Shown: in pieces, positions 1 to 64,000 of the stretch
Layout of the letters: each line of letters starts with the position of its first letter
How positions within the stretch are numbered: position 1 is the first letter of the stretch
Source: Thuidium tamariscinum
Taxonomy: Eukaryota > Streptophyta > Bryopsida > Hypnales > Thuidiaceae
Assembly (NCBI GenBank): GCA_947034885.2
Contig: OX344757.2
Span: 24,422,001 to 24,486,000 of the forward strand
Reading direction: 5' to 3'
DNA length: 64,000 bases
Notes under the pieces: model-generated
Databases searched by the model: none
The model's input: the letters and a program-made list of their open reading frames with translations, nothing else
What the model was told of the DNA's origin: nothing
Made by a program: the position numbers and the translations under genes

Positions 1-3000
1 ATAAACTTCGTTGCTGTGTGGCAATCTGAACACACTCGAAGGTTCTTGAACACCCGAATTGGCTCTCCAGGGGGTGTCCCCATGAGTCCATAAACAATAG
101 CCAACTTCTCACTATGGGAGCAAAGAGCAAGTTCTTTCTCCTCCTCATCAATGTTCCGCAACACTAGCCGGGTATCAGGAATGTAGCCTTCGGCCTTAAT
201 TGTCTCACTCAATCTCCTCAGCTCCGCATAGATCTCCTTCGCTTCTGGGTGAGAAGTATCCCCAACAACGAAGTCATGGACCTTGTTATCAACTTCAATC
301 CAGCTACGCCCTGGCTCCTTGCGTATACCTCTCTCCTGCATCATAGTGCGCACCCACAACACCTCCTCCCACTTGCCAGCTGCAGCATAGATATTCGAGA
401 GAAGCACGTATGCAGAAGCATCCATCGGTTCCAACTTGAGACGCTCATTAGCGGCAAGTTTGCCCAACTCCACATTGCCGTACGTTCTACAAGCACCAAG
501 CAAGGCTCCCCAAGTTGCACCATTTGGTTCCACTGGCATGTTCCCAATCAAGAGCTTTGCTTCCTCCAAATGTCCTGCTCGGCCAAGAACATCCACCATG
601 CAGTTACAAAGCACAACAGTAGGTTCGATGCCATCATCTTGTGTCATAGCGAGAAAAAGTCTACGGCCCTCATCCACAAGGCCAGCATGACTACAGGCCG
701 ACAACACTGCAACGAAGGAGATCTCATTGGGCTGGATACCATCAGCAATCATATTTTTAAAGACTTCCAGGGCTTCGAGCCCACATCCATGTTCTGCAAG
801 TCCATCGATCATCACAGTCCAAATGACTAAATCACGATCCTCCATCCTTTCAAAAACCACCCGGGCATCATTCAAACTGCCACAATTTGCATACATGTGA
901 ACAAGCGCAGTGCCAACACGCAAGTCTGACTCAAGTCCCGCATCGAGGACATGCCGATGAACCTCCTTCACCCACTCCAACCCTCCTGCGCCTGCACATG
1001 GATTTAGAATGTTCACATACGTGAAAATATCCGGCTTGAAGCCTTCCAGTTGCATTTGCAATAATCTTTCATAAGCTTCGTGCCCACAGCCATGTTCTGC
1101 AAGTCCACCAATCATCACGTTCCATGTGATTATATCACGATCCTTCATCCTCTCAAAAACTAGCCGGGCATCATCCACACTGTCAATCTTTCCATACATA
1201 TGAACCAGCGCACTGCCCACACGCATATCTGACTCAAGTCCGGCTTCAAGGACATGCCTGTGAACCTCCTTCACCCACTCTAAAGCCCCTGCACTTGCAC
1301 ACGGATTCAGAATGCTCGTATAAGTGAATGCATCCGGTTTAATGCCCTCCAGTTGCATTTGCAGAAACAAATCATACGCCTCACGACCACATCCGTGCTC
1401 TGCAAGTCCACCAATCATCACGTTCCATGTGACTACATCACGATCCTCCATCCTGTTAAAAACTAGTCGTGCATCATCCAAACTGCCACATTTAGCATAC
1501 ATGTGCACCAGCGCATTACCCATACGCAAATCCGACTCAGGTCTTGCTTTAAGGACGTGCCTGTGAACCTCCTTCACCCACTCCAAAGCTCCTGTGCTTG
1601 CACGCGGATTCAGAATGCTCAAATAGGTGGTTGCGTTCGGTTCCCAGCCCTCTCTTTGCATTTCGAGAAACAGATCATATGCCTCCTGCCCATGTCCATG
1701 CTCTGCAAGTCCGCCGATCATTGTGTTCCAGGAGATCACGTCGTGTTCCTCCATTCGCCCAAAAACTACTTGGGCATCATCAATACTGCCACAATTTGCA
1801 TACATGTGAATGAGCGAATTGCCAATACACACATCTGATTCAAGCCCAGCATGTCTTACATACGCATGAACTTCTTTGCCCCACTGCAAAGCTGATGGAT
1901 TGGCACAAGCCTTCAGGACGCTCGAAAAAGTATATGCATCTGGCTGGACCCCTTCCTGGCACATTTGATTGAAAAGTTTCATTGCTTTTTCAGCATGACT
2001 GTGCTTTGCATAACCTCCGATCATGATGGTCCAACTAAACACGTTCTTCTTCACAAGTTCATCAAACACTCCGCGTGCAGACTCCAATTCCCCACACCTG
2101 ATATACACGCTCGCTAGGTTGTTTGCCACATAACTATTCTGCTCCATTCTACTCTGGTTTATGTAGTCGTGAACCTGCTTCACGACATTAACTTTAAGGT
2201 TTTCCTCCTTCAAGCACCGTCTCAAAACTTCAACATACATGCGCGAGTTGATGGCCATGCCTTGTTCTAGTCGATTCTTCAAATTTCCAATTGCTTCAAT
2301 CGTGGTTCTTGCACTTTCCATGGGCATACCACCGCCACCACCCTGTACAATATGCCTCGACTGTCTTGCAGTAGTACACACAATGCTTCGTTTTCCATTG
2401 TGGCCCTTGGATAGCCTGATTCATCAATACAGTCTTCGTTAGGAAACCCTCAGAAAGAAGAACACTGATACACAAAAAGGAAAGGGTGCAAGGCCACCAA
2501 TGCCTTGTACTCACATATCTCAATATGAACAAAGTTGCATTCGTCCATTTGAATTCTTAACATCTCTCACATACAAAGCAAGTTTTAGAACACCATCCCA
2601 GTTTAAGTGCACCCAATAACCCAAAAAGTGATATCGGAGGGTATTGCACAAACAGAAATCTTCAAACTCACTCAAAATCAAATATTTCTAGATGCACCTA
2701 CTCTCATCACTAGACAAGGGAGCAAACTCAAACCCTAAAGTTACCTGCTTCCTTGTATTGTGTCTTGAGACTCTTTGGTGCGATAATCAACAGGGGGTTG
2801 CAATTCACCTTCAGTTGCCAAGTTGAGCATTGCCTTTACCCATGGTGGAGTTGACCAGCCATATATCCAAAGTGCTTTCCTTGCCACCTTATGTCTAAAG
2901 TCAGGAGATCTAAGATTCCTCTGTAGGCACCACAACCCATGATCGTAAAATGCTCATTCTGCATCCAACATAAACATGCAAGGAATATTTGTTGTTCATA

Positions 3001-3867
3001 CTGCAATGATCTGTGCGGTGTTCACTGCACTCTTTGACAACAAACAACGCAATTTCACACTTGCTGCTTCACTAACTGCCCACAAGTGCCCATGGCCTTG
3101 TACTTTACAAGCAAGAAACATCCCCGTCACTTGTTGACCCGAGCCTTGTATGCACTTTCATCTATCAAATAATCATACCTTATCAGCTCTATTGTCCCAC
3201 CACTGCGTAGGATCTGCAAAGTACTCTTTCCAAAGTTCTTCAACCGACTGTAGTTCACCTGAATCCACCGCAACATGCTTTATCCATGTCAGTCACATTC
3301 TCACCAACAGAGGCAAACTCGTTCTGTGAAAATGGGCATATGATACATACCTGAGGCATTGGAATTTGAAGGTGATCTCCTCCAAACTGATGTAAATGAT
3401 GAACACCTATTTGGTCCACTCCTTCGAATGTGAGAAGACAAGGGCAGGGACAAAGAAGGGAAGATTGGCCATGGAGACCTGAAGACTGTGATTGCGCAGA
3501 TATCCTGGGCACACAAATGTCAACACTCAGTCAACAAGTAACTTCGTACCATTTAAAACACACTTTCGCCATCAATACCGGGGTTTAGGGTTCGGTGAAC
3601 ATGTCTATATCCAGTTACGTTTGGAAAAGTCTGACAATGTCTTATCAAACATTGCTGTGAAGGAGACCTCATATTTCGACACATTTGTTGCCAACATGAC
3701 TACCGTAATCCATGTCACAAATCATCCAACCGCTAAATTCACTCACCTGTGCACCAGCTAGTCCAAGCTCCAACAAAAGGCTTCTCTTTTCTCTTCCACG
3801 CTGCAATTGTTGCCTACAACCTAAATCCCGCGACACCAATTGAGCTGGCAATCCCATCACTATCTGC
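1..3867 (-). repeat. Inverted duplication, left arm
   Basis: This arm matches 15869-20327 in opposite orientation across exons and introns. The 590-bp length difference is nearly all explained by two extra 303-bp PPR modules in the right arm. Similarity stops at 3867, just at a putative splice acceptor. Positions 1-723 are identical to 19605-20327; the rest has diverged visibly. The duplication continues beyond the left edge. Confidence 0.9.
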
Positions 3868-4946
3868 CTGCATGTAAGGATCCGACGTTGTGGATAGGCG
3901 GACCTGTTGCTGGTCGACGCCTAATATTGGTACCCTGGGTATTTAGGTTTGACTCATCAGCTTTCCTCTTCTCTTCTCTCTCTTTCCATTCTGCTGGCAT
4001 CACAGGCATGTTGCTCGTGGGCTGGAACTCCAGAACCATCGGTGTGGGATCAGGGATTGTGGCATCTGTGCTGTCGGACTAAAAACAGAGCACTGACAGA
4101 CACTCAGCAACAACATCTAACTGACAATTTGAAAAGACTCAAAAGAAACCCTTACGTGCAATGGATATTCTCATTCACTCCACCAGAACAGCTTCAAGAG
4201 CTTACCCCAGATCGATACTTCTCTAGCAGAGAGCAATGAACTTCTCCATGCCGACTAAACAGCTCTAACAAAGTATCGTCTTTCTAAAATACAAGTGGCA
4301 ATTATGAATGTAACAGACCACTCGATCTCAACACTCTTCGGAATCACACTAATTTGCAACTTCAACCCTAAAATTGGCGATAGGTGTCTCCATCAGCGGC
4401 TTTACTGGGCGTACTGGAGTTAGCATTAGAAAGCATAATACGGATCCTCCCATTCTTCACAGAACTGTCCAACTTCTCTCTCTAGCTCAATGCTATATCG
4501 CACTGTTCTCTTCCGGAACAGGACAATTCTAAACCTATTATCGCCCCACGTATTAATCCTTAAACCGTAAACCGCACCACATTATGGACCCGCACAAAGC
4601 CGAAACTAAAAACTCTGTCGCGGCATCGCAATGAGAAACATTGCCTTTGTTCAATTATTTGCAAAGCACACAACCTCGTTGATGCCGTTCTAACAGAGAG
4701 AGGAAAGAGATAAACGTCAGGAAGCAGAAGAGGAAAAGCTATGAGGTGGTGACTTACTGGAGAAGCAGAGCAGAACAGAGCATTTTGTGAAGCGTTCATG
4801 GTAGATTTCGCGGCGCAATTGAGGGACAGGCTCGGACCCCTGAAGGACGACGAGAGAGCTGCGACAGATGCACATGCGGGGGAGCTATGAGGAGAGGGAG
4901 AAGGCGAGACAGATGGAGAGGCGCGGGGAGAAAAGTGGATTGCCAT
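1..4946 (-). CDS. OSB-like PDF-motif / PPR-DYW fusion, copy 1 (3' end outside window)
   Basis: Inferred exons on the minus strand: 4946-4758 (ATG; 63 residues rich in Ser, Pro and Ala, like a chloroplast or dual transit peptide; donor GTAAGT), 4078 to about 3870 (borders unsure), a short exon ending 3747, 3485-3351, 3258-3179, 2920-2745 and 2415 to the window edge. The exons 3258-3179 and 2920-2745 encode a PDF motif (WWDNRADK, then SPDFRHK and ALW), the signature of plant organellar OSB single-stranded-DNA-binding proteins. The exon 2920-2745 ends in phase 2, and the acceptor at 2415 continues in frame into the PPR part: an N-terminal PPR region, four PLS modules, E/E+ and DYW with HSE and CSDC. 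The last ~30 residues lie beyond position 1. No stop interrupts 2415-1. An SSB fold between transit peptide and PDF motif is not recognisable by eye. Alternative: separate OSB-like and PPR genes, the PPR starting at ATG 2327. Confidence 0.72.
909..1817 (-). repeat. PLS modules in copy 1 (more diverged)
   Basis: Units start at 1817, 1514 and 1211 on the minus strand, with a fourth from 908 running into the E domain. The period is the same 303 bp as in copy 2, but the units differ from each other at many residues, as is usual for PPR proteins. Copy 1 therefore looks like the less homogenised state. Confidence 0.9.
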
Positions 4947-4951
4947 AGCCA

Positions 4952-7661
4952 CCACGCACCAGCCGCAGGAACAGGGTATAAGAGAAACGCCAGGAGCATA
5001 TCAAAATGCCCCTAAATGGTTAATGGTCAAGCCTTTTTTTTTTAGCTTCTTGGAATTTGCTTTAAATTGAACAAAAAGCCAAAATTTTGATATGCTTTAT
5101 CAATTTTAAGAAAATCATAACCACACAAATTCAAACTAGACATGTTAGAGATCACTTAGGTAAAGAAAACACAACATTATCACTTATGGATTGAAAGATT
5201 ATAATCTTTGATCATGAGGGTGTTCAAATTGCAAAAGTGACTTGAAGTCTTTTGATCCTATTTTCACATGTCACATGTCAAATGTTGGTCATCAGAAAAA
5301 TATGAAGTTGAAGGGCCCAAGACACATAACCCCAATCAATTTACAACTTTTCAAAATCAGCTTTACAATTTTTTTAAATGAATTTCTAATATGATTTTGT
5401 ATCCAAGATCTAGTGTATTTGAGGCTCATTTCCAATAGCCCTTAAGACTATGAAAAATCAAGATTGTAGTGGGTACTCTTGCATAAAATCTTGAATAGAA
5501 AAATCATAATCAATCATTTTTACAATTGAATTTTTGATGTTTAAAATAGACTTCAAAAAGAATACTCTAAAAATATAAACTACTAAAAATAGTAATTTGA
5601 TTAGGTTTTATTTAGCCTCAAAGTTTTTGAAACACCAAATTTTAGTGCCTTGGGCATTAAAGGGCTAAACCAATTGAACCCCTTAACCCTTGAAACCAAA
5701 GTTTTTTGGTGTTTTTATTTTAAATGTAGATGAATAGTAAAGCCTTGGGTCCTAAAATCCTAACCCTTAGATACCAAAAGTCACTATTTACAGGGATTTA
5801 GGATTTGGAATTTGGTGACAAATCTCTAAAAAAATAAAATAAAAATTGACTTATAATTATTCTTAAATCCCTAAAATTCTTGAAACCCATAAGGGACAAT
5901 TCGAGCCCTCCATAAGATCTTGACTAGCGTCAGTGGGTATTGTGTTATGATTGCCTATTCTTCTTCACCAAGCTGTACAATTTAACGTGGACAATTGTTG
6001 TACAAGTAATAATGGCGAGTAACAAACCAATGATGTTGCATGGACATTATTTGATTGTCAAGTTCTCTTCTTCTTTGGAGGGTTTCTTTTGTTTGATTGC
6101 AATTTTCTTCTTTATTTTTATTCACCATTTTAGTTTTGTAGTTTTACTTCTCTATTTTGCATCTTTGGATGAACTTGTGTATAAGCTCAAATGGGGTTGT
6201 GTAGTGAATTGCAAAGGGTGATTCTTTATAGTAGAAAAGATGAAAACAAAAATTGGGTATCCGTGAAAGTCAAAGCAAATTAATTGTTTACTTTGATGTC
6301 TAGGAAAATTGGTGGACACGCTAAGGATGCCAAGAAACATAGGGATCATGACATTGACGGGTGCTACAAGGCGAAGGTACTGAAATTTCAAACAAATGCC
6401 AATTTTGTTGTAACTAATTACATTCAACATGCATACCAATGGAAGAAACTACAATATTGATTAGACCCAAATACAAAAAGATCTACTCAAGCTACTTGTA
6501 ATTGTATGTATTATCATCATTCAACTGAATGCTTGCAATTTTTTTGACTTTGAAGTTCATGTTAATTCATCTCTTACAGCACTTGCTTGCACATAGTTAT
6601 TAATGTTTAATTGTTCAAAGCATATTGGTATTCAATACAAAAGTCTGAGATTGCACTTGCAATTTCAGGTATAAATTTGAAATTGCGAATATGTGGTTAG
6701 AATATAAAGATATGTCTTGGAATGAATCAAATTCCTTGACCACTCATGCAATACAATTGGAGCACTGCTTAGTTTGTAACTTTGAATGTATTTGACTAGT
6801 CTTCATTAAATGCAATTTTGGTGGGATTTTTTTGCTTTAGTGATTAGTGACTACAAAGATGAAAATGCCTATAATTAAGGGTGAGAATTAAGAGAGTATG
6901 ACTTAAAGAGAGATTTTTTTTGTTGATTCATCACTTCAATGAAGATTAGAACTTGTGTTTCCACAACAAAAAATCAAGAGAACTAGAATTTTTGTGTTTC
7001 TAAAGGCACCTAAGTTACAATCTACATTGATTATTTCTTTGTGATCTTTGAATGGAAACTTCTTGTGATAATCAATAAATACAAGAAATGATGATGAATT
7101 GAAACCCACTTGCCAAGACTGATAATTGTTGTTCAAGACTTGAGACAGTTTGTCAATGAATAAAGATGTAATTTGAAATCTGCATAGATTTATTGTGCAT
7201 GTAGATTTATTCCTATTGCATTTTTGTAAGTGGATTGATCCAAATGCATTCTAGAGTTGATAGTGGTGATGCATGTGGAAATAGGAGAACTCACTCAAGG
7301 AGGTCATTCACACAAGGATTTATTACAAAATAGTGTTTTTTCCTTCAATGTTGAATATGTCCCTCGAACTTTCGTATATGGATTTGGATACTTAAATGGC
7401 CTTCCAAATGACTAAGTTGTACAAATACAAACTTCTGACCTTTTCAACTTAGACTCACATTAGATAACTTGAAGTCATGTGATTGTCTTGTTAGATGTAG
7501 CAAGTGTACGGAGTGGGTTTCAAAATCTCATTCATATTTATGTTGTTTGATAGGAAGCGGTTGCCACTCTTTGATTGTGTGGCACTGATGGAGAATCCAT
7601 CTGTGGTGGACAACATGTGCGATAGTGTAGAATAGAGCTCAAGTGTATAGTTTTGGTGGCA
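4952..7661. other. AT-rich intergenic DNA
   Basis: Upstream of copy 1. I see no supported gene. The frames at 5940-6221 (+) and 6152-6439 (-) are low-complexity and lack homology I recognise. The text around 5640-5700 (two 'aaaccctt...' runs) resembles the ends of the repeat family seen at 13.39 and 56.53 kb. Confidence 0.5.
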
Positions 7662-7933
7662 TTAGAGGGGATTTGAGGCCTCCGAAGGGCCGTTTCGAGG
7701 CTATTCTCCGAAACTATTCCCGTAACTATTGGTCGCTATCAAGCTAGCATTTATCCAAAATAAAAAATAAAAATTTGGAGGAGGTGTCCTAAAATATAAA
7801 AAAAAGCCCCCCATTTTTTTTTTCAAAAATAAATAAATTTAATGATGTGGCACTCTCTCCTATTCACGTGGCAAAAACTGCATTCCCACAGTCCGGAAAA
7901 CCGTAGTCTTCGAATAGCCTCAAAAATCCCTTA
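7662..7933. mobile_element. MITE, TTA-flanked family, copy 1
   Basis: The ends are inverted: TTAGAGGGGATTTGAGGC on the left and the complement-like GCCTCAAAAATCCCTTA on the right. TTA flanks both ends, as expected for PIF/Harbinger-type insertion. There is no coding capacity. Related copies lie at 10971, 28985 and 61135. Confidence 0.72.
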
Positions 7934-8209
7934 ATGCCTACAATTTTCCAAATGTATTTTATAAAAATATAAATATTAAAGTGAAGACATTATGGTATAT
8001 AGAGTGTACATTTGTCTAATTAGATTTCATTGTCCATATTTTTGGCTTAGCTTGAAAAAATATAAGCTTACATCGTTTGTTATCCACAAAAGCAGTTCTT
8101 ACTAGGAAGGCATAGTCAAGTAGCGGATTGCAATGTGTTTCTTTGCAATCTGCCTTTACCACTTTTGCATGTAATCAAGTAATTCCAAATTCTTGTTGTC
8201 CTGCTTTGA
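7934..8209. other. AT-rich spacer
   Basis: No gene or repeat recognised. Confidence 0.4.
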
Positions 8210-8842
8210 TCAGATAGGATTGAACAGGTGAAGAGAGATTATACGGAGGATAGAGTATCCTATGATGCCTCTATCTACTGTACCTAGGAAGAAATAGTCT
8301 TCAACCTAAACAAGGTGTTATGCCACACTACAACGAAGTCTTATGGCAAAAAATTCAAACTATACAACCTTGAAGACAATGTTCTCAACCATCGAAACCC
8401 CATGATTGTTGGGCCCAGGGCAATGTTATCTCGATGGAACGTTGGCAAATTTCTCCAATATGTTTCGGATATCACCAGTAAAGTCGTAGTGTGATTGTCC
8501 ATGCTCAAGTGTAAAGCAAAACTAATCATGGGACTCTTGTTCACGGGGTGCAAACAACCCTACAATGTCCTAGGCCAAGAAAAATGCACAAAAATAAAAA
8601 TCGCTCCTAGCAAATTTTTTCATCAAGGAATGTTAATGCTATACATGAAATTCCTCGAGTATAATTTGATGGGGACTAATAGTCGAGGCCCGTTGTTTTT
8701 TGCACATGACACCATTCTCATTAACGACTCTCCTGAAAAGAGTATCCTCATTGAGAGTGGAAACACCTTGTTTTTAGAGACATGGACTCATGATAAGCAT
8801 AGGGACAATGTTCTCATAGAACAATTGCTACCATGGATCTAG
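8210..8842 (+). pseudogene. Decayed coding region, unidentified
   Basis: A single frame reads as plausible protein from 8210 to 8842 but is broken by TAG at 8285-8287 and TGA at 8492-8494. The parts between the stops have mixed composition (for example LYNLEDNVLNHRNP, then GPRAMLSRWNVGKFLQYV) unlike the AT-rich noise around. I do not recognise the family. It may be a transposon-derived or captured gene fragment. The TAG stands where CAG would restore the frame. Confidence 0.4.
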
Positions 8843-9262
8843 CGACTCCATTTTAAATGAGCCCAAGAAAGAGGGTTGCTCGAATATGTCAATGACAATT
8901 GGATTGGCATGAATCTGCTTGGCTGCAACAACTACTTCTTCAAGTAGATCATAGAGTCCGCTGAGGTCATGTGTACTCAATTTATAGTCTCTGTGACAGC
9001 CAACATCATAGAAAGACGTCATCGTAAAAAATAGATTTATTTGCAATCGTGCGCATTTAGGAAGCACAGGCATATCGAATGGTATTTTTAATGTATGTCA
9101 TATTTTTTTTGTAAATTATAAAAATATTGAGCTTTCTCCATCATATTATGTTCTTGTCTTGAAAACTGCTATTCTAAACTAGATGGATGCCAAGTTTCAC
9201 ATGTATCCATCTACTCATGGAAGGGATTTGTTTGTGTACTTTCTAAGTCTCTATCATTGCAG
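8843..9262. other. Spacer without supported gene
   Basis: A minus-strand frame at 8828-9073 is short and unsupported; the rest is AT-rich. Confidence 0.35.
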
Positions 9263-10290
9263 GTTGGAGCCTTTTGCTTTGTTCAAACACCCAAAAGGCA
9301 GAAGCTCACAAGGAACTTCCTCTCTAGATCAAAAAAGTCACCGTCTACCAGGTTTGAATCCGACGGTAGAAGTTGTGAAATGGCTCCCGTGTCCAAGTCT
9401 TACAAGTTTGCGTTCTGCCGCCATAGACTTCAGCAAAAGAAACATTGACGATGGCGTCGTTGATGGTCCCTCAAATCGCGCATCAAGTAGGACTTCCATT
9501 GGCTCGCCTTTGCTGTTGAGAGAGGTATCCTCGAGTTGAAGACAGTCCTGGTCGCGGGTCTGCTCCGCAAACAGATGCTACAACAAGTCAAAAACTTGAA
9601 CTTCTAGACAACGATGTTGGAGAATATCCCCGCCTTGAGGATAATGTTCTACCTTCATCTATAGTATCCACTAGCCCTACCATTGGAGTAAAGTCTACCG
9701 CTAGGGAACATCCTCGCTTCGAGGATAATATTCTACCTTCGTCTATGATGCCCACTATCCCTATCATTGGAATGAAGTCGATCAATGTCCCGTGGGAGGA
9801 GACCAAGGTTCAACTTGGCGCGCTTGATAGAGCTCTTTGTTTATCTTGGCTCCACAATAATCCAACTTGTTCCTCAAAGTCGATAGGAGCTAGACGTTTG
9901 TCGTCCATAGATAATCTTTCTTGTCAACAAATTTTTAGAAAACATCGTTGCTCAATAGATGCCAAGTCTACTAGAAGTAGCCTTCTTTTCATAGATAGTG
10001 TAAAAGCATTATTGCAAAGGCCGTCCCAACGAGAATCCAAATATGTTTCCACTTCCGAAGTTCCTCAAACTATGTACAAATCAAAATGGAAAGCCATTGA
10101 ATCCTTTAGTCTTAGTAATAGTAGTGCTTTGTATAGTGAAAGTCGGCCACATTATTCTTCTCGACATTCAAGAGGATATCTTAAGAGGTCGTGCAAAGCT
10201 AAAAGCAATAGAGGCAGGAAAGGCTATTTCAGCAACCAAGAGCAATGCCTAAGAAAGGAAATGGAATTTTTGAAGTTGTCAATAAACTAA
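9263..10290 (+). pseudogene. Unidentified, probably broken gene fragment
   Basis: After a good acceptor (TATCATTGCAG, 9262) the DNA is GC-richer and stays open in alternating frames. The longest is 9520-10290 (stop at 10288), from which an ATG-initiated 181-residue piece can be read at 9745; it is Ser/Arg/Lys-rich and of unknown family. A TGA at 9517-9519 separates it from the upstream frame. An 84-bp direct duplication (9622-9705, 9706-9789) lies inside. No domain is recognised. It may be one decayed gene together with 8210-8842, since both contain an LEDN-type phrase, but this is a weak link. Confidence 0.35.
9622..9789 (+). repeat. 84-bp tandem duplication in reading frame
   Basis: Two 84-bp units, both 28 codons and in phase, encode EYPRLEDNVLPSS and EHPRFEDNILPSS type segments. 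They have diverged mainly by single substitutions, so the duplication happened while the frame was still translated or not long ago. Confidence 0.75.
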
Positions 10291-10944
10291 TCTTTGTACT
10301 AAAAATAGAATGGTATATAGAAATATAACTTAGATTAAAAGGGTTCATGCTCCATGTATTGTCCTCAGTCTCTGTAATTAGTATCCAAATGGATATAAAA
10401 AAAAGTCAGAGAGGTTGAAAGCTTCATAAGTATACAATGAGATTTTTTGACTTCTTTTTTTATTGAAAATCAATCATATAATTCCAAGATTCAAGCACTT
10501 GAATAAAATTTGTGAGGAAAAACCACACACTTGTTGTGTATGCAAATGCGTAAGTCCATCGATCCTATTGAAATTCAAGTTTCTTGTTTCTCTTCATCCT
10601 ACACATCATCTTGGCATACCATGTCAATGACTATCTTATGTTACATGCTTATTCTAAATTATTTGGGGGAACTCAAAGTCCACCTCTATTTATCCTTGCA
10701 TTCAACAACATTTACCTCGTTGGCAACTTTGGCCTCGTTTTTGAAAGTCTCAAAATGACCATTTTGTCTCAATTTAACAAATAAGGCCTTACAACAAATT
10801 TGTTGTGTTGTTTGAAAAGATAGAGTTCCTATTTGCTATTATCCACACATGCTAAGGCACATTCACAAGATGGAGAAAGGAAGATATTGTGCATAGAAAG
10901 GGCAAAGGGGAAAAAAAGCTTGTCCAAACTAACTTAATGCATTT
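10291..10944. other. AT-rich spacer
   Basis: No supported gene. Frames at 10531-10784 are overlapping low-complexity translations. Confidence 0.4.
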
Positions 10945-11947
10945 GGGTTGTTGCAAGAAATACTTATCGATTAGAGGAGATTTGAGGCTTCTCAAGGGCC
11001 ATTTTGGGGTTGTTCCCCAAAATTGTTCCTGTAATTGCTGGTCGCTGTCATGCCAACATTCCCCCCCCCAAAAAAAAACACTTTTTTTTGGATCCTGAAA
11101 TATGAAAAAAATCCCAAAACAAAAATTTCGAATTTTTTTTTAATGACGTGGCACTCTCTCAACTACGTAGGATTCTTGCTCACACAGCAAAAACTACATT
11201 CCCGCAGTCTTCCAATGGCGTCAAAAATCCCCTAATGAGTTTTGTCTCAAAATGGCCTATTCAATGAGTCCCATGACTTTTTGAATAAATTTTTTTTGAA
11301 TAAAATAAAATATGGATAATTTGAAAAGTAGTGAGACTATTGTGTCTCTTAAAATTCAAACCTAAGAAAATTTATTTCTAAAAGTTATACACAAAAAAGC
11401 GCAATGAAAAATACAATGAAAATAGACACTTTGTTATTTTATTTTTAAAAAACAGTAAAAGAATTCAATAAAATAAAATAATAAATTCCATTTTTCCTAA
11501 CCTTAAGATGTTTCTCTTCAACCATTTTCATCTTTAAAAAAAATATTTTTTGTTCTCTACAAGTGTACTTTGGTATCTCCACTTTGAATACATGTGGAAG
11601 GTGGACAATCTACTATTTTAAAAAAAATTCTTCAAGGTCTTGTGTGACTTTAGTAAAAGTCCTTGCATGACAATTTTGAGCTTAAAATTTCATTTTTGGG
11701 TCAAAAATTTAGGACTACCCCCCCCCCCCCCCAAATGACCAAAATAGACATCCAATTGGGGGTTGTTTAAGAATAATAAAATAATTTCAAAAGTTTCAAA
11801 ACATTACATTATCTTTGTAACTTTTATGTGTATCTTCATTTTAGGTTTCGTATGAATTGGATAAACAATGCAAAAGTTATGGATTAAAAACCACCTTTCC
11901 AAAGCCAAGGGGACAAAAAATAGGACAAGTGTTTCTTGCATTTACCC
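10945..11947. mobile_element. Inverted-terminal-repeat element, R2 family, copy a
   Basis: The left end GGGTTGTTGCAAGAAATACT and the right end GTGTTTCTTGCATTTACCC are inverted repeats shared with the elements at 37124 and 53098. The flanks ATTT and ACTT differ at one of four bases. A MITE (10971-11234) is nested just inside the left end. No protein frame is present, so it is non-autonomous. Confidence 0.65.
10971..11234. mobile_element. MITE, TTA-flanked family, copy 2 (nested)
   Basis: The ends TTAGAGGAGATTTGAGGC and GTCAAAAATCCCCTA match copy 1 at 7662. It sits inside the R2 element 10945-11947, so it inserted later. Confidence 0.68.
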
Positions 11948-12587
11948 ACTTACAATATCAAAGAAATATGAGAGGTGTTGACGGTGCTAACCTACTTTGA
12001 GGGTATTACAACACCTTAATAGGTAGCCACAAATGGTGGCATTGTTTCTTTCATTTTCTTATAGACACGACCATTGTAAACTCTTGAATCATTCACAGTG
12101 ACTTGAATTTCAAATTCCTAACATATCTTATGACCCATTTGTCATTTCTAATGAAATTGATAAAAGAATTGACTTTGAAATGGCTGCAAAAAGTGACAAG
12201 TTTTTTGAGTTTTACCCCCATGTATGTGCAACTCATAGATTGTGGTCTATAGAAAAGATTAGAAAGTTGTGCAAACTTTGCAAGAAAAAAACTTCATATG
12301 TGTGCCCATGATGCAAAGGAATTCACTTATGTAAATATCCTTACTATTAGACTAGTCATTGGTCTCAACTATTGTGATCTCCAATTGAAAGACAGTAATT
12401 ACTTTAATTTTCATTTACTATATTTGGAAGTATGCTTTGAACTCTAACCACGGTGATGGATTAGCTAATAGATGCCTTCTATAGGAGGAGGTTCAAAAAC
12501 TACTTAGGTTCTTCAAATTGCCCCTACAAAAGCTCCTGAAATTGTGCAGAAAATAGATTGCGAAAACATAATTTTTATTTTGATGAA
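11948..12587. other. AT-rich spacer
   Basis: No supported feature. It may contain the poorly conserved left part of the R1 repeat that follows. Confidence 0.35.
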
Positions 12588-13392
12588 CTAGTTTGAGATG
12601 ATGTAGAAAAAAATTTAGAAAGTTTCATTGTGTAGATTGCAAGATGTTAGTGTTTGAAGTTATAAAAATCCTTTTTTTACCACTGCGAAAATCCGGGTAG
12701 GTGCACTTCAGAAGGCCATATTTGTATGAAAAAATGTTCAAAATGGTTGTTACTCTTTGGATTAATTTTTCAATTGAAGTTGTCTACATTCTTGAAAATT
12801 TTCAAATCATTTGGAATTGTACAACATGTACCAAAAAAATAGTAAGTATAAAGAAGTAGAGAATGATTCAAAATACTAAATTGTTAACAATTTATTTATT
12901 GAATTAAAAAATGCCAATTCCAATGGTTCAAATGTTGTAATAAACAATCTACACCCAAGGTTTTTATTTTTTTCAAAAATATTGAAAATAGAATAAAATA
13001 AAGGACTTCAAAGTTTATTTTAGAGTAGAGAATCCATAACTACCCGCAAACTAAAATTCTTCATAACTTTTGACTCATTAATTCAAATGGAATGATTCAA
13101 ATATTTCTTGGTATATATAGATCTATGAAACCAATTTCAAATTTAGGTTTCCAAAAAAGTGATTTTTTTATCTGTCTGAATTGCCCAAGTTAAGAAACAA
13201 ACAACATATTATGCAATAGCTTTTCAACCATGTAGTCAAAAGTCATGAAAATTATTGGGATTTAAAAATACTCCTTGTCTACATCTTCTATTAAAGTTTG
13301 ATTTCAAAACATGAAAATCTCTAGTCACACGTACCTACCCAAAATTGCTATGTTGCCAAAAAAAACATATTGGTCCTTTAGGGGTTAAGACT
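12588..13392 (+). repeat. R1 dispersed repeat, copy a
   Basis: This ~800-bp stretch aligns along its length with 55726-56532 (shared phrases ACTTCAGAAGGCCA, CAAAATGGTTGTTACTCTTT, ACACGTACCTACCCAAAA) and ends with the same CCTTTAGGGGTTAAG. It is a non-coding dispersed element. Confidence 0.75.
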
Positions 13393-13740
13393 CTATACAG
13401 AGTGTCCAAGGCATGATCTTGATGCATTGTGAACCTCACTTATACTGTTTACATCATTCTTGATTTTCATTACTACTCCTATCTGGGAACACTAATAGAA
13501 ACCTAAGGTAGTTCAACTTTGATTAAGCTTTAAAAAATCACCGTGATTCAGAAAAATATGCTAAAAATTCATACTCAATCTTCCTCAATTTCTCCTTCTT
13601 TGGAATATTTTTACAAAATCTCAGTCACCACCTTTTCCTGATAGAGAACATTCTTACCTTAGATGGTCAAGCCTCCTCCCTTAGCAAATTTGGGGCATTG
13701 AGATTGCAAATGTGAATTCAGAATTTGCAAAGCATTTCAT
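13393..13740. other. Spacer before exon-like region
   Basis: No supported feature. Confidence 0.35.
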
Positions 13741-15298
13741 GCGTGGAAAATAAAAAATTTCAGTGTTTCCCGAGTGACGGAGCGAGGGGGTCGATTTACC
13801 CCGGCCCTGTCACAGAAGGGTTATCATGAAAACCCTAATCGCTCCTTCAGTGCCCTGTTGCGGGAGGTGGTTAGCGGTCATTTCTCTTACTACAGTAGTA
13901 GTGTGGGAGTCACCTGCCGGCGAACGAATTGCGGCAACTGCTTCATCAGGATGAAATGCATTGTACCTGGAAGACTCAGACTTGTTCAACATTTCCGACG
14001 TTCAAAACTTCCAAGCAGGTGCTTCACTACCACTGATCTTCGCCTTCAATTCCTCCGCTGTTGGCATTAATTGAGAAAGAGAACACAGCGAGGAAGGATT
14101 CGAAGAAGACGGGAAATGCCTTGCAGAAGATGCTGACTGTGTGCTAAGTAGTGGACGTGTTTTCCAGACAAGCGCCTTGTGAAAATCTTAGTGCCATCTG
14201 CGCTGAGGAGAACTCGCTGGTATGGCTTCGTGACAGCTCGATACTGGGAACAATGGATGCTCGGATGTAGGGGGAGAATAAGTAGCCAACGCAGTCAGTG
14301 AATCTGTGGGAAATTTACTGAGCCATGAAAAAGGTACGTCAATTGGGCTTTTGCAATAGCGTTTGCAGTGTGATTGTCAGAGACATTCAGCTTCGCTTCA
14401 CCTTTACTGTGCAGGCAGACACTTCTTGGGTTGCTGAGAGTGGAGGTACTTGAGTCACTCCAGCGTGGCTCCATAATGACTTGTGCATTTTCTCCATTTT
14501 GTCTTACAGTGCGTTTGGGAATCTGGAGAAACGTTATTCCAAATTCCGCAAGTTCTTGATTGCTGTCATAGATTCCGAACTTTGACTGACGAACTTGGTT
14601 GCGGCAGGCGGCAGTGGAGCGGGATATGTCGCTTCTTCTTCTGCAGTGCGATGTGCTCTTCGTGAAGGTACGTGACTTGGAAGAATTTTTCGGTCTCTTC
14701 AATGACAGCACCGTCCTCTTCATAGCGATGTGTGTCTGAAATTCGACTTCAGCTCATGAAGCGGAACAGTCGGAAGAGAATTTCAGACCTCAATGTGAGT
14801 TCGGCAATGTCCATGGTCATTGTCATGTTCACGAGTAGATAGCAATGTACATTTCAGGGTAATGAGCTCCCGTGGTCTCATTCTGTACCTCAGTGACCGT
14901 AGTAATTGGTTGTGTTCTGCACTCCAGCGGTTTCAAAAGGTGAGAGCAGTCATTGGTGCTCACCATGTCATCTTTTGTTTTCTAGTTCCCCTCCTTTCGT
15001 TTTCCCAATTTGTTTGTGTTGTTTTCCACTTGTGGATCACTATCAAGGAGCTTGTAAAAACGTGGACATGACTTTCTTGTTCTCATCACGTGCACTGTAT
15101 CGTATATGCAGGTCAATAAGAACATGACCTGGAAAGCGTGTGGAATAGAATGCTACGTGAATGTGCTTCATTCAGTCTTTAGGTATGATCGTTTCTGTTC
15201 ATCAGGCGGAGAGAATGCTGCAGCAAGAAAGTGATTTGTACCAAAGAGTTGGGATGCAAGCTCTGAACTTCCCATATAAATATAAGCTTTCAATTGAA
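13741..15298 (+). other. Unidentified multi-exon gene or gene relic
   Basis: GC-richer than its surroundings. An AAACCCTAA telo-box lies at its 5' end (about 13830). Several pieces have strong splice borders and consistent phase: 14608-14667 (AAVERDMSLLLLQCDVLFVK, donor GTACGT), 14753-14794 (LMKRNSRKRISDLN, donor GTGAGT) and 15112-15182 (starts VNKNMTWKACGIECY). An upstream piece near 14512-14580 reads FGNLEKRYSKFRKFLIAVID. The text suggests a charged, helical protein. I could not build one uninterrupted model and do not recognise the family. A 142-residue minus-strand frame (14295-14723) overlaps; I consider it a shadow. Confidence 0.35.
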
Positions 15299-15868
15299 GT
15301 AGATTAATGTTCTGCTTCCACATGTTACACTAGTGCTTGTCTCAGTAGTTCTTCACATGCTCGAGCAAACACAATTTGTAATCTTTGCGAAGTGGCGAAT
15401 TACACAAATTAGCTGTTACATTACTGCTCGGAAGGAAGAGAGGGACGCCACTGACTGTGGACAATCGGCATGTGGGAGGGACCGTAGCTACAGACGTGTT
15501 CGTTGAATCCACTGGTGTCGGACACACAGATGAAAATCGTGTCAGAAGGGCATTGGTAATCTGATCAACGACCGCTTCCACCGTTCCCCTTTTGCAGACG
15601 CCGGGCTGCCCAACTGCATCATTTCCGTAACACTGTTCATAGATCGTGAACAGTGTGTGCACCTTCGGTCAGCAACACTAGTCGCAGCCCGCTTTCTCCG
15701 ACGGTGCCCGGCCCGACATTTAAGGGTTAATGTGTTCGGGTTTTCAGGATTGGAGGTAGTAGCAGATTTTTTTTGGTCCACAGGTTCAATTCTGAGGTCC
15801 ATTCCGGCGTTGTTCTTTGTGATGTTCTTCTTTGTAACAGTTAGTGTGAATTGATTTCTGTAATGCAG
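15299..15868. other. GC-rich junction segment upstream of copy 2
   Basis: Frames without ATG exist on both strands (15342-15802). The segment would supply the new promoter or 5' exons of copy 2. I see no convincing exon that would replace the lost transit peptide. Confidence 0.3.
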
Positions 15869-18800
15869 GCAGATAGTGATGGGACTGCCACCTCAATTGG
15901 TGTCGTGGGATTTAGATTGTAGACAACAATTGCAGTGCAGGAGAGAACAGAGAAGCTTTTTGTTGGTGCGTGGACTAGGTGGTGCACAGGTGAGTGAATT
16001 AAGCGGTTGGATGACTTGTGACATGGGTTGGACTACTGTGGTCATGCTGACCACAAATGTGTCGAAATATGAGGTCTCCTTTACAGCAATGTTTGATAAA
16101 GAGGTTGTCACATTTTTCCAAACGTAACCGGATATGAACATGGTTCACCGAACCCTAAACCCCGGTATTGATGGGAAGAGCGCTTTGAATGGTACGAAGT
16201 TGCTTATGAACAGAGTGTTGACGTTTGTGTACCCAGGATATCTGTGCAATCTCAGTCTTCAGGTCTCCATGGCCTATCTACCGTTCTTTATCCCTGCCCT
16301 TGTCCTCCCACATACGAGGCAGTGGACCAATCCGGTGTTCACCATTTTCATCAGTTTGGAAGAGATCACCTTCGAATTCCAATGCTTCAGGTATGTATCA
16401 TATGCCCATCGCCACAGAAAGAGTTTGCCTCTCCTGGTGAGAATGTGACTGACATGGATAAAGCATGTTGCGGTGGATTCAGGTGAACTACAGTCGGTTG
16501 AAGAACTTTGGAAAGAGTACTTTGCAGATCCTACGCAGTGGTGGGACAACAGAGCTGACAAGGTACGACTAGATAAAAGAAAGCGGATACAATACTCGGC
16601 TCAACAAGTGACGGGACGTTTCTTGCTTGTACAAGTCCATGGGCACTTGTGGGAACTTCGTAAAGCAACAAGTATGAAATTGCGTTGTTGAGTGGAGTGA
16701 ACACTGCTCAGATCATCAACAAATATTCCTGGAATATTGATTGTTAGATGCAAACTGAATATGAGACAGTTTTTTAGGATCTGATCATGGGTTGTGGTTC
16801 CTACAGAGGAATCCTAGATCACCTGACTTTAGGCATAAGGTGGCAAGGAAAGCACTTTGGATATATGGCTGGTCAACTCCATCATGGGTGAAGGCAATGC
16901 TCAAGTTGACAACTGAAGGGAGAATGCAACCTCCTGTTGATTATCGCTCCAAAGATTCTCAAGACACAACACAAGGAGACAGGTAACTTTAGGAATTGAG
17001 TTGGCTACCTTGTCTAGTGACTAGAGTAGGTGCATCTAGAAATATGTGATTTTGGGTGAGTTCAAGGATTTTTGTGTGTGCAATATGCTCTGTTCTTCCT
17101 TTTGGTTATTGGATGCACTTGAAGTGGAATGATTTGCAATGAATTGCTGTGTATGTGAGAGATATTAAGAATTCAAATGGATGGATGCAAATTTGTGGAT
17201 GTTGAAATATGTGAGTACTGGGCATTAGTGGTCTTGCACCCTTTCACTGTGTATCAGTGTTCTTCTTTCGAAGGGATTTCTATTGAAGACTCTATTGATG
17301 AATCAGGCTATCTAAGGGCTACAATGGAAGAGGATACATTGTGCCTAGTACTGCAAGAGAGTCGAGGCATATTGTACCGGGTGATGGCGGTGGTATGTCC
17401 TTGAAAACTGCAAGAAGCACGACTGAAGCAATTGGTATTTTGAAGAATGGACTAGAACAAGGCATGGCCATCGAGTCGGACATGTATGTTGAAGTTTTGA
17501 GACGGTGCTTGAAGGAGGAAAACCTTAATGTTAATGTCGCGAAGCAGGTTCACGACTCCATCAATCAGAGTGGAATGGAGCAGGACCGATATGTGGCAAA
17601 CAACCTAATGAGCGTGTATATCAGGTGTGGAGAATTGCAGGATGCACGTGGAGTGTTTGATAAACTTGTGAAGAAGAACGTCTTCAGTTGGAACATCATG
17701 ATCGGAGGTTATGCAAAGCACAATCATGCTGAAAAAGCAATGGAACTTTTCAATCAAATGTGCCAAAAAGGGGTCCAGCCAACTGCATTTACTTTCTCGA
17801 GCATCCTGAAGGCATGTGCCGATCCATCAGCTTTGCAGTCGGGCAAAGAAGTTCATGCGTATGTAAGACATGCTGGGCTTGAATCAGATGTGCGTGTGGG
17901 CACTGCGCTTGTCCACATGTATGGAAAGTGTGGTAGTTTGGTTGATGCTCGGCTAGTTTTTCACCGGATGGAGGATCGTAATGTGATCACGTGGAACGTG
18001 ATGATTGGTGGACTCGCACAGCATGGATGTGGGCACGAAGCATATGAACTACTTCTTCAAATGAAACATGAAGGCCTCGAACCCAATGCATTCACTTATG
18101 CGAGCATTCTTAATCCATGTTCAAGCGCAGGGGCTTTGGAGTGGGTGAAGGAGGTTCACAGGCATGTCCTCAAAGCGGGACTTGAGTCGGATTTGCGTGT
18201 GGGCAACGCGCTTGTCCACATGTATGGAAAGTGTGGTAGTTTGGTTGATGCTCGGCTAGTTTTCGACCGGATGGAGGATCGTAATGTGATCACGTGGAAC
18301 GTGATGATTGGTGGACTCGCACAGCATGGGTGTGGGCACGAAGCATATGGACTGCTTCTCCAAATGAAACAAGAAGGCCTCGAGCCCAATGCATTCACTT
18401 ATGCGAGCATTCTGAATCCATGTTCAAGCGCAGGGGCTTTGGAGTGGGTGAAGGAGGTTCACGGGCATGTCCTCAAAGCGGGACTTGAGTCGAATTTGCG
18501 TGTGGGCAACGCGCTTGTCCACATGTATGGAGAGTGTGGTAGTTTGGTTGATGCTCGGCTAGTTTTCGACCGGATGGAGGATCGTGATGTGATCACGTGG
18601 AACGTGATGATTGGTGGACTCACACAGCGTGGATGTGGGCACGAAGCATATGAACTACTTCTTCAAATGAAACAAGAAGGCCTCGAACCCAATGCATTCA
18701 CTTATGCGAGCATTCTGAATCCATGTTCAAGCGCAGGGGCTTTGGAGTGGGTGAAGGAGGTTCATAGGCATGTCCTCAAAGCGGGACTTGAGTCGAATTT

Positions 18801-20327
18801 GCGTGTGGGCAACGCGCTTGTCCACATGTATGGAGAGTGTGGTAGTTTGGTTGATGCTCGGCTAGTTTTCGACCGGATGGAGGATCGTGATGTGATCACG
18901 TGGAACGTGATGATTGGTGGACTCGCACAGCATGGGTGTGGGAGTGAAGCATATGAACTGCTTCTCCAAATGAAACAAGAAGGCCTCGAACCCAATGCAC
19001 TCACTTATGTTAGCATTCTGAATCCATGTTCAAGCGCAGGGGCTTTGGAGTGGGTGAAGGAGGTTCACAGGCATGTCCTTGAAGCCGGACTTGAGTCAGA
19101 TATGCGTGTGGGCAGTGCGCTGGTTCATATGTATGGAAAGATTGACAGTGTGGATGATGCCCGGCTAGTTTTCGACCGGATGGAGGATCGTGATGTGATC
19201 ACGTGGAACGTGATGATTGGTGGACTCGCACAGCATGGGTGTGGGCACGAAGCATATGGACTGCTTCTCCAAATGAAACAAGAAGGCCTCGAACCCAATG
19301 CATTCACTTATGCGAGCATTCTGAATCCATGTTCAAGCGCAGGGGCTTTGGAGTGGGTGAAGGAGGTTCACAGGCATGTCCTCAAAGCGGGACTTGAGTC
19401 GGATTTGCGTGTGGGCAACGCGCTTGTCCACATGTATGGAGAGTGTGGTAGTTTGGTTGATGCTCGGCTAGTTTTCGACCGGATGGAGGATCGTGATGTG
19501 ATCACGTGGAACGTGATGATTGGTGGACTTGCACAGCATGGATATGGGCACGAAGCCCTGGAAGTGTTCAACAATATGATTGCAGACGGTGTGGAGCCTA
19601 ATGTGATCTCCTTCGTTGCAGTGTTGTCGGCCTGTAGTCATGCTGGCCTTGTGGATGAGGGCCGTAGACTTTTTCTCGCTATGACACAAGATGATGGCAT
19701 CGAACCTACTGTTGTGCTTTGTAACTGCATGGTGGATGTTCTTGGCCGAGCAGGACATTTGGAGGAAGCAAAGCTCTTGATTGGGAACATGCCAGTGGAA
19801 CCAAATGGTGCAACTTGGGGAGCCTTGCTTGGTGCTTGTAGAACGTACGGCAATGTGGAGTTGGGCAAACTTGCCGCTAATGAGCGTCTCAAGTTGGAAC
19901 CGATGGATGCTTCTGCATACGTGCTTCTCTCGAATATCTATGCTGCAGCTGGCAAGTGGGAGGAGGTGTTGTGGGTGCGCACTATGATGCAGGAGAGAGG
20001 TATACGCAAGGAGCCAGGGCGTAGCTGGATTGAAGTTGATAACAAGGTCCATGACTTCGTTGTTGGGGATACTTCTCACCCAGAAGCGAAGGAGATCTAT
20101 GCGGAGCTGAGGAGATTGAGTGAGACAATTAAGGCCGAAGGCTACATTCCTGATACCCGGCTAGTGTTGCGGAACATTGATGAGGAGGAGAAAGAACTTG
20201 CTCTTTGCTCCCATAGTGAGAAGTTGGCTATTGTTTATGGACTCATGGGGACACCCCCTGGAGAGCCAATTCGGGTGTTCAAGAACCTTCGAGTGTGTTC
20301 AGATTGCCACACAGCAACGAAGTTTAT
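15869..20327 (+). repeat. Inverted duplication, right arm
   Basis: Counterpart of 1-3867. About 12 kb of unrelated DNA separates the arms. The homology begins abruptly at 15869, downstream of an unrelated exon-like region, so this arm probably is the inserted or rearranged, 5'-truncated copy. Homology past 20327 cannot be judged, because the left arm leaves the window. Confidence 0.88.
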
Positions 20328-20421
20328 CTCAAAGGCGACTAGACGAGAGATTGTTGTGAGGGATGCTAATCGCTTTCACCACTTCCAAGATGGCGTGTGT
20401 TCTTGTGGTGATTACTGGTGA
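15869..20421 (+). CDS. OSB-like PDF-motif / PPR-DYW fusion, copy 2 (5' truncated)
   Basis: Inferred exons: 15869-15989 (weak), 16256-16390 (or from 16237), 16483-16562, 16807-16982 and 17307-20421. The PDF motif is split over the third and fourth (WWDNRADK; SPDFRHK). Phase 2 at 16982 joins in frame to the acceptor after GATGAATCAG at 17307; 29 further codons precede the first ATG (17395), exactly as in copy 1. The last exon has 1037 codons: an N-terminal PPR region, six 101-residue PLS modules, E/E+ (RSWIEV) and a canonical DYW cytidine-deaminase domain (HSE, CSDC, ending GDYW, stop TGA). DYW-PPR proteins convert C to U in organelle RNA. Homology to copy 1 stops at 15869, so the transit-peptide exon is missing, and I see no clear replacement. 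Without a targeting peptide the protein may be mislocalised or the copy may rely on a new 5' exon. The long frame is intact and may be expressed from ATG 17395. Confidence 0.75.
17905..19419 (+). repeat. Five tandem 303-bp PLS modules in copy 2
   Basis: Units start at 17905, 18208, 18511, 18814 and 19117; a sixth, starting at 19420, runs into the E domain. Each is 101 codons, one P-L-S triplet (35+35+31 residues). Units 1-4 differ from each other at only a few bases. The start of unit 5 (KIDSVDD instead of KCGSLVD) is different and nearly identical to unit 3 of copy 1. Such uniformity indicates recent expansion or homogenisation by unequal exchange. Confidence 0.93.
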
Positions 20422-23400
20422 CCAAGTTGGCAATCTTGACCAATTGTAGCATATGTTATTGTTTGGAGCTTTCATTGGAATTTGTCATCATCTATGAAGA
20501 TGTTGTGGTGTTGACCATTGATTGAAAACTATTGCATTGGTTGGAAATGACTCTAGGTTCATGTTCATAGAGGTTGTCATCTCTTGCATTTTTTTCACCT
20601 ATTGTTTTTGTGAAGAGTACAAAGGTTGGCAAATTTAGCTATAGAAATGATTGTAGCATTACCATTCACCTTTCATCCTTTTGTTGGCAACATCAAAATT
20701 GAAGGATTCTTTATTGAAAAGACTATTCACATGGAAATATTAATTGATTATTTTGAAGTCCTTCCATCAAAAAGAAGACCATGTAAGCTTTATTTTTTTC
20801 CTATAGTGAGTTCACTTTGGATGCTTCAACTTTTGTGTTTATAATTAGGAAACTTGATTTTTGATCCGTGCGTTGGTGTCAATTTTGGAAGTTAATCTCT
20901 ACAAGATGGAGCACATTCAACAATAGTTGTCAAAAATTGTCATGTTTAAGTGCAAATGTTACGAACAAATACAATTAGAAAAAGGTTCTTTTTTGAAATG
21001 TACTTATATGAAAGGGTACTAGATGCCTACTATGGGAATGTGGAAAATTTCAGCCCATTAGATTGTGTAGATTGCAAGTTTATATATAAAAAAGATTTCT
21101 TTGGACCTTACTCAATAGGGTTAGAAATCTTTAATTTCTCATGGAATGAAATTTTTGCACTACATATAGTTTTTTCACCATTGCCTATCATTTTAGAGTA
21201 CTTATATATGTGCCAAATTTTAGAAACAAATGAGTATTTTTCAGCAATTGTTCAAAGTTGTCCTTTTTGCCCAAGAAACTTCAAGCAATATAACTTTTTA
21301 TTTGGGCATCTAATAGAAAAATATATATGTATTTTGATGAAGTTTATGTATATCTACATCTTGTTTCAAAATTTCACAAACATCCATTTTAAAATGACTT
21401 CTACAATACCAACCTAAACTTCCCATTGTCCCTTTGAGGGACACTCGACCTTTCGGGGTTAATATTGAAGCTAGGTGATTCAAGTGTGTGTCATGTATAT
21501 AAATGTCACTATAAATTCAAGAATAATAAATTGTTTTTGATCTGGAATGTACTTTTACAATAATTTAGGATTGTTTACATGGTACATTTTTTTCATCTAT
21601 TTTTTATTCTTTTATATATGTTTATTGGTTTGAATGGTCTTTAATTTGTTGCAATAGTTGTTCTATTTACACTTCAATTTTGAAGCCATTTGTTGAGTAA
21701 TTATGTATACGTTTTAGGCTTTTCAATTGTGACAAGTGATCCACTTTAGGAATAGTAATTAGTTTGCTATGTCAATAATTTATCCTATTAGTATATGACA
21801 CTAATTTACAAATGACACACTATTTGTAATATAGTTAGATTAGTTTAGAATGAAATCTTTAGTGTGTTCTACTAGTTTTCATAGAATAAAATTAGTGCTT
21901 AGCAAATTTGTAACCTCTACAATTTATCATTGTCGAAGTAGTGTTTAGCAAATTTATAACCTTTAGTATTTTAGTTCTAAAGAAAAATAATAATAAATTT
22001 GCAAATCTATAACCTATTCTATTATTGCAAAAAGACTAATATTGTGCATTTACTAGTTGGATAAATTGATGTAGCTTAAACTAGAGCTAACAATATACTT
22101 GATCCTCTAAAATGACATTGTTTTTGAAGTGAAATGGGCTTCTAAATGAAGTTGCATATATTCACAACTTCTAATGTAGAACTTGTTAAATCAAATGTAT
22201 ACACACCATGTCAAATTTTCAAGATACATTAGGAATGTCTAATTACAAAATGTGTCAATAGAGAGGGTTGAAATCACTAATTACTACTAAAGTTAGAATT
22301 TGCTAAGCAAGAAATATCTATAGATTCCTAAAACTTCAAACAACTAGAGTGTGTCCTTAGAGAATGTGTAGGAATATTGTTTATTACTAAAGTGAGAATT
22401 TACTAGTTGACTAAGAAATAACTCTAAGTTCTTGGAAATTTAAATGATTGTATCATTGTTTGCACAGTAAGAAATCGTTTTGCTTGTGATGCAAATTTTA
22501 GGGCTGATACTTGTTTAAAAATGTTTCAAATTTCAAATATCTCTTAAAAAGATTTCAAAATTGCTTACAACCAAATTTATTGTTAGTTGGGGCCACACTC
22601 TAGTGCTAGCCCTCCACTAAAGATGGGTACTCTTGAATAAGTAACTTAAAGTATCCTTAATCCAACTTGTAATATGTACCCAATAGAGTACACTTTCAGT
22701 AATTGTTCTATTTCAAGGAATCCAATCACAATTTCTATATGTACCCTAAAAATAGTTAATGCACCAATCATTAGTCATCTTATTTACAATGTTTGACAAG
22801 ATCCTATCTCAAGTGTAATCATGCATAGAATCTACTTGAATTTAATCTTATAAGGTGCTTTGAACATTACATTCATTAAAATGGAGGGTGGAGGCTATCT
22901 CAAAATAGTCTTAGGTATTTGAAGGCACAACCCATGAATTGCATGGGCTCTAGTTTAGTTCAAAAATCACTCCATTTATTAATCTAAAGTAGCAATTTCC
23001 AATAAAATGAGAGTCATGCAGATAGTGAATGCCTTCCAATAAATGTTATTATATTTCATATCAAACATTTTATGTGTTCCAAAAACAAAGTATCCATAAA
23101 ATGCAATAGTAAATACACGAAGATGATATTTTAATTGCAGTTGTGATATGAAAACGGCACATGCATCACCGAAGCATGTATTATCCACTAGAAATCAATA
23201 TAATTTATGAGTTGTATTCATGGAAATGAACTATTAACCATTTGAAAAAACAAAATCCAAATGCCCACATTTATGAGAATATAAAATGATGTCTTTCACA
23301 TATACACAAAAGCATATTGTAGACATACAAATGAAAAAATAATTATGCACTATCACATAGACCTAACAACATAGGAAACTTCTCTTCAACCATTGTTGTG

Positions 23401-26013
23401 TTTTTGACTATGTATTTTCAACCAAACTTTGCTTAATGATTTCAATTTGATTAGTAGGAACTTTTATTGAGCAGTCTTAAGGGTTTTTTTGGGTCCTAGA
23501 CTTCCATGCTATCATAACGGCATCCATGTCCTGCCAAAGTGGCAGTTCCTTTGCATCAATCATCCAACATAGACCTCTTTCGCTATCCCATCCAATGTAG
23601 AAGTTTTGAATATTGTCATCAATTGTTGCTAGATGAAAGTATTGAATGAACACGCAATTCAAATGTAGTCAATCATTGTCAAAATTAGACAACACCCTTG
23701 TAATCCACACTAAAATGCAAGTCATTTTCTACGGGAGTAATTGCAAGAAAATAGCCTTCAAAGAGATCTCACCCTACCCTTGAAGGATAGTTGTGGGCAA
23801 CCACTCAATAGCTTGACGTACACATCCTCTTCCCCAAATTTTTCGTGATCCTTGTCATCTTTGTTTTATTAATCTACCCAAGTTGCTTGAACAAGAGTTG
23901 TTGGCTACATTGGAAGAAAACACTGTTTTTTTAGGTACGTCCATTTCTACATCTATGTGTTGTATTTGATGTCCAACTATATCAACTTAGATGTCCAAGT
24001 AGATCATGTTGCCATGGACATTGACAAGACATCCAAAAAATACCCTAACATCAACATGTTATTGGCTAAAGATCCTAAAAAACACTAATCAACAGGGTTT
24101 TGAAAAATACCATGTGGCTGAAAATTTAGTGCCTCATTGGTTTGGGCAGCCAGTTAGAATTTTTTTTCATCCATCCACTTTTTGTTGATGCAGCATTTGC
24201 CACGTCAGCTCATTAGGGGGCAAATGGGATGATGTGACATGTCAAAACAATGATGTGGTAGATTTTGAAAAGAACATCCATTGCCCCAGGGGGGGGTGCA
24301 CTCCCCATTTCTTTGATGTCAACTTGCAAACTAATGAAGAATAATTTTAATTGCCTTGAACCTAAATTTTATACAATTACTCAAAGTAAACTAGATTCCA
24401 CATAATGGGCTTTTATACTATATAAATAATGAAGGATATACAAAAATACTAAATTTTATCAATTTCTTTTTTCTAAAGTAGCCCTACCAAAATTTCCCTC
24501 CAAAAATTAAACTTTCTATAGTATACTTAGTATAGTATAAATTCCACATAACAATCGATAGCCTTCAAAGAAGCTGCCTTTTGCTTTCATCCTTGAAGTT
24601 CATCCAAGCATCCATGGTGTGTAAGTGTGTAACTTAAGAGCCACTAAGTCAAGGTTCACATGTCAGAATAACAACAATGCATATAATGAGCTAAATTTTA
24701 ACTTATTCACACTAAGCATTTAATCTATTTTGAGTTGGTTGTTGTAAGCTTAATCCATCTAGGGACTTTCAATTTAGAAGTTCAACTAAGTTATTGTAAA
24801 TCATATATACTAGTGGGAGAAAGTATGCACGTGAAGACGGTAGACTTTGACCAGGCCCTTGTAATGAATTTCTTTTTTTTGTAACAAATGAAATGGAATT
24901 TCATTGCAAGCCAGCAACGACACTAGTTTGTGAGCCTAAAAGCGCGAGCTTTAGAGCTGTGAGCGTACTTTTTGTGAGCCCAAATATGTACTATAAAAAA
25001 TTTGCAAGTTTCCCAATGTTAGGGTCAAAAATCTAGAATTAAAAAAAATTCTAGACATTATAAATACATGATTAATAATTTGGACCTATCACCACGCCTG
25101 GCAACCATCATTCAATTACAATTAATCAATCATTTTACAAAGCCCTTACTATATCAAAAACCATACAATCTGCTTACAGATGAGAGCCTTTTTATTCAAA
25201 TTGATCATTTTGAATTGTGACTATTATGTGTTTCATTGTAAAAGGTTCTTACAATTATCTTCATTATGAGATACTTAATACTTCAGAATTTTTTGTTGTA
25301 TCAGGCTTGTAATACTTGTATAACAATAGCATTTTTTCCCAATAGCTGGTGTAAATTATTGGCTTTGCTTCACTACTCAATTTTCTGCTTGTGCACGGTT
25401 GAGCCAGATTGGAGATTCTATAACGTATATTTACATTACACTATTTTAGCCAGTCAGTGACACTTTGTTGTGATCTACAACTACTGAATCCTGAAAGATA
25501 TTATCTGATATTTTCAAATCAAATTGATGTGGAATCTTTTCAAGTTAGTGAGGATGAGGCAAAATGGTGAATCTAATTCTAGTATCAGTATCATATTTTA
25601 CTAATTACTCAAATATTGTCTATAATAAAACTACCAATGATTGATAAAACACTTGAATGCTCTAAATAATCAATGTAGCAACATCCTTGACAGCTTCATC
25701 TAGTTAGTAATTATCAAATTCCAGGCTATATAACGACATGTACAACATGGTATCTATCAAAATTGAAAGTAGGCCACAGTGGCCATTCCGAAACTTATTC
25801 TTGATGACCATATCAATTGAGTAGCTATTGCATTTCTAGTGATGCTTGTGCATGAAGTTTTTGATTTATTGTAAGATTCTTTTAAAGCTGCCCTTTTCTA
25901 AGGATGAATAGTTTCATTTTTGTGCTACACCAAAGTATTATGTGTCATTTACCATGTGCCAAATATCCACTTCAACATTATGAAACCAATTAGTGGTATT
26001 GAGTAGTTGAGTA
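20422..26013. other. Gene-poor AT-rich region
   Basis: After the stop of copy 2 nothing coding is supported over 5.6 kb. The 155-residue frame 20950-21417 is Phe/Tyr/Ile-rich and lies in a stretch whose end (near 21430-21465) resembles the R1 repeat family, so it is probably not a gene. 24180-24300 carries a G-rich run and short direct repeats of unknown origin. Confidence 0.5.
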
Positions 26014-26176
26014 CACTAGAAGAAAGTTTGAAGCCTTTAACGTGACTTCAACACAATCTAGATGATGTTTTGCATTGATTGCAATGCAAAATTTGCAAAT
26101 TTGTATTGCAGTCATCGCAAAACATCATCTAGATTGTGTTAAAGTCATGTTAAAGGCTTCAAACTTTCTTTTAGTG
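26014..26176. mobile_element. CACTA-type MITE with intact target duplication
   Basis: A 163-bp near-perfect palindrome starts CACTAGAAGAAAGTTTGAAG and ends with the complement, finishing in TTTTAGTG. It is flanked on both sides by GTA (26011-26013 and 26177-26179), the 3-bp target duplication expected for CACTA (CMC) elements. The arms of about 70 bp differ at few positions. It could fold into a hairpin RNA. Confidence 0.88.
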
Positions 26177-26179
26177 GTA

Positions 26180-26623
26180 TGAATTTTATGTCATTGCAAA
26201 AAAGCACATAATTGAACAAGAATTTGAATCCAATATAGAAAAGGGATTGTTGTTTGTTAAATGTAAACTAAAAGAGGAATTACAAACCAAGATACATTAT
26301 AACTTTTGAGTTCTATTTTTAAGGGTGCAAAGTATTGTAATTTTACTTGCAAAATTATTGTTATTAATAGAAGTCAATTTCAAAACCAATGAATAAGAAC
26401 AATTGGTGCTATAGAAGTGGTTCCATCCACAATCCTATTATTTTCACTTTGATATACTAATTACTTTCTTTAATTGTTGTGGGTCACAAAGCTTATATAA
26501 GAACTACCACTAGAAACTAAAGATTATTATATGACTATAAGTGCTTTGATTACCATACCTATATGGCAAGGTGAATACATTGTTGCCAAATAATTAGTTA
26601 AAGTTCCCAAAGTAGCTTCAATT
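26180..26623. other. AT-rich spacer
   Basis: No feature recognised. Confidence 0.4.
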
Positions 26624-26830
26624 CACTAGTAGAAAATTCAAAATCAAAATCAACAGAAAACTGTTGATCATTTTTCGTTGATTTGGTCAACTTGATCATC
26701 AACAAAAACAAAAACAAAAAGTGTTGTTCCTTTTGTTGTTTTGGACTTCTTTTTTTTCCAAAAATTTTCAATTTTTTTAGCTGCCTGCCCACAATGTCCC
26801 CAAACATTGCCAAATACCACCACATGACCA

Positions 26831-26893
26831 CCATGGGGTTTGAACCCAAGACCTACCACCTGCAAACACTTAAGCCTAACTACTACACCACCA
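26831..26893 (-). repeat. tRNA-like (SINE-type) segment
   Basis: On the minus strand GGTGTAGTAGTTAGG resembles an A box, and GGGTTCAAACCCC (26835-26847) is a good B box, about 40 bases apart as in tRNA. No complete tRNA cloverleaf is evident. It is probably a tRNA-derived SINE head or captured tRNA relic inside element A. Confidence 0.45.
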
Positions 26894-26954
26894 CTCACCA
26901 TTGCTAAACTACATTGGGAGGATTAGTCTAGTTATACGCTTACTACTTGTGTTT

Positions 26955-27320
26955 TTTAAGTTTAGCAAACTTTGGATGTCATTTTCACATAGAAAATCAA
27001 CTTTTAAGAGACAACTTTAAAGTAAGAAAAGTTGGTCAATCAATTTAACTTTCATCTCCAAAAATCCGTTTCAGATTTTGAGCCTCCTATCAAAGGTTAA
27101 GCACAAAATTCAAAGCGTATGTTTGAAAATGTCAAAAAACATTTCCTCCCAACCTCTCTTTGAACTTTGTCCATAACTTTTGATTGAAGGCTCAAAATTT
27201 GAAACGGATTTTAGAAGATGAAAGTTAACTTGATTGACCAACTTTTCTTAGTTTGAAGTTTTTAAAAAAAGGTTAAGTTTCTATGTGATAATGACACCCA
27301 AAGTCTATTGATTTAATAAA
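26955..27320. repeat. Long hairpin inside element A
   Basis: Two arms of roughly 170 bp are imperfect inverted copies (shared AGAAAAGTTGGTCAATCAA and its partner). A transcript would form a long double-stranded stem and could feed small-RNA production. Confidence 0.75.
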
Positions 27321-28178
27321 AACATTGAATTGTAAATGATTAAGTTGAAAAAAAATACTTTCATTGCATAGAATTTCAATTTTGTTGTTTTAATTTGAAT
27401 ATTTCTCAAAATGCTAGTAAGATAAAATTTTATACTTGTATGTAATTCAAATTTTTGGCTTATGTTAATAATATAGTTCAGAAAATGTAGTATGAAGAAT
27501 TTTTGACTACTTAATTGAATCTACTTGCTACAATTATTCAAACTACTTATAACTCAAAAGAATATTATTTTTAAAACAAAAAATTTAATTACAAATTGAA
27601 TCAATTGGGTCAAAATTTTTTGCGTATTGTATTTGAAGTGAATACAACTTTGGTAAGAATTTCACAAAAGATATATGTGACAATATTGCACAAAAAAGGA
27701 CCTACTCTAAACTTGAAAATAGCTTCAAAGCATATTTAAATATTTTAAAGTTCATTAGTTAATCAACATCAATGTGCTAACCTTCCCTTTTGCTACATTA
27801 TTAGAACATTCCAAAGTTATTGTTGATGTAACAAATAGAATCTAAAAATTCCTAAAAAATATAAAAGATTTTTAGAAGAAGATATAAACTTTCATTCCAT
27901 CATATTCCATTAGATTCCATCACATTCCACTAAGTTCCATCACAATCCAAAAGATTCCTAAAAATTCTTAAAAGATTTCTAAAAGATTTCTAAAAGATTC
28001 TTAAAAGAGTCAAAAACAACAAAATTTTGTTGATTTGGTCATTGCACTACTCCAATCAACAAAAAATGATTGCTCATTCTATTGATGTTTACAAATAGTC
28101 CATGCATTGCCCCATCCAACAAAAAACAACTAAAATCAATTGGTTTTTTGTTGATCTGGATAGAATTTTCTACTAGTG

Positions 28179-28984
28179 CAATACTTTCAAATTTAATTTA
28201 TAAAAAATTCAACATTCTATTAAGCTGATTTCAAAATATTTGGCAATTGGCTTTAGAAGCCATGAGAACAAATGGGGTGGAAGACAAGTTCTTTATACAA
28301 ATGGGTGGTGGGAGATAGAACAACCCATGTAGGATATATAAATAATTAGGAGTAGTATATGCTCTACCTCTCATAGATTAGTCAAAAGTAAGAATTGTCT
28401 TCATATTGCAATTTCAAACCTCATCTAGACATAAATAAATAGCATTTTCAAAACTTTGAACTATTAAAAAATGCAAAATCAAGTTAATTTTCATCTAAAA
28501 AAAACTTTTGACATTTCAAAACTCCAATTAGAGATAATGAACAAATTTTAGAGACGGGTTAGAAGGGACATTTTTTTTGACAATTTCAAATATCTTTTCA
28601 ATTTTGTCCACAACTTCTTTTAGAGACTCAAACTTGCAAATGGTTTTTATAGAGAAAAGTAAGATTGATTTTTCAACTTTTCTTAGCTCAAAGTATTTCG
28701 AAAAAAATAATTCTATTATGCCAAAATGGAGGTTGAAGTTCTATATTGAACACATTTATTAAGTTTTGACAATGAGTGGTCAAGTTCCCCATCCATCTTC
28801 AAATTCTCTCATATCTTTTGAGGGTTCATAAAAGACAATACACTTCATCGTAGAAATAGCCTCTTTATCTTTATTCCTCACTAAATGTCAATATAAAAAA
28901 TCCTCCACTTTGCCATCAATAATTTCTTGAAGGTAGGTAGTCTTTTTGACTTCACTTTAAACTTCCTAACCAAGAATGGACACA
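28179..28984. repeat. Spacer with a second hairpin of the same family
   Basis: 28455-28705 contains arms related to the element A hairpin (TTTGAACT... opposite ...AGCTCAAAG). No gene is supported; the 61-residue frame at 28577 lies in one arm. Confidence 0.5.
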
Positions 28985-29238
28985 TTAGAAGAAATCTGAG
29001 GCCTCTAGAGGGCTGTTTTGGGATTGTTCTTTCAGAAACAATTCCCAAAATAGCCAAAAGCTGTCAGGCCGATATTTTCGGAAAATAAACAAATAAATAA
29101 ATAAATTTGGGTCTTGAAATGCAAAAAAAAATTACGTGGCACTACTCATGCCACATCGGATTCCTATAATTATGTAGTTTATTGTGTTTCCAAATTGTGG
29201 AAACTTATACTCTCTTGTAGGCTTCAAATTTCTTCTAA
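28985..29238. mobile_element. MITE, TTA-flanked family, copy 3
   Basis: The ends ATTAGAAGAAATCTGAGGCC and GGCTTCAAATTTCTTCTAAT are inverted. The interior carries the ACGTGGCACTA phrase common to this family. Confidence 0.66.
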
Positions 29239-30480
29239 TGTTTTCTTATTTTATAGCAACTTCATCAAATAATTTTTGCTAAATTCTACAATTTCTTTTT
29301 TTCATCACATTGTTTTTGACATTCTTATAAATGATTATTTTTGGTTGATCCTGTCCTAGGATTACAGTAGCAGTTCGTCTTTATATTCTTCTTATATAAT
29401 ATCTTAAAAAATAAGAACTAATTTTCATTTTGTTCTTCAAAATCTCAACTCAATTATCTACTACAAAGATTTAAGCTTATTTAGAAATTGCTCAAAACTA
29501 GTATATATAGACATAGAACTTTCAAATTCTTTTCAAGGTTAAGTTCCTAAGTATAAGTTATAGTTGTGTATTGTACAATGAGATACAACTCATTAACAAA
29601 CTACTAATTTGAGGCATTCAAATTTTTATTGCATAATATATGAAAAATTAGAATTTTTCATCTTACATAACTAATACTTAAATCTTATGCGATTCCAATC
29701 AAGCATACCAAATCTTAACATTCACAAATATAATTTTATGTTTGGTAAATTTTTGAAGCCAATAATCATGGATTTATGTAATATTTTATTAAAAACAATT
29801 GGTGATGAATTTTTAAAATTTGCTTGTATAGAAATGTAGGGAATATCCATGCACACATCTTTCCTTCTTAGCAAGCATCTGCAAAAAAGTTTTACATTTT
29901 CCTCTAGACATTTCAATATTTGTGTGACAATGCCCTAAATATGGAAAATAAATATCTCTTTATTGTAAATATATTTTGCTATTTCCCTCACTCTATGACT
30001 AATTTTGTACATTTAAGCACAATGGTACAATTACTTTGCCAAACTCTAATTATAATAAAGAGATATCTATTTTCAAAATTAGGGCATTATCACATCAATG
30101 TTGAAATCTCTGTAATGGAAAATGTGAATCTTTTTTGGAGATGCTTGTCAAAACAAAAGATGTGTGCATGCATGTTCCCTACATCTCTATGCAATCAAAG
30201 AATCATCACCAAGTGTTTTCAATAAAATACTATGTAAAACTATGAAAATTGACTTCAAAAATTCACCAAGAATAGAATTTTTTTTAAAAGAATGAAATTT
30301 GGTATTCTTGATTGGGATTGCATAAAGATGCAATGAGAATCATTCTTACCGAAATATACCAATTATACTACACACTGTAAAAGATATCAAAATGCCTAAA
30401 AGAAATCAAAATGCCTGTACCATTGCCCTGTACTGTAGTGAAAGCGCACTAGGTACAATGAAATGTTAACGCAATTATGA
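29239..30480. other. AT-rich spacer upstream of RPA1
   Basis: No gene. 29720-30230 contains two halves that look like imperfect inverted copies of each other (frames 29722-29916 minus and 29920-30225 plus share several phrases), so it is probably another small inverted-repeat element. Confidence 0.45.
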
Positions 30481-30510
30481 GCGGATGAATGATTTCGTTC
30501 CTTCATGGAC

Positions 30511-30569
30511 GCGGGAACGGTCAATGGTTTCCCGCGAAAACTCAAAGCCCAAACCAACGATTTCGCGCC
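30511..30569 (+). promoter_or_regulatory. Cluster of three E2F-like sites
   Basis: GCGGGAA (30511-30517), the palindromic TTTCCCGCGAAA (30528-30539) and TTTCGCGCC (30561-30569) match the E2F consensus TTTSSCGS or its complement. They lie 140-200 bp upstream of the leader of RPA1, a gene class controlled by E2F at G1/S in plants and animals. Confidence 0.72.
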
Positions 30570-30707
30570 ATTCAAACCGGGGACGTTACTCCTCTCTCGC
30601 AACGGACATTTCTTCCTTAAACGTCTCCCACTCAGCTTGCGGGTCGTCATTGGCATGCTCCCTCTGCTCTTGGATTTTCGCTTTGCTGTAAGGTTTCTGT
30701 CTTGAGA

Positions 30708-30943
30708 TTAGGGTTTCTGTGGGGCGTTTGATCCGTGCATTGTGAGGGGAATGGAGAATGGGGTTACCTCAAAACAGCTGAATTACGGTGGAATAGGGCA
30801 TTTTCTCTAATTCCGTTTTTCGTAAGGCTTCCTCCGATGAGTCCTCACATCGGAATGCTCTTTGTGTAGCTTTCTCCCATTGTTGATGGTATTGTGTAGT
30901 AACAAGTGCCTTTGGTTGGTTTTACAGTCCCACGCCCACTGAA
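30708..30943 (+). promoter_or_regulatory. RPA1 5' leader with telo-box and leader intron
   Basis: TTAGGGTTT (30708-30716) is a reverse telo-box, common near starts of plant replication and translation genes. A donor (TTTTTC|GTAAGG, about 30823) and the acceptor at 30927 suggest a non-coding first exon, since no ATG upstream stays open into the coding exon. Confidence 0.5.
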
Positions 30944-33441
30944 ATGGGTTCCAAGAGGGTTTACCCCATTCTTTCGCTGAATCCTTATCAAGGAAACTGG
31001 ACCATCAAAGTGAGGGTTACCAGCAAGAGTCCGCTTCGTACTTTCAAGAATGCGCGGGGGAACGGAAATGTCTTCAACGTCGAGCTCACCGATGAAGACG
31101 TAAGTTACAGAGCTTCTGAGCCTAAGGTTGAATCACACTGATTTAGCCTAGTAGTTTCTTTTCTGGTCGGCGGATTACAGTAACCGGATGCACCGACATG
31201 ATTTGCAGGGCACACAAATTCAGGCTACGATGTTCAAGGACGCAGCGGACAAATTTTACGACGTCCTGCAAATGGACAAGGTGCCTTCCTTCCCCATGCG
31301 TCTCTTTCTTAATATGAGGCTGTCGAGGAAAGATTGCCCACTCTGTCGTATAGTTGTACTCAATATGGCACCCAAAATTTGTTCTTCAGGTGTACTACAT
31401 TTCGAAGGGAAGCCTGCGGATGGCGAACAAGCAGTATGCAACAGTGAAAAACGACTACGAAATGACACTCAATGCGAACTCAGAGGTCATCGAGGCGGCT
31501 GAAGAGGGTGCTTCTTTCAAGTTACCTTCCACGGCGTACAACTTCACCAAGATCGGTGAACTTGGTCAGCACATCAGTTCCAAGAAATTTGTTGGTAAAT
31601 ATTCTACTTCATCTACCATGTCGGTACTGAGATGCCCTTGCACTTTTGCTCGTGCTTGTTGTAGTAAGATTTATGCCAACGAGTTTTGTGATCCAGCGAA
31701 TTCGATAACAGTAAATGACCCTTCATACTTTCCGTGGTTCTGCAGATGTTTTAGGGGTTGTCCAAAGTGTGGGTCCGTTGACTACGGTTAACCGTAAGTC
31801 TAACAATGAGGAGATTCCGAAGCGCGATGTCGTCCTTGTCGATCAAAGGTAGGTGGTCAATATCGACGTTCTGATCTTGGTCAAATCTTAAGAGGATTGC
31901 GGTTACCGGGGTCGTGGTCAATTCTGAAGAGTATTGTTGTGCTCGTAATGTGACAGTCAGCAGACAGTGGTGCTGACTCTTTGGAACAATACGGCCGAGA
32001 AAGAAGGGGCGGCCCTTGCAGACATCGCGAGTGATTCTCCCATCCTCATGGCCAAAGGTCTACGCCTCAGCGACTTCCAAGGTGAGGAGCCCTCATGCTT
32101 TTGAAGGAAAGATTGTGCTTCAGTTTAGCAATTGAGTGGCTGTGCAATCCAGGAGATTCTCTGAAACTTTGGTAGGATTCTGAGAAATTTGTATGGAACT
32201 GCAGGCGTATCTCTATCATCTACCATGAACACTATGGTTGTGATCAACCCGGACATTTCGAATGCAAAAGACCTTCAATCATGGTCAGTTGCTCCCTCTC
32301 TTTCGTATGTATTCTGAAGGAGCATGTCATTCCAGTAGAGCTGGTGCCAAAATCGAGTCGCAGCAGGCGATTCAGAGAGAAGGGCCTGCAACCTTGGTAT
32401 ATCCTCCTTGACGGAAGTGGTGGTCACATTGTAGGTATGAACAGGATGGGAAGTCTGCCTCCCTGACTCCAGCTGGAGCTGGCCTTCCTGGGGGAACGAA
32501 TCAATCACGGTCCAGCTTCGCAGACCGAGCTGTACTTTCTGAAATCACCCAGCCTTCTGTTGGTGAGGGCAAGGTAAGTTCAATCTCTCATGTGCAGATG
32601 TTCTTGAGAGTCTGTTTACTATTCCAGAACGAAGTTCTTTGTTCGATATCATAGGAATTTTAGTCTACTGTTTATTGTGCTGACCCCCGTGCTCGATGAT
32701 TGCAGCCAGTGTATTTCAATGTGAGAGCCTACATCAGTTTCATCAAGCCCGATCAAGCTATGTGGTACCTAGCTTGCCAGACGTGTAACCGGAAGGCAGT
32801 GGAGGAGAGCACGTCAAGCTACTGGTGTGAAGGCTGTCAGAAACATTCCGACACCTGCAGTAGGAGGTATGGCCTCATGTTCGGATGTTACAGTTTTGCT
32901 TCGAGTGGGGACTGTAGTGTATGACTCCTTTCAACAAATAATGCTCCGAACCTCTCTGATGCTGGTCAGTTTGTGACGGTTGATGTCATTCGGTGAATTG
33001 TATCCGAGGCTGATTGGTGGCATGGGATGTTAGGTACATTATGCAAGCGAAGGTACTCGATTCATCAGGAGAGGCCTGGGTGTCGGCATTCAATGAGCAG
33101 GCGGAATCTTTACTTGGTGTCAGTGCCGATAACCTTTCAGAGATGAGAAATCAGGTATGTGTAAATCAAACCGACTGAGCGAAATACATGTCCACGCATG
33201 GTTTTTCTCATTTAAGAGTGAACTCCGAATTTGCATTCCTGATGTGTAGGCTGGTGACAATAATCATGAATATGAGCGGGCTGTACGAAAGGCCATGTGG
33301 CAACCCCGTGTGTATCGCATCAGTGCGGCGCAAACGGAGTACATGGGTGAAAGGCGGCAGCGGCTCACGGTCCGCACAGTTATGTCTGTTGATTGGATAG
33401 CTGAAAGCAAGCACTTGTTGGCCAAGATATCTGCACAATGA
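30944..33441 (+). CDS. RPA1: Replication protein A 70-kDa subunit, short form lacking the N domain
   Basis: Ten exons with GT-AG borders and consistent phase: 30944-31099, 31209-31280, 31390-31594, 31746-31848, 31957-32081, 32205-32283, 32435-32573, 32706-32866, 33034-33154, 33250-33441 (TGA); 450 residues. It binds single-stranded DNA in nuclear replication, repair and recombination as the large subunit of the RPA trimer. DBD-A starts at residue 7 (YPILSLNPYQGNWTIKVRV; VYYISKGSL), DBD-B follows (NFTKIGELG; VVLTLWN; MAKGLRLSDF), then DBD-C with a C4 zinc site (YLACQTCNRK, YWCEGC) and the RPA2/RPA3-binding C-terminus. The family usually has ~600 or more residues, with an N-terminal DBD-F domain and linker; both are absent. 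Upstream DNA shows no missing exon. The start ATG 30944 follows an in-frame stretch PTPTE without upstream ATG. Confidence 0.93.
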
Positions 33442-34317
33442 TCACTGTTACCACAGTTTTCACTTTTGAGCACTTCATGTTCCCACCCTGATGCCACATG
33501 GAAACACAAGCCTACGCTATTCAGTGGTATAGCATGATTCTACACCATACATTACGAGCCGAGGGTGTTCCAATTCCAGTAATGAGACTCAAACCCACTG
33601 GTGATGAAGTTATGGTACTTGTATATATAGTGCAGTACTGCAGTGGATAGACAGTGTCGTACTCCTCCTGTAAAGTTCATTGCCCAAATTTTTTTCCTAA
33701 ACCTCTGTATGTCGTCGCAATTCAGTTTTGTAACAGCGTTTATAGGATTTTCTCAAGCATTTAGACATTATTTTTTAAGTAGGCTTTTCAATTTTTGTCA
33801 TGTAAAATGAAAATTCCCGCATGACGGAAAATTTGGGGAAGACTTCTAAGTCAACTACAATTCGAATGAACTGTTCTCATGTGAATGGAGTGAAATAAAT
33901 ACACTAATGCACCGCAGCTGATCATTAAATGTGGGCAGTAAACAAATTTTGATTTCATCATCCGAATTAGATGATTGTATTTTACGCTGTTAAGTCCTCC
34001 TAAATATAGGACGGAACAGCTAAATCGACGAATGAGAGGAAAGTTTGTTAGAAAATGTAAACATCCATTAAGAAAATAAATCGTTGTGGTGAGTACGTGA
34101 CAGAAATGCAGCACCCGCTGTAGTAACCAGGTGTCTACGGCAGATTCTCAAGGGTTGACATATTGTTTAGAGCAATCGCAACATGACAGGTGCTATCGTT
34201 TTCTTATCATGACTTTGTCCATAATTATTGATTCAATGCTTGATATCTCAAATGGATTTATAGAGATTTATAATGATTAATCAACTTTTTTGAGTTCAAA
34301 CATTTTGAAAACTCATG
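33442..34317. other. RPA1 3' flank
   Basis: It contains the probable 3' UTR and AT-rich DNA, with no further gene. Confidence 0.45.
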
Positions 34318-34412
34318 TGGGTCGGATCTGTGGCCGGCCGTTTGGCCTGGCTGGTTCGTTTCCCTTTTCTCTCAATGCAATGGGCATTGTTAATAAGAAA
34401 AAAGAAAAAAAA
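34318..34412 (+). mobile_element. LINE-type 3' tail, truncated copy
   Basis: GGATCTGTGGCCGGCCG, a pyrimidine-rich stretch and CAATGCAATGGGC, ending in an A-rich tail, match 51795-51890. A 3'-end-only copy with an A-rich tail is typical of 5'-truncated non-LTR retrotransposons. Confidence 0.65.
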
Positions 34413-36360
34413 CATTTTTGACAAAAGCAATTCTATGTCTAAATAATGCTTGGAAATCTACATTAAGTGAAATTCATGCTTTTGACTTAACTTTGAACTA
34501 TTGAGCTTCTACTAATCTTAATTTGTATATTCCATATAGTTTGTTATACTTCCTACTACCTCATTTAAACAAATATCTTTTCTTTTAAGAAAGTACATTA
34601 TGCAATGGTGCTTGAAGTTGCATGAGATGGTAGGTGCATATGTTGAATATTTTTTAATGAATTGTCAAATTTTTCAAAAACTAATACTCTAAAGTTCCAA
34701 AATTTATTTGAAAATAAATTAAATATTTGGCACCAAAGTGCCAAATCTACTATCCAAGTATAATAAATGGGCAATAAAATATAGAAATTGGAGCCTTTGG
34801 TCATAGTTCAAGGTCTCCAAAAGCCAAGTACAAAGTTCAGATCTATACCCATTGTTCAATTTCTTTTTTGTTCTCTCACAATAATTTAATCCAGTTTCTA
34901 AAATTTTGCATGAAGCCTCACTTATGGTTAATTTTTCTATGTAAAAGGTTAAAAAAAATATGAGAAATTTAAGAAATATGAAGGGGATTGAGAAAGGAGT
35001 GTATTATCTATTATTACAAATAGCCCTTCCAATTATACTGAGATCTTGGGAGTTTTAAAAAAATTCAACAAACTCTATACTAGAATTTGGATTTCCATTT
35101 TTGGCTTATTCAAACTTATTTCAAGAGGATTTACTAGTGGATATAGAAAGGAGTCAAGGGGAGTGCAATGCGGATCGCAGGAGGAGCTATAGCTCCGACG
35201 TCTTATAGATCTTCTTACGTTTTTGAGACATTGTTTGTTTCCGGAAGTAATTTGCCAACAGAGTAGGATTGTGTACTCCTCGGGTGTGCAATTGGTGGTT
35301 GCGGATCTCAATTCTGACCACCCTTTCATATTCTATTAGTGCGAGAATTGTGAGATCTACTTTCAAACCTTAAGTGACTCCTTCAAACGATAAATTAGTT
35401 TAGAGACTAAACATCTTGATCTAGTCATTAGTAACCATGCCTTAACATTAAGGTGGGTAGGAAAGCGGTGACTTAGTGTCTTCGAGGCCCCGCATGCGAA
35501 GAGAGTTTAGATCTAGCCAGTTGGAGAGATAGAATCTTATAATGATGTCGTTAGGAAGCGGCGGTCTTACTCAGCGGATGAGTACTTGAAATTGCATCGT
35601 CTACAAGGGCGTAGAATAGGAAATCATGAATACAAAAACAATTGCTAGAGATACAAGCCAGATACAGGTCAGATCTAGTCCACTCAATCATACCAGGGAA
35701 CAGTTGTTTGTACATAAGTGTCAACAGGAGCCTAAGGACAGATCTTGGAAACAAAAAGAACATATTTGGTTCAGGAACAAGGAAACATACTTCTCGTGGA
35801 ACATCATATTCATTAATTTAGGAGATCAAGAACCTCCCAAATTAAAACTATCCATTTACACAAGCAGAAAATCATGTATAACTATGTTAAATTAAAGTTC
35901 ATTAATCTCATTTTATAAGTTAGAACTTATAATTTCCATTTAAATGATAGTTTGAAGTAGAAGAGAAACTATAATTGTAGTTCCTATTTGGTATCTGCTT
36001 TTGAAGCTATAGACTCTGACTTCAATTTGTATCGAGTCTATGTTCTTTGATACCGATTAATATGTGAATATTTTCATTAATTAGTCACCCCATTAAGTTA
36101 GGGTATATTGTGAGAGGCAATGCAAGAGACTGATAGTTGTGTGATTAGAGGCCTGGGTTCAATTCCTGTTGACCTCCATCTTATTAAGCTGTGGGCGCTA
36201 TCTTGATATTGAGCTAGACTAAGATTTTACTCTAAAACTCACACAACAAATTTTTTATTTTCAAATGTTTTTTAATAAGAATGAAAAAAGACAACTAATA
36301 CAATAAAAAGGAAAGTAATACATGTAAATGTTATGATAGATATAAAAACAATATTTAAAG
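34413..36360. other. Spacer with possible retroelement debris
   Basis: 35080-35640 is GC-richer and mixed, possibly retrotransposon debris, but I see no protein motif. 36140-36172 contains GGTTCAATTCC, a B-box-like string, with no tRNA structure around it. Confidence 0.35.
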
Positions 36361-37123
36361 GCACTCATGGGTGGAAGCATGTTAACCCCTCACTGCCCTA
36401 GTAGCCAGAATATGGCTCCTCTCGATTTTCAAATCATAGTTTCTCACATCAGACGCACTCGATCAGAGTACTGTAAAAAGCAAAAGTGGAAGGCACGGGG
36501 AGGTCGATCGCTCAGATACTTTGGATGGGGCCATTGAGAAACTTTGCAAAGTGTTTTCTTCGATTTACGTGAGACTCCCAAAAATTGGACATGGCAATTG
36601 GCGCCTTTTGTCCGATTATTGACCGGTCAGGGCTGATCAGAGGCTGTTGAGCTTCAAATTCCACCCATACTATTGGCAGGGCATTCTTCTTGCGTTGGGA
36701 CTCCGTTTGCAATGTCATGGAAGGGTGGATGTTCCATGCAAGGTAGGGAACCTTAGTGATCGCGACAACCACATGATTTCAAGCTATGGAATTGGACCTG
36801 AGCTGCAGATTGACCAAATAGAAGGCCATGCTTCCGATGGTCTCAGTTTTGTTAGTAGTTGTAGTGTACTTTCCCTAGCTTAGTTTTAGCTACGTTGAAG
36901 AATCATTTGCCCAACCTTAGGTTTTGACATGATATATTAGGAGAGCACTTTTGCAAGTATTGAATGTAGAATTTTGATAGTAGACGCTATAGTACTGAAG
37001 TTGTAGTTTTGATAACATATTGTGGAGACCTTTTGATTTATTGTGTATGCTGTTTTGGCAATATATTTTCATTCATGGATACAGTTGTTGTGATGGTTTT
37101 TTCTCACACATCCATCCTTTGAA
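36361..37123. other. GC-richer segment, possible exon relic
   Basis: 36470-36745 has codon-like composition on the plus strand and ends at a donor-like CAAG|GTAGGG, but stops break it. A minus-strand 86-residue frame (36512-36772) overlaps. No family recognised. Confidence 0.25.
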
Positions 37124-37841
37124 GGGTGATTGCAAGAAACACTTGTCTTCTTTTTTGTCCCCTTGACCTCCAACATGTACTTTTTTGCTCATAACTTTTT
37201 CATCTTTTCTTTGTTTGTCTTGAAATTTGGATTGAAGGTGCACACAAAAGTTTTAGATGTTGAATAATTTTTTCAGAATTTTTAAAATTAGTTTAATATT
37301 TTTAAACTACCTCCAATTGGGTGTCTACCTTGGCCATTTTGGAGGTTTTTAGTCCTATTTTTTACTCAAAAATCTAAATTTGAAGCCACAAATTGGACAA
37401 GTTGGAGGTATATTAACATTACAAGGGGTGACGATGAGTTATTGACCTTCCTTTGCACAAAGGCTATGAAGAGGGAAAAATTTTCCTAGAAGAAATTTTT
37501 GTTGCAATGTAAGCACAACTTTGTTTAGAAAAATGGATTTTTTTTAAAGAATTTTTTGAATTTTTTTTGAATTACTAAAAATGAAAAGGTCCACAGACCC
37601 CTTTTTTGCTATTTTCTACTCCTAGTGGCGTGAGTGGTACTTTGTAGCACTCTATAGTACTGCATAGTACTACATAGTACTAAATCGATGGCCCAAATTT
37701 GTAGGCACTCGAAATCAATGGCTGACATTGACAGGCGCAGTGCAGACGTGCAGTACTGGTAGGATTGTGCAGGATTGCCAATCCTACACCAAAAAACTGC
37801 GTTTTTGAGACAAAAACGTGAAGTGTTTCTTGCAATGACCC
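37124..37841. mobile_element. R2-family element, copy b, with 4-bp target duplication
   Basis: The ends GGGTGATTGCAAGAAACACT and AGTGTTTCTTGCAATGACCC are inverted repeats. TGAA flanks both sides (37120-37123, 37842-37845). The 718-bp interior is non-coding and shares its left half with 11947-11690 read backwards. Confidence 0.8.
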
Positions 37842-37923
37842 TGAACTTCACGTCTATTTGTAATTCTTTGAAACCCACATTAATTTCTACATAAGAAAAT
37901 GGGACCTCCTATTACCTGTTCAC

Positions 37924-38296
37924 CTTGCAACTGAAACCGGTTAGTGCCAGTCTCTGAAACAGCATTCCCCAAATGTATTTTGTGTTTCTGACCCCACTAA
38001 TACTAGTTGAACCTTGTAAATTGGCATACTCTATCAAGAGCTGCATCTCCCAAACTGGTAAAAGTGGGGGCCAAGTCTGTGGTTCGATCTGCCTGCAACT
38101 TTGTTGCAAACCTTCAACAACATAGGCCACAACATTGGTTATCGAAAAAGATGCCCTGATCAAATGTTATAATGTCTGAGCACTGAGCATGCTTTCCAGA
38201 TCGGACAAGGCATACTCAATCACCGCAAAGCTACCTACGAAAATCAACGGTAAAGTCTCATATACCTTGTCCGATTGCTCACAAGGTCACATTGTG
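37924..38296 (-). pseudogene. Coding relic of unidentified gene
   Basis: On the minus strand a continuous protein-like frame (YETLPLIFVGSFAVIEYALS, later SFSITNVVAYVVEGLQQ and QPLL-like helices) runs to a good donor (TTGCAAG|GTGAAC at 37924). It is broken only by TAA at 38169-38167. The composition is that of a folded helical protein. I do not recognise the family. It may be one exon of a dead gene, or two exons if the TAA lies in an unseen intron. Confidence 0.42.
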
Positions 38297-38620
38297 TGTG
38301 GGTCACTCAAGAAACGTGAAGATGACACTGTTTTGGTTGGGGCGGTGAGGAGTTAATAGGAGCTACTAGTGGACCTTAATGGACTTCCTTGAATACTGAT
38401 TTTACTCTTAGAAGGTGCCACTTGTTATAGTTAATGGTAATTAAAACTGCCAGGACTCGTTACCTGACACGTAGTACAAGACATTAACGTAGGTGCATAA
38501 AATTTGAATTCTTTCCCGCTTCATTGAAGACTCATCGCCTCTCTCCGCAAATTGGTCGTGTTCCGTTTTTGTCTGTGTTTTGGAACTTGGTTTGAATTTT
38601 TTTGTTGTGGCATTGGATGA

Positions 38621-38629
38621 TTAGGGTTT
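38621..38629 (+). promoter_or_regulatory. Reverse telo-box in putative leader
   Basis: TTAGGGTTT, as in the RPA1 leader, lies just upstream of the coding relic that starts near 38.7 kb and marks a former or present promoter-proximal region. Confidence 0.45.
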
Positions 38630-38697
38630 AAGGCAGTTACCTTGAATTGGGCTAGTGTTGCAGATGCAATGGAAGAGACGTGGGTACGTAGGAAGAG

Positions 38698-41600
38698 TTG
38701 GGCAAGGAAGAGAAACGAGGGCGTCAAGAGAGTTTAGGGAAGGATTCTGAGAAGAAACTGAATTTCAAGCCAGAGATGAGTATAGGGAAATGCAAAGAAG
38801 AAATCACTTTCTACACAACACAGACAAAGAATTTTTTTGAGGATGAGCGGGGCTTAATTAGAGGAGGATTGAATCCTAAATTAGTTGCCAATGTTGCTTT
38901 CGTCACTGATACGGATGTGGAGGGTTTATTTGGAAAGTGCACAAAATTGCGCACCACAAATACATTCTTGGATCCCGATGCGAAAAAAGACTTAATGGAG
39001 CTGTATTGGAAGATTTACGAATCGCATTCAATTACCAACAACAAATTTTCTGGGTGGATCGTGAAGGGGAACATCACAAACTTGAGAAAAAAAAGTTTGA
39101 TTGGACATTGGCAGCTTCAACAACTGCTTTGGAGAAAGAAGATCAAACACAGAGGCTCTTGTTGAGGCTCATGAATCTAGAATCGAGTGACAAAGCTACT
39201 GCCTCAAGATTGAAGGAGGGATATTGCACATCCCATCGAGACGGGATTAGCAGTCATTTAGGAGGAGCGACAGTCAAATCCAAGGGAATCAAGGGGAAGC
39301 TAGGGAGCATCTTCGGGGGTTTAGGATTTAGCACCTGTTGTCCTTATGGGGTGTCACCAATTGATTTGGAAGTAGTTAGGGATGTTTGTAAGCTTTAGGG
39401 TGAGATTCTTGTCACTGCCACAAGCAAAGTGAAATACGTTGAGGCAGAGTACAAGAGAATATCGGATAGGCTTGTCAGATTCAAATTCACTATGGACGAT
39501 CGCTACATTACTGCAAAAAAAGATGAAGAGAAGGTTCTGCAATTCCAAATTCAGTTTGAGAGAGCAACAAAGGCGTTTGAAGAATTGGAGCTACAAGTAA
39601 AATTACTGTTCATTTTTGAAAAGTTTTGGACACCTTAGCTACTGTGGATTTGGAAGGGTGCGTTTAGGGTTTAGGGTGGATGATCCACTTAGCTTGGCAC
39701 TCATTGTTGCCTTGCTTGGTTGGTGTGTAGGCTTTGGGCATTTCCACAGACTCTGTTCAGCTCAAAGATCTAGAGTAGAAGTTGAAGATCCTACGAAGTC
39801 AGACAAATCTAGTTGAAAAAAAGCTCGAAGTTTCCAAATCCATGGCAGATTCTAGTTGGGAGAAGGCTATGAAAGGTCAAGATTTCTATGAAGACATTGA
39901 ATCCGAGCAGATGGGGATAGAATCTGATTTCCGAATTTTGAAAAGGGAGATTGTGGACCTTCAGCGACATTCTGTTGTTGTTGTAGATCAGTATGCCCAG
40001 ATGCAAAAAGGAGGTGGCTTGTCATTGTGGCCCAAGCCAGCCCTCCATCCTCCAATGCCCAACGATGGACATGTGAGTACTTCGATCTTGCAACTGCATC
40101 CCTTCGTGTTTTGTAATAGATGTTATCCGTTTTTGGATATCGTCATTGCGCCTTGTCGTCACATCTACCACATTTTTGTGTAGCAGCACTTGCCAAAGTT
40201 GACTATAGGTGCATCCGATGTCATGAAGTTTTCCATCCTCATTGGTGGCAAAGTTTTGGCTTCCAAACTACATACTCAGGGTTTGAAGAGAAGAGTCTAA
40301 GGTTGAAATTATCTGCAGAAGTAGAAGTTGTAAGGCAATCTTTGAAGGACAATGGCAACCGTCAAATACTGAATTGTAAGTGTTTTCTTCCTTTGATTTT
40401 CTTTCTACTACACCACTCCTTAATTTTTGTGATTGCTATGGAGAATGGCTGATAGCGATATATGTGGTTGCTCGAAGTGGTGAAGCTCTTTTTTCAATTG
40501 AATGAAGCTTCTCCTACATTAAATTCTTATGAAAATGGTTGGCCAAAAGTATTCAAGTACTATTGTAGCTACAAATGTTCAATATTGCTTATGAACAGGG
40601 TCATTACTGCTTAGACTTCAATTCTGAGTTCCTTACATAAAGATTGTCATTGCCGAAAGAAGAAGGTGTTGCATATTGTTGCTTATTTGTACTTGGTGGT
40701 GCTTGTTGTTCCTTAATTTGTGGTGGTTATGTGATACCTTCAAGTGCTTGGTGGTGCTCATGGTTCCTTTGTGGTTATGTGATACCTTCAAGTGCTTGGT
40801 GGTGCTCATGGTTCCTTTGTGGTTATGTGATACCTTCAAGTGCTTGGTGGTTTAGGGTGGTGGTTAATTGTACTTTGTACTGCTTCAGTATTCTTTCCTG
40901 CTTATTTTGTAAGCACCTCCTTGTTGTAACTACTTCAGTCATAATGCATTGGTGCTTCCTACTTGTTCCTTACGTGTGAGTGCTATAGTCTTTTGGAAGT
41001 GCTTTATTCTTTATTGTTGCTTATGTCCAGGGACGCAATCAAGTTTGAAGCACTCAGATTTGGAGTCACGTGGATCCGAAGTGGATGTGATTTGGGGTCA
41101 GCAGGATTCGATTAACGGAGAATGTAGCATATGCATAGCAGGTGGGCACAGGTTGCCTTCCCGTGCTTATAACACTCTACTTGAAGAACTGGTATGCATT
41201 GAGGTAAAGCTAGCTGTTTCAAATTCTAGAGGAGATCAAGAAGTCAAGTTGCCAGTGAAGACTTGTAGTGTGGAATGTCGTGTAGTTGGTGCTACAGATG
41301 TCATTGCTAATCCAAATTTGGACAAGAAGGCGTGTTGGTTGTGTAATTACTCTCCCCTTGATTTAGGCTACTAGAAATTGCTAAATGAAATGTCAATGAT
41401 ATTGATGTTATGATTCTTTGGATTTAAATTTGCAAAAACCTTTGGGGATGGCACAAGATGAGGGACATGGTAAGCTTGCTTAAAATCTACTTCATTGGTT
41501 TGTTGTTAATTTTAAGGGTCCTTCAAATTTCTGCTTTTCAAGTTTTGTACAAATCTTTACTGTGCAATGCAATTGCTTGAGGCTTTTCGGGTGACTTTCC

Positions 41601-41741
41601 CTTGGTGCAGACAAGTCAAGACTTAGCAGTGACTGTGAGCTTCCTAGCATTCCAAAGTTTAGATGCTCTCTCTTGAAGAGACCTGCTGATCTCTTAGAAG
41701 ACAATGAAGACGGGAGGAAAAAAGTAGCTTTGAGTAGCTAA
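38698..41741 (+). pseudogene. Multi-exon coiled-coil gene, probably decayed; unidentified
   Basis: Exon-like blocks with splice borders: about 38776-39596 (donor GTAAAA), 39761-40072 (donor GTGAGT), about 40184-40377, about 41031-41374 and a last block about 41611-41741 ending LEDNEDGRKKVALSS and TAA. Long charged helices (EEKVLQFQIQFERATKAFEE, VEKKLEVSKSMADSSWEKAM) predict coiled coils; a later block has ECSICIAGGHRLPSRAYN. Against an intact gene: a frame change is needed between the 5' part and 39000-39398, and TAG codons at 39396-39398 and 39776-39778 interrupt otherwise continuous protein. Both would be Gln if CAG. I do not recognise the family. It could still be functional if these stops are in unseen introns, but the flanking frame continues on both sides. 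Confidence 0.5.
40723..40851 (+). repeat. 48-bp tandem repeat
   Basis: About 2.7 copies of a 48-bp unit starting GTGGTTATGTGATACCTTCA. They lie in a presumed intron of the relic at 38.7-41.7 kb. Confidence 0.9.
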
Positions 41742-44700
41742 GTACAAAGTGGACCACTTGTAGCAATTTAATCAAACCCTACCATACAATCAAGTGGCGA
41801 GGAAACAATTAAGCGTAGGTCTTTGAATTCCGTCAGTCCCAAGGGAAAGGCCAAGACAAAGAATTCGAAGAGAAAATCCCGTGAGGCCCTTCCATATACA
41901 CTTGTAGCCAGGCAGAGTTTCTACTTGAGATGACACTCAGAAACGATGACAACAGAATTGCGCAAACCTGTCATTGTTTCACATAAGGGTCTCATATGCT
42001 TGTTAGTTATGCGTCTATTTTCAGTTCAATCTGGGCTCCCTCTTGTGGGCAAGTTGAATCCAAGATGTATATTTATGGTCTAATTTGGTATATATTTCTT
42101 TTTTGTAGGTTGAATCCATTTGGACAACAGAAATTATCATGAGCTACTACTTTCAATTCTGTGGGTTTCATGTAGGATCTACCTTCAAAGCTATGCATGG
42201 AGGATACTTCAAATTGAAGATTTACAGTAAGTATGTACAAAGCACAGTTGGAGCCCCCTGAACTTGGAGTAGAATATGGCATTTTTAACACCATCAGGTA
42301 TTATGTAATCAATATATTGAGAATTTACCATTCTTGATGTTTGTCATCGTCTCAGTGAGGCTAAAAAATTGGAACACACGTTAATGAGTCTCATTCCTTG
42401 TATTCAGTAAGTATATGGACATGTAGATGTACTAGTTTGTATTTCTTGTACAAATACCATACGACAACGGACATGTATATGTAACTCAAACTTACACATG
42501 TGTAGTATTACATGTGGGAGAATTACGATTTAACAACTTCTGAATGCAATCTATACTAAATCTTCTTGCAGAATCAGAATGAGCCATTCAGACATGTGAA
42601 TGACTTTTGGGTATAGGTTGGGGTTTACCAATGGGATGCAAACTATCTTTTGAAGCTTAGAAGAATCACTTGTAATGGTGAATTTGGATTTGAAATCTAC
42701 TAACTTCACTTGCAAGTGTTCTGTGTCATGATAGAGAGAATTGCATGTACTTCCTTTTCTCTTAACTACAAGCCTACAAATTGAGAGTTGAGGCTGAAGA
42801 AGTTGCCTTTTTCATGGAGTTCGAGTGCTATACTCTTGCTCAAGGTTCTTGTCTCTGAGTTTGTTTTATCCATTACCATGTCGTCCTCTGGTCAAGATAG
42901 AAACACACTATTGAACCTGGATGGAAGTCATGTAGACTTGGGCCAATTTCCCAGCTTTGAGAGGGAGGTTAAGAGGTCAACATTTAGCACGCTGGTGCGT
43001 TTTTATAATCTTGCGCTTCAAATGTTGGAAGTAATGGTTGAATTTTTGTATTTTTTTTCCGATTGAACTTTGTCCTTTTTGTAGCACTGTAGCATGAAGA
43101 AGGAATTGGGTTATTTTTAGGAAGCAATTGTCCCATGCAGGTTTAAAGAGTAGTTTGTCTTAAGGCTCACTTGGTGGTGTACATGAAGAACTACTGTTGA
43201 TTGTTGTAGGTCCCTTTGACATTAGAGCTTACTGAACTTGCTCAGAGAAAGTTGGATATAAGTGTGTAGAAGCAATACTTGACATTCACTTGACTTGGGG
43301 TTGTTGTGGCTTTGCCTTGCAGACGTTGCCAGCACCTTTTATGCGTGAATATGGAGAGCAGATTGGGAACTGTTAGCGATCCTAACTCCACCCTTGAGCT
43401 TGAAATCTATCACATGGTCTTGTGTCTAATCAAGTACTTTCTCTAATTGGGTGTTCAAAAAGTGCCTTCCAAGCAATGAACTCTTTTAATCACGTCTTCT
43501 AATTGGTAATCTTCCTAATAAGTTTTAATAGTTGATAGTTTAAGCCTTCGTGGTAAATGGTCCTAATTTAATTTGCTCCTAAAAAATCAACTACTCTATT
43601 TTATCCTATCCTAGTTTATCATGTAAAATTTTGCCTATCCCTAATTCCAAGCATTCGGTAAAAAGAAACTTAGCAACAAAACAATGAGAATAAAAATCAA
43701 TTGGGATTGGTTTACCTCCTCCACATAAATCTCCATCGTTCCGTCATCAAACATCATCATGTGAATGTAGTCTCCCGTAATCTTGCCATTGAAATTATCA
43801 CGGCTCTCCATCTAATCCATAATTTCATGCGGTTGTTGATGAACTAATTTTTATCCTAGTTGGAAGTAAACACTAAAAGTTATGTGAATCTAATTTATTT
43901 GCGTATTTCTTTCAATTTCTAATTTTTTTTAATTAGAAAATATCACAACTTAATTTAATCCACTAAATTCCAAATAAACCTATTCTAAAGTGAAAATCAA
44001 TTGAAAGTCCCAACTAATTTGCTAGTCTTATTTTATAGTTTTAAATTCCTATTCTAGTTTTGAATTTTGACTAATTAATAAAGAATTTAGAAAATCTAAC
44101 CAAATCCTTTCAAATTTAATTAATTTATGAATTTACTTTAATCTATAAAGAAATTAGTTGTCGCTTTTGTCCTTTTCCCCTTTGGCTTATCAATTAATTT
44201 AATTCAACAATTATAATCAAATCTTTTCAAATCTAATTAGTTTTGAATTCCTTTTAATTCTTAAAGAAATTGGTTGTCAATTGTTTTTTTCTTCTTGGCT
44301 TATAAGGCCTAATAAAACAAAACTAACAGAATCCAAACTTCCAAAGAATCTAATTAATGACTAACCACTAAAGAATGTAGAACAAACCTAAAGAATAGGA
44401 ACAACTTCAATAGTATGATTCTTAATAAATTAGTTTTTTAAAAGGCAAGGATCAAGGCAAAGGAATAAGAACCTAATTCAATAGTGTTTATTCTTCAAAA
44501 ATTAGTTTTTTAATCCTAATTCCTTCACGTGAGCTTCTTCCCGTATCTTAACCTTCATCTCTATCTCATTCTTGCAAGTGTAGTGTTTTGTGAGTTGTTT
44601 CAAGAATGACAATGGCTATGGAGTGTGGAGTTTGTGGAGGATGTTGACGAAATTCTAAGAACTTCAATTTTGGATTTTTAGTAAAAATCAACAAAAAAGG

Positions 44701-44787
44701 TTGTGGCCCCAATTGCCAACCTATGATTTTGACTTTTGCTCAAAAATTTCAGTTTTCAAAAATGTGTGAGCACTCACCCTGCCAAGT
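41742..44787. other. Mixed, weakly coding-like then AT-rich DNA
   Basis: 42788-43066 has a plus-strand frame with mixed composition (SSSGQDRNTLLNLDGSHVDL) that may belong to the same decayed gene or a neighbour. 43370-44780 is AT-rich with no feature. Confidence 0.35.
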
Positions 44788-44935
44788 TTAGCCTGGCTCC
44801 GTATTCAGACTGCCTCTGTGGCTCATCTTGGCTCCGAAATCAGCCTGGCTCTATATTCAGCTTGCCTTTGTGGCTCAACTTAGCTCCAAACTTAGCTTGG
44901 TTCTGTATTCAGCCGCCTCCATGGCTCAGCCTGGT
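44788..44935 (+). repeat. 52-bp tandem repeat
   Basis: About 2.8 diverged copies of a 52-bp unit beginning AGCCTGGCTC, rich in GGCTC. Confidence 0.8.
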
Positions 44936-45419
44936 TGGCCGGACCCCTTCCGATGCTGCCCTGTCACCCCACTGGGCTTCCCCGATTGGCTGGTTTGTCC
45001 GGTGCTAGTCACCCCGATGGGTTGGTCTGATAATTGGAATTTTTGGAATTTTGGTTTTTGTTGTTTTTCTGGTTTCTTTCTCCTATTCTACTAAGAAAGA
45101 CAAATAAGTGATTAAATCTATGGCTATAGTTATCTATCTTATTTTTCTAATCTAAGGTACTGGTGCAAATATGGAGGAGGATTGTTTAATAAGTTGGAAG
45201 AAATGGAGGAAGATTGGTATGTCTCTTTTAATTTGAAATTTTCTAACTAATTGACTTTTCAATGGGGATGAAGATTAAGCTGATTCCTTTTGATGTTGAC
45301 CATTAGTTCTAAGCTTTTTGAATGGAAGTCCTTAGCTTGAGTGTTAGTTTGAAATTTTAGTATAAAGAGAACTATAGCTTCGCCGTTCAAAATGAATCAA
45401 ATAGTATTTCAAGAGTTTT

Positions 45420-46509
45420 ATTCACAAAAGGAGGTACACATGATAGTGTTTAACCGAACTTTGATGCTTCATTAATGAAATTTCCAGAAGCAATGTTCAA
45501 CAAGAGGATGAAAATCGAGGTTTTTAAGCACTAGAATCGATTGAAGGGGCCCTAAGCCTTCAAGAATTCAACGAACACACAACAAAACTTGGCCAAGATC
45601 TTTGGTCCAAGTGGTGCTTCAACCACTTCGATAGCACAAAATAAGAGTAGAGGAACAAAGTGTTGGTGTACAAAAGAAAAGGGTACCGGCAACCTCGAGG
45701 GGGGCCCTTATATACCCATGGCCGGGCCCTCCCCGGTAAATTGCCAGTGAAAATACTTTATTACTTCCCACCCTAAACTACACTAATGTGATTTCAAAAT
45801 AATACTTGTTTAATGGTGAAAATTTCTAGAAACATCCCCATTTAGCTAATCAAATCTTGATCAAATCAAATCCAAGATCTTAACCCAAGATATTTTTAAA
45901 TTAACCCTAATCAACCTAGATATTTTGCAAATTAACCAAAAGTTATTTTGAAAATTGTCTTTCTTTAGCCCAAAAATGACTTTCTATGCAAGAAAGAGAT
46001 CTTGACCAAATCCAATCTTTGATTTTCCAAGAGATATTTTCAAAATCACTTTTAATTAACCACAATCAACGATTAAAAAGTCAAACTAAGAGCTGACCCT
46101 CTCTATCTTTTAGGGAACAGCTTGAAACGGAAATCTGTCTACGCCATTGTCTTCAAAAGACCCCAACTAGCCTAAGAGACCATTTACCCCTCACCCCTAG
46201 GTCATTTGTACGTCCAATTTGAAATTACGGTAACTCCAATTAAAAGTTAAAAAACTAACTTTTAGGATTTGTGCATTTTGATGAATCTGTCAAGCCAGGG
46301 CTGTTAGAAATGTTTGTGAGAGCAAGTGATGTCTCCCCATTTGCGTCAATCGGACATCATTCGCTCCTGATACGCCAGTCAACCCGCCACCAATTTGTAA
46401 ATTATGTTGAAAACCAATGTCAATGCCGGTTCTGGTAGTTGGGAATGTCAGAATGTCGGAATGTCTTCAAACTTGACTAGGCATTTATTAAGCACACAAA
46501 ACCCTAACA
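45420..46509 (-). mobile_element. LTR-like promoter segment
   Basis: On the minus strand: a TG start with TGTTAG at 46509, a GC-rich stretch with TATA box TATATAAGG (45714-45706), a mixed leader, and AATAAA near 45430. This order (U3, TATA, R, poly-A signal) is that of a retrotransposon LTR. The 3' border, target duplication, primer-binding site and second LTR were not found, so it is probably a solo or truncated LTR. Confidence 0.45.
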
Positions 46510-47278
46510 TAATTTTTAGTGAGATTTTACCGCAACATACGTAATTTCTAGGAATTTACGAATATTTTTATGAGTGGTTGACTTCTCATGGAGTCAACGT
46601 AGAATTCTGGAAAAATCCGAAATAAATTGGATAACATCTAAGTTACTCCTAGATTCTAAGTGTAAGTTCCACGCCATCTTGCACTTGTCTATTTTTAGTA
46701 ATTTGAAATTACTTTGCCCAATTGGACAATTTAATTCCCGATATCCGGGAATCTTGAACAATTGTTTGATTCTTGTTCACTCCTAGCATGCTCCTACCCT
46801 TGGAACACCTTTTTGTAGTCTTTAATTGTCAAATCCTCCATCTTCTAATCTTGACATTTCAATTCTCCAAGTTTCTCGTAAAAGTTTTACTTCTACATCC
46901 AATTTTCATTAAAATCAAATTTAGGACTTGGTAAACCTTCTAAACTTATAGTAGACTCTATTGGCTTAGTCAGTATGCCATGTGCATCTTTACAAGGTTG
47001 TTTTTGCACAGACAAACATTAGAACTGACTACTCTCGTTCTCTCAGTTCTCTCAGACTTGCTAAATATTCATTCAAACTCACTTCTAAGACTTAGAATGA
47101 TGAAAATTCCTAGAATTAGGAATTTTCTACATTCTAAAGTGATTCTTCACCATTTTGGTAGAGACTACTATTAAAACTCTCCTAACACTCTTTTTATGTA
47201 TTTATTTTGTATTTTAACTAAATTTTGCAAACCATTCTCGAAAAATGGATCCAGAGTTCCAAATGCCATCTTGAGGGC
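46510..47278. other. Spacer
   Basis: Mixed AT-rich DNA without a supported gene. Confidence 0.35.
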
Positions 47279-47975
47279 TCACAAGCACTCTAACAAGTCT
47301 TCTAATTCTTTGGCATTGGCTATTCTATTGAGAAGTTCCAATTGAGGATACTTTTTCTCAATTTGCACGCCATCGTTCGTCAAATTCATTGCGCCATCAT
47401 TGTGGCACTCTTCATTTATTGATGACGGTTGTAGTTCCACTCTTGGACTTACAATTGGAGCCAACATTGTTGGCAAGTTCGCATTTGCAAGGACACCTGT
47501 TGAGCTGCGTGGTACTAAACCATCCACAAGACTATCAATTGTAGTATTGGCTTTTGCAACTTTTCCTTCACCAATTGATTCCCGTGATGTTTTTTGCATC
47601 ACACCTTCTTCTACAAAATTTTCCTTGTTAACAACGATGCTTGGGACACCCACAGTTGATTCACTTGGTGTGGCTATCAAACATATTAGAGGAATTAAAA
47701 CCCCTTCTCCTTGCACACCTCCCGATGAACCATTACTCCCTTTTGTTTGGATTTGCGTAGGAGGCAATTGTACTACATCACTTGTCACTTCCGAGTCCTT
47801 GGTTGTAAGCATCGTAGTATTTTTTAATACTTTTTCAAGGCTAATTGCTTCACTTGGCTCACTTGACTATGCCTCGAGATCGTACAAATCCGGAATATCT
47901 TTTTGATTCTTTTCAAACAAAAGCAGAGATTGTATTGTGGTTGGAAATGTGCTCCAATCCACCTTACAAGCTAAT
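47279..47975 (-). pseudogene. Ser/Thr/Val-rich ORF interrupted by a CACTA-like element
   Basis: An ATG at 47812 opens a 177-residue frame ending at 47279. The same frame is readable upstream to 47975 except for TAG at 47869-47867, and then meets the terminus of CACTA-like element B at 47980. The protein is low in aromatic residues and looks disordered; no domain is recognised. It may be part of a plant gene or of a retrotransposon gag. The abrupt end at the transposon border suggests it was split by the insertion. Confidence 0.4.
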
Positions 47976-48282
47976 ATCACACTACTAGAAAAACAATGCC
48001 CAAATTAACAAAACATTAACAATTTTTTGTTAATTTGGATCATACTGTAACATCCATTTTCACAAATATTTGTTAACTGTGCGCAGATTAACAAAATTTT
48101 CTCATTTTTTTTGTTGATTTGGATAGTACAATTACCACATCAACAAATTTTGTTAATTTTTTTGGAATCTTTTAAAATCTCTTAGATTCTTTTGAAAAAG
48201 TTGAAAAAGTTGAAAAATCTTTAATATACAATGTAGATTTAAGAATAAAATAAGTACACATTCAATTTGGTGTTTATTAAAG

Positions 48283-48630
48283 TCAGCAGACTTTAGGGTC
48301 AATTTTCACCTTGTAAAATTAATTTTTTTAATAAATTTTGGGCTAATAAAAGTTGTAAAATTGATATATCTTTCACCTTCAACAATGTTTTTGAGATTTA
48401 GATCTTCCAATCAAAAGTTATGAACAAAAATCAGAGAGGAGTAGAAATGGACATTCTTTTTTACATTTTTAAACACGTTCTCTGATTTTTTTCCATACCT
48501 TTTAATTGAAAGATCTAAATCTTAATTGGATTGTTGCAGGTGAAAGATATCTTCATCTTACAACTTTCATTGGTTCAAAGGTTTTTTTGAAAATTTTATC
48601 TACTAGGACAAAATCGCCACTAAAGTCTAT
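48283..48630. repeat. Hairpin 1 in element B
   Basis: Arms of about 165 bp are inverted copies (GATTTAGATCTTCCAATCAA opposite TTGAAAGATCTAAATC; AGACTTTAGGG opposite ACTAAAGTCT). Confidence 0.8.
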
Positions 48631-48813
48631 TGAATTTTGATGGGAAAAAAGTTAAAGAATAATATAATTAAAATTATATGTCTCAATTCCAAATTCAAAT
48701 ATAAGTATAATTTTAATCCTTTTGTTTCTTTATAAGCCTTTGGAGTCTTACTTTTACAATGTAGATTTCTTTTTAAATTAAATCATCACAAATCAGATTT
48801 TTGAAAATTCAGC

Positions 48814-49165
48814 AGACTTTAGGGGCAATTTAGACCTAGTAAAAGAACTTTTTTGGAAAAACTTTGAACTAAAGAAAGTTGATAAATAAAGTCTTCTTTC
48901 ACCTCCAATAATTGTTTTGAGATTTAGATCCTTCAATCAAAATTTATAGACAAAAATCAGAGAGGGAGTTTGAAAATTTTAAAAATAAATGTTCATTTCC
49001 ACCCCTCTCTCTGATTTTTGTTCATAACTTTTGATTGGAAGATCCAAATCTAAAAAAAATGTTGGAGGTGAAAAAAAACTTTATTTATCAACTTTCTTTA
49101 GTTCAAAGTTTTTCCAAAACATTTCTTTTACTAGGTTTGAATCGCCTCTAAAATCTGTTGACTTT
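48814..49165. repeat. Hairpin 2 in element B
   Basis: A second inverted repeat with arms related to hairpin 1 and in tandem with it (AGCAGACTTTAGGGGCAAT opposite the right arm near 49140-49165). Confidence 0.8.
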
Positions 49166-49237
49166 AAAAAAGAATTTAAAAAAAACCCGAAAGAACTATC
49201 TAAATACATTTCTACTTCTCCAATATTCACACATCTT

Positions 49238-49720
49238 GAGTGCTTAGTGCTTTGGCAAGAGCCTTGGCCTCCAACCATGAGGTTGCGAGTTCAAACCCCG
49301 GTGGCTTCATTTCTTCAATAGCTGCCATGTGGCAGTTGGATAGATTGCCACGTGGCACCACCCTAGAGGTCGAAAAAATTTATGAATTTCTTAAAATATA
49401 TTTTTAAAAAAAGGTCCAAATTAACAAAAAAAATCAACACTTTTTTGTTAGAAAATGAACACTTTTTTGTTAAGAAATCAACAAGAGCCTTGGCCTCCAA
49501 CCATGAGGTTGTGGGTTTAAACCCTGGTGGCCACATTTCTTCAATAGCTGCCATAGGGCAGTTGGATAGATTGCCACATGGTTGCTAGCCACGTGGCACC
49601 ACCCTAGAGGTCGAAAAAATTTATGAATTTCTTAAAATATATTTTTTTAAAAAGGTCCAAATTAACAAAAAAAATCAACACTTTTTTGTTAGAAAATGAA
49701 CACTTTTTTGTTAAAATTTG
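49238..49720 (+). repeat. 226-bp direct duplication with tRNA-like segment
   Basis: AGAGCCTTGGCCTCCAACCA recurs 226 bp later (49258 and 49484) with its downstream sequence. Each unit carries a B-box-like GAGTTCAAACCCC or GGGTTTAAACCCT. Resembles a tRNA-derived SINE piece duplicated within the element. Confidence 0.6.
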
Positions 49721-49930
49721 ACATTTTTTTGTTAAGAAATCAACACTTTTGTGATGAAAAGTACCCAAATTAACATGTTCAAATCAACAAAAAAAATCAA
49801 CATTTTTGTGTTGAGTTTTGTTAATTTGGTCACTGTTTTTTGTTGAACTGATCAATTCAACATATACCATTGATGCAAGGCTATAGTTAATGTACCCTTT
49901 ACTCCTTGCCTTCTCTCCAAAGAGGGCCCA

Positions 49931-50377
49931 CTACACCTCTTGAGATCGATGAACAAAATGCGGATTGTTGCAAATCCTGGGCTTACAATAATAATCCCTT
50001 GTATGTCCAACGTGGCACTCCCAAGGCCACAGCTTGTTAATGTGGTACATTTTCACATATTTTTTGCACATTTTGGAGGTCCAATACTCCACTTTCTCCT
50101 TCTCCCAATTGCTCTCTGCTTTGATGTTAAGGTCATCCAAAATTTGAAAGTGCAATCCATATGTTCCCCCCTTTACTTTAGTCCTCTTCTTGTTTTTGTC
50201 TCTTAAAGTCATCGCATTGCTATATGCACCCCTTTCACCAATCATGATTGACAATTTGAATTTTTGAGCCCTCAAATAATTAGTCACAATATGTGGTTGC
50301 CACGAGCAAAGAAAATGTATGAACACAAAATAGTAATGCACGCTGGAAGACCCCAACTCTCCACCTCGTAGAAGCAA
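49931..50377 (-). other. Weak ORF next to element B
   Basis: A 148-codon frame without ATG start contains a mixed, protein-like segment (IKAESNWEKEKVEYWTSKM; HINKLWPWECHVGH). It might be the upstream part of the coding region cut by element B, but the frame ends in its own stop. No family recognised. Confidence 0.22.
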
Positions 50378-51794
50378 CTAGTGCATAAAACAACAGTAGC
50401 ACATCCAACTTCGCTACGAAGGAGAGAAGAAGTGAATAATAATAAGGTGACTCTATTGCAATATACCCGTCTGCCTCCAACCCTAAAAAGCCGCCGCCTT
50501 GGACCTCCAATCGGATAGCACGGAGGAGCTGCAGGCCTCCGGTCCGCTAAGTGGATCCGCTTTGGCAGTGGACGTGGACTTGGCCGTCCGTGCCCCGCCA
50601 ATCCGACCGTGTCCGTCTGTCCAATTGTCCATGCAACCGCGTGTCCAAAGGCCATCCGACCGCTTATTTGAGCGCCCGTCCAAAGGCCGTCTGCCAGCAC
50701 ATGCATTCACTATGTCCGGACGTCCGGATTTCGGACGTGATTTTGCTCCAGACATGGCAATTCGTCAACCCTCTGTTATCATATTTGGGTGTGATAAAGG
50801 TGCTTTTTGCTAGACTGCGCGTATGACAACAGCTAGTATTATGCCCACCTTCTAACCCGATCACCAATCACAGAGGATTTGTTTGCCATGTTAGAATTGC
50901 AAAACGGCAGAAAAGTAACAAGGGGTCATCATCGTTCCTCTTCTATAGGCCTGTCCGTGAGCTGTCCTTTGATCCAAGCCGACGGGCATGGGTTGATGGA
51001 CATCAACTCATGCAATATTCTACCGCAATTGGCAGACAGCTACTCACTCTACCCAACTAGCTCAAGCATCCAATTCCAACGAAGTGGCTGAACCTTCCAT
51101 CCCATGATTTCTTACCAAACTGGCGGGAATTATAGCACAAGTCACATTTCCAAAAAGAAGTTGCGTTCATGTGGTCAGTGTGGCACAATACGGTGGCTGC
51201 GAATTCGTAGAAGGCCTGCATTAACCAAGGTATTGATACTAGTTGTTGCTGCTGCAATGACGGCTCGACAGAAACTCCACTTCATCAATTTTATTATTGC
51301 CCTCATGTTGTCAAAGTGTGGAAATATGCACAATCAATTTTACACCAGCTTCATGGTAGATCAAGCTCGAATGACTCTCTTACAAGATTTAGTCCAACTT
51401 AGTGCATATTTAGAGACCATATTCCCCGAAGGTATGTACACCTTAAAACCATTTGGTCTTCTCTTAGGGGCTCAGCTTTGTGGATTATTTGGATATTACA
51501 AAACAATCAAGTATTTAATCACCATACATGGCCTCAAGAACTAGCTCAGACTATCCTTTGGCGGGCGCTACTTGACTCGGGAAGAGATGCATACATGGGA
51601 ACGTACAAACTAAGCAGCTCGGGTTAGACTCCATCATGCCCTTGATCTTTGGGCAAAATTCGACCAAAATTGGTTGCGTTCTCCTCTGCTTACTAGTAGA
51701 ACCGAAGGAAATGTTATTTGGCACAGTAAAGGCCCTCTAAGATGTATTTTCATGTAGTTGGGTAGGGGCTCTTTTGGTTCTGACCCTCTTGTAG
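50378..51794 (+). other. GC-rich segment with weak ORF, possibly LINE body
   Basis: 50500-50760 is rich in GTCCG. An ATG frame at 51104-51544 gives 146 residues with several hydrophobic helices and no recognised motif. Because a LINE-type 3' tail follows at 51795, this could be the decayed body of that element; no reverse-transcriptase motif is visible. Confidence 0.28.
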
Positions 51795-51890
51795 GTTGGA
51801 TCTGTGGCCGGCCGTTTGGCCTAGCTATTTTGTTTCCTCTTTTTTCAATGCAACGGGCTTGTCCCGGTTGTTCAAAAAAAAAATTACTTC
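51795..51890 (+). mobile_element. LINE-type 3' tail, second copy
   Basis: Shares GGATCTGTGGCCGGCCG and the CAATGCAACGGGC block with 34318-34412 and ends in an A run. Confidence 0.62.
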
Positions 51891-53097
51891 AAGAGTCCAT
51901 CACCACGTAAGCATTTGGTTGTTCAATTTGGATGGTGATGGCTTGTGGATTGTGCCTTATAGTATAATGGATAAGATTGGTGGAAATCAACACACCCTTG
52001 ACCTTTGGCTAGAGTGCAAAGTGGTCTTAAAAAACAAAAATTAGTCCAGTATGGGAATTGTTTGAACAAAGTTGTAAATGTTGACATTCATGTACATTAA
52101 TTCAAGTAGGAGATGGAATAGATGGAGGTGTATTTGGTGTGATGTAGTTGTATACATAGAATGTCTAGGCATAGTTTTATTCTACATCATATGGAATTTG
52201 TGTGCAAGGTTCAAGCTAGTGCAAGAATATAACCAATTTTGAATTGATTTTTCTTATAAATAATTGTTTGTTGTACCAACATTAGTGGGTACAAAACATC
52301 TTGAGGTTGTATGAGAAAGAATTTGGTTCATTTCATAGGTGAATCCACACTAAACCACATTGAAGTACTTTTCCTCCAATTGCATTGTTATCATTGTCAT
52401 AAAAGATTGCTAAGGTTGTAATAGATGGGTGACTAATGGCATTAGGTTGTTTTATCTTTAGCAATAGGTAATAATATTAAATATATGTGTGACAATTAAT
52501 TGTTTAATGTATTCTAAATCAATTAAAAGGATGGCAATATCATGGCTTTGGTTTTTGTGAATATTGATAATTGTATCTACTAGTATAATGCTATAATTTT
52601 CAATATTTGCAAGGAATTTTCTAACATTGATACTTAGGGAATCCTCGATCCATAGCTAGAAACAAGGACAACACTATAATTTTCAAGTGAATGGTTATAG
52701 ATCTCATTCCATTCTAGTGGATTTTGAAAAAGCTTGACTTAATGCAAAGTGGGTATTTCAAACCTTGTGTGAATTTTTTTGCAATAATATAGCCCAAAGT
52801 CAATTTGGCAAAAAACAATTAAAAAGTCAGAAGTCAAATGATTTTGGAAATTAATAAGTCAATGTGCCAAATTCAAGGAAAACTAATTGTAAAGATAGTT
52901 GAAATGCTACTGGAGATATAGGTGCATATTGATGCCAATATATGTTTACTAAATAATGTGGAATTTAAGACCATTTGTCTAACATAACAACAAAGCAAGG
53001 ACACAAGACTTATGTAAGTTCTAGAAGTTGCAAATATTCTAAAGCCTTGATAACATTAGAAAACTTATAAGTACTATTGGAATCTAATGCATGTTAT
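51891..53097. other. AT-rich spacer
   Basis: No supported feature. Confidence 0.4.
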
Positions 53098-53981
53098 GGG
53101 TCATTGCAAGAAAGACTTGCTGAAAAGCGTAGCGTTTTGCACAGTACTCACTTTTTTCTTTGGGAGTAATATATAAATAGTAAATCATTTTTTTTTAAAA
53201 GTAAAAAATATGTTTGATGTACATACCTTTAAGAAGAAGATATCCTACAGTGATCCCAAAACTGGCTAAATTTCGCTCATTTTCTACTTAATTTTTTCAT
53301 GCCCTTTGTATAAATTTCAAAAAATCTTTCAAAAATGAACATTTGGCTAAAAACCTTGAATTTGTTCTGAGATCACTAATACCCTAGGAAGGAAAAGCAT
53401 AAAAATATTCTCTAAGTAGGAGAACTAGAAAAGTGGTGAATTTCGTGAAAATTGTAACTTTCACTATAGTTTCACATTTTAATTTGTAAAAAATAGGGAA
53501 AGTAATTTTTCTTAAAACTAAAAATTGTAAATTTTGTAAGACTTTATGGTAAAGGTATTTCACCAAAATAATGATCCAAAAACTATCTTGATTGTTCAAA
53601 AATGTGCACGCAAGGAAGGCTTCTTAGCACACATGTAGAGGAAAGAGAATAATTATTTTTTGAATTTCCTTTGGTATAAATGTGCCTACTTAGTGTAGAA
53701 ATATACCGTAGAAATCTCATCTCTAAATTATTAATTTAAAGTACTCCCCAATACTAAAAACCCCTAAACTGCAAAGTGTGACAAATTAGAGAAATTAGAA
53801 TTTAAATATAAAATGATTTTTTAAAATTTCTAAAAAATAAGGGTTTTGATAACTATTAAGTTAGACATCTTCAATAAAAATTTCAAGTTCAAAGAGTTAA
53901 TGCTTCAAAAGTTATAGCTCATGACAACTCCGTCACTCAAAGTGGGACGTCAAAAACTACAAGTCTTTCTTGCATTCACCC
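53098..53981. mobile_element. R2-family element, copy c, with 4-bp target duplication
   Basis: The ends GGGTCATTGCAAGAAAGACT and AGTCTTTCTTGCATTCACCC are inverted repeats. TTAT flanks both sides (53094-53097, 53982-53985). An 131-bp MITE is nested at 53248-53378. No coding capacity. Confidence 0.82.
53248..53378. mobile_element. 131-bp MITE, copy 1 (nested)
   Basis: Identical over all 131 bp to 59110-59240. The termini CAGTGATCCCAAAAC and the complement of GTTCTGAGATCACTA are imperfect inverted repeats. Identity implies very recent movement. Confidence 0.85.
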
Positions 53982-55602
53982 TTATGTGGAGGGTTAGAAC
54001 TTTACAAGAACTCAAGTGCCAATTAGAGGCATATTGAAGAGCTCCAAGAAGCAACTTTTTTGAAGAGGCATGACACATTCTCCCTTGGTTTTTTACCTAT
54101 AGTCTATAAATACTCAAATTCAACTCTCGAGCCTCTATATTGTTTAACACCTCCTTAAATTGGCCCCAAGTGAAGGAAAGAACTAATTTATATAGGAACC
54201 TCTAACCTTGATTTTCTTACATATTGGACACCTTCTTCATCTAATGTGTACAAAGGGTTGCTTTAATTACTTATATAGACATCCGGTGGGTTGCTTAATT
54301 TGACACCTCCGCTTTCAAACTTGTTTTTTTTGCTAAATCCATATTGGGCTTGTTGAATTGATGCTTCACTCTATCTTCCCTCTCTTCATTTGTAATGGAT
54401 GTGGACTTGTCCTTCAAATCTTCATTTTGACATTTTAGCAAATTTTAGCAAATTTTGGCAAAAGAATCCTTTATATAGCATACACTATAAGGAAAACTTC
54501 TTCCCAAGAAATGTTAGATATATTGTAGCTTGAGGAAAATCTACCTTTGCTCTCACTTTAGGAGTCATCCATATAAACAATAATGAATTTGTCAAATAAA
54601 GAAACCTCATGAGTCTAGCAAACATACTCTCTCAAGAAAAATACAACTTCATAATTAAAGCAAATGGTCACTTATTAGTTGCTCACAAATTCAATTTAGT
54701 TTATTGCTCTTACTTTTTCTCTATAGGTTGTGGTTATCCAATCAACTAAGACAATTCATTTTATTAATGTCAAGTTACAATGCTAATTAACATTGATTGT
54801 ATTTAGAATTTTGACATTTATCAATGCATAGCCATTAGCTATTGACAATGTAGAAAATCTCGTGCCATTTCATCTAGAACATAATGTGGAATATTCCACA
54901 TCATCTTATTCAAGGGAAAACAATCAACATTGTTGATACTAAATGTCATAAAAGCCAAATGAATGTAGGAACTTTACCATTTATAAAATAATATAGTGCA
55001 ATAATAAATGCATTCATTTATTTTACTTATACTCTTTATTATCACAATAAAATATTATGAATTCATTGAATGCCATTACTACCACTTTTCTATATAATGA
55101 AGAAATTTCATCCAACTTTTAAGACTATTTGAAGTATTGCTAAAAGTTAAAGAACCACCAAGTAATTGTCAAAAGACATTTTATGCTTGGGCTTTGTCAA
55201 ACTTCATTAGATTTCTACATTAAAACCCACATTTCAAAGTTGTGATATTTTTAATGAATATTGAAATATGTCTACAATTTGGTGTCATTTTTCTATGACT
55301 AAAAACATCAAATTGAAGTCTATATGTTTTTTAGAAAAAATTATTTAAGAAAATCATAGTAAATACAATTTTTCTAAAAATAGTATGAAGTCTGAAAGAA
55401 AACTTTGAATGACTATAGTGAAAACAACAAAATGTAATTGCTATGTACTTATTATGCTCAAACTAAAAGAAACTTGATAGAAAAATTCAAAAGCTAATGA
55501 CTTTTGAGCTTTCAAGAAAGTGTCACAAAATTTATGATTTCAATAATTCTGAAAACAGTCAAATGATATAAAAAATAGGTTATTAGAGATACATTCTCCT
55601 AA
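53982..55602. other. AT-rich spacer
   Basis: No supported gene or repeat border. Confidence 0.4.
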
Positions 55603-56532
55603 TTAACCCCTAAAGGTTTTTGACTATGTTTTCACCAAAATTGCTCCAAAACTGTCATTTTTAAGATAACTATCAAATTTTAGGAAAAAAAACCTTTTTA
55701 GAATAATGTAATCATAGGATCTAAGAGTACACTAGTTTGAGAGCATGTACAAAAAATTTCAAAAAATTCCGCCATGTAGATTGTAAGATAACAGTGTTTG
55801 AAGTTGCAAAAATCCCTTTATTTTCACTGCGGAAATCCAGGCAGCTGCACTTCAGAAGGCCACATTTGTATGAAAAATATTCAAAATGGTTGTTACTCTT
55901 TGGATTCATTCTTCAATTCAAGTTGTCTACATACTCAAAAAAATTCAAATCATTTCGAATTGTACAACATGTACAAAAAAAATAGTAAGTAGAGAGAAGT
56001 AGAGAATTATTCAAAACACAAAATGTTTAACAATTTATTTATTGAATTGAAAAATGAAAATCTCAATGGTTCAAATGTTGTAATAAACATTCTACACCCA
56101 GTGTTTTTTGCTTTTTTCAAAAATATTGAAAATTGAGTAAAATAGAGGACTTCAAAGTTTATTTTAGAGTAGAGAATCCATAACTACCCGCAAACTAAAA
56201 ATTCTTCATAACTTTTGACTCATTAATCCAAATGGAATGATTCAAAGATTTCCACATATATATAAATCTATAAAACCAATTTCAAATTTTGGTTTTCAAA
56301 AAAAGTGATTTTTTCTGATCTGCCCGAGTTGCCCGAGTTGAGAAACAAACATATTATGCAATAACTTTTCAACCATATAGTCAAAAGTCATGAAAATTAT
56401 TGAGCTTGAAAGATACTCCTCATCCACACCTTCTATTAAATTTTGGTTCCAAAATATAGAAATCTCCAGTCACACGTACCTACCCAAAATCACTATGTTG
56501 CCAAAAAAGCACTTTGGTCCTTTAGGGGTTAA
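55603..56532 (+). mobile_element. R1 repeat, copy b, with 14-bp terminal inverted repeats
   Basis: TTAACCCCTAAAGG on the left (55603-55616) and its exact complement on the right (56519-56532) bracket a 930-bp non-coding body that matches 12588-13392. This makes R1 a DNA-transposon-like family; no clear target duplication is seen. Confidence 0.68.
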
Positions 56533-57560
56533 GCTTAAAACATTTGAAACTAGAAATATGTGAAAATTTGCATTTTGACACTCACAATGTCCACAAGGCT
56601 TGCAATGTCCTTTAAAGGTGCCAAAGGTTACCTCCAATTATAACATAAAAAAGGAAAAGAAAAGATCCAACACAAAAAACAAACTTTTATACAAAAAAAA
56701 AGAAGCCACAATTTGTTGGCCCACATAATGAGGCTTGCAAAGGTATGAGGATACAAGTCTTCCAATATAAAAAAAAAGCCAACTTGTGGGCTCTCTACAT
56801 TTTGCCAACTAGCCAAGCTTGTGAAGGAAAAAAAAGGTAGGGTCAAGATTAAAGAGGCCTAGTTCCGTTATGGTTTCCAATCGGACTGAGGACGCCCTTG
56901 TGCTCCAGCAGACATATCCGGCGTATAAGTGAAGAAATGACGCCGTCCTTGCTTTAAAAACTCCGAGCGCTGAAGGCAATTGACCTTCACACATAGCGCA
57001 TTGAAACCACAGCTGCATTGCAAAGAGCAGATCATTGAAATGAAGTTTCGAGTTACTTGTGCACCCCGTACTGTCAAGAGACGAAGAGATAGTTCTCATC
57101 AGTGTTGAATTCGAAAACTTCTGTGAATATCGTGCGTGTGATTGATTCAGATTGAAGTTGGACGTGTGGTACCTGATCGTGTTGGCTGAACCTTCCAGTA
57201 GCTAATCAGCGCGTCTCTGACCCTAGGAAGTCTCCGGTAGCCGGGCGACGTGCTCACTTCAGGTACTATACCCGTTGTAAAGAAAGAAACAATTGATCTC
57301 CGACTTCATTTTTTAGTATTTTCATTTCAATAAAACTCAAGCCTTCCACATAAGAGATTCTGAAATTCTAGTCCTTTCAAGTTTCTCCATAAATACACGA
57401 CAAGTTCATGCAAGAGTAGGGAATTGTGAAGGTGATCTCATACAACCCAACCACCAGAAAAAACCATGTGTATGGGAGACCAATGGAAATTCGTTAACAA
57501 ATTCATTGAATCGATGTGCCCAACGAAACATGTCTTTCATGTGCGTTAACGCGGGAAATA
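56533..57560. other. RPL17 downstream flank with GC-rich segment
   Basis: 56860-57260 is GC-rich and non-repetitive in the window. A minus-strand frame (56809-57099) and a short plus-strand ATG frame near 57040 exist; neither is convincing. It may be an exon relic or non-coding RNA of unknown kind. Confidence 0.3.
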
Positions 57561-58892
57561 CTAAGCAGCGGCAGAAGTGGCTCCACTTCGCAGGCGGGCT
57601 TGATTTTTCCTGTGTATCTTCGGTGCGACCACTTCAACCTGCACAGTAATCAAGTGCAAGCCATTAGCGATGCAATTTGAAATCCAATTTACACGCTCAT
57701 GCATTACTCGCGAGATCCCATGAGACGTGAAAAGTGAAGACTTTACCTCTTTCTTCACGGGTGCCTCCTTCTCCGAAAGGATCAGCTCAATGTGACAAGG
57801 AGAGGACATGTAAGCTGCATCACCACCCAATAGTAGGGAGTCAGTTCTAAGATAGGGCAATTATCACATACAAGGGATATAATTTGTACCGCCAAAAGAG
57901 TAAGAATCACATAGGGAATCACTTACGATTGATCCGTCCATGGGCACGGTAGGTACGTCTCCGCTGCTTCTGTGCCTTGTTGACTTGAATGTGAGATACA
58001 CAAAGAGTGTCAACATCAAGACCTTTCACCTGCAATCGTTAATACAAAGAACTTACGCATACATTCAGTATCCTAAACCAATGACGCGCATGTTCGGAAA
58101 CCAATGAAATATTTCGTTAATTCAATCGATTGCGCTTCAAAACATACCTCTGCATTGCTCTCGGCATTCTTCAACAACCCTAGCAAGAAGGTCGCTGATT
58201 TCACCGGCCAGCGCCCCTGTCCATTGGAATGCCGTGCCTTGGCCTGAGCAGTGCGCCCAACACCACCACAGAACCTACGAAATGGAATGGCCTGCTTGTG
58301 TGCGCACACATCCTCGAGGTATCGCTTGGCTTTGGCCAACTCCATATGCTTAATGGATTGCGCTGCCTCTCTCGAGTTCTGAGTTAAAATCAAATTTCCC
58401 GTCAACTCCCTTCACAAATTGCAAAGCTCTGGCCCAGGAATAAGATCATCACCACTTTCCAATCGTAAAACCCAAAATACAATAGTAGCACTCCAGAAGA
58501 ATTTGGTTGGCAAACAATACCTTGAAATGCACACGCAAATCAGACCCTCGGGCCTTGCATGCCTTGGTCGAGTTGTCCGGGTCTCTCGCGTACTTCACCT
58601 GCACAGAGACCTCTTCCACATCAGCGAAAACCAGAAACATACAACGTCTCAAAAAACGCCCACCTCACACCCAAACCTAAAATGCAAAGATAAAACCAAA
58701 GCACTTGAACGTCTCCACGTCCTCATCCCAAGCGAGCCTGTCACACTGGAACCCGTGAACCGAAAATGATCACCAGAAGCTTGAGCGATTCACGACTAAC
58801 AGCAACCGCAACAGAGAGCGACGTCTATGGAAACAGGGAGACCAACAAAAGTGACACGAGAAGAAGCCCCGACAAAGGTAAAGACATACCAT
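57561..58892 (-). CDS. RPL17: Cytosolic ribosomal protein L17 (uL22)
   Basis: Six exons on the minus strand: ATG alone at 58892-58890 (donor GTATGT right after the start codon), 58598-58521, 58378-58148, 58029-57927, 57814-57747 and 57638-57561 (TAG); 186 residues, the usual family length. All phases agree. The protein reads [20 protein letters not shown], then [69 protein letters not shown] and [15 protein letters not shown]. uL22 lines the peptide exit tunnel of the 60S subunit. Splitting the gene directly after ATG is common in plant ribosomal protein genes. The frame is intact. A D box is missing from the introns, so no intronic snoRNA is called. Confidence 0.96.
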
Positions 58893-59048
58893 GGCGCAAG
58901 AATAATTTGGCACTGGACCTCGCAAGACGGGTTGCAAAGAAGAGACGGTTGTAGACGCTGGACGAGGACTTCAATCACCCTCTCTCTCCGAATTGGGGTT
59001 TGGTTCTCAATGCTCGTTTCCCCGTTAAACTTCGTCCATTCTGTCTGG

Positions 59049-59057
59049 TTAGGGTTT
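59049..59057 (-). promoter_or_regulatory. Telo-box of RPL17
   Basis: AAACCCTAA on the minus strand, about 160 bp upstream of the start codon. Telo-boxes near transcription starts are typical of plant ribosomal protein genes. Confidence 0.75.
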
Positions 59058-59109
59058 CCCCTACGCAGTCAATTTTCCCTGGCCTTTGAGGACTTGGGTG
59101 GGCCTCAAG

Positions 59110-59240
59110 CAGTGATCCCAAAACTGGCTAAATTTCGCTCATTTTCTACTTAATTTTTTCATGCCCTTTGTATAAATTTCAAAAAATCTTTCAAAAATGA
59201 ACATTTGGCTAAAAACCTTGAATTTGTTCTGAGATCACTA
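59110..59240. mobile_element. 131-bp MITE, copy 2, upstream of RPL17
   Basis: Identical to 53248-53378. It lies 218 bp upstream of the RPL17 start codon and about 50 bp beyond the telo-box, so it sits in or next to the promoter. Confidence 0.85.
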
Positions 59241-59846
59241 GTCTCAGGGTTTTTCAGACAAATGGTGATGTGGCCTTTGTTTCAAGAAGGTTTTAAGATG
59301 ACTGGCTCCTTCACTTGAGGGGCTTTAATTGAAGGAGGCCAATTTTGAGTATACAATTGTGAATATGTAATTTTTGTACGCAATTTTGGCTTTGAATGAC
59401 GGATGAAATGAGGTTTTAGAAGTATATTGGCAACAGTAAAGAAAGCTATTATTTTTGTTTGGCATTTTTTATTACATTTACCCTCATTTTTTCTATAGGC
59501 TCGAAGCTACCCATTTTTTTTGAGAAAATGGGCATATAATTACCTAAAAAAACCCTAGGTGGGTCTTGAAGGTCACTTGGTTGGTTCAAACTGAGTTTGT
59601 GGAAGGTGAATATGGTAAATTTTTTGGATGAGTTCTACATGTCTACCACATCTAATATACTTTGAAATAAATACAATAGTTGGTAGAAAATCATTCATAA
59701 GATAGATGTCAAAATTGTTGGGAAGATGTTCATTTTTTTAAATTGTCTTGTAAATTAAATATATTTTGGAAAAATATTCTATTCTAGGCATTCATTGAAC
59801 TTCATTATTTTGAAAAAAATAAATTCTCAACAAAGAAGGATTGACC
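59241..59846. other. AT-rich spacer
   Basis: No supported feature. Confidence 0.4.
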
Positions 59847-60200
59847 CATAAGAGGTTTTCTCAAGGGTCTGAGAGACTGTTTCAGCCCTATTCCCTAGTC
59901 TGTGAACCCGTCAAATTAAATAATAATAAAAAATAATAAAATAATAATAAAAAATAATAAAAATAATAAAAATATTATTTTTTTATAAAAATTATTTAAA
60001 ATTATTTAAAATTATTTAAAATTATTTAAAATTATTTAAAATTATTTAAAATTATTTAAAATATTAATTAAATATTAATATCTGATGTGGTAGTCTCTTG
60101 GCCACATCAGATCGCCTCTGTAGTAGCTCTGTGGCAGCATTCAGCGAGTTCCCACAATCTGGGAACTCGCGGTCTTCTACACAAGTTGAAAAACCTCTTA
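59847..60200. mobile_element. Possible diverged MITE containing a 10-bp microsatellite
   Basis: The outer ends CATAAGAGGTTTT and AAAACCTCTTATG are inverted. The interior has the family-like GATGTGGTAG / GGCCACATC phrases. The TTA flank of the other family members is not clear here. Confidence 0.45.
59991..60060 (+). repeat. Seven copies of ATTATTTAAA
   Basis: Perfect tandem array of a 10-bp unit, preceded by AATAATAA-rich DNA. Confidence 0.95.
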
Positions 60201-60359
60201 TGCTATTTTATATTTACAATAGTTATACATTAAACCTTTTCACATTGTATTCTTTGTATAATGAAGAAAGTTTTTTTTAAGGATATAAAGCTTTTAAGGT
60301 GATTAGCCACTTTACTCCTAAAAGACCAAACAATGTTTTTTGACAATGTATAATTTTTA

Positions 60360-60880
60360 GGTAGCTCACTAGAAATAGAATTTTCATCTTTTTTTGGAAA
60401 TTTTCACATAGCATGTGGTTGAGGGGTAGCTTTAAAGTTCCTCAATTTTTTGTAACTTTTGGTTATATGGTTAAAAAGTTATTGTATGATATATGGTTTT
60501 TTTCCCAACTTGAACAACTCAAAAAAATCTCTTTTTCAAGAGATAGAAGTTCAAAATTGGTTTACTATTATTGTATACATGTAGAAAGCTTTGAATCATT
60601 CTATTTTGATTAATAAGATGAATGTTATGAGGAATTTTGGTTTGAAGGTCTAGGTTATAGAATCTAAAATAAACATTGAAGTCCTTTACTTAACAGAATT
60701 ATCAAAAAAGTAAAAAAAAATAAAATCATAGGATGTAGACTATTAATTACAATATTACAACCATTGCAATTGGCATTTTTCAATTCTATAACTCAATTCT
60801 TAGCAATTATTTTAGTATTTTATATCATTCTCTCCTACTTCTACTTATTATTTTCTTCAAGTATGAATATGAATTTTTTT
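60360..60880 (-). repeat. R1 repeat, copy d (inverted, diverged)
   Basis: Read on the minus strand it follows copies a and b (AAAATGCCAATTGCAATGGTT, AAAGGACTTCAATGTTTATTT). Ends not defined. Confidence 0.55.
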
Positions 60881-61134
60881 TGGTTGAAACTTCTCAAATG
60901 TATTCCCAATGTATTTTTTCAAAATATTATGGAGAGTTGTAAGGTATAGGATCTATACATTTTTGTGTAAGAAGTTTGAAAGATGAAATCTAAGTATACA
61001 TCCAATTAGAAAGGCTTGAAAACACTTCTTTTTGAGACCCAAACATCATGATCTTGTAGTAGGTAACTAAGGTTTTATATTGAAATTTTTTGAGGCTAGG
61101 TGTACTCTAATAATTATTAACTTAAAGATCTTCA

Positions 61135-61402
61135 TTAGATGAGATGTGAGGCCTCCAGTAGCCCGCGTGTTATCAAACTGTAAGAATGCAATAACTATTG
61201 TGGAAATAGTAGAAATAGTGGAAGTTGATGATGGCCAAGCCTATGCCACATTATTATTTATTTATTTTAAATGGACTTTTCTTTTGCATTTCAGGACCAA
61301 TTTTTTTTTATAAAAATTGCTAATTGGCAACAACCAACAATTTCAGAAAGTGTTTCAGGAACAAATCCAAAATGGCCCTCCTAAGGCCTCAAATCTCATT
61401 TA
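61135..61402. mobile_element. MITE, TTA-flanked family, copy 4
   Basis: Ends TTAGATGAGATGTGAGGCC and GGCCTCAAATCTCATTTA, flanked by TTA on both sides. Confidence 0.7.
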
Positions 61403-62284
61403 ATGATGATTGAATTTGTTAAGAAATAAATATAGATGAAGATTTCAACCTTACATTAAAGACTAGTATTTCAAGTAGTTTTGGCCTCTAAACATGAAAT
61501 AAATTTGGAAGTTAAGGTAATTAAGAGACTTTTCTTCATTATTGAAAAATTAGTAACTATCATCTAGAAATTGGGTATTTGGATTTGTTAATGGTACATT
61601 CATATTATTAATTTAAATTCAAGATATGATTTTTGTTTGTATATTTGATAAAGGATATTTAGAATATTTATATTTATACTAGATTCATATGGAAGGAAAG
61701 AGCTTTAGATTTGTGAGTTAGAGAAGGATTCAAGAAGTTTAAAATCCAATAGATTAATTAATCTAGTAGTTAGTGGCCTTCAATCTTATATAACTCTAAA
61801 TTAAAATTCAATTCAATTTGGGTTGATAAGGTCTCTACCTTCAACAATGACCAATTCCTTTGAAAATCTCTCTCTCTTCTTACAACAATGTAGCTATCTC
61901 TTGTGGAATCGAATTTGGGCCATAATCTTTAAATTCTCGTTTGGGTAGATTTGAAGTATTCATATGCTTGGAACCAAGTGGTAGACATTAACCAATAACC
62001 ACTAAAGGACTGAGGCATTTTCTGGCTTGAAAACCATTGAAAACTACCATGTTTGCTACTTCCTCCCCAAAAAACAAAAAAAACAATTTTATTAGAATCT
62101 AACCAAAGGATCTTGTAAATTACTTGTCTGAGCCCATGTGGTAAAGATTTCATGAAGTTTGACCCTACCGATTGGAAGATATTAGCATTCAAAATTGGAA
62201 AAAAAAAGTTTTTTTGAACTTTGACTTGTAATTTCAAATGACTTTGATTGCCATTTGTTGAATTTTTTTGCACTATGGACCATG
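61403..62284. other. AT-rich spacer
   Basis: No supported gene. The minus-strand frame 61929-62273 is Phe/Lys/Asn/Ser-rich with no recognised motif. Confidence 0.4.
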
Positions 62285-62935
62285 AAGTTAAAATTTTTTA
62301 TGTTGAACATTTGAGTTGAAAATTAGGGAGAAAAATTTCAAAAAAAAACTACTTGATTTTCATTCATTAAAAAATTGTTACGTAGAAGTAGGTCCAAGAT
62401 TGAACAAAACACTAAGTTGTTAATAACTTTAAGATATAATTGGAAAACCACGATCCCAATGGTGAGCTTGTTCTTGCAAACATCCTAAACCTTATTAAAA
62501 AAAGAAAATTTGAAAAATTTGAAAAATTGCATTCAAAAATGAATTCTATACGTTATTTTTTGAAGAAGGTGCTTAGATTGCCCAAAATACAAGATTGTCC
62601 GTAACTTTCTCATTATTAGTACAAATAAAATGAACCAAAGCTTCAGATGTAGAACAAAACATAATATTTGAGAAAAAAAATTAAAAAATTAGAAAAAAAA
62701 TTTGTGTTTTTTTTTTCTGCATAGTAAACTGCTTTTTAGACTTAGAATGGCATAACTTTTTCTTCCAAACACCAATTGAAATAAATTTTATATTTTTAGA
62801 AAGATAATCTGATTTCCTATCTTCAAAAAAAGTTTCAAAAAATCGTAGCAAAAATTCAAGTCACACAAGCCTGCCTGAAATTCCAAGTGTCCCCCGAGGG
62901 GACTTTAGTCCTTTAAGGGTTAAGGTTCCCTTAAA
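62285..62935 (+). repeat. R1 repeat, copy c (distant)
   Basis: Shares the order of short phrases with copies a and b and ends TAGTCCTTTAAGGGTTAAGG. Confidence 0.45.
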
Positions 62936-64000
62936 ATTTTCATTGACTTTCAAAGTGTTTTGGATATTGATTTTGTAAAGTTACAAAGAGTTGAAAATGA
63001 AAGGGCAATGAGTCATTTCAAGCAAAAGTAACCACATGATCTTGTAGAAAACCAAGTCATTATAATCTCTATAAACTTTGGTTTCAATCCAACTTATAAA
63101 TTGCTAAATTATATTATCTATACCTTAAGGAAGGTAGTTTGTTTTGTTTGTTTGTCAAGTTGAGATCTCTCGGACCATGTGTCCCCCGATCATGTGCTTG
63201 GTATTGTCGGAAAGCTTTTAGTGAGGAAGGGTGCACATGCTTGGTTTGTGGCACTCCGACACACGGTGAAAAAGTTATTGAATTTCAAAGTTTTAATGAA
63301 TTAAAAAATTAAAAAATTACTTTTATTTTAGTTCTAATTGTGGCATCGGCATAGGGCCCACTAGTAAAAGTGAAGGTTACTTCCAAAAAAATTGTATTCA
63401 AGTATATTTAAAATTGTGCTTTGCCATTGGCTCTTTTGGATACATAACATCTTAGAAAGTTGGCATCCTACGTCTCAAGGTAACCAAGTTCTACATGCAT
63501 TGAAACAAGTCTTGTTTTTTAGGCTCACATTCTAGTAGTCTATCTTTGTAGTGAATTTTGGCCATTTTTGCTATATAATCATCATTTCATTAGTTGAACT
63601 CAGATTCAAAGGTTATATCATTCTACTGTTGAAATTCACATAACATTATAAAGTATAGTTGTACTTGAATTAAATTTTTTGAAAAATTCATAAATTTTAT
63701 TGTTTTATAGAAATATGAACTTTAAACTAATAACCGTAGTTCATTGTTTGTCTAATTTTAGAGACACAATTGAGTTATTCGTAAAATAGGCTCAACTGGA
63801 GTTGAAATCCATCAGTTTTGTGAAAAAGTAGGATGAGTTAAGAAAGTCATGCGTAGTTGGAACAAAAGTAGATGTGAAACTAAATTTGAAATCAAAATGG
63901 TGCCTAAAAAATTTGGACCCTACTTTTGAGGTTGAGTGTCACAAGCTTCTTATAAAGAAAGCCTGATAGTTCGTCTAGAGATGCCTTTCCAAATTCCACT
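62936..64000. other. AT-rich DNA to window end
   Basis: No supported feature. Confidence 0.4.

Follow-up and report, generated by a model that had tools for sequence, protein, structure and literature searches.

The locus at 15879-20421 (+) of the window, the whole stretch of 64,000 nucleotides of Thuidium tamariscinum DNA analysed here, is a single five-exon gene whose domains follow one another in the order transit-like part, split PDF motif, PPR repeats, E, E+ and DYW. We hold it very probable that this is one gene with a predicted product of 1211 residues (the sum of its exons), in which a transit-like N terminus and the PDF motif precede a PLS-PPR tract, E, E+ and DYW, that it belongs to an amplified family, and that the members of this family act as PDF-assisted organellar editors which obtained their PDF by the capture of exons from an OSB-type gene. 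To the extent that sequence can show it, the fusion of the PDF to the PPR part is real. We take the motif to be the PDF motif of OSB proteins, the same motif being carried by an OB-fold gene of this genome (L052, described below).

Structure of the gene and of its inverted copy

The preliminary description had proposed that two PDF exons are spliced in frame to a PPR-DYW sequence, and this proposal stands: exons 3, 4 and 5 (Table 1) make up one frame with a terminal stop only, exon 4 does end in phase 2 ahead of a GT, and the acceptor placed before exon 5 is there in the sequence (GATGAATCAG, 17297-17306). To these we added the two exons upstream of the PDF, which were absent from that description and whose splice phases match; together they encode 88 residues with 10 R, 16 S, 3 D and 1 E. 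The Pfam matches in exon 5 of copy A are PPR repeats, E, E+ and DYW, and PLS-type repeats followed by E, E+ and DYW are the mark of the DYW-type PLS PPR editing factors. Allowing up to two mismatches, the 16-base context of the acceptor occurs in the window only at 17297 (+) and 2425 (-), and in none of 100 shuffles, while the bare 10-base acceptor is found at 570 places genome-wide and therefore is no marker by itself. Were intron 4 retained, translation across the exon 4 donor (16983) would meet a stop immediately (AGG TAA) and give a transit-PDF protein of about 174 residues; because of this stop right after exon 4, a product with the PDF only is possible.

An OB fold was looked for in the exons upstream of the PPR part and was not found, and a Pfam search with the N-terminal 203 residues (up to E 10) gave no match, the OB fold included. 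The PDF motif itself has no matching family in Pfam or in NCBIfam, and its best match among solved structures (E 1.6) is not credible. The earlier name of an OSB-PPR fusion is thus right about the PDF motif, which is present, but it overstates the contribution of OSB, since the OB fold does not accompany the motif; for the same reason the gene is better described as a variant of the DYW PPR proteins than as a member of the OSB proteins.

The inverted copy (copy B) equals copy A in exon lengths, phases and splice sites, its exon 5 being cut by the window, and the phase, the acceptor and the 29-codon distance to the PPR ATG that had been reported as repeated hold in A and B alike. The absence of indels, also reported, is true for A versus B but does not extend to copy L046, which carries a 6-base in-frame deletion in the linker. 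In the alignment of A and B, homology begins at about 15865, the DNA further upstream being different. The 5' region of copy B (window 3869-4140, minus strand) is unlike that of A, with homology starting at a CAG just before exon 1, and copy B looks as if a new 5' end had been joined at an acceptor site. At their other end, A and B are identical across 723 bases ending at the window end (window 19605-20327 and 1-723), as compared with 84% identity over the aligned 3.1 kb upstream, which suggests gene conversion between the inverted copies.

Table 1. Coordinates in the window of the exons of both copies and of the C-terminal domains of copy A.
Feature	Positions	Strand	Remarks
Copy A exon 1	15879..15989	+	ATG start, 37 codons, ends in phase 0; transit-peptide-like together with exon 2
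Copy A exon 2	16237..16390	+	Arg/Ser-rich, 51 codons + 1 base, phase 1
Copy A exon 3	16483..16562	+	PDF motif, first part (LWKEYFADPTQWWDNRADK)
Copy A exon 4	16807..16982	+	PDF motif, remainder (RNPRSPDFRHKVARKALW...) plus tail; ends in phase 2
Copy A exon 5	17307..20421	+	29-codon linker, PPR PLS repeats, E, E+, DYW, stop
E motif	19846..20034	+	PF20431, residues 847-909 of 17308-20421
E+ motif	20047..20121	+	PF20430, residues 914-938 of 17308-20421
DYW deaminase domain	20140..20418	+	PF14432, residues 945-1037, E 9.9e-43; complete
Copy B exon 1	3747..3857	-	
Copy B exon 2	3351..3504	-	
Copy B exon 3	3179..3258	-	PDF, first part
Copy B exon 4	2745..2920	-	PDF, second part
Copy B exon 5	1..2415	-	cut by window start; open frame in the genome of 837 aa

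The junction across the family, its amplification and the origin of the PDF

The whole genome (363 Mb, 19 contigs), searched in six frames for the PDF and the linker, gave at least 151 matches. Because 150 of the 247 candidates of the PDF search received a score and the list of matches is incomplete, the PDF counts are lower bounds. Among the matches listed, 109 PDF places were picked by hand (those with only exon 3 or the linker being omitted), and they comprise 46 near copies, with exon 4 identities of 69-97%, and 63 diverged ones. Searching the genome with PF14432 revealed 86 DYW domains, at least 67 of which have a PDF upstream (same strand, at most 9 kb away); seen from the other side, all 46 near and 21 of the 63 diverged PDF places among the matches listed lie upstream of a DYW, and the same census contains one DYW-PDF pair in the wrong arrangement. 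A second PDF search brought one more PDF, a weak match (E 1.8e-5) interrupted by two stops and situated 3 kb upstream of a DYW, and the count rose to at least 68 of 86. When only DYW frames of 500 aa or more are considered, at least 64 of 75 have a PDF upstream and 11 are without a detected PDF; the junction was read in 22. Among the matches listed, a DYW within 9 kb is missing for 42 of the 109 PDF places, several of which have stops in the match. The two stand-alone PDFs that were read (L049 and L050) are short ORFs with no intron, in which a hydrophobic stretch precedes the PDF, and directly upstream of the ORF of L050 there is a frame that may be protein-kinase-like.

The junction of the near family was read in 21 distinct loci, namely 20 of the 46 near loci (copy A among them) and copy B. 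These 20 are the top-ranked matches to the window's PDF, so that the sample covers 21 of the 46 near junctions, and intact copies may be over-represented because the loci read are the best PDF matches plus copy B. In all 21, the ATG and the GT/AG pairs of the four introns are present and the frame stays open across the PDF-PPR junction, exon 1 keeping its ATG, its GT donor and its length of 111 throughout; not a single stop occurs in exons 1-4 plus the first 394 bases of exon 5, and the exon 5 frames continue to the DYW in the 20 loci read through. Length differences from A that are not multiples of 3 affect the exons in none of the 21 loci and introns 1-4 in 12, 1, 10 and 12 of them, respectively, and read-through of each of the four introns gives stops in all 21. 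The HSE-type, CxxCH and C-terminal DYW signatures are all found in 20 of the 21; in copy B the last of them fall beyond the window end. These data on the frame and on exon and intron lengths lend support to the earlier suggestion that one protein would join the PDF to the PPR-DYW part.

Selection was quantified over the near family as dN/dS, which is 0.117 for the PDF core, 0.288 over the last 300 codons (20 complete copies), 0.50 for the first PPR part and 0.59 for exons 1-2; it reaches 2.25 for the exon 4 tail with the linker and 2.29 for the 29-codon linker alone, and neither of these is conserved. The residues W, P, WWDN, NP, PDF, HK, KALW, TP and W of the motif are invariant across four PDFs of this genome. 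A neutral test for the absence of stops gave P = 0.014 for exon 1, 0.043 for exon 2, 0.16 for exon 3 and 0.057 for exon 4, and was not significant for the linker (P = 0.34); the near copies, with pS about 0.1, are of recent origin and do not count as independent.

The amplification went along with changes in the number of repeats. Among the near copies listed, the DYW-ending frames of 44 of 46 are within 6 of 736 + 101k aa (37 exactly) and go up to 1544, the remaining two frames measuring 280 and 790 aa; 101 residues correspond to one S-P-L triplet, and many repeat units of 101 residues are near-identical. The PPR code residues alternate mainly between N/T and N/D, and all 21 arrays read differ, several of them being incomplete because some S motifs escaped the repeat finder (leaving gaps of 202 or 303). 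Over 110 inner repeats, positions S5, S31, P5 and P35 are more variable than average, weakly so (P = 0.04; L5 omitted). Among the matches listed, 14 of the 46 near copies are found no more than 1 Mb from a known contig end (P 3e-7, assuming uniform and independent placement on 11 chromosomes), and 15 of the 46 are clustered at C4:20.3-23.0 Mb. Upstream of the ATG, 16 of the 21 loci have at least 1.7 kb in common with another copy; for L040, L044 and L048 the shared stretch measures 183-302 bases, and L038 and copy B share nothing adjoining the ATG; this pattern therefore indicates that whole segments were duplicated and that the breaks came later.

The one diverged DYW-linked copy that was read, L051, has an exon-2-like peptide (SIRCSSSSVWRK), a PDF split at the same place as in copy A, an exon 4 ending in phase 2 and the acceptor GGATGGGTCAG, with the same phases as in copy A. 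Its linker aligns ungapped with a score of 28, against a shuffle mean of -13.7 (0 of 5000 as high). Since L051 shares the junction and its phase, the junction predates the recent amplification. In most of the other diverged DYW-linked PDFs the match begins only at about query residue 23-28, which a shared PDF intron would lead one to expect; at C7:21244530, C4:20156682 and C4:20202915 it extends further, and the PDF intron may be absent there. The search of the genome with PF00436 (OB fold) gave 4 matches at two loci, neither of them a PDF-PPR-DYW locus. At one of these loci, on C1, a PDF follows about 0.8 kb downstream in the same orientation; this locus is the one true OSB gene found (L052), with OB-fold peptides plus the PDF. 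Its PDF reads ...WWDNRAKK, a GTGAGG intron, PSPKSPDFKHK..., that of copy A WWDNRADK, the intron, RNPRSPDF, and the intron stands at the same residue, in phase 0. This coincidence points to an OSB-type origin of the fused PDF and fits the capture of its exons from an OSB-type gene; the donor could be OSB itself or stand-alone PDF ORFs like L049 and L050.

Proposed mechanism and competing readings

DYW proteins bind RNA through their PPR tract, which places the DYW at the edited cytidine. Organellar C-to-U editing, in which the PDF would provide an additional grip or a tether, is in our view the most likely function of the family. The protein would enter an organelle by means of its transit-like exons 1-2, its PPR tract would select the transcript, and the DYW would deaminate a cytidine at the 3' side of the tract; because of this geometry, the N-terminal PDF would contact single-stranded nucleic acid on the 5' side of the PPR footprint, or else it may tether the editor to the nucleoid. 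The PDF exons would have been gained by exon capture from an OSB-type gene, the OB fold being left behind, after which the family would have expanded by segmental duplication. The presumed binding activity of the PDF in the fusion rests on statements about Arabidopsis OSB proteins in the available parts of two reviews (PMC6963530, PMC4166229), the first of which states that the PDF of AtOSB1 suffices for ssDNA binding.

It is unlikely, though compatible with the fusion, that the gene makes both products, the spliced fusion and the PDF protein of about 174 residues with intron 4 retained. The stop directly after exon 4 and the two stand-alone PDF ORFs read in this genome would agree with such a dual output, but GTAA is a common 5' splice sequence, and a GTAA donor in phase 2 after AG yields TAA without any selection for a stop. 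A farther-reaching role of the fusion seems to us quite improbable: the PDF would tie a programmable cytidine deaminase to nucleoids or ssDNA, the enzyme would act during transcription or even on DNA, and the changing PPR arrays would recode or shut down organellar transcripts that are selfish or unwanted, as part of an RFL-like arms race, beyond classical editing sites.

That two neighbouring genes are present, one a short transit-PDF gene whose end lies in intron 4 and the other a PPR-DYW gene of its own that begins at an ATG in exon 5, is highly improbable. The PDF places without a DYW nearby (42 of 109 among the matches listed, the two read being short stand-alone ORFs), the immediate stop beyond the exon 4 donor and the poor conservation of the linker would all suit it, but in 4 of the 21 loci (L031, L039, L046 and L047) the downstream PPR ATG is replaced by K, I, T or V, and in L051 the first Met of exon 5 comes only at residue 88. 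A separate PPR part would moreover be without the transit-like exons, phase and acceptor are identical in the 21 near copies and L051, and 46 of 46 near PDFs among the matches listed are upstream of a DYW. That the PDF exons no longer serve any function and spread as passengers of recent duplication is scarcely credible: the youth of the family means that little decay is expected, and the junction was read in the best-scoring loci and copy B only, but the PDF core keeps its low dN/dS while the adjoining introns change length out of frame, and the PDF is still open in the diverged L051.

Significance and comparison with known systems

If a single gene encodes the PDF, the PPR tract and the DYW together, as we prefer, the PDF-PPR-DYW protein is a new form of DYW PPR protein and not an OSB member. 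The family would link proteins of organellar DNA maintenance with RNA editing, it would offer a testable case in which an added nucleic-acid-binding motif accompanied a burst of editing factors, and its PDF might possibly be useful in engineered editors.

Several known systems can be set beside it. The Restorer-of-fertility-like (RFL) PPR genes are like the family here in being a young, clustered group of PPR genes that has been amplified and varies in repeat number and code; they are P-class genes not known to carry a DYW or a PDF, whereas the present family has both. With the OSB proteins, the fusion family has the PDF motif in common, the PDF intron of this genome's OSB gene being at the same residue and phase; the fusion family differs from them in that no OB fold was detected and in that its PDF is N-terminal to the PPRs, the PDF of OSB proteins being at the C-terminal end (PMC4166229, available part). 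The same part of this review gives Physcomitrium patens one OSB with one PDF. Our search of open-licence papers found none describing a PDF motif in a PPR protein, and in the only paper found with both "PDF motif" and "pentatricopeptide", the PPR text, in the part available, concerns RNA polymerases (PMC6963530).

The DYW-type PLS PPR editing factors, for example the ten of P. patens (PMC9459714, available part), are alike in PLS repeats, E, E+, the DYW deaminase signature and a transit-like N terminus. Compared with the P. patens factors as they are described there, the family here adds the N-terminal PDF and the near-identical 101-residue units. According to the same source, DYW proteins are few in the funariid mosses described, P. 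patens having 10 for 13 sites and F. hygrometrica 9; against the 10 of P. patens stand the 86 DYW matches of the present genome, whose 11 long DYW frames with no PDF detected come near the P. patens set in number.
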